DNA from: Stereum hirsutum FP-91666 SS1
Taxonomy: Eukaryota; Basidiomycota; Agaricomycetes; Russulales; Stereaceae
NCBI RefSeq assembly: GCF_000264905.1
Contig: NW_006763136.1
Location: forward strand, 663,934-727,933
Direction of reading: 5' to 3'
DNA: 64,000 nucleotides
In this document: piece by piece, positions 1 to 64,000 of the stretch
Layout of the letters: every line of letters starts with the position of its first letter
Numbering within the stretch: the stretch's first letter is position 1
Notes under the pieces: model-generated
The model's input: the letters and a program-made list of their open reading frames with translations, nothing else
The model's database searches: none
Told to the model about the DNA's origin: nothing
Made by a program: the position numbers and the translations under genes

Positions 1-2693
<2,693 letters not shown>

Positions 2694-2734
2694 GACGACA
2701 AGTGACAGCAGAGTATATCACCAGGATTGGGGAG

Positions 2735-2742
2735 TATATATA
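2735..2742 (-). promoter_or_regulatory. TATA-like box of the GH1 gene
   Basis: TATATATA lies 42-49 nt upstream of the beta-glucosidase start codon on the minus strand. The short distance implies a short 5' UTR if this is the core promoter. The assignment rests on sequence and position only. Confidence 0.45.
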
Positions 2743-3320
2743 CGTGGCAGCGAGCGGCACCGGAGAGAACAAGCTGGCAGTAGGAAAAGGCTCTCGGCGG
2801 GGATGACATCCCATGCTTATATGGGTTTCGGACAGGTGCGATAGGTCCGTAATATGGATGTCAGATCTCGAGGGCGATGAATTCGCGTAAGACAGACCGA
2901 GAATGTCCCGCCGCAGTGAATAGCACGAGCAATAGTCTAGAGACTAGCACGGAGAAAGTTGAGGTCGGAAGAGGGTGTGATGCCTGATCGAGAGGGCCAC
3001 GGTGGCGTGCATGTTGCCCGCATCCGAGGATTCTCCGCAAAGCGTCTGTTTGGATAATTCGCCGACAGGCCCTCTGATGTTCTACGCCCTCATCCACGCC
3101 CACCATGCCGTCCTCTGCCGCAGAGCACGTCACATGCGACAACGAGAGCATGAATAGGTCCTTGTCTCTGTCAAATGAACAAATCGCGTGAAGTCAGTTC
3201 CGGACTGGGTCGATTTGAGCATCGAAGGATGCAGATACGCCATACGATATATCGAGTACACTTGTGCCTTCCGACGTCCATTCGACTCTCCTCCCAATCC
3301 GTCCTCTCACCCCAACCACG

Positions 3321-4752
3321 ATGACCTCTCAACAGACGACAGGATATGCCATTCTTGGCGCTGGCATTTTTGCCAAGGAAGGTTAGCACTCACCTTGCTG
3401 CAAGTCTTGGCACCTACGGCTCATCGCGTCCACAGCATATCTCCCCTCCCTGAAGAATATCAGCGGTACTTCCGCCCTGTCTCTCAAGGCAGTCTACTCG
3501 CGCTCGAAATCGTCTGCGTCGTCGCTCGCGGAAACGGCTGTCACCACTCTCAGTCTTTCTGCTCCCCCAGACGTCTACCATGATGACGGGCCCACACTCG
3601 ATGACCTCCTCTCTCGCCCCGATATCTCATCTATCCTCATCATGCTCCCTATCACCACTCAACCGTCCATAGTCCTCAAATGCCTTTCACATAACAAACA
3701 CGTCTTGTCGGAGAAGCCCGTTGCTCCGTCGATTGCTGAGGCGAAGGAGATCATCCGCACGTATGAGACGAAATACAAACCGAAAGGTTTATTGTGGCGC
3801 GTCGCGGAAAACTGGTCAACCGAGCCAGGCTTCTTGAAATCGCGAGATGTGATAGCAGCGGGGACAATTGGGAGAGTGCATACGTTTGAAGCGAGAGCTG
3901 CGGGGTACGTTGACGTGGATAACAAGTGGTACAAGACGCCATGGAGGACTGTTCCAGACGTGAGTCGGTCTATCTCTGCTTCGACGTTCTAATCTAACGA
4001 AACTTGTTCAGTATCAAGGCGGATTTCTTGTATGTTTCTATATCTATTGTCCACCAACTATTGACTCACCAGACAACTCATCTGTTCCACTAGCTTGACG
4101 GTGGTGTTGTACGTTTCTGCCATCTCTCTCATCCTAGTCACCCTCCTGATATCCGATCTGCCCCTCACAGCACACTGCGGCAGCTCTTCGGGTTATCCTA
4201 CCCGCCATCCCTACTTCTCTGAGCTCCTTCTCGTCCCTATCCTTCGCCCACCTCGCCCCCGCAGACTCCATTCTGGCCATCCTCCAAACTGCGCCTCAGC
4301 CTGCCTCTTCGGACGAACCCCAGCACCCGGATCACCCGGTCGACACCTCCATCCGTGGGACCCTCCACATCTCCTTCTCTGGCCCTGCAAATGCTCCGTC
4401 ATCCCTCTCCGAGATCGGTCCCTCCAATAGCATCACACTGACCGGTACGCTCGGCTGGCTCAACGTTCGGTTTACACCCGAGGGAAAGCAGAGGGTGACC
4501 GTGTATAAAGTGAAGAAGGTCCAGGAGGGAGATGACAAGGGAAAGATTGAAGGTGTCGAGGAAAGTGTGGTGTATGAAGAGAAGCCGTCTGGTGTGGAGA
4601 AAGAGCTGGAGAGATTCTTTGCAGCTGTGAGTGGTACCGAGAAGGAGGACGTGCAGAATCCGAGAGAGGCGTTGTGGGACGTTGCGGTGATTGAGGCTTC
4701 GTTGAAGAGTGGTGGGCAGAAGTTGGAATTGGCGGAGCTGATTGCGATGTGA
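3321..4752 (+). CDS. Gfo/Idh/MocA-family NAD(P)-dependent oxidoreductase
   Basis: A cytosolic dehydrogenase of the glucose-fructose oxidoreductase / inositol dehydrogenase / MocA superfamily; the substrate is unknown. The start at 3321 is followed at once by the Rossmann dinucleotide-binding loop (YAILGAGIFAKEAYLPSL across intron 1). Downstream come the family EKP motif in HVLSEKPVAPS, WRVAENW, and GGFLLDGGVH, whose Asp and His are the usual catalytic region. Exons: 3321-3381, 3436-3959, 4012-4029, 4094-4108, 4171-4752. The frame is closed through all five. Exons 3 and 4 are only 18 and 15 nt and together encode the YQGGFLLDGGV segment. It is divergent from the GH1 gene. Predicted length is about 400 residues, normal for the family. 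Confidence 0.9.
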
Positions 4753-5507
4753 GGGTCTAAAAGTGAGTGTGGGCGATGACTATGAGTAAATGAAGGAGAA
4801 CAAATGCCTGTACGTGCATCTTTGGAGAAACTCGGTGTAACGACTCCATGTAGTGAATGAACGTATACTTAGAAATTGTGACCTGTATTTCATATTGATA
4901 TAAGCAGCAAAATGTAGACCAGACCTTATGGAATCAATCCCATTGTGTATGAAGCTGTTCGTTAACACTAGTCGATGATGTGGCGCTTTCTCTGGTACGT
5001 CGAGAGTGGTTTGCGACCTCTGTAACGAACGGCATTCCAGGATCTGATATCACCGTGCGTGCAGTACATACACGCTCATAATATCGGAAGACTACTTCTA
5101 AGTGCATATATCCATTCAAAGGTCGTTATATGCACTGGTTCACCTTTGATAGACACACAGGTTCGTGTGATGAGCCAATTGATTCAAAGAATATAGAACT
5201 AAAAGCATGAAATAGAACGTACTGGATGGCTCAATTTTACCTTATGAAGAGGACAGGTGAGCGAACTCGTTTCCAAGATGATGGTAAATGGTAAGAGCAG
5301 ACTGTGGCCCAACTTGTCGCCACAAGCGCTGGACGGAGTTTAAAATCGGTGAGTGGCGCGAGCTTGCCATACACCTGAAGGCTGTCGATGCCAGGGCTCA
5401 GCAAGGGTTCAGCACCATCCAACAACTCTCCAGAAATATGAGGCAAGATGGAAAAGAAGCGAGCTATATGTACATTGTAGACCAATAAATCTGACCATTT
5501 TCCCGAG

Positions 5508-7399
5508 CTAAACAGGTGCAGTATCTGAAGGACTCGCCGCCGTCGTTGCCAGTGCACTAGCCTTGCGCCGATACTCCTCGTCCTCCATTAACTCGTCCTT
5601 AAACGCCTCCTTGACTTTCTCCGTCAAATCACAAACGGTTCCCTCCCTTTCCCCCTTACGACGTTCCGCTTCAATCTTGAGTAACTTCACAACCGTTGCG
5701 TCTCCCAACACCTTCTCTTCCTCTACTGTCAAGGGTTTTGAGTCATCTCGACCCGCCAGTTCGACGTATGCAGCAACAAGCCAGCTCGAGATCGAGTATT
5801 GCCTTCCGAGTATTATCTTCCGGATGGCATTTTTCTCCTGATCTCCTAATACATCGATGGCCTTCTTGCGAACATCGTCGAACTGCCATTGCGTGGCGAG
5901 TCCGAGGATTGCGGTCCAAGCGTCGCTCATCGACGGTGTCAGATACGGTGATGAGATATATCTGTAAATGAAAAAACCCGATTAAACATAAAATTCAAGA
6001 GCTAGTAGTGCCGGAGTGGATATACTCAGGATATAATACTTCTAGAAAATTGGCGAAGTCTGTGTCCTTTATGTCAGGAGGTAACTTTATCGGTCTTGTT
6101 GAGCTTGTGCCCTCGGCTTCTACATCTCCGAGCGGAAGAGTGAACATGCTGGCGAAAGGAGAGTCCTTATTCTCGACAAGGCGAAAGCGGGGGACACAGA
6201 ACAGAGTGTTTTCCGCCTAAAATTCATGTGAACCATCTATGAGGAGCTGGCGAGAAATGACAATACGTACGAGGAAAGTGGCAGTCTCGATGCAATACAG
6301 CCGCGAAGGCTTGAGGGGTGCGCTCTTCAAACTTGCCAGGTAGATAGCAGAGATAGCCACCTCAATGGTTTTATCGTAATCTTCCTTGCCTGTGTAGATG
6401 AGTGTATATGTAGATGAGTCACTACCAGCAGACCTAGAATGTCTAAACTTCGCTCACCGTTCCCATCGATCGTCATGTCAGAGTCGGTGGATGTTTCACA
6501 GGTAGCAGGATAATCAGGGGGAAGTGCACCCTCAAGATATCCAGCGTCAATGAGCGCGACAATCTTCGTGTCGAAATCGAAATTGAGGGAGTTCGTACTT
6601 CCTTTCTTTGCGAAGAGCTTTTGCGCCTTTTGCGCCGGTACGGGTGTCGTCTGCAGATATTGGTCGCGAACAGCCATAAGATAGTAGAAGGGTTTGGAGC
6701 CGAGTTTGGATGCGACCTCTAGGCTTGGATATGTCCCTTTGATGATGCGTTTGTAACCTTCAATTGGCCACTGAGGAACCATATATCGTTGCCCATAAGT
6801 TATCAAGTCAGTAGGATATTTGAAGCGTGGCGTGGCTGCTTCAATCGACTGATTTCGAAGCTCCGAGAAGCCCCATCTGGTAGCGAGCTTGAGGACGGAC
6901 AAATGATCGCTGAGCGTGAGTTCTACACCTTTTGGGATCGAGAACCTACAATCAACGTTGGATGAACAAATGGGGGTCCTACGTGTCGCGAGCGGCATTA
7001 GACGAGTTGAAAAGAGTTTGACTACACACTTCGGTATAAAGGCCTTCAAGAAGCTCTCCATTTCGTCGACGGTAATGTCATCAGAAATACTGAACGAACG
7101 ATCGTGACTTTGTACGATGAGGTCTACGGTTCCTTTGGGCCCAGGGATACCTGTAGTATTCCTCGATGGCGAGACCATCCTCGTGAACGATTGGAGGTGG
7201 TCGTCGAAGATAAATCGGGGGACCTTGAAAAGAGTATCCTTGACCTGTATGGTTTGGCTTGATGGTCAAAGTGCTCGCAAAACTTACGGTAAACCAAGCA
7301 ACTTACGACGAGCTCGACCATCTCAACATACCACACAGAGTGCTGAATAGGTGCTGCTTGTCCGCAATGCACGCAGACGTGGACCATGCCGGGAGTCAT
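5508..7399 (-). CDS. Protein with two BTB-type units in tandem
   Basis: My model has six exons: 7307-7399, 7030-7244, 6458-6945, 6271-6389, 6026-6216 and 5508-5961. It gives 519 residues with consistent phase at each junction. Unit 1 has the mushroom BTB entry pattern (WYVEMVELV then VKDTLFKVPRFIF), a mid region and the helical tail (LSVLKLATRWGF, LITYGQRYMVPQW). Unit 2 repeats the same order: YCIETATFLAENTLFCVPRF, then AILGLATQWQFDDVRKKAID and IILGRQYSISSWL. BTB units mediate protein-protein contacts; many link substrates to Cul3 ligases, but nothing here shows the partner. No stop or convincing ATG separates the units, so one fused protein is favoured. Two overlapping genes, the second starting near 6475, is the alternative. 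Confidence 0.82.
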
Positions 7400-8963
7400 T
7401 GGGATGTATAGAGCTGATACACTGTAGGGATTACCGGTATGAAGAGGAATCAGATATCAGTGAGCCGTCACGATGTCGAAGTGGTCTTTTATACGCGTGA
7501 GTGATTCCAAGCTGTAGGGAACAAGCCAATATCATGGCGATGAAGATAGATTTTAGATCGATGCCGCTCTACGTAAGGCGGGATCGTGCATCCTTCGCCT
7601 CTTCGGTAAGGAAGGAGAAGTCGGAATACTTTCTAGCTCTATAGGGGGAAGGAAAAGGCCAGAGTCTAATGTAGATCGTGTACTTTGAGGGAGAGCATCC
7701 CGAGTCGCCAATCCTCGTTGACCAAGAAGTGAATCTATCTAGCTTGACTCAGCAATACAGTGGCGTTACATGAGAACTTAGAGTCAGCTGGACAGACAGT
7801 GATGCCATAATCAAGAACGTCCGGCACAAGCGGTGGGTACATACCGTACAAAGAAGCACTGGCGTGTCTGGATGCTGTCACACGTTGTATGGCGAGGTTC
7901 TAGAAAAAAACAGTCCAGGAATGGGTACTTAGTCTCATCAAGGACAGGAAAGATCAGGGTAAGACGTATGCAAGCTTAAAGTCAACATCACCCTGAGTAT
8001 TGCATCTAAGGGCACCGTAAAGCTAAATCGAATGATGCGTAGCTGCCAGAGGATATGCATGACAAGGCGATGTCAAGATATCCAGTCCAGAAGTTGCGAC
8101 TTTGTCGTTGTCTTCTGAAACGCAGCATCGTAGAAGAGAGTGCAGACGAGGGACAAAGATTGTACTCGCGCAGCCATCATATACCCCGTTATAGAGCAAC
8201 TATATAGAGTGGGTACCAGTCTGGATGAGGGCAGGTGTCGGTTGGGCGTGGTGTCCAACATTTGAGTTGTTTGTCACTATTTGCCCGGCGCCACACCAAC
8301 AAGGGGTGCCACACCGCCGCTCCTTTGCTCATCAGGCCATCTCCCTCCAATCCAGGCTCCAGTTCACACAAAACCAAGAGGTAAAACGAAATCGATAAAT
8401 CATGATGTGACGACAACCTAAAACTCTACGAAAAGTTGCAGACGAGCGACGAACGTTGACCGTGTACGTTATAGTCTAAAAACTCTAGCTACAATTTGTA
8501 GGTGTGTGATAGTCGAAAAAAGAGGAGGAAATCATGCGAGCAGTCAGTACGTATGCCGATGCGCAAGTAAGTTTGGGTTCGTGAGACCATGGAGCGACGC
8601 TTGAGATGGAGTGCCAAGACGGCGAATTATAAGTACAGGGGTGGTGAAGGCGGATAGACGAAACGAATAAGTATCATCAGAATGCGAAGGTGGTTGGTGA
8701 TCAGGATAGAGGGTGTTGCTTGCATCATAGAATGGATTAATGAATTGACAGAGAAGGGAGATAGGTGGATGAGGATGAAGCAAAAAGTGGAATGCATGAG
8801 GGCGTCAGACGGATGGAAGATGAATGTGGGAGATACAGCAGCAGGGTATGTATGCGAGGCACGTCGAAAAACCCGACGGCCCCGAAGAAATCGAGACAAA
8901 AAAGATCAAACTTCCTTTCATTTCCTATCCACTCAACAGATCACTCAATATCACTCAAACACC
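7400..8963. other. No gene recognised
   Basis: Upstream of the tandem-BTB gene and downstream of the hexose transporter. Only short, frame-shadow-like open frames are present, and I see no repeat or RNA gene. It probably holds the BTB promoter and the transporter 3' UTR. Confidence 0.5.
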
Positions 8964-11145
8964 TCAAGACCCCGTCGCATTCGGTGTACTCGTCTCACTC
9001 GGCGTCGAGTCTCCACTGGCGAGCTTTCCAGCGGGGTTTCCGCCCTTCTCGAGATCGTCACCGCGGACGTTGTGGATATCGAGCGCGTTGGTGACGCGCT
9101 CGACTTGGGTCTGCGTGAGTTTCTCCATGTCGTTGGCGACGTGGGTCGGCTTCTTGCCCTCGACGTGGGCCTTGGCGAAGATGATGTCGATCTCTTCGAG
9201 AGTGCGGCCGGCGGTTTCGGGGTCTGTTCAGGCGCAAAAAACAGGTGAAGGTGAGAAATGGGTGTAGAAGATCGTGGACGATGGAAGGGGAAAGGGGAGG
9301 AGACTTACAGAAGAAGTAGATGATGGGGATGAAGATGGCATTGGCGATGGCGAAGATCAAGAAGGTGGCCCAACCGATGGAAGTCGTCATCGTCGGCAAC
9401 ACCTGCACGACCAAGAAGTTGAAGCTAAACAGAAAAACCAAACATGTCAACATCCGTTCTTCCGCGTCCTAAAACTCGATAGGCAAAATAGAAGGATCAA
9501 CTCACATCCAGTTACACATCGTCGAAATCGAGTTCGCCTTCGTCCTCACCCTCAACGGGTTCAACTCAGCGGGGTACAACCAGGGCAGAGGCAACCAAGT
9601 CGAGCCGAACCACATGATGTAGAAGAACAGACCGAACGCGGCGCCCTTGGCGGGACCTGGGGTTCCGGGGATGAGGCATGCGAAGATGATCACCATGGCG
9701 GTGAGTTGACCCCAGGTACCGGCGAGGAACATAGTACGACGGCCGAAACGTTCGACGGCGAGGAAGGCGGTGAAGGCGGAGAGAGCGTAGACGATGGAGA
9801 GGACACCGCCGAGGATGAGGGAAAGACGGGTCTCGAGGCCGATGGTGTCTTCGAACAAAACGGTAGCATCTATTGAAACAACATCTCGTCAGCATAGCCC
9901 TTTTAGACGACGAAGACAGTAAACGTACAGTAGATGACGGCGTTGCAACCACCGAGCTGCTGGAAGATCTGACTCGAAGCGCCGATGAGGATACGACGGA
10001 AATGCTGCTTCTTGCCGCCGTGGAAGAGATCCTTGTTCGTGACGCCGGCGCTGGCCTGTTGGGCGGCACGGATACCGTCGAGGATAATACGGATATCACG
10101 CTGGGTACCCTCGTCCTCGAGGTGTGCATCGTTGAGAGCTGCGATAATCTCTCCAGCCTCATCTTCGTAACCGTGAGTAAGCAGCCAACGGGGAGACTCG
10201 GGCACTGTGGCGTGGGAACATGCATATCGTCAGCATATTCGCGCAAAATCAAAAGATGAATTGGACAACGTACAGACTGAGATACCAGCGAAGAGAGCGA
10301 CGGCGAAAACAATCTGGAGAGCGATGGGAACACGCCATGCGACGCTGCTGGGAACGTAGGAGAGACCGAAGTCGACCCAGTACGCAATGACGGTGCCACC
10401 AGCGACCATAGCGGCTTCCATACACACGAGATAACCACGGTTATGACTTTTCGTCGTTTCTGCGACCCATACCGGAATAGTTGACGTGTTGGCGCCGTTA
10501 CCAATACCAGTCTGAATGACGGAAGGAAGCGCGTCAAAACGAGCGCCACACGATGGGGATTGTGCGAATGAGGAACTCACGATTGTTCGACCGATCATAA
10601 ACTGCAGGAAATTGTGTGCGCCGCGGATAGCGGTGATTTGAATGATCGTCCCAAGTACCATAAGGACGCAGCCAATTTGGACCGTTCGCCGCCTGAATGA
10701 TAAGGTGTGAGCCACCGCTTTCCGTCTTCCAATCTCAAGGCATGATAAGCTCATCAACTCACCGTCCGAGGTGTTCAGCCCAGATGAAGGTGGCGAGGGC
10801 ACCGAAGAAACAGCCGACTTCATAGATGGAGACGACTGTTCCTTGAACAGTACCGTGGTGGACATCGGTGGAACCAGTCGACTTCGTTTGTGGGAAGTCG
10901 GTGTTAAACTGGTCCGAAGTGATGATACCGGACATGAGACCCTACACGCAGCATCGCACGCAATGTCAGCCCCACATGAACGCAAACCACAGAAGACGAC
11001 AAAATGAACGCACCTGATCGTAACCGAAGAGGGTGTACGATATCGTAGCGGTCATGGTAATGGCGCGGATGAGATTGTCACCCGTCAAACCAAAGAATTG
11101 GTTCTTCCGGTGATGTACCGGGGCGACTGCTTCTTTCTCAGACAT
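8964..11145 (-). CDS. MFS sugar porter (hexose transporter type)
   Basis: A plasma-membrane sugar/H+ symporter of the major facilitator superfamily. The start at 11145 opens with MSEKEAVAPVHHRKNQFFGL. Sugar-porter signatures follow in order: GYDQGLMSG in helix 1, AEHLGRRRTVQIG in the loop 2-3, MPESPRWL before the central loop, QIFQQLGGCNAVIYY (helix 7), VERFGRRTMFLAG, WLYPAELNPLRVR and PETAGRTLEEID at the cytosolic end. The hydrophilic tail ends at 8964 after STPSETSTPNATGS. Several short introns interrupt the gene. All expected motifs are intact and the length is about 530 residues, normal for the family. The substrate (glucose, fructose, xylose) cannot be read from sequence. A TATA-like box lies about 220 bp upstream. 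Confidence 0.95.
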
Positions 11146-11364
11146 GGTCGGAGAGAGGTAGAGGGGGTAGGGTCGTGGTCGTTACTGCGTCAATCAAAAA
11201 AATATAATTCGGTGACTGCACAAGGGAGGTGCGTCGAAAGAGACAAACAAAAAGCGTGGGGGAAGACGTCGGGCACAGGCACAAGTGGAGGGTGCTGTCC
11301 GGGGTAGAGGTGGGGGACGACGGGACGTTCGTATCACAGGCGAGAGGGTGCGTCGGCGGGGTGG

Positions 11365-11372
11365 TATATATA
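11365..11372 (-). promoter_or_regulatory. TATA-like box of the sugar porter
   Basis: TATATATA on the minus strand, 220 nt upstream of the ATG at 11145. The spacing leaves room for a 5' UTR of usual fungal length, possibly with an intron. Confidence 0.4.
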
Positions 11373-14300
11373 GAGAAGAGAAATTTACGGATATTCCGGG
11401 GTGGTGCGCCAAGTGCGTAAACGATGGGTTCTGACGAAAGCAAGGGCACGGGCGGAGATAACCATCCGGGTGAAACGCTCAACCGGGACGCTTTCTGGCG
11501 TTGTGGGGACGGCTGTCGGCGCGTCAAAAATCTTTTCGAACACACGCGTGCGGTGGGGGCAACACAACACCAGAATTTGAGGGTGTTCGTCATCTGGCTC
11601 CAATCCGGGGCAGCTTTCTGTCCCTTTCTGCAACTTATCGATTTATCACTGGAATCAGACGCTAACCCAAAGCCCACAGCAGCCGTGAAGACAGTCTCCT
11701 GAGCCACCCGTGGAAATGCACGAGAAATGAGAGGAAAAAGAGCGTGCAAAGGGGACAGCTTACTCGTGAATACGAGCTCCCGTTGGCTCACCGCAAGCGA
11801 AAGCACTCCGCCTCGAAGACAGATTTCATCTCAGATCACCCGCCTATGACGACACTTTCCCACAAAAATTGACGCGGACGCTTGATATCCCGGCGGTAAC
11901 CTGTCGGCATGATCGGTCCGAGAGCCGCATTTGCGTGTGGCGTGCACCGCGGGCACTCGGAAGTTGGCTCGACTCCCCGCTCCCCTTGTCATTTCGTATC
12001 TTCTCTCGAAAAACAAGGCAGAAACACTCAAAGCGATCAAGCGCTTTGCGGACTTGCGCAGAAGAATGTTTGTGCCTTGATATGACGACATGCCGTTCAG
12101 CTACAGGCTCAACTTTTCCTTTTCCTCTCCATCGGCTCAGTCCGCCAGAAGAAACTACTGTAATTTTCTGATCATCATCCGTCGACGTCTTTCTTCGCTG
12201 AGTCTTCCTAATTCCGGCCTGGGACAATACGTCGCTTTTCTTGCCCTCTTGCGCCATTTATAGAAACTGTAGCGTATGCGAGCTATGGATAACTGAAACT
12301 CGCGACATTCATACAGAAGAGGCGCTGGTATTGAGACCCTGTGCGAACCATTACACCCATCCTTCGAGTTCAGCGTTTCCAATGCCGAGCCGCTATCAAT
12401 CTAACACTGTTTGACCCCTCGTTTCTCGTCTCTCTCGCACCCGAACCTAAAGGCACGGTACAGGTATGTAAACCTACGCTTCCCCATCAATGCCCCATCC
12501 CGCAAAGCCTATTCGTGCTCGCCGCTTGTCAGAGCCTCGAAGCTTTCATCGACCAGTCACAAAAATCGTATCAATACATATCTTCTGACTCCCCACATTC
12601 CCCGAGGGCCGACGGGCGCAGCAAAACAACAACATTTCGGAGCGGGTCGACGGAACGGAGACGCTAAGTTCCCCATCTCACCTCCATGCGCAATCGTGTG
12701 TACACCCGTTCTGACGGTGTCAAATTGTCACCCCCAATTTGGAGCAGCTCTTTTACCGGTGTTCAAAAATGACGCCCACCCACATCGTCCGTTGTCGTTC
12801 CTGGCATGACTTATCCTTCGCTCGTCCCTGGAGAGCATGCATATCGTTCGAGAATCGACAGTACATTGATCAGTGGCAATTGTGAGTGGCACGATATTTT
12901 GATTCTGTGCAAGGCCACATGTGGCACGAGAGACAGACACCCAAACCCACGAAAACGTCGTCGGGCTCCTACAGCTCCTAGCACTCCTATATGTCTCCCG
13001 AGACACAAAAACCTCAAAGCTCAATTTTCCCCACCCTCTCATATCTCGGTTCTCCACACTCCTTCGCCTTCTCCACAATCCTTCTCCACAATCCAATCAA
13101 TTCTCGCGCTTAGACTCTTCCCGGACCCTGACCCCCGTCCCTTTCTCATCGTACAAGTTCCGGCATCACCGTCATGGCCAATGCGCAGGGTCTCTGGCGG
13201 TGTTTTGTTTGTCGCAGAGAGAGTAAGCTCCGACTCCGGAGTCCCCTGGAATCGTAAGGCGCAAGGGTTCGAATCCTTCACCACCGGCCCGCCATGTCGC
13301 TCGTACTATAGCTACGTACCCCAAAAGCAGACTATGTAAGTAAGCGGACTCTTGTACGTCCGACGGGCTTGGGTTTCTTAGGACGTTGATTGGCGGGTGG
13401 GGTTCGTTGATTTGGGAGGGATTCAGAGGGAGAATTGGTCGGAGGATCGGGACGGGTTTTCATGGGTGTCTTGTTGCGAGAGGAGGGTCGTTTCAGTCGT
13501 CGAGGTGCGTACTGCAGTCGGTATTCACGATAAGTTCTTGCTTTTGCTTATACTTACGAACCTCGGCCGCCGAATGTAACTCAAGTTACGAAGTCCATGG
13601 ACAATCTCAGGCTAACCGCAATCGCGAGCAACATTCCAAGCGCTGTGGAGTTGCACCATGTCGTGCTTCGGTCGTGCTATGTAATTCCTTACGTTCGAAC
13701 GCTTCCTCTGCCCCGCATAACAAGGCTAACTACCCCGTATCTTCGAAAGTTACCGAGCAGGCGAGCCTGAGAGAGTTTTGTCGGCTTTGAGATAAGTACA
13801 TATCAACATGAGAAGACATGGGACTGGATGGGACCTTCGGAGGCTCGTCAACTTCGATTATGTCTTGATGTCAGGCACTTCTCAGGCTCTGGAACTGTCG
13901 AATCGTGGAAGGTCTTCTTGCTCACGGTACGACAAGTGAACGAACGGGTGTCTTCTCTTCTCTTCCTAACATTGCCTGTGATATGTAGGAAACAGGAGAC
14001 ACACAGAGCGGATCCGGATGATTTTTGACAGGCGTACAAATAGAGCTGGACTCGAAGCATTCAGCCAGCACCACTTTCCGACAGATTTCACGACCCGCCC
14101 CGGGTCGTCGTCTCGCACTGAGTCTTGAACGACAACATGACTCTGGGTCCAACGCACGAATACGCTCCCCCATGACCAACTTCAACACCCACGTTCGTTC
14201 TAGACTGGACCCTTACTCCTATCCATCTCCTTTGTACCTTCCCCGGATCCAGTCCGCTCGGCGGTTTTGTGAATTCACAACGCTAGCTATCTGGCCCGCA

Positions 14301-15781
14301 ATACCAGAACATTTCCCGAGCTCTCGTCTACTGATGCCCTGGATACATGACCCGTTGTGTTTTGATTCCGTCCACAGATTGAGCCGCAGACGGCTCGATG
14401 ATGGTGAGGCTGGTGAGAGTGTTCGTTGGGCCGAGCGAGGTTGACGAGTCTGGACTGCTAGGGTTGAGGTCGGAGGGGTGGTCGGTGTTTATGATGTTTA
14501 TTGTTGTGCGTGTATGAAGGTGGGTGTAGGATGGATGTGAACGTCGGAGCGTAGGACTGTGAGTCGGGCATATGCAACCCCATTTTGCGGAGATTGTGTT
14601 GGTCACTGCTGCCGTGAACATAGGAAAAGATGTCGATCAGTATGACAGCGGGGCAGGATCACAATACTTAGTAGATGAAAAGCTTCACTCGACGAAGTAC
14701 ATCAACGAGCTCGAGTTCCGCAGGATGAGCGCCACGATACTCTGGATTTAGAACCCGTCGCGCGGACCGCCCGAAGGAGTCGAGCTCAGGCGGCAAGGAT
14801 GAATGTGCAGCCTTCGAAGTCGCGGATTAGGATTCTGCGGGCCACGCACGTTTGAGATATACTTACCATGAATCATGATATGAGAGTCAGGAATCTTGTT
14901 ACCTGCTAATATACGAATAAAAAAACTCCATCTTCATCTTGATGCGTTAAAAGTAGTATCCTGACCATGAGAGGCTTCTACCAGCCACAGCACAGGAGCA
15001 GCTGCACAGCGTAATTGACACTCTATGGAGGGCTACCTTTCGAGAAGCAACACTGTACGAGACGACGCCAGTCGTCGCAGAACACAAAGTATACATAAAA
15101 TTGACGGTGTTGCTGAGAAATTTCCTATAGATAGCCCGGAGACGGTGAAGAGATGAGGTCCAAATTGAAGCAGATGTCTCACGCAGACTATACAGAGAGC
15201 TTCCAGCTAGACTAAGAGTACACCGCGAGGGTCAGACAAAATTAGCTCCTGCATCTGTGAGTGTCCGCACACATCAATAATCGGCGTAAGAAGTCCCAAT
15301 CTGACGCAGGGCATCGGGAAAGTACTATGTAACACGGTACCGCTCGTAAACGGACCTCACATAGAAGAGAGCAATCAAGTTCCCCGTTGTTGAATCATTG
15401 AGACGTCGACGGGGTGAGAATGGGTGGTGGTGGTCCGCAGCGACGCCACCGCCGTGCTGTTGTTCCAACGATCGGGAAGACTCGGGTGACACTTTCCCAC
15501 ACTTGACCGTCCATCCCCGTGGGCACCGCGACGCCCCCACTTCCCTCCACTTCCTGCCTCTAGATTTTCTCATCTCCTAATGGTTCTTGTCTCGTCAACG
15601 TTCTTGCAAGAAAATGTTTGGCGGCGCTCAAGCGGCGCTTATACGCTCATTATTTATCCGAAGAGTGCTACTTCTGGCTTCGGTATCACATCTGCGGGCT
15701 TGACATAGAAATCAGAAGAACATCAAACCAGCCAACGAACGCCGCGTCGATCTTCTCGTCAACTACTGTCTCCTTCCCCGT
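11373..15781. other. Gene-poor stretch, no gene supported
   Basis: About 4.4 kb with only short frames of poor protein character on both strands. A TTCGAAT loop-like sequence near 13269 was tested as a tRNA T-arm and rejected. A perfect 12-bp palindrome (GACTCCGGAGTC) lies near 13232-13243. No transposon ends were found by eye. The stretch may hold further decayed genes like the one at 15782-16367. Confidence 0.4.
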
Positions 15782-16367
15782 TCAAAACTCTTGGAATATG
15801 CGAACCTTAGCTCGCCAGATACTCATCTTGGCATAGATGGACGGCCAAGAATCTACAATCATATGCCGTGATCTCTCCTTAGCATCAGCGACGGCTTCTT
15901 CGTGGATGTCCACATTATTCGCGAAAGTCTGCAGGCCATCGTTTAGTCGCTGTTACCATTCTTTTCGCAGGAGAATAGGAATTATACATGGTCAAAATAC
16001 GGGTTCGAAGGGTGTCGTTAGAACGAACCAGTGCGTCCTGGCTCCATCCGTACGCATCCTTGACCTCTGTTCACGTTAGATGTGGAGACGGCGCCATGTT
16101 TTATTCACTTCTATCTCAGATCAGGATCCATAGATTCTGAGAAGGAGAGGTATCTTCCCAAACATGCGAACTGTTCCAGACTGCCTCGAAGAGTCGTGAT
16201 CGTGAACCGAAGACCTTCTCTTTTCCATGTTGTGCAACTGGGAACGATGTCTTTCATTCCGCAGAGAAGCCTAAAGAGATGTCAATCGATGTACAATGAC
16301 GTCGAACGTCCTGATCTTCTCACTTCCGTATCTCGGCGACCCATCTTGCCAATGAGCGAATGAGCAT
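15782..16367 (-). pseudogene. Decayed gene of unknown function
   Basis: From ATG 16367 a frame reads MLIRSLARWVAEIRK, crosses a GTGAGA...TTTAG intron and continues (KDIVPSCTTWKREGLRF, GRYLSFSESMDPDLR) to an in-frame TAG. Beyond a 42-nt GTGAAT...ACAG intron the same phase reads GCVRMEPGRTGSF, then TAA. Beyond a 59-nt GTATAA...GCAG intron with a GACTAAAC branch site it reads RHPSNPYFDHTFANNVDIHE and IVDSWPSIYAKMSIW, ending at 15782. Three canonical introns keep one phase while two stops interrupt it, which is what a recently inactivated gene looks like. The protein family is not recognised. The alternative is that I have chained unrelated frames. Confidence 0.38.
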
Positions 16368-17459
16368 GACCGTGTATGGTCAATAAAGACTCATTCTACC
16401 ATAAGCGAAATTTATCGTCTTGATCCATCCGCTATTGCGCCACATGCGTGGAGGAACGGTTCGTCCTATCGATCAGTGGATGTCGTGCTGCGTCCTCCAC
16501 AGGCTATATTGAGCCTGTATAAAGGTAGCCTCTCGACACATGTATACATTTGAGACAAGATAGAATTATAGCACATCGGTGCCCGGACACGGCAAAAGGG
16601 TGTGGTTACACGAGTGTGAAGTGGCTCCAGAAGTTGTCCAGAAGGAACCCGAATATTGTTCTGTAGCCTTATTCCCCGAGTACGATGCATTCAAATCATT
16701 CTGGAAACTCAGTTAGAATCATCCAACCTCGCATGGTCACCCCCGAAGTCCAGTAAAAAAGGAGATCTTTGGTAGTATAGCTGAACGAGTGGATAGACGC
16801 AATACTGCGCTGCTACGATGCTTGAAGTAACCACGATAAATACTCAAGGTGCTCGAATTAGGGCTATTTGTCTGGCTTTGTGTAGGAAGGCCTTCGTACC
16901 TGAATATGTGGCACGGAATTCAGCGTGATAGGTTGAGCGGAACCCGTCTAGAATCGCGAGACTCGGTTGTCATTTAGAGCCCACAGATATATTTTCAACC
17001 CTATATCACTCAGTAGGGAGTGAAGGGAAATGTTTAAGGGGTTCTCTCAAATATTTCTCATATTTAAGGGGTCGTCCGCGACGAATGAAAGCAAAATCCA
17101 CGCTCACCAATCGCAGACGGACTCACAGATCTCTCGACAACCAAAACACAAGAGATATTGCACCAATCGGATAACCACGTCGGGCAGCCCGCGCGAGCGA
17201 ACGTGTCACAATCTAGATCGTCGAGGGGGGAACTGAGCATAGCAGACTTATGCGGCTCTCCAGGATGCGCATGCACTAAGCGGGGAGTCTCGGACTGCGA
17301 GTCGATATGGCCACTAAAATAGCATATAAAACCTGAAGTCCACAGGCTGCGTACGAGACCGAGACACAGAAACTTGCACACAGGCTGGATCATGCCAGAA
17401 TAAATACAACAGCCCTCCATTCATCGTCAGTTGCCACCGTCTCCAATTCATAATGCCCA
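16368..17459. other. No gene recognised
   Basis: Short frames only. This may contain 5' exons of the decayed gene at 15782-16367 and the 3' flank of the peroxygenase gene. No repeats or RNA genes seen. Confidence 0.4.
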
Positions 17460-18636
17460 CTAGTTTAATCCATTCTGTCCATCCCCATCCCCAGGAAGCA
17501 GAAGTGTCTGAATGAATCCATCAGGAGAAATAACCAAATACGAATCTTCCTGGGTAGGACCTTGCCATTCCGCGGCGGCCATGATGTGACCAGACCAAGA
17601 ACTCATGAGGGCAAGCGTGATAGGCACGTCGGAGCGTTTCCAGCCCTCAGCGATGGGGAGGCGTTCTTCGCGGAAGAAAATGTCGACGTAACTACATAGC
17701 CGTCCAAAACAATCCGGTCAGTAAGCAGCCTAAGACTGGTGATGAGAAGCAGAGGGGAGCGGAGGATAAAGGAGAATAGAACGCACTCCTTCGGCGCAAC
17801 ACCGGTGGTCGCATTACCCATGACACTCAAGTAGAAACCCGATTCTCCCGTTCTGAGGATGAACTCCTTACTCGTACTGATCACATCCGGGTTTCTAGCT
17901 ATGGAATCTTCGAGCCTCGCTTTCATGACAAGGCCAGCAGAAGTGGCATTGTAATAGTCAACACCAGGATTGGATTGCGCGAGCGTTTGGTTGAAGAGTG
18001 TGCCGTTAAATGAGTGGTTATCACCGAAGTAGTGGTCAGAGCGGGAGACGGAAGCGTCATGCTCGATATTTTCGTGCCTATAGTAGCAAGAATGTCCACA
18101 GAAGTGTTGATAAGATAAAAATATGTAGCCGTAGTGTGTAGAAAGAATAGAGTGGGGGCACGTACGCGTTCAGATCATCTAGCGAGAAGTTATCCACTTC
18201 GGTACTGACGAGCAATGCAAGTTTACCAGCCAGCAAGATAACATCAGGCTGCACATTGTATCCATCTACGAGCATTCCGGACAGATGAGCATTGCAACAC
18301 GATGATCTTCACAATGAATATGTCATACCGTTGGCGGCCTGGAGTAACGCAGGAATCGTGATGTTACTCCCGTTCCTGGGCAGAACACCATGGTTGGCGA
18401 GGGCGCTACGCGCAGGCCGCTCAGGTAAGTGATGTATTCCGCCGGACGACGACCAGGAGAGGACAGTAGACTTACTTCAAACCAGGACAAGGAGACCTCA
18501 GATCGTTCGGTCCCGGAGCCTGCCACGGATAATCCACAAAATCGATCCCACTATCCCTAGGCATGTAGCCAAAGGCAGATACAGCCTCGGCCGCACCAAA
18601 GGCCGTCAACACGGCGGAATAGAGACTCAGACGCAT
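17460..18636 (-). CDS. Secreted haem-thiolate peroxidase / unspecific peroxygenase
   Basis: A chloroperoxidase-superfamily (Peroxidase_2) enzyme that uses H2O2 to oxygenate or oxidise organic substrates outside the cell. Exons 18476-18636, 18329-18405, 18166-18265, 17787-18077 and 17460-17691 give 286 residues with matching phases. The N-terminus (MRLSLYSAVLTAFGAAEAVS) is a signal peptide. Haem-ligand Cys50 lies in SPCPGLNALANHG, the E118-H119-D120 triad in NIEHDASVSR, and E191 in TGESGFYLSVMG fits the distal acid. Several NxS/T sites agree with secretion. IFFREERLPIAEGW is the conserved C-terminal block. Length and the EHD triad suggest the short peroxygenase group. The start at 18636 is preferred over an upstream in-frame start because it gives a clean signal peptide. 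Confidence 0.95.
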
Positions 18637-18764
18637 CGTGAAGAGTTTGAAAAGTGTGAAAATAGAAAGCGTGGCGAGGTGGATTGTTCTACTTGATACT
18701 AGTGAGAGAATAAGGGCCTGAGAGGTCGGACACTGCTGAAGAATCCCCACCTACATCGTATGGT

Positions 18765-18772
18765 CTTATATA
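18765..18772 (-). promoter_or_regulatory. TATA-like box of the peroxygenase gene
   Basis: TATATAAG on the minus strand, about 130 nt upstream of the ATG at 18636. This is a good match to a fungal TATA box at a sensible distance. Confidence 0.5.
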
Positions 18773-20372
18773 CCTTTACAGTGGATGAATACCTCGAGAA
18801 ACACAGGTAAGAATTAGCAATCCTGTTCATAAGTCACGTGAGATATATTGATGATACCTGAGTGTCGATGTGCAGAGTAGTAATCACCATGTTTATGCCG
18901 TGCTCCGAAATTGAACGTCCGTCTGCGGGTATTACTGATCGTCAGGCATCTCCAATCCCAGGACGCTGAATAGAAATCAGGGGAGAGCCTCACTGTGGTC
19001 TCGTGCGTCGTGAGGCACAAATTTTGCATGCTATTGACGAAAACTTCATGGGTAGTGTTCACCTAGTGAACGGAGTCGCTATGTAGCTGGTAGTGACCTC
19101 GGATTCAACTGTTGAATGGGTACTATACGATGCGGTGCAGACGGATGTCTGCTGAGGCCGCGGTGGGTCAGTGACGAAAGGGCGAAACATACGTACAAAA
19201 CAGCTTATTTTTCTCCATCCTGCAAGATGGGTAACGCATGTGGGGTGTGTGGCCACTCACTGAATACGGTTAAAATGAGAATGAGAACGCCATTGTAAGA
19301 GCAACTCGTCCAAGGCCACGTCACAGGGGCCCTGGTCATGATAGTCGTGTAGTCAATTGCATACGCACATAAGTCAGAAACAACGCGCCGCAAGAAGCTG
19401 TGAACTCGCTCAAACACATCCTTAGATCGTGATTGCCGAATTGCTGAGTGGAAGATCAATTGATCTCCCTGTTGACTTCCTGTTGCACCAACGGGAGGCC
19501 ATGAATTTGCGATATCAAGACCTGTGGCACGACTAGTGCACTTACGGAGGCAAGCCAACACCAGTTACGGCGATCTCGTGGAAATGCTGGGCAGGGGGGC
19601 CAAGTTACAAAGCAGATGGAGCAGGGTTTATTCCTACGAGACATTTCTCTGAATTTCGTCGAACTAGGCCAGGCTAGAATACAAGAAAAGACGATGAGTC
19701 TACATTGATCCTGTGTGTACAGGGACGAAATCTCACTGCGGAGAAACGGTGTGCGTATGCGTGGCTAGACATCCGGCTGTGCCTATGTTAGGAACCCTTA
19801 CTATAAGATAAAATTGTACCACAAGAGGCTGTATATCCCTCAACAGTGATGAGCTCACCTAACATTCGCATCGCATATGCGAAGAAAGGCCCAGTGAATA
19901 CCAAGCAGAGGGTTACCATCCTCCTCGTCCTATCCGATCCTGCATCTCGTCAACATAAAACAGCCGAAAACAAGAGAAACTTTATCAATTAGTCGCAGAT
20001 AGTAGTAAGTCCTGTTGAGACATGATGTGAGGGATGCTTGGCCGCCCATTCTGTGTCGGTCGGTGGGTACGGCGCCAACGCGAAGTCTTCATCGCTAGTT
20101 CGTCGTAGTCATCCGTGCTGGCACTTGTTGCGTGAAAATGTCCGATAGAGATGTACAAAGGGAGAAAACAAGTATGCCAGCAGTCACATCAAGGCAAACG
20201 TGGAAAATCTGGGAAGCTGAGATGTGAAGCCGTCATCCCAGAAAATGAAATAAGCAGGCATTGTCATGACTTATGTACAAAAATACCGATGACAGTCAAC
20301 TAATGAGGACACGCTGGTCTGGTAGCGTATGAATCAGTAATTGTGGCATAGTGTGAAGACGGAAGAGAAAGC
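18773..20372. other. No gene recognised
   Basis: The minus-strand frames here are short and lack family motifs or convincing splice structure. No transposon ends or RNA genes seen. Confidence 0.4.
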
Positions 20373-21386
20373 TCACCAAAAATGCATATACGCACTCTCC
20401 ACAAATACATCCGAACAGCCCATCTTCTTCAAGAGATCGTCAGGGACTTCTTTCCAGACCCACTTCTCAGTCCCATTACCCTTCTCCAGCTTTAATTTCC
20501 CCAAAGCGTGACCTATGGCCTTTATCTCAGGCGGAACCCGCCTCATGACGAACCCATGCTGCACCATAAACTGAAACCGCGAAAGCCAATCACGACACGT
20601 CAGCTTTCTGGTCTCAACTTCAGAATCATTCTTCGGTGGCTGGTATTTGTCCCTAGGAGCAAGCGTCCACAATGAACATCCCGGCAGGTCCCATAACACC
20701 ATCAGCTGCCCAATAAACCCAGGCCTCGTCTTCCTCTTCATCTCCTCGTTGGAGCGAGCAGTCGACTGAGAGATCTCAAGGGCTCGCGCTTCAGGTGATC
20801 CAGGAAGAATGTCCGCAAAAGATGCGAATTTGGCGTCATCGATGGTGAAGAGAAGACTGGGGTTGCTTCCAGACCCAAGACGAGGACGAAGTTTGATTTG
20901 CAGGTACTTGGAGGAGAAGTCGAAATCATTGCCTCCTTCGGACTCTATGGCCCAGAAGAAGGCTTGGTTGTATTCGAAGGCGTGGACATCCCAAAAGGAC
21001 CGGGCTAGACGTTCAAAATTGGTATAGGGCAATAGATCGTTCTTAGGCATTGCTTCCTTCAATTGCGCGTCTGCGTCCATAAACGACCGACAAGCAGGCC
21101 TGCCAGTACAAAGTCATAGAATTATTAATGATGGATGCGATGCGAAGATGACGTACTTGTGGGCTTTCCAGTGCTTTCGCTGACATTCTTTACTACAGTA
21201 AGAAACCCGATGACAAGCAACACAATTCTTCAATGGACCGCCGTTTGCGTCGGGTCTGACACCGCAATTCATGCAGAGGTAGTGTTGCATGCGAGCTGGC
21301 TTGCCAGCTCCATGGTCGTCGAAGTATGCATCAACAGTCCGGAACTTTTTCTTGTCGATTACAGTTTCCGAAGAGCGTTTGACCAT
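20373..21386 (-). CDS. MYND zinc-finger protein
   Basis: Two exons (21157-21386 and 20373-21099) give 318 residues. The N-terminal half holds a complete MYND finger: CMNCG, CVACH, YCSKECQRKHWKAHK with the last Lys split by the intron. The remainder is an uncharacterised C-terminal region (ERLARSFWDVHAFEYNQAFF, LQIKLRPRLGSG, DLLKKMGCSDVFVESAYMHF) resembling those of many mushroom MYND proteins. MYND fingers bind proline-rich partners; no SET domain is present, so a methyltransferase role is not supported. It sits between the peroxygenase and the AMSH gene, all on the minus strand. Gene structure is well supported; function is unknown. Confidence 0.9.
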
Positions 21387-21891
21387 AGTTCTATAGCACA
21401 GATGAAGGGGATCCGCAAAGTAGTGAAGATAATGAACAGAATCGATGATGTGTGTCCCGAGAACTCGCTGAACGGACCGGTCCGTTTATTTGGCGTTGTA
21501 TGGCGGATCTTCGCACGCCTCCTGTGGCGTAGTGGCGCTGCCGAAGCCTTATTTCCTTGAAGCCTTCTATTGTGACCAGCCAATGACCAGCTATCCAGGA
21601 GGAGGAGCAGTACGTTATCATAGGTAGATCCACAGATGAAAACGGCAGATACATTAACATCGTCGTACGAGACTATACAGCGAAAAAGAAAAGCGAAAGC
21701 AAAAAGATAAAGGGCGAGCATGCATGTACGATATGAACAGATGGAGAGTGTGTAGGATCGACGCGAAAAATTATGGACGATGATGGGTCCATCCCGAAGA
21801 AGATGCAGGCAATCAGGCTGTCAGTGAATTGAGCGTGAATTTGTGGTCACATATATATAGAGTGTGACAAAAGTCGAGTGAAAGCCGCGGG

Positions 21892-24800
21892 TCAGCGTAA
21901 ATCAACTATCTCAAGAGGTAGATCCTTAATTTGTACGTGGCCCTTGTCCGCGTCCTGAAATCCAACCATTATGAGATCGGCAGGCAGCCTGGGAAGGAGG
22001 ACAGAGGAATGCTCACGGTATAGATGGGTACGTTAGGATGTGGATGGAACGCTTCTTTAGCATTGCAGTCCAGGATAGCATGCAGTCCCGGAGGATCCGT
22101 TAATCGAAAGATACCGAAGCTACATTTATACCACGGCATCAACATCTCTTGAGCGATCAAAATGGGAGGGGGATAACTCACTTGGGGGTCGACTTTGGCG
22201 CACAAACGACGGCGAAGGACTCTGGTAACATTCGTTGGAAGCCGGAATGGGTATGAAGATCCACCGAGCTCATAAAACATGACTGCGTGGGGTGCGTATG
22301 AATCTACGAAATTCCCACCAACAGAACCTCAGTCCTACAATCCACAATAAGAAATGAGAGTTTTCAGACGTACCCATCCTAAAGTGATTAACGATCTCTC
22401 CTCCGTAAACATCATGACCAACTCTTCCTCGTCCATCGTACAGGTGTCGCTCGTCGAATGCTGCTTCGGGACTAAGAGCGTCGTGACTACAAACTTGGAC
22501 CCCTTATCCTTCCCCAACAGCAGCCCACAAGTCTCCCGGTTCATCGAAGTGTTCACGGCGGCAATGGACAGGAACCTGTTCAAACAGTCACGGGGGAAGT
22601 TGACGTGTTTCAGGTTGTGATTGACAGGATCAGCGCTGCTGGGTTGGATGCGAGCGGAGTCCTGACGATGGTGACTGGGTTCGTGTGATGGGGGAGGCGG
22701 TAGAGGCGGACGAGCAGAAGGTGGCGGATGATGGTGAGACTGAGAGGCTTGTATGGGGTATGGAGGTGGGGTTGGTGCAGGCATAGAAGGTTTTGGGAGG
22801 AGGTTAGCGTATAACCCAGATGTAGAAGACGACGGTTCTCCGCCAGGGAAGAGGAGTAGAGCAGACGACGATGAGCTCGTGTGATGATGTGGCATTGGTG
22901 ATTGTCTGAACATTGATCCTAGTGATGGCGTGTAGCCTTGCGTCTTCTGATGTTGCGACATGAGCGATGGATACTGGACAGAGCCCATATTCATTGGTGG
23001 TGGAGAGGTCGTAGTTATTGGGGGATGAACAGGTCTGCGAGTAGTCGATCAGTAGGTGGGCGAAGGCACGAGGCAAGATGGATGATGCACGTACGTTCTC
23101 GCAGGCCTTGGCGCACCATCGGGTACTCTAAAAACATCATTCCATTCGTGAGTCAGCACGCGTCTCATCGCATCTGACGGGTCCGGACACGCACCTCGAA
23201 GGACTCTCGAGTGGCATCTGCAGAAGAGGCGCCGAGATGGGCGACGATGAGCTCGCAGGTTGAGGCATCGCCAAGCTCGCGGCGGGCTGCGGCATCGCCG
23301 GTCGCGTTCCACCACCAACACTGTTCGAAGGAGTGCCTTGTCGAGCTGCGCGCGCCGCCGCATCCGATTCTTGCTGTCTCTTCGCGATTCCATCCTGCTC
23401 TTGCCTGCGCTTCTCCTCCACTCTCCGTCGCATTTCCTCTTGCTTCCTCATCTCTTCATGCTGTTTCCGCACTACCTCCTGCTCTCTGCTCGCGGCCACT
23501 GCGCGTTCCCGATCTTTCCGCATCTGCTCTGCTCTGGCCCAATCCTGCTGACTCATTGAAGCGCTCCCTTCCACTCGCCCCGATCCATACCTCGACCGAT
23601 CTTCCTCCCTTCTCCTACTCTCATCTCGCGCCATTGCATCTTCCCTTGCACGTCTTGCGACTTCTACATCCATAGAATTACGCAGAGGCGACGGAGTTCG
23701 AGCTTGATGGCCGTGCGCCGACCCGGAAGTCCTGCTTTGGTAGCTGGACGGTGTTGAGGAAGGGGAAGAAGACGATACGGGGGTGACGGCGCCAGGTGAA
23801 TTCCCATCGGATGATCGAGGCTGAGGTTGTGTGGTCAAGGGTGTGGGTTGACGGGACGAGGAAGATGAAGACGATTGGCGTTGTTCCCAAGCATTGTATC
23901 GGTCAACGAGCACCCTCTTGACCTCTCCAAGACTTTGTAGAAGTTCTGAGCCATGCTAGATTGTACAAGATCGTTAGTCGTTAGACGATAGCACAGCAGG
24001 ATGTTAGAAATTGCAGGGAAAAGAAAAGCCCAATGGACTGTTGGACGATGTAGACAAACTACAGAACATGATCATCGGGCACGGTGATCCTTCGATAGCT
24101 GCAGAAGCCCCTGATAAGTATAAGAATGACAGAAACTGACTATAACGTGCCAACAAAGGGAGGCGCGTGTCAGTCATTGCTTGAGGGCGCTGCCGCGTTG
24201 TCATTACATCTTGCTTGCGTTCATGGGTAAGCTCCACAGCCAGTAAATGCTTCCCGAGGAGATGAAACAATAGCTTTGGCATGCTTGAACAGCACCGCAA
24301 GAGGTGCTGGTGGTAGGATAAACTAATTTGAACACGATGTGTGTTCATGGGACGCTCGGGAGGAGCAATAGTACGAAGGCGCGATGACGATTAGCCGGAC
24401 GATGACCCTAGAACAGCAAGCATGGTGCCTTCGGAAGCGATAGACTTCACAAATCAGTGCATAGGAGTTGAAATGTGTATCGAGGCCCATACAGAGATTC
24501 AATGACGTTAAGATGAGCCCGCCCCAACACATGTCGAATTGGGGCCACACGTTTGGACATCGCTGCCGACTAGTGCACGGCGAACAATTTTTTGAGGGAC
24601 CCGCCTGGTAAATGTAGGTGGAATGGCTTCTGGGGCCATTAAGCCATTAGGAGATGGTTCCATAACGTTGACAGAGTCTCTGAGAAGACAAGGTCCTTGG
24701 GCCACACTTTTGACTACAGCATGGAGGTGCAGAAAACGCAGCGATAAAGAACAGAGAAACGTCCACCAAAAGAATAATCGAGCATGAAACCTCCAAAACA

Positions 24801-25135
24801 AAGAGCGTGAAAGCTCGAAAGGATAAAAACATATATAAGATGTAGTCACTCACCAGACCCAGGTTCTTCCTCTGCAGCGGGTTCAGCACCGTAAGATACT
24901 CGCTATGCGACGGAATCTTGTCCACAACAATCGTCGCCGCCTTCGCATACTCCAAAAATGCATTCTCCAGATCACGATTGTCCTCGGCAGCTTGGGCAGC
25001 GCGTTTGTGCGCCTCCGCCGTGCGCAGCCAATGCTTGAGCGGCTTAGACGGGTCCCATAGATTCTGTTTGCCTCGTTCTGCTAGTTCTGATATCGTCGCT
25101 GGCCTGTAATTCTGTGCATCGTGATTTGGACTCAT
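21892..25135 (-). CDS. AMSH/STAMBP-like JAMM deubiquitinase
   Basis: A zinc metalloprotease expected to cut Lys63-linked ubiquitin at endosomes during ESCRT sorting. Exon 1 (24854-25135) encodes the N-terminal USP8-dimer/MIT-like helical region ([36 protein letters not shown]). Exon 2 (23195-23955) finishes that helix ([17 protein letters not shown]) and adds a Ser/Pro-rich linker and an Arg/Glu-rich coiled coil. The catalytic part has the upstream Glu in [12 protein letters not shown] and the metal motif [14 protein letters not shown], split by an intron before IHTHP. Family-specific [32 protein letters not shown] and the C-terminus [15 protein letters not shown] follow. All catalytic residues are intact. 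The intron between exons 1 and 2 is unusually long (898 bp). Confidence 0.95.
23956..24853 (-). other. Long intron of the AMSH-like gene
   Basis: GTGAGT donor at 24853 and CTAG acceptor at 23956, phase 0 on both sides, between two halves of one conserved helical domain. Introns elsewhere in this window are mostly 45-70 nt. No convincing gene, inverted repeat or target duplication was found inside by eye. Confidence 0.7.
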
Positions 25136-25138
25136 TCA

Positions 25139-26119
25139 AGCGCAGCGATGCCAGCAATGGAACCAGCCCGGGTTAGATGGTGGGGGTACAGAGCCAAGAA
25201 TTCGTACATCGGTTGTCCGCAACTCAGAAATGGATATATGTAGTAGATTCCCACGATGATCACCGCCGTGCTGTGCCACAACCCGGTCTTCGTCCTTCTT
25301 CGTCTTTAAATTTGCCACCGACAGGGCACGACTGTCGATATCTTGGCTGCTCTTTCCGACGTTGCTCATTCGACTCTTGGTGGCCTGCCAGATTGCCCAA
25401 CCTTGATATAACTTTGGTCCGATAATAATTTGAGTGTGCAAGTACTCGTTATTCGTTGCTGTTGGACGTGGCACGCGGCTCGATAACCATGATGGGGGTG
25501 ATGAGAATGTGGACGGAGGCGAGGAGGACGGTGAATACGATGATAAGTAAAACGGAGGGCCGGTGGACGCGTTGCTGTATTTCGTCGATCTTATCCTTTC
25601 GCTTTCTGCGATGTTTGACTCTTGAGTCTTAGATATCTACACCACACAGCTTCTGTTCTGGTCAGCGTGATCTTGGCAGTACGTTCTCCTGTTTCATCCA
25701 GCTTCGTTGCACATTGCAGCGCACTAACCTGGCGGTCGCATGTTGACGGCCCTATATCACTGTCAATGTGTGAGACGCCACATCTCTGTGGCGTAACTCA
25801 CATGGTGTGGATTTTGCAAAGTGCCAGCGACTGCTACAGTAATTTACTGCACTTTCAGCCGATTGCTGTCAGGATTGATATTAATATTGACACCCTCTGC
25901 ATAGCTTGTTCAGATTTCAGAGCCCCTCATTTATCAAACTAATGAAGGCTACTTACGCGTAGCGAGCACACTCTCGGGCGTTCCGACATCTCTGCCACTC
26001 TTCCGTTTGACAACGCAGATTCATTCCATCAACATTGCACACAGCTTACACTGGCATCATCTGTTCAGAATTGTACCAGGTTTCATCTAGTACTTATAGC
26101 GTACACCTTCCGGCTACTC
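25139..26119. other. No supported gene; short hydrophobic frame
   Basis: The minus strand has a short frame with one hydrophobic helix (PSVLLIIVFTVLLASVHILI, about 25560-25500) after a basic stretch. It could be the exon of a small single-pass protein, but no start or partner exon is clear. Otherwise this is the shared upstream region of the AMSH gene (-) and the membrane-protein gene (+). Confidence 0.3.
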
Positions 26120-29100
26120 ATGACCGCAAATTCTTCTCGACGTTTTCTTCTTCCCCTCATCATGTCCAGGCGACCTCTCAGTACGAATTCTGGCCAGGAT
26201 CATCAGCATAGACCCATGCTTGACCCAGGTGCACTTTCGCTCAGACCACGCCCATCTTTCTGGTCTCTTTGCTGGACAATCGGGAAGCTCTCTTCACTCC
26301 TTGTGGTCCTTGCCGTTGCAGTTCTCATTGCGATCTTTGTCGGTTTCTTCATATCGGGCGCAATAAAGAACCTGAAGGATCCGCATGGGGAGATGATCTT
26401 TAAGGTGAATGGGACGGTGGCATTAAGTGAGAGGGGAGTTGTAAAGCCTTTGGTGGGGAAGGATCAGAAGTTCGATGTGGCCGTCAGTGTGTGGATCAGA
26501 GCGGGGGTGGAGGAGGAGAGGAGGTGGAGGGAGAGCCTTATTGTAGGTGCAGATGGGGAGGAACAGAAAAGAGAGGCAGAGTACTCGATTTTGGAGACGC
26601 CTCTGTTTTCGGACGTGGTTTTTAGAAACTTGAGTCTTTCGGACAAACATCGAAGGGTGGACGTACCACTAAGAATTCCCACAGCGAAATTGTACGTCCT
26701 TTCTACCTGCTGGTGTTTGATCGTACGAGATTGTCATCAGATCCGACTGACAATGTTGTTACTTATAGTCGAGAACAGAACTTAACGCTAATGGACCTCA
26801 GAGGCTCATTCACCCTCATACCCTCTTCGCCGTCTCCGCTAGACTGACTCGTCAATTACAATTATTCAAGGGCTTACAATTCGTTGGGCGAGGTTCCGCG
26901 TCGATCATGGCCGTAAGCACCTATATGATTCATGCAGTTTATTTACCATTGGGATATAACAGGACTGAGGATGGCTTCTGTAGGTTTCCGTTAGGCTCTG
27001 AGGATACTGGCGACATCACACTAGCAGACCAAGCCATAGAACACTTCGGCATATCGACGAATCTTCTCGAGTTCCTTCCCATCCCTTCACGCTGCGGTTC
27101 TTCATCCGAGTCTTCTCCCTCTCCAGATGGCACTGAACCTACAGATTCCATTCCTACCTCTAAAGAAGAAGCAAAGGAACAGAATGCTACAGACTCATTC
27201 GAGGACAACTACGAGATTGACATGGCATCGCCAACAATAGCCCACAAGACATCTACTATGGGAGGCCCGAACAGCCTTTTTTGGGAATCTAGGAACTCTT
27301 CACACCATCCGTTTATTGTCACTAGGTCGCAGCTTGTCGTTGTCGACGAGACAAGGCCTTTCAAACTCACAGCGTTCAACGCTGCATACAAACGACTGAA
27401 GATGTCACATGTCAGTTATCTTCCTTTCCCTGCCGTGCCTCCGAAGTATACGTGTGCTCATGAGGCGCGACATCTCGAACGCACAGTGTTCTGACCCATC
27501 GGAAGCCACCTATCTCGGTCCGGGGCAGAAGTGGTGTCCTCGTGCCTACTGGGAGAATGGAAACTGGGACATGCGGATGAAGGTGACGAAGGAGGATGGA
27601 GGGAGCGAGACGGAATGGGTATATCCGCCATATATGTTAACTGCTCCATGGGCTGCAGGACCTTTGGTATGATGTTTTGATGTCTATCGCTTTCGAATCC
27701 TCGCTGATAGTCATGATTGCATTCCATTAGGATCTTGTTCCTGTTCCTGTGAATCGGGAGAACTGCACGACTACAGTGGAGAGCAACGAAACCGCGAACA
27801 GTAAGCATTGGGTCTCACTGCCTTCAGATATTATGGATGGTAAGTCTCTTCTGTGACGTGGTGGTTCTCCTATGCTTACGGCCTTCGTCAGACTCAGATG
27901 AAGGATATGTGGACGTCACCTGGAAGATTTCATTTTCTTCGAAGCGACCGCATTATATACCTCTGTGAACCCCATTCACTGCTGGCTCACGCCCGGATGC
28001 CTTCAAAGACATCCAAACAAAATACGAGAGCCACGAGGTGCAAGGTATGGCGGAATTGATGAGTGAGTCCTGATACTGCAACCTTCTCGCTGAATATATA
28101 CACTGACGACTCAAATACATTGGTATAGATGGAATAGCCGGTCATCGCTTCGACGAGAACAGACATCCTATACGGCGCTTCGCGGTTGACGTCGTGAAGT
28201 ATGAAATCTCTACTACGTCTTCTTCTCAGCGTGTTGTGCTAAAAGTATCGTTCGGGTTCCATACAGCTACTCCCTCATGGCCATCATTCACGTCGTGGAC
28301 ATTCACTACTGGTACACCCGCACCTCTGCCTACGGCATTAGTCTCTACGGGTCCTCAATCATCGTCCTCTATGTCCTCCTTTCCGCTGCCGCCGACTTGA
28401 CCGAGCACCTGTTCCTCGAATTCACGAACCTTCAAGGCTTGCGGGGCACAGACTTGATTCGCACAGCCATAGCCTACCTTGTCGTAAGCTCTGTGTATGT
28501 CTTCTCTGTCTTGCCGATTGTGTTCATGGCGAAGACGGTATTCCGACTGGAATTAGAGTGGGTTTTCCTTGGAAGGACGTGGAGGTGGGTAAAGGTGAAG
28601 GTCCCTGTGTTGAGGAGGATGAGGGAGTCCCATAAGGAAAGATCGAGTGCACGGCTAAATAAGAGGACGAATTGGCGGGTCATGGCTAGTGTGACCCTAT
28701 ATTCAAAGTCCCTGTCCTTTCGAACGATTGTGACTTCCAACTCATACACTATGGCTTTCAAAATTTCGACGTCCTTAGCTCTACGTGGCACTGTGGACCT
28801 ATTTCTGGGTATACCCATACTCGCACTATATCATACAGCCGTCAATGTCTCCGGATCCAACGGGCGATGAAATTTCGTTCCCGAATAGGTTCGTTTTAGC
28901 ACTCATCACAGCTTCGGATATAGTGGGGCAGCTGTTCCAGTTCCTGCTGAACAGGAGGACTGGGCTGTTTGGGGGTAGGTAAGTCGTCATCGGTCTTGTT
29001 GATCAGTCTCGAATGCTCACCTGTCTCCTCATAAAGGCATCGTCTCGCGGCAATCCTAGACGTTATTCGATACCTCATCACTCTCCTTAAATTCGTCAAA

Positions 29101-29247
29101 GCCTTCACGGGTCCTTATGAGGTCGTACCCGGATTCATGACGCAGGAAGTACTTGTGATTATGGTGGCGGCGGCTATGGCGTGGCAAGCTCTGACGATGA
29201 AGGCGGTAGATGCAAGAGCCGGGGATGCCGACGAGGACGAAGAGTAG
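26120..29247 (+). CDS. Large multi-pass membrane protein, frame apparently interrupted by TGA
   Basis: Family not recognised. Exon 1 (26120-26691) has an N-terminal membrane helix (LLVVLAVAVLIAIFVGFFIS) and then a lumenal-type domain (HGEMIFKVNGTVALSERGV, LFSDVVFRNLSLSDKHRR). Middle exons keep this character with Cys and N-glycosylation sites (YLGPGQKWCPRAYWENGNW, NRENCTTTVESNETANS). The C-terminal third has several helices (SSIIVLYVLLSAAADL, TAIAYLVVSSVYVFSVLPIV, RFVLALITASDIVGQLFQFL, TQEVLVIMVAAAMAWQ) and an acidic tail ending at 29247. Canonical introns include 26913-26962 and 28723-28771. In this model TGA at 26845-26847 and TGA at 27966-27968 fall in frame, and one junction near 27402 needs a weak donor. 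It may be a pseudogene, carry assembly errors, or have mis-modelled introns. Confidence 0.6.
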
Positions 29248-30615
29248 GACTGGGTTATTAAGCGGGCTGATGCTCTTAATTCAAGTGCTTTTACGATGAG
29301 ATAGACTAGATTGAGACATACGATAAACATGTATAATCAGTGCGATGATAATTGTAATGTACAGACTTCAAGGTTGCTCCGAATACGTGGTGCTATGTGA
29401 GAGAGTCAGCCTTCGGTCGTGGTCGACTAACCCTGCCGTATCGTGACAGCAACTTCCGACATGTGTCAGTTATGGAGACTCAAAATTGTAGTCGTTACGA
29501 CATTTCACTCCGAGCTCGGATGCATGCACGTTCGACACGGCGACCTATAAGAATGTATCTTGAAAAAAAAAACCGGGCATGTTCCGACATGTCTCACAAA
29601 CTGGCGACGACACTGACACAAATGATCCACAAGGACTCGAAACTTCACAAAACGCATGGTCGCTGGAAAGAGATTGACGCTCGTCCAAATATTCTGTCAG
29701 CAAAGGTAGCAGATGGCCGCACGTCGACGACCTTGTGATCTGCTGAGGTATGCCTAGTTAGAGTGTTCTCTCGCCGTGAGATTGCCCGGGATTCGGGAAT
29801 CGTGAGACGCTTTGATCAAAAACCACTCACCGGTCGCCAAAGAGTACTCACGAACAATGATCAAATTAACGACCTCGACGCTTTGGATAATGAATTGGAA
29901 GATTAGGCAAAACACGAAGAGACGGTGTGGCTCTCGCGTTGTACAAAAAGTCTTGATGCTCGACGACTTGATCGGTGACTTCGGGTAGGTTGTTGGGTCA
30001 AGGCCAACAAGAATAAAAAGAACCATGGTTCAGATGATAGATGTGTGAGAGATCACCTCGAAAATAGGTGTGTGAAGGGACACACAATGCGGAACGGAGA
30101 AGCGGTCATTTGTGCCAGCTGGCTTCCGCTTTGAGGGTTGCTCCAGAGATGTAAACCCGCGAGAAGCTTCCTTAAGGAAGCACCCAAGCCCCAGAGGTCC
30201 AAGATGGTATAGTTCCTGCAATCCCCCTCGTCCGCTGAGCTAAATGCAGCTATGGCCATCGTGAAGGAAAGACCGAGAGCTGTTCAAAGCAGAAAGCCGA
30301 TCAATGAAAGGATATGGACGCATGGGCGTCTGAAGAGTTATGGATGAGTATGGGCGCTAAATATGAGAGGACTCGGACAAGCGCCCTATGACGAGCGCCA
30401 GTGAGCAGCGGCAAATTTACGTAAGGAACCGGCGGCTAATGCAGCCACGCGGATTCTCGAAACTTCGAGAGGCGCACCAAATACGAGCACAGACGGACAA
30501 ATAATCAGTCCGCACCGCCTCCTCTTTGTCTGATCCCTTCCAGATTTCACATCTAGACTAGACTGTTACATTTTCTTGCCCAGGAAACTCGACCAGTTAG
30601 CTGTTGCCGACGACG
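29248..30615. other. No firm gene; possible small membrane protein on minus strand
   Basis: A minus frame from ATG 30026 reads MVLFILVGLDPTTYPKSP with one hydrophobic stretch (LFVFCLIFQFIIQSVEVVNL), then reaches a GTGAGT near 29832. No matching second exon was found. The right side should hold the cyclophilin promoter; no TATA box is obvious. Confidence 0.25.
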
Positions 30616-32123
30616 ATGAGCGAACAAGCATCAGAGCGCCCGATTTGCTACTTTGACATCTCCATCGGAGGAAAGCCTACGGGGCGTATTATCTTTCAGC
30701 TGTATAATGACCTTGTACCGAAGACCGCTGAGAATTTCCGTTCGTTCCAAAGTTTCTTATGTCTTTCATGCTATCGTTGACTCGAGATATTACTGTGTGT
30801 AGGCGCGTTGTGTACGGGCGAGAAGGGTGTAGGCAACTTAGGCAAACCTTTGTGCTATGCAAACTCCGGATTTCATCGGGTAATTAAGAAGTGAGTCGTT
30901 AATATAACAAAGGCTCGTTAAACGGAGATCTAAAGTGTCGGAACGGATGGGTAGTTTCATGATCCAGGGTGGCGATTTTACGGCGGGCAATGGCACTGGT
31001 GGTGAATCGATCTACGGTGAAAAGTTCGAGGACGAAGCCTTTCCCATCGACCACTCGAAGCCCTTCCTCCTGTCAATGGTATGAGCGTCTATTTGACGTG
31101 TGGCGTCGGTCGAACATGTGCTGATGTCGTGCCACAGGCTAATGCAGGACCGAACACCAACGGTTCCCAATTCTTCATCACCACCGTCCCGACGCCGCAT
31201 CTCGATGGGAAGCACGTCGTGTTCGGAGAGGTCATCCGTGGTAAATCCGTTGGTACGTCTATCCATCCTATTTGAGTCAGCATATTTGTTCCACAAATCC
31301 GTACCTTTCATTGACTCGGCTTAGTTCGTCAGGTCGAGAATTACCCCACCTCGAGCGGCGATGTTCCTACCTCCCCCATCATCATCTCTGCCTCCGGTGT
31401 CCTCTCTCCCTCAGACCCTTCTCTTGCTCCACCCAGCATCGACCCTTCCAGTTCCGCCTCTGGTCTGACCGACCCTTACGAAGACTACCCCGACGACCAA
31501 GAGATTCCCAACCCCAACGACCCACCCACCGCCCTGCAAATCGCCAGCACACTACGTGAGCTCGGTAACAAGCTCTACAAATCCAATCCTCCCAAACCCG
31601 CGGAATCGCTTGAGAAGTGGAAGAAGGCGATCAGGTACTTGGATGTTCATCCTGTGTTGCCGGATAATATCCAGGGCGAAGAGAGAAAGGAGTTGGAGGA
31701 GAAGTGGAAGGGGCTGTTGGTCCCGTTGCTTTTGAATGTGGCGCTTGTGGCGTTGAAAGCGGATGAGGGTCGGGTCGGAGCCGAGGAGGCGTTGAAGGCC
31801 ACGACTCGGGTTCTGGGAATGCAAATAAGCGACGCCGACCGAGGTGAATCTCGCACCCCTTCCACCGCCCAAAAGTCTTCTTATTTCGGCATGAAATCTA
31901 ACTTCACTTTATCTCATCTTTTTCCGCAGCGAAAGCTTTGTACCGCAAAGGTCTTGCCCACATCGCCATCAAAGAGGACGATGAGGCCGAGTTTGTCCTC
32001 GTCGAGGCTAGCACACTAGCCAAGGACGACAAAGCCATCGCCGCCGAACTTGCTCGTGTCCAGAGACGCAAGAAGGAGAAGAGGGACAAGGAAAAGAAGG
32101 CGTTCAAGAAGATGTTCGCATAG
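30616..32123 (+). CDS. Cyclophilin 40-type peptidyl-prolyl isomerase with TPR region
   Basis: A PPIase D / CYP40 homologue, expected to act as an Hsp90 co-chaperone. The start at 30616 reads [20 protein letters not shown]. The cyclophilin core (about 1-175) shows [40 protein letters not shown] and [13 protein letters not shown]. His where cyclophilin A has the drug-binding Trp is typical of CYP40. A Ser/Pro/Asp-rich linker leads to a helical TPR region ([45 protein letters not shown]) and a basic tail ([19 protein letters not shown]) ending at 32123. Six exons with consistent phase; the first intron uses GTTCGT. Nothing is missing. Very confident. Confidence 0.97.
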
Positions 32124-33097
32124 CTGACGCACGAGAGAGGATTGAACGCCGAGCGTTGAACGTTCTTGCGTAACGACGTCCAAGAAGACGAAGATGCATT
32201 TTTTTTTCACAATTAACGTCTCATCACCAGCCACTACCTTTCTTCACACAGTAAAGCGATGAATAATGATAATGTGAACTTACGATGTTCTGTTTGGTGA
32301 ACATGCGGTGGTCAATGATCCTCGTATACGACTCACGACTGGCCACAACTTGCACGGATTTCTTTCTATAATGTCAACGGTTGACTTTCGAGCTACTCGA
32401 TGCGGAGTCACAGCCAAGTCAAGTTTGCAGCAGACAACGGGCTGGTCTCAGTATAACGAGGAAAAGGAGAAGCACGGAGTAAGCGCCCAAGGGACTTGTA
32501 GCGGGTCGAGGGAACTCCTCATTCCGGTGACTTCTAGCTTCCATTCCTTCTCACGTAGAGCGAGAGGTAAGAGAGGAGACGGGGAGCGCATGAATAGCAG
32601 CCGTGACTTTATACAGAATAATACAATTTATACAGTGCATACAACAAGAAAATCGAGCAGGTCAAGAAGAAAACACCTCTCCACGGGTTACCGTGCTCTA
32701 TCGAAACGTCCTCAGGATATCAGATCTACGGCGTGGCGTGTGGATGCGCTCTGGTCCTAACCATTATAAGGTTGGTGAGGATGGAAGGCTACGCTCCATG
32801 CACCCCCGTCCAGCGAATTCTTGAGACATTTTAACCAAAATTCTCGAGGAAGTCGGTTCTGTGAAGAGTCAAATCCGATAGCAGTAAGTATTATCAGATC
32901 TAGCCACGGCCTAGACGAACGAGAAGAGGAGCTGAGAATGTGAACCACGAATGACGTACAGTAGGGAGCCTCTTGAACGCGTCTATGTGGGCCTGGTAAA
33001 GCCCAAGTGGTTGGTACGACTGGACGCTTAACTATGGCACGAACTCCAGTCAGTCAAATCCCCTACCTCAGGTCATAACACGTCCATAAATATAAGT
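32124..33097. other. No gene recognised
   Basis: Region between the convergent cyclophilin (+) and MYND (-) genes. One plus frame (32308-32760) has no family features. No repeats seen. Confidence 0.45.
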
Positions 33098-34368
33098 TTA
33101 ATAGGTGGGCACACATACCTCCTTAAACGCTTGCCTCACGGGCCTATTATCCCCCTCTGGCAACTCCATCGACACGACCTTACATGCACCATACGCCCTC
33201 GCACTTTCCTTCTTCCTGTCTACCTCCTGCATGTCCCATATAGAGACGGGATTAGTTCCCACCTCAGAGGCCGGCCGCTCGTCCCGCAGCATGTCACCCG
33301 TATTGTGGTACTTCTCTTCCATGAGAGAGCGGGGGAGGACCTCACAGTCGATGAGACTGTAGAGTGTTCGAGGATCGGTCGTGTTGGGACGTCGGCGGAG
33401 AGTTATGGCGAAGAAGTGGGTTCGTCGGCGGTCGATGTTGCGGAGTAGGTCGAGAGCGTGCCAGGCTGTCAAAGTGAGCGCTTCGCTGGACCATGAAGAG
33501 AGAGCGACGGTGTTAGTTGGCCGGAAGGAAGAGACTCTGGTGGTGAATATACCCGTTATGAATATTCGCCCACTTGTGGAGATCCTGGAGTACTTCTCCT
33601 CTAAGGTATGCCATTCAATCGTGATACTTAGGTGCTGGTCCAAGACAATAGGAGTCATACCTCGTCCGCTTTGGGGGCCCTTTCTTGCTCTTGCGCTGCT
33701 TCTCTCCGAAATTGAGAGCACCATAGTTCAAGTCATTATCTGCGAGCATAAACTTGCTATACCGACGCGTTTTCAACCGCCTCTCAGTACCAGTACACAG
33801 CAGCAGCAATCTAACGCGTCCCAGGGCCAAAAATAACGCCTTTTTTGCCGCGTCGAACTTACCAGATCTGCTTATGCTTTGGCCAGTCCGCTGCTTGGCT
33901 TGCGAACACAACACAGCCAGTCCGAACGTATTTGAGTTCTCAAGCCCATTTATCGAACGAGCAAGATCTCAGACGTACCATTCCTTGCTGCCAGTGTTGG
34001 CACTCGACCGGGGTCAAGTCCCCCGGACACGGGGGGTCAAGTTGAAAAATCTACGAATTTTGCTCAAACTCTCGATATGAACATCTACAGAGCCGTCATA
34101 TGAGGCCCCTCCAACAAGAACGGGGGAGATTTCTTTGAAGTTGCAAGCTCGAGGCAGCCGGATGTCGACTTGACCCCCGGTGTCGGGGGGACTTGACCCC
34201 GGTCGAGTGCCAACACTGCTTGCTGCAATACGCAGCATGGTGGCATTTCGCACACCGCTTGTACTGCACGCCCTCGGGAGCATCGTTTCCACAGGCTGAA
34301 CAGGAGGTCTTTGTTGGTGCGGGGAAGTAAGGAGTGAAGCAGCTGGTATCAATGTCGGAAGTCGACAT
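33098..34368 (-). pseudogene. MYND zinc-finger paralogue A, interrupted by a hAT-type MITE
   Basis: From ATG 34368 the N-terminus holds the first half of a MYND finger (SCSACGNDAPEG, RCAKCHHAAYCSK). Then a 227-bp element (33992-34218) interrupts the codons and leads to an in-frame TGA inside the element. Past it, the pre-insertion frame resumes: KEC split by an intron, then QAADWPKHKQIW, LNYGALNFGEKQRKSKK, LQDLHKWANIHN, LTAWHALDLLRNIDRRRTHF, LMEEKYHNTGDMLRDERP and KVVSMELPEGDNRPVRQAF, ending at 33098. Every block has a counterpart in paralogue B at 35102-36173. The rest of the frame is intact, so the insertion looks recent. Splicing that removes the element would not restore the normal Cys codon. 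The gene is probably inactive or makes only a short N-terminal product. Confidence 0.82.
33992..34218. mobile_element. hAT-like MITE with 8-bp target duplication
   Basis: A 227-bp element with terminal inverted repeats of about 53 bp that start CAGTGTTGGCACTCGACCGG. The first 33 bases match perfectly and about 50 of 53 match overall. It is flanked by identical 8-bp sequences CTTGCTGC (33984-33991 and 34219-34226). Eight-bp duplication plus a CAGTG terminus is the hAT superfamily pattern. Each end contains the motif GGGGTCAAGT twice. No coding capacity. It sits inside a coding exon. Confidence 0.93.
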
Positions 34369-35101
34369 GGTTGATGAGAGGATAGATGCAAGTTTAGAGT
34401 TGGCACGTAGGTATGCAAGAGAGACAAGTAGAAAGTCAACTAGTTCGATGCGGGTGGATGAGGGTGGATGGTGTGTGCAAGAGAACTTGAACTTGAAAGG
34501 AGTGACCGGTGACCGGAGGCAAACTGGTCACCGCTAAGCGCTAAGCGCCCGTAGGCGATTGTAATGTGGCGCAGTGGTGGGCCACAGGGGCCTTCCGCTA
34601 ACAACTTATTGACGATGATTAGATATCTACGGTCATAGTTGCTTGAGTGCACATGAAAGGTTTCGTGTACAAACTTGCAATTCTGGTATATATATACGAC
34701 TCTGGGGAATCGAAATAAGCTTGTCTTCCTATCAAGAAATCGTACAGATACAACGGCGAGAGCAGCGAGAGAGCACAAGAAAGCATGACAAAGAAATCGA
34801 AGTATCCCGCAGTTTAAGAGGGAGGCGTCCAAGGAGTGAAGTACATGCTCCAGGACCCACCGTTGAGCGAGTTCTTCAGGCAAGTGAGCCACATAGCTCG
34901 AGGGACTCGCGTCTACAATTACATAAAGCCATACACGCCTCATAAGTGACCGCGAAAAATCTGGGAATCCAGAGTTGATTCTGTGACGAGAGACAAAGGG
35001 CGACTTACTACAGGCAACTGCGACAGCTTGTCTTTATAGATCTGGAATAATCCAAGTGGCTGGAAGATCCTCATTCCATTCTATGGTGCGAGGTCAACTT
35101 G
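34369..35101. other. Spacer between tandem MYND paralogues
   Basis: It contains a minus-strand open frame of about 167 codons (34440-34943) without recognisable features. It probably holds the promoter of paralogue A and the 3' flank of paralogue B. Confidence 0.4.
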
Positions 35102-36173
35102 TCAACTCGGACATCGAAGGGGCGGAACACAACGCACATCCATGAATGCCTCTCTCACCGGTCTATTATCTCCCTCTGGCAATTCCATCGACACAACCAT
35201 ACAACTTCCCAGAGCACCCACATGCTCCCACTCCGACTTCCTCTCTACTTCATTCGCATCCCAAAGCTCAAGGGGACTCGGGCTCGCTCCAGCCATCGAT
35301 CGATCACGATGCAACAAGTCTGATATATTGGCGTATTTTTCTTCCATGAGGGTGCGGGGGAAGACTTCGGCGTCGACGAGAGAGTATAAGGTCATAGGGT
35401 TGTTTGAATCAGTGCGCCGTCGGAGGGTGATGATAATGAAGTGGGTGCGGCGGCGGTCGAAGTCGCGTAGGAGTTCGAGGGCGTGCCAGGAAAGTACGGT
35501 AAGGGTATGGCTGAAATCAAATGATAGTCAGTCGTATTTTATCATCTGCATTAGTTTTAAGGAAGTAAGTAGAAGAGAGAGGCAGAACGGTGGCGAAGGT
35601 AAGATGCACGTACCCGTTGTGAGCGTTCGCCCATTTCGTAAGATCCTGCAGTATTTCTTTTCTATTGACGTATGATACGCACCAACCGATCAGCATGGTA
35701 TCTCTCAACGACAGGAAATGGATTGCAGATGAGAACGCAACGATGTCCGTTCCACGGTACCCTTCTTGCTCTTGTGCTCTTTCTCTCGGGCGTCCATAGG
35801 TGCACTGTAGGTCGGTTCCCTGGCGTTGTCTAAGGGCAAAAGTTTGCTATAACAGCAGCGTGTACAGATTCATTGTTGATATAGATTAAGAGAACCGACA
35901 AGGCCTGAACATATCAGAGGAAAAGCAGCCTACCAGACCTGCTTATGCTTCCGCCGGTCGGCCGTTTGGCTTGAAGACCGCAGGGCAATAGTCCGGAAGA
36001 GACCTTTCAATGTCTTTCCTACTGTATCGGATGAATAATATGGGAACACACCATTTCTTGCTACAATACGCTGCCGAATGACACCTTGAGCATATCCTGT
36101 ACTGCGTGTTATCAGGAGCCTCTCTTCCGCACGCTGAGCAGGACATCTTCAACGGCGCGACGGTCTTTGGCAT
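35102..36173 (-). CDS. MYND zinc-finger paralogue B
   Basis: Start at 36173 (MPKTVAPLKMSCSACGREAP). The finger continues RICSRCHSAAYCSKK, with the next Cys made as TG|C across an intron (donor GTGTGT), then QTADRRKHKQVW. The remaining exons give EILQDLTKWANAHN, LELLRDFDRRRTHFIIITLR, TLYSLVDAEVFPRTLMEEKY and CMVVSMELPEGDNRPVREAF, ending at 35102. It is a head-to-tail duplicate of the gene at 33098-34368 and shows that gene's unbroken form. Function is unknown: MYND for protein contacts plus a lineage-specific C-terminal domain. Confidence 0.9.
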
Positions 36174-36816
36174 TTCTTAGATACTAGTGCAAAGTAACTC
36201 GAGAATAGGCAAGCAATGTTAATAGCCCATGATACAGGTCGGATATATGCAAATAATGGTGATGGTGGACCGCAGGAAGGTTGTGTTCCAACGCGCCACA
36301 TGAGGATGATTTCCCCAGGAGGTGCCACACCACACACGCCACACGTTCTCGTGAACTCAATTCTAATTGTCTTGTCTCTTCAGAGGATCTCTCGGGAACA
36401 AAATACATATAATTATGCGGGGCCTCACAGACAGACCATCAACTTTGTCCCCTTCTTCTTCATGTCTGCTTGTAAAAACATGCTGGGTTCTCTTCTTCCA
36501 TCCACTTGCCAGTGGCGGGAAAGGCTCCCTCGGCGTTTACGCATCCACCCGGTCCAGCACCTATCTTCGCACCTCCGCATGCACTCGTGACCTCCCCATC
36601 CGGCTTCCATTCTCCACTCGGGCCCAATCAGGGGAACAAAATAGTTGCAACGACTCGGAAATAGATTCAGAGACCGTGGGCGGAGGCTCACTAAGAGGTG
36701 TTTGCGCGGGTACAGAATGCCCGGATATAACTACGAGTCTGATTCCCCTCTCGTCTGGTCACGGCCTACGGTAAGCAATTGATATCCTGCTGGCCTCTAG
36801 TATCGTACCTACCTAC

Positions 36817-38477
36817 ATGCATACGAAACGGCGATTGCGAATTCCGGGGTCGAATCGAAGAAGTACTGAGTCCGAGACCCAGGGCCTGCAATCCATATTC
36901 CATTTTTCATCATCACGTTCCCAGCGGTTCGCACCCACCCCCGGTCGAAAGGCGCACGAGCACGTCCCTCGAATGAAGAAACCTACGCTCAGCAAGCACA
37001 GATCCCTCTCAGCCCTCGACGTGTCCTCGCCCAAGCCCGTCGAAGCCCACCATAGTATTAGTACTAGTCGACCTCGACGACTAGAACCGCACCCACGCTC
37101 GACGTCCTTTGTTCCGGATTCGTACGGCCCCTTAGGCGAACTGCCGTTTTTGGGAGATAGCAGCGATTCGGAGATGGTGTTGGATCATTCGGTTGGTGCG
37201 CCTATGCGAGGAGATGAGAGGAAGTGGTCGTATGGATCTGGATCGTCTAGTGCGAGTGGTGCGGGTATGGGGCTCGCGGATGGGGATGCGAGGGAGGGAT
37301 GCCACGATGATCTAGGAGGGACATCTAAGGTGGAAGCTGATTCGGCTGAAGTGGTGGATGATGTAGTTATCGTGTTCCAGGTACGTTGCAGCCATGTTCT
37401 CAGCATTAAGTTTCGCTTGGTGTTCATCTAGCGGTGAACTGATTGGGCTATTGGGACGTTGTGCGGTGGCTAGGTTGAAGACCGAAAATATAAAGTCTCA
37501 CGAGCGCTGTTGACGCATAACTCCCCACTCTTCGCCGATCTATTCCAGCTCTCGCAACATGCTACGGAGGACGACGTCTTGGAAGGGCTCTCAGAAGATT
37601 CACCAGTGGTACTCGAAGGGATCACAGAGATGGAATGGAACGCGTTGCTATCTTGTTTATACGACCTGTGAGTCCACGTCCACAATCTCACACCCGATAC
37701 TTAGCATCAAGCGTTAACATTGGCATGCTGCACGTCATTCGAACTTCCAACGCAACCAGAAAACCCGTCTTCTCCGTCTCGCAACGCCTCTCCCTCCTCC
37801 GTATCTCCCACCGCTTCCAATTCCCCTCCATCTTCTCCCAAACCCTCCGCGACCTCGTCTCCCCCTCCCTCAACCTCATCTCCCCGATCGACCGTCTCCT
37901 CCTCCTCGACCAATACTCCCTCGACCTCTCCGAACCCGAACTCAAATCCCTCCAAGACCCATCAATACAGGAAGTCGCGCGTCGGGGGACGACGCTCACC
38001 CAGGACGAAATGGCACGCCTACCGTGGTCGGTCGTGTATCAGATCCGACTCATCGAGAGCGGCGCGAACGGGTTCTTCATGCTGGGCGACATCGCAAACT
38101 TTGAGGATCTGCCGGTGCATGGGTTCGTGCTTCCCGAGGGCCGAGGGGGGAAAGCAGGAAGGAAATATTCGAGTTCGAGGAGAGCAGGAGGGGGGTGGAG
38201 GTGGGAGGAGCCCGCGCCTGGTACAGGGGGAATTGGGTGGCCGGTGTATGTGCCGCCATCGCCGCCGCGGGGAGGGATGGTCCCGAGACATAGTTTGACG
38301 AGGGACGATGGGGCGGCGAAGCCTTATTTAAAGAATTCACCGAAGGATAAGGCGAAGAGGGTGTTGAGGGATGTGGGGATGAGTGTTAAGGGGAGGAAGT
38401 TCTCGTTGGGGTGTATTTCGGGGAGGGGAAGTGGCCATGGAGCTGGGACGGGTAGGGTGAGGGCGGGGAGTCTGTGA
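36817..38477 (+). CDS. BTB/POZ domain protein
   Basis: The N-terminal 200 residues are low-complexity, Ser/Arg-rich, then acidic. The BTB core starts at DDVVIVFQ, crosses an intron and continues VEDRKYKVSRALLTHNSPLF, LEGITEMEWNALLSCLYDL. After a second intron come LLRISHRFQFPSIFSQTLRD, IDRLLLLDQYSLD and ARLPWSVVYQIRLIESG, the usual mushroom BTB C-terminal helices. A Gly/Arg-rich tail ends at 38477. The start is uncertain: I use ATG 36817, but an upstream exon at 36718 (MPGYNYESDSPLVWSRPT before a GTAAGC donor) looks real and does not join in phase. Likely a Cul3-type adaptor by family analogy only. Confidence 0.75.
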
Positions 38478-39500
38478 GGTTGACGTTCCACGGCCTGTTC
38501 ATTCCACGCATTGGATGCTAAGGGTAATGGCGAGTTGGGATTGGATGGGGTATGCTCTCGAAGGAATACTTTGAAGCTCTGATACCCGTCCTCGACGCGC
38601 AGCCTGCCCTGGCATGGTGTGGCCCATGCGTGGGAGCGGTGAGGCTGCAGGGATTATCGATGCCGATCGGTCAGCTGGGTGTGCGTTGCAGTCGTTGTCT
38701 GCGCTGGTGCTTGTGCTAGTGCTTATGTGTGTGTTTTCCTTATGCTCTCGCGCTTGTTTTGACGTCTTGTGGACGTTTGAGGTCTGTTCCCGGTTCACGC
38801 TTCTTTACCTACTCACACTATTTCCACCGGGTTTCAAGGTATCTGAATCACTATCTATACGTCTCGTAGCATGTAATACACGAGCTGAATTGGATCATTT
38901 ATGGCGTGAAGGACGCGGCGTATCTCCAGGCCCTCCACGTATACCCTCAACAATGGTTCTGGAAAATGGGAGAAAGAGCTTCGGCCGCAATTGCGCAAAG
39001 CTTTCTCCGAATGGTGGCTTGTCGTGCCACATTCTTCTCACAATGGATCATTTGATCGTCATTGGCATCGCCACAATTCCCACGTTTCCCCGGATCCTCA
39101 ATTTAGTTATTTTTGTCGGGGTCACGCTCCGAGTCACTATGACGCCATTCAACCCCTCTCCTGACCCGGGAACAACAACGACCACAAAGGCAAACCGTCC
39201 ATAACAGGACTCGCACAACAAAGAGCATGTATCACAAAGGACACGATGGTTGCACGATGGGGGAGAAAGAACCTGATCGTTATTGTAAACAGGGCTAGAA
39301 CAATGACCTGTCGGTGGGAATCGGAAAACAACGAGGGCCAAGGCTCGAACGCGCTGGACTTGTTGCGCCGTCACGGTCGGTGTGAGGAGGACGGTTCGGG
39401 AAAGCGAGCGAAGGAATTGAAGATCACACGAGCACTGTTACCGTCACGAATCACAGCCGCAGACCTGCCAGGCTCACGACGTCGTCCGTATCCGAAACAC
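38478..39500. other. No gene recognised
   Basis: About 1 kb between the BTB gene and the promoter of the small hydrophilic protein. Frames are short or of poor protein character. Confidence 0.45.
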
Positions 39501-39507
39501 TATATAA
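39501..39507 (+). promoter_or_regulatory. TATA box of the Stf2-like gene
   Basis: TATATAA lies 207 nt upstream of the ATG at 39708. It is followed by a C/T-rich stretch (cccattcttccttcctctcc), common at the transcription start of highly expressed fungal genes. Confidence 0.5.
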
Positions 39508-39707
39508 ACGCTCCCCAACGCCCCATTCTTCCTTCCTCTCCACCCCACCTTCCGTATTCTGATTCATACCATCACTGCCAACTCATCGCGCATAACCCAC
39601 CCGCCATAGGCCTTGACTGCTTCATTCCATCTCGGTTTCGTTGATAACTTCAAGCTACTTACGCTACAGCTAAATTCAACTCTAGTCACATTACCCCTAT
39701 TCACATC

Positions 39708-40388
39708 ATGACCCGCACTGAACGCGCCACGTCCCCTCGTGCTCTCTTGAAGGACCGTTCCGAAGCTAGGAACGGATACGACAACTCTCTTCGTAAGGGA
39801 GGAGCAGGCGCACATAACTGGGGCTCCCTCGATGACGAGGGCAGGTTTGAGCGAGAGGGCCAAGATGACGAGGCCGACGACTTCGACGAGGCTAATAAGG
39901 AGGGAGAGGCTGGTGCCGGTAAGCTAACGCTGTTTTGTGGTTCTCCCGTAGTTTGAGACATGAAGCTGATGCGTTGTTGGTGTTGTTTCAGCGAAACGCT
40001 CCGAAGACGTTAGGTCGGCGCCGACGATAGCAAGGAGGACGAGTAACGTCACCGACGAGGACAGAGAGAACGCCATTAACGTGCGTAAGAACGCCCTCAA
40101 GAACGGCAGTAAGCATTCTTCCTTCCCTTTACATCGTGGTTAACTCGAGTCGCTGACTGTTCCCTATTGTTACTTTACTTGTCGCGTGCAGGCATTGATT
40201 TGGCTGCCATCGCCCGCAGCTCTGCTGCCGTCTCTACCTCGCCCCCGAGGACCATCGAAGTCACCCGTGACGCCGACGTGAGCATCTTCTCGTCTTCTAT
40301 TTTTTGTTTCGCTCCTGCTCAATGACCTCATGCTGATGCTTTGTTCGCTCGCTCGTTCTTTGTTTAGACCGCCACCATCCAGCAATAA
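39708..40388 (+). CDS. Small hydrophilic Stf2-like / mRNA-binding-family protein
   Basis: Exon 1 encodes MTRTERATSPRALLKDRSEA, RNGYDNSLRKGGAGAHNWGS and an acidic segment. Further exons give AKRSEDVRSAPTIARRTSN, NAINVRKNALKN, IDLAAIARSSAAVSTSPPRT and finally TATIQQ before TAA at 40386-40388. Introns have GTAAGC, GTAAGC and GTGAGC donors, and phases agree. The core RKGGAGAHNWG resembles the KGGxGxxNWG motif of the yeast Stf2 hydrophilin and the hyaluronan/mRNA-binding family. About 130 residues, strongly charged, no membrane segment. Such proteins are tied to desiccation tolerance or ribosome binding in other fungi; the role here is inferred by motif only. Confidence 0.78.
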
Positions 40389-40603
40389 TTTATTCTTCGC
40401 ATAATGCATCGCATCCAAGTTCCAACCAATCATCGAACTCGACTGTCAACTAATACCTCCATCAAATCCAATGCATATTTCTCCGTCTCATCTTGTCAGA
40501 CCCAAAGCTCAATCTCAAATGTACTTTTATTGCCATCGTTGCCGTCGCTGTGCCAGTCGTCGTTGTCGTTGCATGTTGTCGCGAAAATAGTGTGGGTGGT
40601 GCG

Positions 40604-40636
40604 TTGGTGTGGCGTGGCGTGGTGTGGTGTGGTGTA
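40604..40636 (+). repeat. Short GTGKY pentamer repeat
   Basis: About six imperfect units of GTGTG/GCGTG, for example GGCGTGGCGTGGTGTGG, lie in the 3' flank of the Stf2-like gene. One strand has no C outside the GCG units. It looks like a simple-sequence microsatellite. Confidence 0.7.
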
Positions 40637-41204
40637 GGGGGTTGAGGTGCTGTGCTACTGTGTTGTCGAAGTGAAGAAGTCGTCGTGTGCTACTGTGTAA
40701 TGTTATTGTTTTGTGCAGGTCTTATGGTGATGATGTAAGAATCATGTGTGAAGTCAGTCCCGATATTCCGCCAAAAGTCAAGGGAGAGCATGCCATAGAT
40801 ACAAGTAAGTATTCTAATTCGCTCGTATGATGTTGGCTGTCTCTGAGACACACCATTGAGTTCGCCCGATTGTTTCACTCGACGATGTTTCAGCTACGAA
40901 TCGTCTGATACGACCAGAAGAGTGTATGACGAGGCGGCAGTCTTTAGCCCCTGTGTGGCGTTTACTACTGCGAGGTGTGCGGCAATCGCCGGATGGACGC
41001 CACATCAATCGTCGTTCGAAGTTGGTTCTAAGTGCAAAAGTTGTCGGCGGTATTCGCTCGCTTTGTCCTTCCCTCGTCGGGGTCTACAAGGAGCGCCAGA
41101 GGTTTGGCTATGCGGACAGAGTGCTCGTTCTACGTACTTGCGTTGCGAAGGAATCAACCGACAACGGAAGCATGTTTGACGGTGGAACGCTAGACTTCAA
41201 AACC

Positions 41205-42499
41205 CTATGGCTTACAAAAGGTGTCCTGCAACCACGATACCACATCCCGATGCGCTGCATTATTCCCACCCTCCCCAACCGCGATATCGCATAAAAAATC
41301 CGTGTGCACTCCGTTCCTCTCCACCAGGCACGTAAGATCCTGAACGTTCGGCCCCAGCCTCGTCTTCGCGAACTCCTCGATAGGATCCCTAAGACACTCG
41401 ACCTCTCCCACCGTATTCATCATCCTCGTCACCAACCCACCCAATCCTCGCCACCACGTCACATCCGACGCCATCGGCTCGAACCACGGCTCCTGCCCAG
41501 GCTCTATACCTCGAGCGGAAACGGTTATGAAGGTCGCGATTGTCTCACAGCTGATGTTGTCCTTTTTATCGTTCCGCTTGAACGAGGGGAAGTCTTGGTG
41601 GAATGATGCCCAGTGGGAGATGAGCAGTACGCCGGCGAGTGGGGAGGGAAAGGTGGGAGGGGGCGGTATGCCTGGCAATGGGTGGAGTGCATGGGATAGG
41701 AATTGGAGAGCCAGGTTTCCGCCGGCTGAGTCGCCTCCTATGATTAGATTGGATGGAGAGACGCCTTGGGCGAGGAGATGCTTCACGGCTGCGGTGGCTT
41801 GACGTAGTTGGGTCGGGAACGGTGAAGATGGTGTGAGCGCTGTCTCCCCACGGACGCTAAGAGTCAACGTTTGTGTAGTTCGAATGAGGAGACTGATGCA
41901 CGCACAGTATGCTAGCACGGCTACCCCTACCGGCGTTTTTGCGTTTTCAAATGTGGTTTGGATACCGGACAGAAATGTTAGATGTTGGTCGGGATTAATC
42001 GGCAAACAGAATCCGCCACCTATCAAAGTGGGTCCATCAGTATGAGATTCGAGGCAAATAATGGGCGAAGATCCTGCTGTACTTACCATGCAGCCAAAGC
42101 AGTACACGATCGTAACGTCTAGGACCAACCCAGAGCAGTTTTGCATCTTCCTCGATATCATCCACAATGCTCTCCACCTTGTTTTTTCGCGCCCATTTCT
42201 CATAGGCCTCAGTCGAGCTCGTGCCAAAGATGACCAGATTTTGACGAAGATTCCATCGACGCGACGCGATGTAGCGGAGGGCGCTATCATAGGGGGCTCG
42301 TCGCCATGAGCGCCCTTTGTTTTCGCGCTTGAACGGAGCAAGCATGAGCACGAAGGCTGTAATAGAATAGAAGGGTAAGTTTGATGTATTCTGCGAGGAA
42401 TGCTGAGTATGGCTTACGCAGGGGTATTAGGTCCTTGAGCATCTGTAGACGTTCAAGCAAGGGTGGAGGACCAGGAAGGAGGGGAGCGTCGGTAGACAT
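41205..42499 (-). CDS. Alpha/beta hydrolase, HSL-like (fold-3) esterase
   Basis: The start at 42499 reads MSTDAPLLPGPPPLLERLQM. Exon 2 holds ALRYIASRRWNLRQNLVIFG and WVGPRRYDRVLLWLHG; the oxyanion motif HGGGF is completed across an intron. The nucleophile elbow is NLIIGGDSAGGNLALQF with Ser in GDSAG. Later blocks are GVLLISHWASF, ECLRDPIEEFAKTRL with the likely acid, and RNGVHTDFLCDIAVGEGG with the likely catalytic His. Stop at 41205. Introns have GTAAGC, GTAAGT and GTGCGT donors with consistent phases. The N-terminus carries a weak hydrophobic patch only. Substrate unknown; members act on short-chain esters, lactones or lipids. About 380 residues. Confidence 0.92.
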
Positions 42500-42988
42500 A
42501 ATAGCATGCACCAAAAACAGTACTGGGAATATTGCACAAAAATCGCATGCCCTCAAGTTTAATAGGTCTCATCCATGGTAGGTTACGCAATGGACAAAGC
42601 CAAGTGTCACGAACAGCGACTGAGCCAGAAGTGGCCCCATACGCTAGTTCTGATTGAAGGATACGAGAGGATCATCGTAAGATATATTGTCGGAAGGAAG
42701 AGCATGAGGTACCGTTCGGTGAACAAGAAGAGCCTGTTCCATCAATAAGCGATTGATGGGCTTCTGTATGGCCGGTGTATACTGTGGCAATGCGACTCTT
42801 CCATTCGTCATGGTATGGAGACGATGCCAGGATCTGCAACAAGATAGACCAGAGAGAAGATTCACAGAGCCCCTTGGAAAAGTGACCAATAAAAAAGCAG
42901 CATATCAATCCCAGGACGGGTAAGTTGCGTGTTCCAGTCTATTTTCCTGATCTTGCGAGAAAGCGACAGCGAGTCTTCAGTCGAGCAG
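42500..42988. other. No firm gene; possible 3' exon on minus strand
   Basis: A minus frame ending at 42644 (PQYTPAIQKPINRLLMEQAL, HALPSDNISYDDPLVSFNQN) has good codon use but no clear upstream exon before the transposon boundary at 42992. It may be a gene remnant. Confidence 0.25.
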
Positions 42989-43007
42989 ATACACTGCGGG
43001 AAGTATT

Positions 43008-43174
43008 ACCGGTAAAAAGTACCGGATTGGACTGTGGCCATCTTACCGGATAATCCTGTACTGAGCACAGTCATACCACCGGATTTTCCTGTAGTGAAAT
43101 ACAGGATCTGTCTGTATGTCTTACTGGAATATCCGGTAAAATTCTCGTTTTTTACAGGATAATCCTGTGGCATT
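43008..43174. repeat. Left subterminal repeat array of the CACTA-like element
   Basis: At least six short units in about 165 bp: TACCGGTA, AGTACCGGATTGGACTGT, TTACCGGATAATCCTGTA, ACCGGATTTTCCTGTAG, ATATCCGGTAAAAT and ACAGGATAATCCTGTGG. They alternate between CCGGAT and AGGAT cores and are partly palindromic. Such arrays are transposase-binding sites in CACTA elements. Confidence 0.8.
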
Positions 43175-44876
43175 CTGCACTGTTTACCACGTTTTCAGGC
43201 ATTTTGTGAGCGTTATAGTAGCTCTTATTTCACCAGAGAGAGCTGTCGCGGTGACTATATCATTGGTGGAACCTGTACACTACTGGATACATGGGAAATG
43301 TAGACTACCTGAGTGCTGTACTGACCGTGCTATCATCCCTAAGCTGAAACTAACAGTATCCATCGCGGTTACGAAAAGACCGCAACTGAACCTCGTGGGC
43401 ACAAAACTAGAACAAAAGAGAACATACAATATCAAGCAGTGGTCTTACCTTTCAGACCAGTGTGTACAAATCGGATCGAGGGATATCGAAGACAGTCGGG
43501 GCCGCTGAGGACGAACGGAGAGGGGGTGACATGTCAAGGCGGGCATGCGTGGTGTAGCTATAGGAGGTCGTTAGCTATCTAGAGCACCACTCAACGAAAG
43601 GGATAGGAAGAAAATGACGTACCTCTCACGGTGTTGAAGTTCTGGGTAAGTTTCAGCACCGTAGAGTATCAAAGGGTGGACTATTATCCCTGTGACCCTT
43701 GCCTATCGAAGCAGCAGCGCACATAAGCAGCCCCGTTTACCGAACAAATAAAGCATAAATGATGATTGAACATACCGTTCGTATCGCTTATCCCATCCCT
43801 CCTACCCCGTACGTCCAAGTACGCGTCGCATTGGCAGCTTCGTGCCCTTCAAGCCCAGATATTATCCAAATCTTTCACATTTACTTCCATCCCACACCAA
43901 ATCCACACCCTCTCATCCCTCACAAACGCCGAACCTCACACCACATCCATACGGTCCATCTCATCGCCTGACATCTGCCATGAAAGCCTTCGCAGAAACT
44001 AAATAACGCTCACCTATCAATGCCCCATTATTAAAGATAATGAAACCACCCAGGCACCATAGATGCCTGAGGGCTCGGGGTGATAGAGCCACATGCGCGT
44101 TGGCGAGAAGGTGTACGGAGCGAAGTGAGTCGTTGTAGCCACAGCGTGAAGAGCGAATCGGCCTCATACAAGGGGGGAAGGGTGACCGAGTAGGTGTATT
44201 TTAGGTCCGCAAGAGCCTACATCTTGAATGACGCCGAAGTAGATTGGTGAGCGCAACACCAGCACTGACGAAGTGCGCGATGAAGGTGGTTGAGATGAAA
44301 GACGAACAGCGACAAAACAAGGAACAACAAACACGTTATCGCCCCGGCAACTCCCGACCCCAGCCGGTTTGCCACTCCGATGTGGCACCTTGGTGGCACC
44401 AGCCTCTGCAACACTCTGCCCTTGTCTTGCGCTTATTGAGACCACAGAGTGATTCTCAAAAATTATACCGCACATGTACCAGTGATATTAGAGCTAATTA
44501 ACGATGCTCCATGCCTGCTTTCTGCCTACGTCTACTCGAGTGAATAGTCTTAATAGTGTCTTGGTCCAATTCCCTGAAGCACTCGATCTGAGTCTACGTC
44601 TATCGACAACCCCTCTGACTACTCCTAATATGCCCTGCCAATGATTTTAATTGCCTTGACTTCTGTAATTGTTGAATGAACAATCATCTTCTGGCGTAAC
44701 ACCTTGGTAATCACCTTCCTTTCCTAGAGTACTGTATTTTCCTGTGAACCGGCTATTGATGCAAAAAAATGCTTGTAAGGGCCAGCGGCACTCACTGAGT
44801 ATCCGATGCGGTTGTAACAATGTCCTCTGCATTGAATCACAGTTATTTCACGGTCTATCTAACGTGTGTATGGAAT

Positions 44877-44973
44877 ACCGGAAAATCCGGTACTTTTGCG
44901 TGGCGAGAATTTTACAGTCAAATCCGGTAATTCGAAGCCCGGTACCGGATTTGACTGTATTCGGTACAGGATT
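44877..44973. repeat. Right subterminal repeat array of the CACTA-like element
   Basis: ACCGGAAAATCCGGTAC, ACAGTCAAATCCGGTAAT, CCCGGTACCGGATTTGACTG and CGGTACAGGATTTAC mirror the units of the left end. The pair ACAGTCAAATCCGGT / ACCGGATTTGACTGT is an internal inverted repeat. Confidence 0.8.
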
Positions 44974-44994
44974 TACTTCCCGCAGTGATAGTCG

Positions 44995-45512
44995 TCAGAG
45001 GTCGATGGACTTCCTGATTGTGCCCTTAAACCAGGTTCGAATGAAGATAAGTATCATCGCGCAGGACAACAGGAAGGAAGGGAGAGGTTGAAAAAGAATT
45101 CGTTTTAGATACCGTGCGAATATCGGTAGGGGCCACATCAGCGTGGTCATGACCAGTGCCACGCTGTTGACGTCCTCTTTCAGCCTCTTTCCAACCATCA
45201 TCCAACCTGCTGCACAAAGTCCATTGAACGTTCGTACCAGGTGTTTCAGAGCAGTATTGATCTCTACTACAGGCTTAGTGAGTAGTTCGTGCGGAAATCA
45301 AGTCAGATCGCCGTCGTTTCCGTTGCTGACCGCCAGTGGCCCACGTACGACTCCAGTCTAACAGCTGCACTGGCCGCCACCATCCCAACGATGTACGCAC
45401 ACAAAGATCGGTAAGATCTCATTTCTCTCTCAACGTAGATCATCGTTGAGCATCCTTCGATGCAGCGCCGAAGATTGGTGGCCTGCGATAGCTCATCCTC
45501 GAACACTTCCAT
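44995..45512 (-). CDS. Small membrane protein of unknown family
   Basis: From ATG 45512: MEVFEDELSQATNLRRCIEG, then REMRSYRSLCAYIVGMVAAS. A GTGGGC...CTAAG intron is followed by PVVEINTALKHLVRTFNGLC, AGWMMVGKRLKEDVNSVALV, TTLMWPLPIFARYLK and a strong helix PSFLLSCAMILIFIRTWFKG, ending RKSIDL at 44995. Two or three hydrophobic helices and a basic C-terminus suggest an integral membrane protein. The stop lies 7 bp from the end of the CACTA-like element, in host DNA. Its first exon overlaps, antisense, the N-terminal coding region assigned to the F-box gene, so one of the two starts is probably wrong. Function unknown. Confidence 0.55.
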
Positions 45513-47368
45513 TTCACGATGTTTCGTTAGACAGCGATAAACTGACTGTCAGCCACACTATCGAGGCTCTTGACGAAGAAATTTTGGCCCTCCGGCAACT
45601 GACATCGGCGATTTCCGCCCGTAGGAACAGGCTGGCTGGTATTCATAAGCTCCCTGCAGAGCTGCTGGAACGCTGCTTTTGGTGGCTGTCTCTCATGAAC
45701 CCACCGGAAGCGACTGTGCAGAAACCGCCAGGGTGGAGTTTGGTCGAGCCAACTTGGATAAGTTATAGTGAACTACCTCGGCAGCGTCACATAGGATGGA
45801 TCAAGGTGTGTTAATACACTTCTCGATACAAAGTTCTTAAGTTTAACACTGAACTCACTCAGGTCACTCATGTCTGCCGGCATTGGCGAGCTATATCCGT
45901 CAATGACAGCACCCTATGGAATGCTCCTTCCTCTGATCTAGGCTATCACTGGGACGTTGAGATGTCCTCCCGCGCTCAATGCGTACCCCTCATCATCTCT
46001 CACACGATCGCTATCTACGAGGATTTGCGTTATGCAGAGCAAATGTTTCCTATGCGTATACCGCACACAAAAGACCTCTTTATTCGGACTACGAAGGAGC
46101 TTATGGGCGAAGTCTTGGAAAGCGCATTCTCTCTATCCGCTCCCTTGTTGTCGAGACTCGATTTATGCGAGCTCGGCTATGACGAGGAGCCACTCCCGGA
46201 CCCCGAGCTTGTCGAAACGCTTGAGGTCGAACACGATGCTTGCATTCCACCCATTGTATTCGGGCATAACCGACTAGAGCACCTCAGACTACAGGGCATC
46301 CCGTTGCCTCGAGCTCTTACATCATTTAGCAATCTTGCCAGCCTCTCTTTGACCGAATCTGTTCGCTTCGATGGCGATGAGGAGCTTGATCTGTCTCCTT
46401 CAGACATACATAGTATACTCCAAGGCCTTCCAAAGCTGCGGGAGCTACTCCTTCACCGCTGTTTTTCAATCCACACTTATCCCACACCGGTCGGGATCAA
46501 GTCCGTATCTCTGAACGAACTTGTAACCCTTGACATCGAAGACAGATCCCACGCTGTTCGTGATCTTTTAGTTGGGCTGGTCCTTCCACCTTCATCTTCC
46601 GTATTTCTGCACATGTGGATCAAAAACGAAAACCTTCACCTCGAGGACGAGCACCCCATTACCTCTATTTTTGGCGGTCCCTTGGCGGGCCATTCCTTAT
46701 CCGCCACAAACATATGCACAGTGATGATAGATCCCGATTTCCCGTCGAGAGGGGCCTATTCGGCCGCCAAAATAACAGCGTGGCCAGTCAACCTTCTCCT
46801 TCATGGGCCCCTCGACATCTCCAGCATTACCTATCGCCCTTACATGTCTCTGTCGTGGAATTGTCATCATACATCCATTGACCCCCCGAGATCCGTGCTT
46901 CCTCAGCTACTCGCTAAATGGGACACGAGTCATGTCCAAGCTCTGATACTACGTCGCGGTTCACTATCACACAGCTCAGGATTTGTATTTCCTGACGCAT
47001 TTCCGAACGTTCAGCAATTTCACCTCGATGATTTGGATCTTTGTTTACTTGGTCCTCCCCCATATCACGACGCGCTCCGGACCGTGCTCTTGGGTCGGGA
47101 TGCGGAGGGGGCCTTGGGACATGCTCCGGTTGTGTTTCAAAAATTGGCGTCTATATCGTTGCGCTGCACCGACCTTACATTGCTCTGGGAGCCGAATCTA
47201 CTCCTGTGGCGTCGTGAATTGCTCTGTCTTCTCAGAGACCGAAGATCACGTCAGGACCATCCCACTTCACTCAATTCGCTGCACTTTGTGGCATATGAGA
47301 CAGTGGTCGATGTAAGCTTCGCGGAGGAACTGAGAGAGATTGTTCCCGTTGTGCGGTGGGATCCCTAG
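45446..47368 (+). CDS. F-box protein with leucine-rich C-terminal region
   Basis: The N-terminal helix (IEALDEEILALRQLTSAISA) precedes an F-box-like motif, HKLPAELLERCFWWLSL, with a mushroom-type insertion before an intron; it then continues VTHVCRHWRAISVNDSTLWN. The long remaining exon gives LRR-like repeats (FGHNRLEHLRLQGIPLPRAL, FSNLASLSLTESV, LQGLPKLRELLLHRCFS) and ends at 47368. F-box proteins recruit targets to SCF ubiquitin ligases. No ATG precedes the motif in frame: the listed start is a TTG, so the true start is in an unseen upstream exon or the gene is truncated. About 600 residues, typical for this mushroom family. Confidence 0.78.
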
Positions 47369-47460
47369 GCCTAGGTGGCGGGCGAGCTTTGATGAACGAA
47401 AAGGCGAGCCATGGTGTGGCAGGATACCGCAAGTACTTCTCGGGTTTTGTAGGCGCACTG

Positions 47461-50169
47461 CTATGGCATGCATATGTGTTTGGTATAGTTGCTCTCTATC
47501 CCATTTTCCTCTCCACAAAATGTAATGTGACTCCTCGGCTTGATACATAAATTGTTAGATAGACAACATATCGTTGATGATTGCCTCAATGGATCGACAG
47601 TACTCGATTGTCCAGTCACAAATGTTGCATCCACTTCAAGAACTGCTCGAGTTCCCGCAAGCTATTCACATCCCATGCAAAGGTCCCGATCACGTATGTC
47701 TCAGCTATGCAGGTCAAAGGACTGAGAGAAATTACCATGAACGCACCGACTGGCAAACCCTCCTCGCTCGCCACGTTGCTACAGCTATACGAAGCTGTAG
47801 CTCCACTGGGGACGATCACGTCAAAGTTGTCGAAGATGAGGTTCGGACAGGGTGCGGCGGGGCTACAAGCTATCTCGACCACTATGAGTGGAGACGTGAG
47901 ATTTGGTCAATTTGGCTGGTCTGAGTCGAAATGTATTTGAATGGCGACAGAACAGACGTACATGTTGATCCCGTAGCTGTGCCTGTCCAGTTCGTCCATG
48001 TGATATTACTGAATTGGAGACTCGAAGGTAAATCCGCACTGTTCGATTCACGAAGATCGTTCTCAGGTCAACTTGTTAAAAACGGCGACGTGATGACAAC
48101 TGAGGCACTCACGAGTGACCGCCATTGTTTTGGTAAATATGAGTGGGGAGGCCCACGTCATTCAGAAAAAAATTACGGAGGGTGATGTTCTGGACCAGTC
48201 CTAAAGAGCGTACGTATGGTTAGCGAAGGGAGCAAAAACGAAGTATGCGTATATGGTGGCAATGACGCTGATTCGAGGCTCACTCACCTGTTCCACCACC
48301 TCCACCTGTGGGAGGATCGCCGTTGACGGTGCCGGTCCACGATTTAAAGTAAGCCTGATATGGTCATGAACTTTATCAGCGATAATGGCGATCAATGAGG
48401 AGCTACAGGCTTACACCGTTAACCATGTTCGGTTGTATTGTCGAGTTCAAACGCTCAAACTATGATCGCGCAAGCTCAGCTAGGTAAATCACGTAGTAAA
48501 GAGATTATAATCCGACCTGGACATCCTCCAACGTTACATTCAAAACCAGGTCGGTCTATAACACCGTTAGATGAGAACGCAAAAACGCGTGATAAGATCA
48601 GAGTCACGACACTCACAAGGTTGACGTATTGTCCCAGACTTTCGCAAGCAAACGAAAGGAACTCCCTTAGCTAAACGTAGATAGGTAGTAGATAGGCATC
48701 GGCGCACCTTCCGAATGCAATACCGTTTCCCCCTCTGCAAGTGATGCCTTGCGCTAGGAGGTTCGTCGAATTCTGAGACAGTGCGAGGCTGTCAATATAT
48801 ATGAACAGGATATTCATAGGTACACCTACACATTTGATGGCCAGACAATCGTCGCCACAGGTTATCTAGGAGAGGAAACAGGGACGGCGTAAGGACAAGT
48901 GGGTGGCTGGACACTTGAATCGGCTCACGTCAAAGTTTTTGAGCGTGATTTGGTCTGATCGGTATGTGTTGATGCCTGATACCCCAACACATGAGCGGTC
49001 CGGTCAGCGAGAATGCTCCAAGCACACCCACCGTCCGTATTTGGAACGATACTTCAGCGCAACATTGATCAGATATTTCTCAAAAATATGGAACAAGAAG
49101 TACCCAACGTACTTAGTCCCAAACCAAGCTGGATCTCCGTTCGTCGCATTACACAACATCCCATCATATACCACATCCACTGAATCAGCGACTGCATTAC
49201 ACCAGAAGGGCTGAGCTTGGATTTGGAAGTTGGCAATCGTAGCGCTGGTGACGTTCGACAGGGTAAGGGAGACGGGACGGCCGTCACCGTCTTCTTTCGT
49301 GCGGTTGGCAAAGTAGGACCACCAGGTCTATTGATAAAAGAAACATTGGAAGAGCAAAGTCAATGACAGGTTGGTCTAGATAAATGCATAGCAGTGGAGA
49401 TAAGGTCGTACCTGTCCGTTTCCTACGTCAAATACCGGTCATAAATGCGCATAGGCTTTATGGGTAAACAGGATTATGATGATACTGACCATTGATACCG
49501 CCGGTGTCATGTGCATCGACGGTGAAATTGCTTCCAGTGAGGACAAACCAAGAAGCTTGGTTCTAAATGGAGACGTCAAAGTTGCCGATCAACTCGAAAA
49601 CTCGAAAAATCGTGTTGAAGAGAGTGAAGGCAGACCTGGATGAAGATGACGCGATATGTATTGTTCGAGTCGAGCCAATATTCGATATCTGGCTGGAACT
49701 GGATCGTCATGTTACTCAAGATATCTCGGATACACTAAGACACTGAAAGCGGAGACGCACGCTCAAAAACCCAAGGAGGTCAACGTGACTGTTCTGAAGA
49801 TCCCAGGTCATTTTACTGTCGAAGATACGGGCGAGATATATCACTTCTGCGTCATTGACAATCGAATGCTGGACCTACCTGGTGATATTGTACTCTCCAG
49901 CTGTGAACGTAGTCAATCCGTCATGACCACACTCTTCAATAGCGGACAAAACCTTTGACATCAAAATTGTCAGCGAACGGCCACAGCAGCTCCTATAGAG
50001 GAGAACTAACCTGTGGCGTATCGTCCTGTCCTGCACCCAGCGGGCTCAAGGTACAGTTCTTTGCAAATGTGGTCCTTGGTCGAAAATCAGGCGAAATCCG
50101 AGGAATACCCGAGGTGGACGCGACACCCAGCAGTCCGGATCCCAACACGACTTTCAACGCTGTGCGCAT
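47461..50169 (-). CDS. GH28 polygalacturonase-type pectinase
   Basis: A secreted pectin-degrading enzyme, probably exo-acting. From ATG 50169 the N-terminus (MRTALKVVLGSGLLGVASTS) is a signal peptide, then NCTLSPLGAGQDDTPQ. Middle exons give FTVDAHDTGGINGNGQTWW, ATIANFQIQAQPFWCNAV and DPAWFG. A 20-nt exon supplies the catalytic PNTDG, followed by INTYRSDQITLKNFD and TCGDDCLAIK with the Asp pair. Then CRGGNGIAFGS (Asn where most GH28 have His), VNGAYFKSWTGTVNG, LRNFFLNDVGLPTHIYQNNG and SCSPAAPCPNLIFDNFDVIV. The gene is split by many introns. The 3' end is uncertain: I take the frame after an intron to TAG at 47461, but the stop could be nearer 47616. Confidence 0.9.
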
Positions 50170-51434
50170 GGCGAACGTAGGGAGTATAGGCCGAAAGCGA
50201 GCATCGTTTGAGACGCCCTATTATATTGTATGAGTGCACATGGAATTGGACGTATGTCGTCGTCGGGAGAGATCATTGAGGTCGACCAGCTGAGCGTGCA
50301 GTGGATCCCGAGCACTGTCCACGAGGACGAGCGGGAAGCGAGAGCCGGAGATCAGAGTCCCGAGGCACAGGCTATCTTTGGAGGACTTTCGCTGAGAGTA
50401 ACTGACTTTGTCTAACGAAAAAACGAGCGAAAGTGTTGGTAAGAAGTCGTATTGCTCTCGCAGCAGAACATAGTATATAGAAGCGAAGGAAATACATACA
50501 TAGTAGCAGAATGACCCAGGACGAGAAAGTAATTGACCCGGCCTGAAGCTGCAATATTCGAAGCTTGCGCGCCGTCGGGTCCCGAGTGCGGGCCGAAGAC
50601 CTCGAGACCACATCGGCTAGCAAGTGAACCAAGTTTAACTGGAGGAGTATTCAACACCAATCGTGATGGAGAAGAAGGAGATGGAGGGCTACTTGTCACA
50701 ATGCGAACCCGGAAATATGGAGACACAACACGGACAACTTACACTGGTGCCATCCACTAGCAAAAGCCCACAGTATATGACCCTCTCCGCTCGCCGGTCC
50801 TTTCTGAGCCGATCGTACTGATCCTCGCATGCTGCTGAGAGAGCTGGACGCGGTCTTGGTAGTGGGCTACGTATACTGTGAGCAGGATGCAAACGGCTGT
50901 CGCTGGTAAGCCATAAACAACGTGTTTCAGCTGCGAGCAGGACCTACCTGTGCGCACATTCGGAAGGGTGGAGAGCGATGCCTGAAACAAATATTCAGCA
51001 AGGCTTTTGAACCGACAGCACGACAGCGACTGTACTCGGAGAAGACGTTGACGGTCGCGAACAGCAGACAAGGTAGAGCTCGCAAGTAAAGATAATGCAA
51101 GAGCCACGGATAAGCCTGACCAGATAGATGTCGTGGGCGCAAAACTAATCAACGCATTCGGGAAAAGGCTGAGATGGCTCGATTTGGGCGATTGGAATCG
51201 TGCGCATCGTTGTGAGAGCTCCTGTGGCATCTCTGCAAAGCGAAACTCAAGTGATATTCATGGACATCGCTCAAAGACAGAAAAAGATTCCATAATTGAT
51301 AGCAGTCAAGATAAAAGGATGTGAGGACGAGGCTTTCCTACCCTTCCTGCATCTATGAAGATGCTGTTGTTGATGTGGCATAGTTAGCGTGGACGCTGTT
51401 ACTCACCGTACTGGATCGCGGTGAGTTGCTTCAA
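50170..51434. other. No firm gene; possible decayed membrane-protein exons
   Basis: Minus-strand pieces with protein character occur near splice-like borders: CEDQYDRLRKDRRAERVIYC and LLLVDGTS before a GTAAGT (near 50740), and a hydrophobic stretch ITFSSWVILLLCMYFLRFYI. They could not be joined into one frame. This may be a decayed gene. Confidence 0.25.
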
Positions 51435-51993
51435 TTACCGATCTGGTACGCTACTGACACTTGTAATTGAAGCTCTCTTCTGAAATATGCGCATATGCAC
51501 TTGGTCAGTGATCACCGTGGTGGAGGGAGCAGTTTGACGGGATGCTTACTTGAACGTCGTCGAGCTCACGCCCATAGCCCCGTAACCTCCAGCGTAAACG
51601 CCACAGCCTGCAGCTCAATACGTCAAACACTTCAATAATCTCGTGAAAGAGAGTTGTTGCCGTGTGGACTCGCAACTACATTCCATCGTGTTGGGCGAGT
51701 AGGCTGAAAATGAACGGTGAAAGCCGAGCGATGAATACGTTACTGAACACACCGAATGGGTTGACGAAGAGTGCGTACTTCTTCCATACCATACAGATCT
51801 CTGCGTATACAGCATCATTGTCGGTGCGCTCCATGCGAACATCGATCTCGTTCTGCGCCGTCTTGAGCACGACTTCGAGGGCCTCAAGCTGCGTGCTGGG
51901 CAGACACCATCGGAAGATCACAGAGACAACATTCAGCAAGTACAGAATGTTGACCGAGAGACTGAGAACATCTAGAGCGTTGTTAGAAGTCAT
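51435..51993 (-). CDS. Small-protein family, copy 1
   Basis: Three exons (51790-51993, 51550-51675, 51435-51479) give 124 residues. Exon 1 has a hydrophobic helix and then the family motif (LSLSVNILYLLNVVSVIFRW, CLPSTQLEALEVVLKTAQNE). Exon 2 is an amphipathic, Arg-rich helix (LFHEIIEVFDVLSCRLWRLR). Exon 3 is a short polar tail (KRASITSVSSVPDR). The same three-part layout recurs at 54455, 55985 and 58939. The upstream sequence also resembles copy 3 (encoded APHY before the ATG). The family is not recognised; a single-pass or membrane-associated role is inferred from the helix only. This is the most divergent copy. Confidence 0.7.
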
Positions 51994-52915
51994 GGCGATT
52001 ATGCTTTGATAATTGCTGGAGTAGTGTGGGGCATCGTCGACACCAGCGAGCATCGTCTCATTTCGCATGAAAGACCGTGAGACCTCATACCTAGAAAAAG
52101 GCTTGGTAGAGTGAACAGTGACAAGATACACAGACAACCGCACGGAATATTTGAGACTCGGAGGACGCTAGATGAATCGCGAAGGAAAATCAACAAGGTC
52201 AACTCTGTAAGGCTTTGCTAAATTTGACATGTCGACGAAGGCAAATAGTTTTGATATTCTGCTGGGTTCAAGGTAGAGAAACTGTCGTAAGGCAGAGTTC
52301 TGCTTTAAACGAATGGATACTTCATGGCCGCGAAGGAGATGGGGGTGTTGGTTCAGAGAGAGTATCGCAAAGCAGCGCTCGCGACGATGCGTTAGGTTTG
52401 TTGAAACTTGACATGCTCGGTCACGACCGTCAGGTGATCTGGGCAACCTGGTCCAAAAAAGTTTGCAATTCGCAAGCATCCGGAGAAGAGCCAATCATAG
52501 GCGAGAAACGCATCATCGCGATGCGCAGATGCCCGTCGCTCGCATTTTCCGACAGACTTGATCGCTCAAAATGGAAGTCTAGAGGGAAGGTCCAACGGCG
52601 AGAGCCGAAGGTAGGCTGCAGGCGGCCTGGAGTATTTTGCGTATACATCGACCAAAACACTTTGATCTCCTCTGATAACCACCATACACGATGTATTGTA
52701 AAAATTTGCTATGGATTATTATTTTTCCAATTTTATCTTGAGAGAAACGGAAGAGCAGTCGAAAGGGACTCGTGCAGGACGTGTTGAACATTCTTGTGGA
52801 CCATCGCACGGGTCTCTCCGACGACGTCCCCGTCAATCACACTCAACCGATTACCTCTCTTGCTCTCTCTATTTCGTCCCAGTCATCTCTTTCATCCTCT
52901 ACCATACCCACCCAC
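51994..52915. other. No gene recognised
   Basis: Shared upstream side of copy 1 with overlapping frames of poor quality on both strands. Confidence 0.4.
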
Positions 52916-52969
52916 CACACCTGCCCTCCACGACACACCTGCCCTCCATGACACACCTGCCCTCCACGA
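52916..52969 (+). repeat. 18-bp minisatellite, three units
   Basis: Three head-to-tail units of CACACCTGCCCTCCACGA; the second has one substitution (CATGA). The unit length is a multiple of three, so a plus frame reads HLPSTT/HLPSMT/HLPSTI, but no gene is supported there. Confidence 0.9.
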
Positions 52970-53109
52970 TTCCTCATCCCCTCATTCTGTCTTTGTTGAG
53001 TCGTCGTACCTATGACAAGGGGGAGGCATAAATAAAATAAAAAACCGGGGGTAGGGGGGAGGGGGGTCCGGGGGGGTCCTTAAATGTGAACTGTCCTGAC
53101 CTTACGCGG

Positions 53110-53741
53110 AGCCGTTTTCAGTCATTTTAGCAACTTTTTGACAATTTTTTACATGGTCTTATGTACTTTTCATGCATCTCTTACTCTAATATCAAGGTTT
53201 GAATGTTTTCTATTGACCTCAAAATCAGAAAAGGCTGTATATGAACAATTTTAGGCTAGGTTAAGCTACGGTCGACGTCGGTCATCCCCTCCCCTAGCCT
53301 TAGGCTAGGTTACAACAACATTGATAAAAACAATGATTTACTGCCACAATAACCCTCCATTTTGATCGTTTATATTTTGAGAAAGGTATTAAATAAATCA
53401 TTTAAAATCATTTAANNNNNNNNNNNNNNNNNNNNAGCCGTTTTCAGTCATTTTAGCAACTTTTTGACAATTTTTTACATGGTCTTATGTACTTTTCATG
53501 CATCTCTTACTCTAATATCAAGGTTTGAATGTTTTCTATTGACCTCAAAATCAGAAAAGGCTGTATATGAACAATTTTAGGCTAGGTTAAGCTACGGTCG
53601 ACGTCGGTCATCCCCTCCCCTAGCCTTAGGCTAGGTTACAACAACATTGATAAAAACAATGATTTACTGCCACAATAACCCTCCATTTTGATCGTTTATA
53701 TTTTGAGAAAGGTATTAAATAAATCATTTAAAATCATTTAA
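53110..53741. repeat. Identical 306-bp block on both sides of an N run
   Basis: Bases 53110-53415 and 53436-53741 are, as far as I can read, identical, from AGCCGTTTTCAGTCATTTTA to AAATCATTTAA. They are separated by 20 N. Unmerged contig ends at a scaffold gap explain this better than a true tandem duplication. Confidence 0.9.
53416..53435. other. Assembly gap (20 N)
   Basis: Twenty undetermined bases, the only gap in the window, placed between two identical 306-bp blocks within a transposable element. Confidence 1.
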
Positions 53742-53841
53742 ATATTTGAGGGGGGGGGAGGGGGGGAGGGGGGTAAGGCCTTAAACGTGAAAGGTAAGAT
53801 CCGGTAACTGATTTTACGGGTGCCTCCCCCTTGACCTATGA

Positions 53842-54454
53842 CACACCGGTAGGATGAAAGGCTTGAAGAACGTCTTGAATGCTCAATCAGATTATTTGAC
53901 ATCGATATAGGGGGCCACCAGACGTCGTACGTCCCACTGCTCACATGGATATTTGGCAAAGCAGACCGTGTAGGTGAATGATATTCGAACCTGTGTGTTC
54001 GACCCGACCGAGAAACATAAACTATACACATACTCACAAAAACCATACATTCCCTTCCTTACCTACTAACCAACTTAACTCACCCTGCGCAGACTCTCGC
54101 CAACTCTGGCTACTGAACAAGATGTTCTGCTGCTGACACCTAGGTCTCTCCGCTTACCTGTCACAGTGTGCAGGTTAATTATTGCTCTCTGTTCGTTCTC
54201 CTCTCCGCCGTCCCCTGGATCGCTGGCTTATCGATTTATCACGCACGTGCATCGACGAGCACACCCGCTGACTTCCATGTAGCCCCAATCCAAGGACCCA
54301 CATCGGTCGACAAAGGTCTATCTCGCGCAGCTGTCGCCCATGGCTTCCGAGGCGGAATCAATTGCACAAATAGTCACTCTATACTCCCTTGGCTGCTCTG
54401 ACCGGTATCCTTCACGTATCCATTCGCCGCTCCGCCTAACATTCTACGCAAACA
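53842..54454. other. No gene recognised
   Basis: Upstream region of small-protein copy 2. A plus frame at 54168 has an N-terminus resembling a signal peptide (FVLLSAVPWIAGLSIYHARA) but lacks an ATG (it starts with GTG) and gives no further support. Confidence 0.35.
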
Positions 54455-55015
54455 ATGTCTCCCACCGACTCGTTCAGCCTCTTCATCAATGTCATTGATC
54501 TTCTAGACATGCTTTTCCACGTCTTGTGCTGTGTTTTGCCTAGAACGCAGATATTGAACCTTAACAACGCTTTGGATGGCACGAAGAAAGATCTCGAGAG
54601 GGCGGAAGAGATGGGGATTGAGGTACAAGAGTTCAAGAAGGACATGCAGATGTACGTTCTACTTCCTCTGATACGAAACATGACGAGACTCTGAGTTTCT
54701 GCCGCTTTACTGGCGGATTTCTTTGAACAGGTACATTAAACAGCGTGAGGTGTTACACGTCCGCATCGGAAGATCGACTGTGCTGTATATGGAGCTGGTA
54801 GATGCTACGATGGGCTTGACGTGCAAAGCTCGAGCTGTGCTCTGGAGGGTAAAGGTTTTGAGGAGGGCCATCACGGTGAGGATCAGGATCGTTCACGTAG
54901 CTCAAACGCTATTTGTATGTCGCTCATTCATTTATGTTCTATACTCGTTCTTCCTTAGATTTCTATCCTCAAACAACAACAAATCGGAGACGCTGAGAAG
55001 ACACTCGTTGTTTGA
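54455..55015 (+). CDS. Small-protein family, copy 2
   Basis: Exons 54455-54651 (197 nt), 54731-54875 (145 nt) and 54959-55015 give 132 residues. Exon 1: MSPTDSFSLFINVIDLLDML then FHVLCCVLPRTQILNLNNAL and a charged coiled-coil-like segment (KKDLERAEEMGIEVQEFKKD). Exon 2: YIKQREVLHVRIGRSTVLYM then ELVDATMGLTCKARAVLWRV. Exon 3: ISILKQQQIGDAEKTLVV. Exons 1 and 2 have exactly the same lengths and phases as those of copy 3, strong evidence that both are real and homologous. Donors are GTACGT and GTGAGG. A hydrophobic helix at residues 8-29 suggests membrane association. Function unknown. Confidence 0.78.
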
Positions 55016-55984
55016 TGAATAATATGTAGGTCAGTAGACTCAGTCTTCTAATTGAAATAAGATCTTCGCTGACGCTCCGTTTGCCATCTGTTTACCGCTT
55101 TGCGTAGGTATTAGCGCAAAGTCTTGTAACGTCCTTGAATCTACCTTCCCTTCGAGACACTTTACGCGGGATCATCTACTCGATAGCCAGTGATGCGAAT
55201 ACAGAATTATATATAAGGTCATTTCTGCGAAACTCCATCAGCACTCGCGTCTTGATATGCCTTTCCGCTGTCGATACACCGTTCCAACTTGAAGAAGACC
55301 TCGCCAAGCTTGTCTCATCCCTCGGGCCTCGTGCTTGCTTTAGAGAACGTGTACTGTGTCGGGTGAAAGATGCGAGTGCACTAACGTTAGAAATACAAGC
55401 GAGCAACAGGCAGTCTCTGAGTTCGAGGATCGAGGAAATGATAAAGGAGTAAATGGGACGCAGTTCGGACATAGACATGTCGATACGGACACTCTGATGC
55501 GTGTTCGAGCTTGTCGCGCACGTCACTCAGCCTCCAAACCAACTCCAGCCGAATTGAATCAGTTCGCACATCAAGCGCCGGCAGTTTCCGGGCAAACCAA
55601 GTTGAACCGGTTAAACGCCACACGGTCAAGTTGCTGCCCTAAGTATCTCTCCTTTGCCCTTTTCGTCTCACAATCGTGGGTGCGCTCTCTATCGTAAATC
55701 CTATTATGGCGAATACAAGGAAGACTGCCCACATATTGCGCTCAGAATCATCAGAAGGTATCCATACACGACTAAAATACAGACAGGGATGGCGGCACAT
55801 ATCTCGAGACAGTATGTAGAACCGTCCATACGATTGGATGGAATAGAAGAGATGTTGACAGAAATGAGAGATGCTAGAGATTCTTGTGAACTGCGATGGA
55901 ACGAAGGGCACCGCGCCCTGGTGAGAAGATGACGTTCCATGAGGGGTCAGTCGAGGAGACGTACCGGTTGTCATACATGAGTGC
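55016..55984. other. Spacer between convergent copies 2 and 3
   Basis: It contains fragments with family-like character but no intact gene. A plus frame reads SIRLDGIEEMLTEMRDARDS before a stop near 55930, vaguely like the exon 1 coiled part. A minus frame holds one hydrophobic helix (MWAVFLVFAIIGFTIESAPT). These may be remnants of further copies. Confidence 0.3.
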
Positions 55985-56781
55985 CTAGACAGTATGCTCA
56001 TCTTCCTTGCTCGTGTTAGCAGCATCTCTGGGCGGAGCATTCGCTTTCTGAGTCGCAAACTACACATCAGTGAGGGTACAGTCAATTACCCCGTGGTGGG
56101 CCAGTACCCCGTAATGGGTCACCTTCCAAATGCGGGCGCTCGACACCTCATATGGTGGAGTTGTGCTCCCATTCGAAGCTTTGGAGCATGATATCATAGC
56201 ATTCTTGGCCTTTCGATGCCAGCCCTCACCGTAAACAGTAGGTGACCCATTACGGGGTACTGGCCCACCACGGGGTAATTGACTGTATCTTCAGTGGTGA
56301 AGCCGAAGACAAACAGGCGGGAGTGAAGCACTGACGACGACATCTTGATGAAGCCTCTTAACCCTACGCGCAGTAATATATACAGTCCAGGTAAGCCCCG
56401 TGGCCGCATCCATGAGCTCCCTGCCAAGGCTACTCGCTATTAGAGCGCGCTCGATGAGTGGGTCACACTGCTCCTGACAGCTATAAAAAAGACGGACCGG
56501 GTTAGACAAGAATAGAGTGGACGGACGAGATAAATGTAATATTAGATCTGGAGGCGGTTATAAGACAGGTTAGTGGGCGCGTACCTCTGTAGCTCTCCCC
56601 TGATACATCCAACATCGAGTCCCATGTCTACCGCCCTTTCCGCCGCTGTCTTCGCCGTCTTCAGCATCTTCACCAACTCTTCCACCTGCGTACGCGGCAG
56701 GATCCAGACGAGAAGCCGCAGAAAGACGTCGATGAGAGACAGTATGTTGATGAAGAGGCCAAAGTTATCCGCCGGCGACAT
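55985..56781 (-). CDS. Small-protein family, copy 3, intron 2 carries a MITE
   Basis: Exons 56585-56781 (197 nt), 56336-56480 (145 nt) and 55985-56059 give 138 residues. Exon 1: MSPADNFGLFINILSLIDVF then LRLLVWILPRTQVEELVKML and KTAAERAVDMGLDVGCIRGE. Exon 2: CQEQCDPLIERALIASSLGR then ELMDAATGLTWTVYITARRV. Exon 3: FATQKANAPPRDAANTSKED. Intron 2 is 276 bp; removing the 207-bp element and one TA leaves 67 nt, a normal intron here. The exons are intact, so the gene may still be spliced correctly. It is convergent with copy 2 and divergent from copy 4. Family unrecognised. Confidence 0.8.
56079..56285. mobile_element. Tc1/mariner-type (pogo/Fot1-like) MITE
   Basis: A 207-bp element with near-perfect inverted repeats of about 46 bp starting CAGTCAATTACCCCGTGGTG, flanked by TA on both sides (56077-56078, 56286-56287). 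The AGTCAATTACC end and TA duplication fit the pogo/Fot1 group. No coding capacity. It lies wholly inside intron 2 of copy 3. Confidence 0.92.
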
Positions 56782-58938
56782 TTCGTAGTAAAAATAGTGA
56801 GGTGCTTGGCGCGGGCTAAGATTAGAAGAGGGGAAAGGGGGCTCGATGGGCATGGGGCACAGATGTATGCGAAACGCATTTGCGGCCTGTCATGTAAGCA
56901 TTCGTGGGTATATGTGGGCGTTCCGTGCAGAGTGCATGCTTGAGAAGGTTGGCTGTGAAGCAGACCCCGAAAACTTTCCCAGAAGTCCGAGCCTGGTAAA
57001 TGTGTTGGGGCGCAGATACGAGGAGGTTGCGGTAAGATCAGTGAGCAATCTGCAGTGCTTCTCATCCACTGTACGCGTATGTGAAAGAACCGGTCGGCGA
57101 GGTAAAGACCACGTCAAAGTTGGATGTTAGGCCTCACAAAGTCCTAATTTCATTGGCTCAGATTTACAGCTGAACAGCTGAACAGGAATGAAGTTGAAAA
57201 AAACAGCTAGAAAATCCACTCTGAAGGCCCTGATGTCCCATTTGAGTGCATTGGTTTTCGGGCAAAATCAGAGGTCAGATCCCCCGTGCGTATGCCAAAC
57301 ATTTGGGGTCATTCAAACCTTGAGGGTCATTGCTGGGGTCCTCGATGGGGGCAAAAACCTTCTCCTTACTCCATGTTCTCGATGGTGTACTACTGACTAT
57401 GATGGTTGGGCGCGCTGGGAAAAGATTGAGCAGACAAGGTATCCTGCAAGATCAGAAGGCGAGAGAAGGGCTCCATACGGGCCTTGAGAGGAGATACTGG
57501 CCTCAATCAGTGCGATTGAACGGTCATCGGCTGCTATCAGTGAAGCGCTCTAACTTGCGGTTGCTGCACTGAGATGAACTGATACAAGCTTGCGTACTTG
57601 GAGCCTGTGATCTTTCAGCTGCCGCGTTATGGAATACCATCGGCATAGTCAGTTGGAACGTCAGAACGCTGTGTACTAGAAAGGGTTGTGCACTTGTACC
57701 ATTCGTTCTCAAATATCCAGGAGTGGACACGGCGAAATGTCGGCGACGTCTCTGATTGAGGGTGGTTTGAGGGTGGTAGTGTCAACAGCCATTGAACTAT
57801 CCTTTTCCCTCGATGAAACCCACACACGGGCTGAAGACCTTACATTAAGTCATCGCGAGAGTCTCCGGATTGCACCATCAACTGAGGCGGCAAGAAAATC
57901 AAAACAATTTCTCAGAACAGCAGACTCCCGGCCAATGACACGGATGTGCAACAACGAGCAATGTGCATCGACAGACACTCGGTATCCAGGAAGGAAGTTA
58001 CAACATGAGAACACACGTACATTGATTCCAGTGGGACAGCGTCAGATGTTGCTATATCATGACTGAGAGACTAGAGTGAGGGCGCTAAAATATGAGAAAA
58101 TACTGTCAGTTCCTGAGTGTCCAAGTCCGAGAACAAGACGAAAAGTTGAAGAAGACCTCAAGGACTCCCATCGCAGCAAGACTCGAGCGACACAGAGGTT
58201 CGAAGTCTAAGGTCTACGCGTCCCGCTTCCGAAAATATCAGGCGATATGCGAGGGTATTCCATTTTACGGAAGAATACATGTGGTTCCTCCAGAGTGAGA
58301 AAACAGATCTGACATCGGTCTGAGAACAGAACTTGCCAGGGAAAGGTACATATATGATGTGGGCTTGGATGCGGGCCTTGGTGCCTGTCTGATGACGACG
58401 GACCAACCACGTGAGGACCACGCGAACGATGATCGAAGCGAACACGATGACGGCGTTCGTCCTTCTGCACTTTTGCAGCATCTTCCAGTCGTCGATTCGG
58501 GCCACTACTTTTTTAGTGTCCCATAGTCATGGCTTCCCATTATGTCGAATTCTTGACACTGTCTTGACATGGCATGGACATCTGACAGCTAGGAAATCTC
58601 ACTGTTTAAAGGCCACCACGCTCCCGTTCTTCCGATATGCACGCCGCTTTCTCTTACGGAGTTGATGTCGCTCTACGCTCGCCCAAATCAGGAGGTCCAT
58701 TTTCCCTTTCACCGTCGATCTTGCTTCCCAGCATTGGACGTGGATTTCCCACCGCTCCCTCATGTAGAATCTCTAGGACCCGATCCAGGCCTCTCGTATC
58801 CATAATGGTCGCGCGAAAGGACCGCTCTAAACATCCAGCTTCGGTTCAAAGGATTCGTCCCTCACTTTATCGACATCGATCACCGTGTCCGCCGCCCTCA
58901 TCTTTCGCTACTGTCCACGCATCTCATCAACGTACAGC
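56782..58938. other. No firm gene
   Basis: A 2.1-kb spacer between divergent copies 3 and 4. A minus frame near 58480-58330 (TNAVIVFASIIVRVVLTWLV followed by basic residues) could be an exon of a small single-pass protein, but no partner exon was found. Other frames look like noise. Confidence 0.3.
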
Positions 58939-59510
58939 ATGGTTTTAGGATACCTCAACGAGAACAGGCCGAGGACGAAGATGGAGGTATTGGGACACGC
59001 ATTGAGAGATGCGAGGATGGAGCTGGACACCCTGCGTAGCGTGTCTGCTGGCCTGGAGTACGACGTACGTGCGTATGAAGTCACGTTGAACCGGTGCGTC
59101 TTTCGTTCTTTCCTTTGCAATACTCTGGATGTCGTGCGCAGACTCATTTTTTTTGGGCGCGGAACAGATTTGAGGAGAAATACAAGATGCTTGGACCCGC
59201 CGCTGGGGCTGTTGAGAGCGAGCGTGGCACTCGGCACCCCGAAGGACTGAGTTTGAGTTGGGAGCTCGCAAATATTGCAACGGGGTCGGCATGGACCGTG
59301 GCGGGCCTGCTGGACGGAGTGAGATGTTTGAGGAGGGGTGTACTGGTACGTTCGCACATTTCATGGCTCTCACTTTGAATATGAGTATGATGCTCATTGA
59401 AACCTTGATTGTGAATTTTCCAGTTGGCTATTCAGAAGGCACGTCAATCGCAACCAGGGATGCATCGCGAACAGTCGTACGAGAAGGACGAGTATGAGTC
59501 GATTGTCTGA
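58939..59510 (+). CDS. Small-protein family, copy 4
   Basis: Exons 58939-59093, 59168-59345 and 59424-59510 give 139 residues in phase. Exon 1: MVLGYLNENRPRTKMEVLGH, ALRDARMELDTLRSVSAGLE. Exon 2: FEEKYKMLGPAAGAVESERG, then LANIATGSAWTVAGLLDGVR. Exon 3: LAIQKARQSQPGMHREQSYE, ending at 59510. RPRTK replaces the LPRTQ motif of copies 2 and 3, the DAATGLTW-like block of exon 2 is kept, and the exon 3 tail resembles that of copy 3 (xATQKA/LAIQKA). The N-terminal hydrophobic helix of the other copies is missing from this start; it could be in an upstream exon or lost. Donors are GTGCGT and GTACGT. Confidence 0.65.
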
Positions 59511-61133
59511 TTGGCAGACTGCCCCACGTTTTGGCGGGTACTGGCCTGATCCGGTTTCGTGAACACTTTGAACGCCCTTGTTGGTCTGAAGTCTGAATGT
59601 TTGCGTCTTCGCTTGGTCGCCGCTTCTTCTACGATGGTGTTGATATCTGTTCACTGTCGTTGTCGTATTCTTAGTTTGCTTCGACAGTCATAGCGACCGG
59701 GTCTACAAGGTGGCGCAGCTTCATTGGGCCGCACTTATAGCGCACTGACTCTCATACAAAACCAACTTTCCCGGAAGTCATGGGTGTACTTCCCGTCGTT
59801 GAGGTTCATCCACTACCAACATCATCAGACGCCGCCGCTGCAAATGCTCAGCCTCGGGTGAGTATGTATCTGGTTCGAAGTACATACTTACAGTTCACCA
59901 ATGCACGGCCCCTTTCCGTAGTAGTCTCCCCCTCGTTATTCCATCCCTATTCCCCGCCCTCACCGTCTCAGTCCACCAAGTTTCAGCTCTCTCCATAGCC
60001 ACACCGCCGACCCTCACTGTCGGAAAGTAACGCCGCTTTACCCGGACTTCAATATATGGTGACCTGCCGACCTTTGACCTCCTGTTAGGCAACTCGGAGC
60101 TGCCGATCACGGTCTGAGCGACCAAGATCGTGACGATTATGGGGAAGAGCATATTAGTGGCCAAATGTGACGCAGAGTTCAGTTTACTGTTTTACTTATA
60201 TATGTTGGGCTTCTTGTCGAGAAGGACTGATTAGTATCATGCGGGTATAGGTAGCGATAACTTCATGCTTTCTGCGTTCCATATGCCGTGAGTACATTAC
60301 CCTGTCTCTGCTCTTTCCTTGGTCTTGCTATGATCGTGCTCGTGTATACGCTTTCCGCTCCTTTGTAACCACGGCCCAATTTACGCTTTTGACGAGCAGA
60401 TATTATTTACTCCATTCACCAGTTTTCTAGGCAGAACCCTTGACAAAGAATATCCTTCCACGAAATTCACCTTCGTCATGGCTGCGTAGGACTGTGGCGT
60501 ACTTAGTAAGGTCAAAACACCCTATCTTGGGTTTGTATCATCACACGGCGAACCTTGGGTACATGAGTTTTGTGGAAGCGTTAACGATTATCATCATGCC
60601 TTATATGGATTAATAGTTGCTTAGACCCAACTTAGACCAACTACATGGGCGAACATAGCTCTCTCGAACGTGCGAGTGAGGTGCGAGGAACAATATTAAC
60701 TTGATGTTCCTTTGGGCCAAAGCATCAACAACCAGTCACTAACGACTGCCTGTGGATGCTGTGGTCCGAACATAACTTTTTGAATTCTCCAGGATTCTCA
60801 GGAGCTGTTGCGACCGTGATAGATAGGAACACAGGCCGCACTGCATAGTTTGCCGGGATATTGAGGGCTCCAGAAGTCTTGGTGACAACTAACTAATGTA
60901 TGACTGTAGTTTTGGTGAAGGCAACTTGAATTTGATGTGAGTTGAGTCAAGACGGTGCCACAAGCAATAAGACGCAAAAAAGGTGGCACTCGGACACACG
61001 CAGTTTGCCGGTCGCGGAGTTTGAACTCGTTACTTTTGTTCTTGATTCCACCGCGACACCTGCGTTATGCTCCTCTCTCCCTACTCCTATCAATCCAGTA
61101 CGCGACCTCTAAATCCGAATCATCACTCACTAG
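59511..61133. other. No firm gene; possible small secreted peptide on minus strand
   Basis: A minus frame (ATG near 60152, MLFPIIVTILVAQTVIGSSE) has a signal-peptide-like start and a basic remainder ending at 59895. The plus strand at 59780 has MGVLPVVEVHPLPTSSDAAA before a GTGAGT. Neither is supported further. Otherwise this is the upstream region of the MYND gene. Confidence 0.3.
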
Positions 61134-63150
61134 ATGGCTGCACTTGGCAATACTGCACTGACCTCGGCTGAAGAAGTCAGAATCGAAAAATGGCGTCAAC
61201 AACTCTCTAGCATTGACCCCCAGAGAATCATCGACCTTGTGTCGCTGCAACCCGTTGGCTGGCTAGATACCTGGAGCGTGGGTCTGATCATATATGTGTT
61301 AAGACAGAGCGACCACTCTACTTACTGCACTGTGCCACAGGACCACGTGGATGTGTTGCGCGCTCTGAACAGGGCTGCCCACAATTGGGATCTGGGTTTC
61401 GAGCGGCTGGTCATGGCGGGATTGGTCGAGTCGATGTGCCAAGGGGTCATATCCCGCCAGCTGGCTCAGAACCATTCTAACTTCTCAGTAAGCTCCATAC
61501 ATATAAATTGTTCGTCTTTAGGTCCTGATGTAGATACTATACATAGGAAACCATGAAACTCATGAGCATAATTGGGCGTGCGGTTGATTCCTTGGAGTAT
61601 CCACTAACGTCGTCCCAGAAGCGATTCATTGTTGCAATCAGGGAGCATTGGAAAGATATGGTGGAAAGCGTGAGCCGATACCATACATTTTCGAATTCGC
61701 CATCCGGAACTGATCATCGCCTATATCATCTTCATAGCTATGGAACATACCTCTGTCGAGACTTCTTCCCTTAAGAGTGCGCTATGTTTATGGGCATCTT
61801 ACAGAGCACATAATAGCTTTTGATCCTTCGATATTGAGGTAAGTTTGGACCCTGGTTGGATTCATTTTTGATCCGAGCTTGAGTTATGGAACTGATAATC
61901 CTTTAGCGTGATAGACCAGCCGGAAGACCTGACTGTGCCCATGATATTCAGGTGTTGGATGGAGTCAACGACAAGAGACGACCTCATGAGCACCACGAAC
62001 GCTTTGTTCAACATCTTTGGCGCCAACCCAATGCGTCCTTGCCCAGCAGCTAAAGAATATCGAAAGAGTCACCCAGTGCCTTCCCATATAATCTGCACAC
62101 TACTGAAGGGCGTCCCACATGGATCTACTCGCCTACTCCTTGAAAGGACGTTGCAAATTCTGTCAAAAGCTCACATCATGGAATTCGCCTCTGTACTACA
62201 GCTTTTTAGCCTTCTTTTCGAGTCTGCGCACTGGGGACCGGAAGCGGACACGTCTTTTATCAGAGGTGTCTGCCGGTCTAAACCCTTATTCACGTTCCTA
62301 TTCTCCGCTCTCCGAGACCCAGAACAGATCCACCCAACGATGGAAAGGGAACGCCGTACCGTTGCCCCTTTCATTTTCCGCTTTATCAATTCCTGCTTTG
62401 ACAAGCTGAACATTGCCCCGACTCAAGAAATCGAGTCGTTCTTGAAACTACTCTGCAAACATGCGAAACTGCTGGACATCCTGGAGATGATGATGACACA
62501 GGGCGACACCTCTCAGATCGAGCTACGTACGTTGTCACCATCCCCTCTTTGCCCACTGAAATTCGACCGCGCATCTTTCTTTCATGCGTTGTATACTGAC
62601 CAGACTGATTGGAATCCCTCAGAATATGTAGGTGACTGCATTACAGGCATTACACAGCTGTTAGAGGGACGACCAGTCCTTTTGCCCATCGTCCGAGCCG
62701 ACCTTCCCCGTCCTCGCTTGAAGCATGCTTGTCTAGAGAAAGCCCTTGGCGCCTCTGTTCAGCCACTTATACGCGTCGAGGGGCCATCATTGCAAACCCA
62801 CGCGTGGTACCTCGTTGATCAATTTGAGAACATGTGCCAGGTTGACCGCCAGTGCATGAGAAGGGGCTGCAAGCGGACGCGTAGAGCACGATGCAAAGAT
62901 TGCAAGGTGACGGAGTATTGTAGTTATCAGTGCCAGAAAAAGTGAGTGCGCTCAATCTTTTTTTTTCCATGCGAACTGGAAGGCCTGACCGAAAGGACTC
63001 TGCTATTTTTTGACCAGGGACTGGCCGGACCACCGTCTTGTTTGCGGGCTTAAATACCAGGCCAACAGCTTTTTCGACAAGGCAATTGTTACGGGAATAC
63101 CGGACAGGTTCCCTTTCAGGTTTTCGCGAGGGGGATCACCGGTGTTCTGA
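61134..63150 (+). CDS. MYND zinc-finger protein with C-terminal finger
   Basis: Start at 61134 (MAALGNTALTSAEEVRIEKW). Exon 1 ends at 61487. Exon 2 begins ETMKLMSIIGRAVDSLEYPL; exon 3 reads LWNIPLSRLLPLRVRYVYGH; the long exon 4 starts in VIDQPEDLTVPMIFRCWMES and carries an all-helical region. The MYND finger is at the very C-terminus: RGCKRTRRARCKDCKVTEYC, SYQCQKKDWPDHRLVCGLKY, split by an intron inside the Lys codon. Stop at 63150. A helical N-terminal body with a terminal MYND finger is a common mushroom architecture, different from the N-terminal-finger genes at 20373, 33098 and 35102. Function unknown. Confidence 0.86.
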
Positions 63151-63637
63151 CAAACGACAGTGTTCGTTCTACCTATGTGTTCGATCTTACTCCCTCTCAA
63201 CTTCATCCCTGGCAGCTGGTACTGTTTTCTTCTTCTCAGGTACCTCCAGCATCGTTCTTTCTATTGTGTTCTGCTATTGCCCTACTAGCTTTCGATTCAT
63301 GACCGTACAAGACCAGAAATTTCTTCATTGACATACTTAGAGTAGTTTCTAGAGCGCAGTGCGCCAATGCATGAATCAGGACTGAGAAATTTTGCGATAT
63401 CTGCGTCGCTCGTAACAGCACCTCTGCCGTAGAATGCTATCGCACCCATTGGTAAAATGTGCCTTCGGCGGCCGGGGATGGTCTGGTTCTAAACGTAACC
63501 ATCGCCCTGAATAATGTCATGTCAAATATTCAACAAGCAAGGAAAGTCCGAGACGGAGCATAAGATAAGTTGTGAGATGCTCAAAGAAAGACGGTGGCGG
63601 CGTATGAGAAAGCCATATTGACGGAAAGCCCATCTAA

Positions 63638-64000
63638 AGCTCATCCGAGCCCACACATACCTGTACCGCCCATGTGATTCACTCAAGACTGGTAGGTGGC
63701 CTGCTTAGCACAAAACCAATCAATGAAGGCGTATACGTCCGAGCGTTGACTAGAACTTCTCATCATTGCCCTCTGGTAAAGAGAGGTCCAGCAGGCGCAA
63801 AAGCTTTGAGCGATGGCATCGAGCAGATAGTGAAGGGGTACAGTGTTACACACGGCATAGAACTCTACGCGGAAGTACATAGACGTTTGGATACTGAGAG
63901 CGAAAGCGGAAGCGATGCGAGTGCGTGGATAGCAATTGAAAATCGACTGTACGATGTGATGGTGTCAAGATTAGACCACATCGCTCCGAAAATGGCGAGA
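63638..64000 (+). CDS. Possible partial exon running off the window
   Basis: One plus frame stays open from 63638 to the last base. It has protein-like composition: HVIHSRLVGGLLSTKPINEG, VYVRALTRTSHHCPLVKRG, ALSDGIEQIVKGYSVTHGIE and ENRLYDVMVSRLDHIAP. There is no start codon with context; acceptor-like AG sites occur near 63639-63650 and 63692. The opposite strand also has an open frame (63683-63880), so the direction is not certain. No family recognised. Confidence 0.3.

Follow-up and report, generated by a model that had tools for sequence, protein, structure and literature searches.

An alternating-strand array of eight small-protein genes in Stereum hirsutum, a putative branch of an unnamed Agaricomycete family

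Introduction

What are the small genes that sit side by side on alternating strands in Stereum hirsutum FP-91666 SS1, and do they stand alone? An initial annotation of the 64,000-base stretch analyzed here (the window, C6:663,934-727,933) described four of them as an undescribed family with a common three-exon layout, in which a hydrophobic helix is followed by charged and amphipathic segments. We take this layout to resemble that of certain small proteins annotated as hypothetical in mushroom-forming fungi. Here, we redraw the genes, ask how they are related to one another and to other fungal proteins, and weigh what such an array might do.

Results

The four related genes lie in the window at the places and on the strands first given, but they belong to an array of eight copies in total, c1-c8, which runs -,+,-,+,-,+,-,+ over 23,333 bases (23.3 kb), with c1-c4 inside the window and c5-c8 just past its end (Table 1). 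When c3 exon 1 was searched against the genome, at least seven places came up, all on contig C6 at 715.8-738.2 kb, which correspond to c1-c3 and four places beyond the window and miss c4. None of five array queries (c3 exon 1, c8, c6, c1, and c4) had a significant hit outside the array in the 46-Mb genome, with counts that are lower bounds, and the sole further place from the c8, c6, c1, and c4 searches was on C7 with an E of 3.09. Our models of c5 and c8 are identical to the NCBI proteins STEHIDRAFT_138992 and STEHIDRAFT_156193, respectively. Since a word-limited database search returned deposited proteins for only two of the eight copies, our findings suggest that genes with exons this short escape automatic annotation.

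Table 1. Positions of the array genes, the mobile element, and the two further Stereum genes. Copies c5-c8 are numbered by continuing the window numbering past the window end.
Feature	Position	Strand	Remarks
c1 exon 1	51779..51993	-	family-type donor GTACGC, phase 2
c1 exon 2	51550..51703	-	in-frame stop 51676-51678
c1 possible exon 3	51435..51479	-	weakest part
c2 exon 1	54455..54651	+	197 nt, phase 2
c2 exon 2	54731..54875	+	145 nt, phase 0
c2 exon 3	54959..55015	+	ends in V
c3 exon 1	56585..56781	-	197 nt, phase 2; relatives P0004-P0006, P0011
c3 exon 2	56336..56480	-	145 nt, carries DAATGLTW
c3 exon 3	55985..56059	-	beyond mobile element; ends in V
MITE-like element, 207 bp	56079..56285		inverted repeats, TA target duplication; inside c3 intron 2
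c4 exon 1	58939..59093	+	hydrophobic helix absent
c4 exon 2	59168..59345	+	insertion of about 11 residues
c4 exon 3	59424..59510	+	ends in V
c5	64066-64763	-	model = NCBI protein
c6	66528-67134	+	gene model
c7	71570-72197	-	gene model
c8	74100-74767	+	model = NCBI protein
L015	C10:844,938-845,367		wider-family gene; exon 3 starts RSSAEA
L016	C17:697,219-697,646		wider-family gene; exon 3 starts RSSAEA

The three-exon layout holds for most of the array, with intron phases 2 and 0 in seven of the eight models as drawn (all except c1), while c4 departs from it in lacking the hydrophobic helix and looks truncated. The identical exon lengths (197 and 145 nt) and phases first noted for c2 and c3 are reproduced by our rebuilt models, at phases 2 and 0. 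Two of the original models had to be redrawn. With the splice sites first chosen, c1 has phases 0 and 0; splicing it at family-type sites instead yields phases 2 and 0, a 75-nt intron, and a small gain in profile score (9.8 vs 7.2 bits), but runs into the in-frame stop. We conclude that c1 is probably broken in the FP-91666 SS1 strain, and three relatives found in Logan (P0007, P0008, and P0009, with 55/66, 56/68, and 57/67 residues identical) keep its first exon open. The last exon of c3 was moved past the 207-bp element, which has 46-base inverted repeats and occurs at 11 genome places of at least 180 bases and at least 96% identity; three of these are identical, namely, the c3 copy and copies on C8 and C15. 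This element is young, and c3 intron 2, at 276 nt, would measure 67 nt without it. A C-terminal valine is present in six of the eight models (c2, c3, c4, c6, c7, and c8) although the tails differ, and it may either serve in binding or be fortuitous.

We then tested each copy with profiles made from the remaining copies, searched among open frames of at least 25 amino acids over 106 kb. Exon-1 profiles recovered all eight copies (E 9e-21 to 2e-4; weakest c4, E 1.7e-4). Exon-2 profiles recovered c2, c3, c5, and c6 clearly (four of eight, E <= 5e-6) and c7 weakly (E 0.0095, the best unrelated frame being at 0.081), while c1, c4, and c8 were not convincing (E 1.4, 0.26, and 0.39), so the membership of these three rests on exon 1 and, for c8, also on the deposited protein. 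Protein scores beat shuffled sequences throughout, exceeding the mean of 200 shuffles in 28 of 28 pairs, with the lowest z at 2.8 (c1-c4), 3.8 (c1-c7), and 4.4 (c1-c6) and at least 7.3 in the remaining pairs. The two motifs proposed for the family are partly conserved: LPRTQ is exact in c2, c3, c6, and c7 (4/8), DAATGLTW is present in c3, and the other copies carry variants. The suggestion that decayed copies lie between the genes was not borne out, since the best other open frames in the 106 kb reached E values of only 1.2 and 1.3. Conserved DNA between divergent pairs was likewise not found: in a 46-kb blastn comparison (E <= 1e-3), exon 1 was the only part that linked different copies.

A membrane helix near the N-terminus, as originally proposed, is plausible for part of the array: the best mean hydropathy over 19 residues exceeds 1.6 in c1, c2, c3, and c8, is borderline in c5, c6, and c7 (1.0-1.6, under the usual membrane threshold), and falls to 0.15 in c4. 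The most hydrophobic stretch of c5 is its C-terminal tail (2.07 vs 1.22 for the first helix), and the second half of c8 reaches 1.68. AlphaFold predicts three helices for c5 (3-26, 29-52, and 58-131; pLDDT 80.0, pTM 0.46) and the same three for a Suillus protein of the wider family described below (3-32, 36-58, and 65-127; pLDDT 84.4, pTM 0.53), the last one being 74 and 63 residues long, respectively. The two models are not independent because their alignments, which are shallow (22 and 21 rows), share members.

To look beyond the array, we searched the genome with a bait, a made-up sequence modeled on the small hypothetical proteins mentioned above, which led to two further Stereum loci, on C10 and C17. 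The C10 protein as query confirms C17 (E 1.4e-10 and 2.9e-10). A database search with C10 and the bait returned six proteins, including AcV5_002162 (Taiwanofungus camphoratus), K503DRAFT_369726 (Rhizopogon vinicolor), AZE42_11945 (R. vesiculosus), and EDB19DRAFT_1639877 (Suillus lakei). In hhalign, the array matches real members of this wider family at 97.6% over 114 columns, and matches C10, C17, and P0013-P0015 at 98.5% over 109 columns spanning both main exons, with a score of 86.6; with six copies (c1 and c4 left out), the values are 98.1% and 79.7. Controls for the 86.6 score reached maxima of 20.6 (column), 23.3 (heptad-keeping), and 34.6 (block) over 100 permutations each, and 13.8 with a reversed profile. 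The C10 protein alone scores 17.9 bits on the array exon-1 profile and 1.3 on exon 2, so for exon 2 the relationship depends on comparing profiles. Intron positions provide a second line of evidence: in both C10 and C17, the first and second introns have phases 2 and 0, respectively, as in the array (in c1 only under the alternative model), at residues that align with the array's introns, and the junction residues of c5 (RLAR, RRDIM) and C10 (QLSV, RATIS) coincide in the alignment by eye.

Together, these comparisons support the view that the array is a divergent Stereum branch of a wider, unnamed Agaricomycete family. Both share a hydrophobic first helix (hydrophobic enough for a membrane in all five wider-family members tested), a proline turn, a charged helix, and a GL[ST]...VK-LR-type block. 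On the other hand, the array forms a separate clade (support 98/98 for all copies and 100/99 when c1 and c4 are left out), is missing two signatures found in the other members (E-x-GLL-like and LRA[ST]-like), has tails apparently shorter than those of C10 and C17, and, unlike the rest of the family, has multiplied eightfold at one place. The C10 and C17 genes are possibly the conserved wider-family members in Stereum. Thus, the array is unnamed, as first reported, but not isolated. No Pfam family matched any of the eight members at E <= 1e-3; seven families each matched one member at weaker values, the best being Cas6 with c2 (E 0.0033, 17.9 bits against a cut-off of 26.7) followed by Glyco_hydro_18 (E 0.0099), and no protein scanned, from the array or from the wider family, exceeded a Pfam cut-off. 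We found no mention of the two Stereum or four wider-family locus tags in the papers searched, and papers on Stereum, coiled coils, HeLo, mating, and incompatibility did not name the array genes among the matches listed.

The tree pairs c6 with c7 (98/98) and joins c5 to a group made up of c8 and its relative P0003 (93/91; c8 with P0003, 100/99). Because of this pairing, the right-hand quartet, c5-c8, looks like the product of an inverted duplication of a divergent gene pair, older than the separation from the P0003 source. The inverted duplications proposed earlier thus fit the right-hand quartet by the tree; in the left-hand quartet, where the tree does not resolve the branching of c1-c4, only c2 and c3 fit, as mutual best partners by pair score, while c1 and c4 are not close (pair score 39). 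Nine Logan relatives from the first search had as best copy c3 (four), c1 (three), c8 (one), or c5 (one), and since they match four different copies, the array looks old. For c1 and c3, identity to their relatives is 77-88%. In two relatives, each with an open frame running through an intron, that intron measures 99 vs 110 nt (c8, intron 1) and 102 vs 101 nt (c5, intron 2); the differences, 11 and 1 nt, are not multiples of three, and the exon frames are kept.

Codon positions 1 and 2 are conserved above position 3 in all seven pairs compared. NG86 dN/dS, which rests on dS values near saturation (1.1-4.5), was about 0.27 for c5-c8, 0.31 for c6-c7, 0.29 for c2-c3, 0.47 for c3-c5, 0.66 for c5-c7, and 0.20 for c1-c3. 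Protein searches with the array as query, which require shared exact words, returned only the two Stereum proteins and Logan relatives, and a hand-made consensus of all eight copies found only P0003 among 26 candidates. By such word-based searches, the array looks lineage-bound.

In the surroundings of the array, Pfam matched three of a first set of ten open frames (to an alpha/beta hydrolase, a BTB domain, and, below threshold, an F-box-like domain), and ten more nearby frames gave two matches (a sugar transporter and SPT5). The F-box-like gene, at window 45362-47365, scores 21.3 bits against a cut-off of 24.3. The open frame at 61899-62942 ends in a cysteine-rich region that we take to be a MYND-type zinc finger, and the frames at window 61899-63147 are similar over part of their length to others around 84311-84779 in the continued numbering. 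At window 53110-53741, 306 bp are repeated at 100% on either side of a 20-N gap, which looks like an assembly duplication.

Discussion

Building on the copies, their shared layout and homology, the codon-position constraint, and the relatives of four copies, all of which are observations on sequence, we propose with middling confidence that the array encodes diverged, membrane-bound helical oligomerization modules, as a branch of the unnamed Agaricomycete family. A typical member would consist of a hydrophobic N-terminal helix, an LPRTQ-like proline turn, and two further helices, the first short and charged and the second long, in keeping with the predicted three-helix arrangement. Most likely, the first helix would be seated in or on a membrane, and the second and third would fold into a hairpin able to pair with another copy of the same protein or with that of a sister copy. 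The array, which at least in its right-hand quartet grew as a divergent gene pair was duplicated in inverted orientation, would then supply a set of diverged, possibly pairing modules, and we infer that they may act in a fast-changing recognition or defense process.

Several alternatives bear on this proposal. An old array whose function is gone and which is kept by chance would account for the in-frame stop in c1, the missing first helix of c4, and the mobile element in c3, but we consider it unlikely given the conservation of codon positions 1 and 2 above 3 in 7/7 pairs and the exon frames kept in the c8 and c5 relatives despite intron differences of 11 and 1 nt. We also find it rather improbable that these are HeLo/MLKL-like cell-death executors, in which the first helix inserts after oligomerization and permeabilizes the membrane under the control of other proteins. 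The array proteins are small, have a hydrophobic first helix, and are predicted to be all-helical, features also seen in the fungal HeLo/MLKL-like domains (PMC9815663). Hundreds of putative single pore-forming HeLo/MLKL-like domains are reported in Basidiomycota (PMC9815663). However, none of the eight members matched the HeLo, Helo_like_N, SesA, Goodbye, or NACHT_N Pfam families at E <= 1, nor did seven proteins from both branches at E <= 10, in a search whose filters drop most weak matches, and the structure models predict two short helices leading into a long one, in a putative hairpin, rather than four helices.

We regard as very unlikely a membrane-remodeling scaffold working like ESCRT-III/PspA, with the first helix on the membrane and a polymerizing helical hairpin. 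By fold comparison only, the array proteins share with ESCRT-III/PspA/Vipp1 a long-helix hairpin behind an N-terminal helix. The ESCRT-III/PspA fold scores are level with those of unrelated helices, and these proteins are absent from the array's PDB sequence matches at E <= 10 (18 distinct sequences, best 0.077, many of them coiled coils); no match stood out in a PDB fold search with both models. Similarly doubtful, to our mind, is a locus of the mating-type or allorecognition kind, in which the products of each divergent pair would be partners recognizing non-self versions. Repeated divergent pairs, strong divergence between copies, and a coiled-coil layout would all fit, but matches to STE3 receptors were located on C11 and those to homeobox genes on C8 and C1, with none on C6 at E <= 0.001, and the 77-88% identity of the c1 and c3 relatives is not extreme.

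Returning to the oligomerization modules that we favor, a bolder version holds that the array is a recognition locus in which divergent pairs encode diverged coiled-coil membrane proteins that oligomerize in specific combinations, such that mismatches, between individuals or in reaction to invaders, trigger a response. We give this little credence, but if it were true, the wider family would be an unrecognized membrane-signaling module of mushroom-forming fungi. Our comparisons place hypothetical proteins of Russulales, Polyporales, and Boletales in one family, with a gene layout common to nearly all ten Stereum genes examined. Stereum is one lineage in which this family has multiplied, partly by inverted copying, and an array on one contig, together with two other genes in the same white-rot fungus, makes the function of the family testable.
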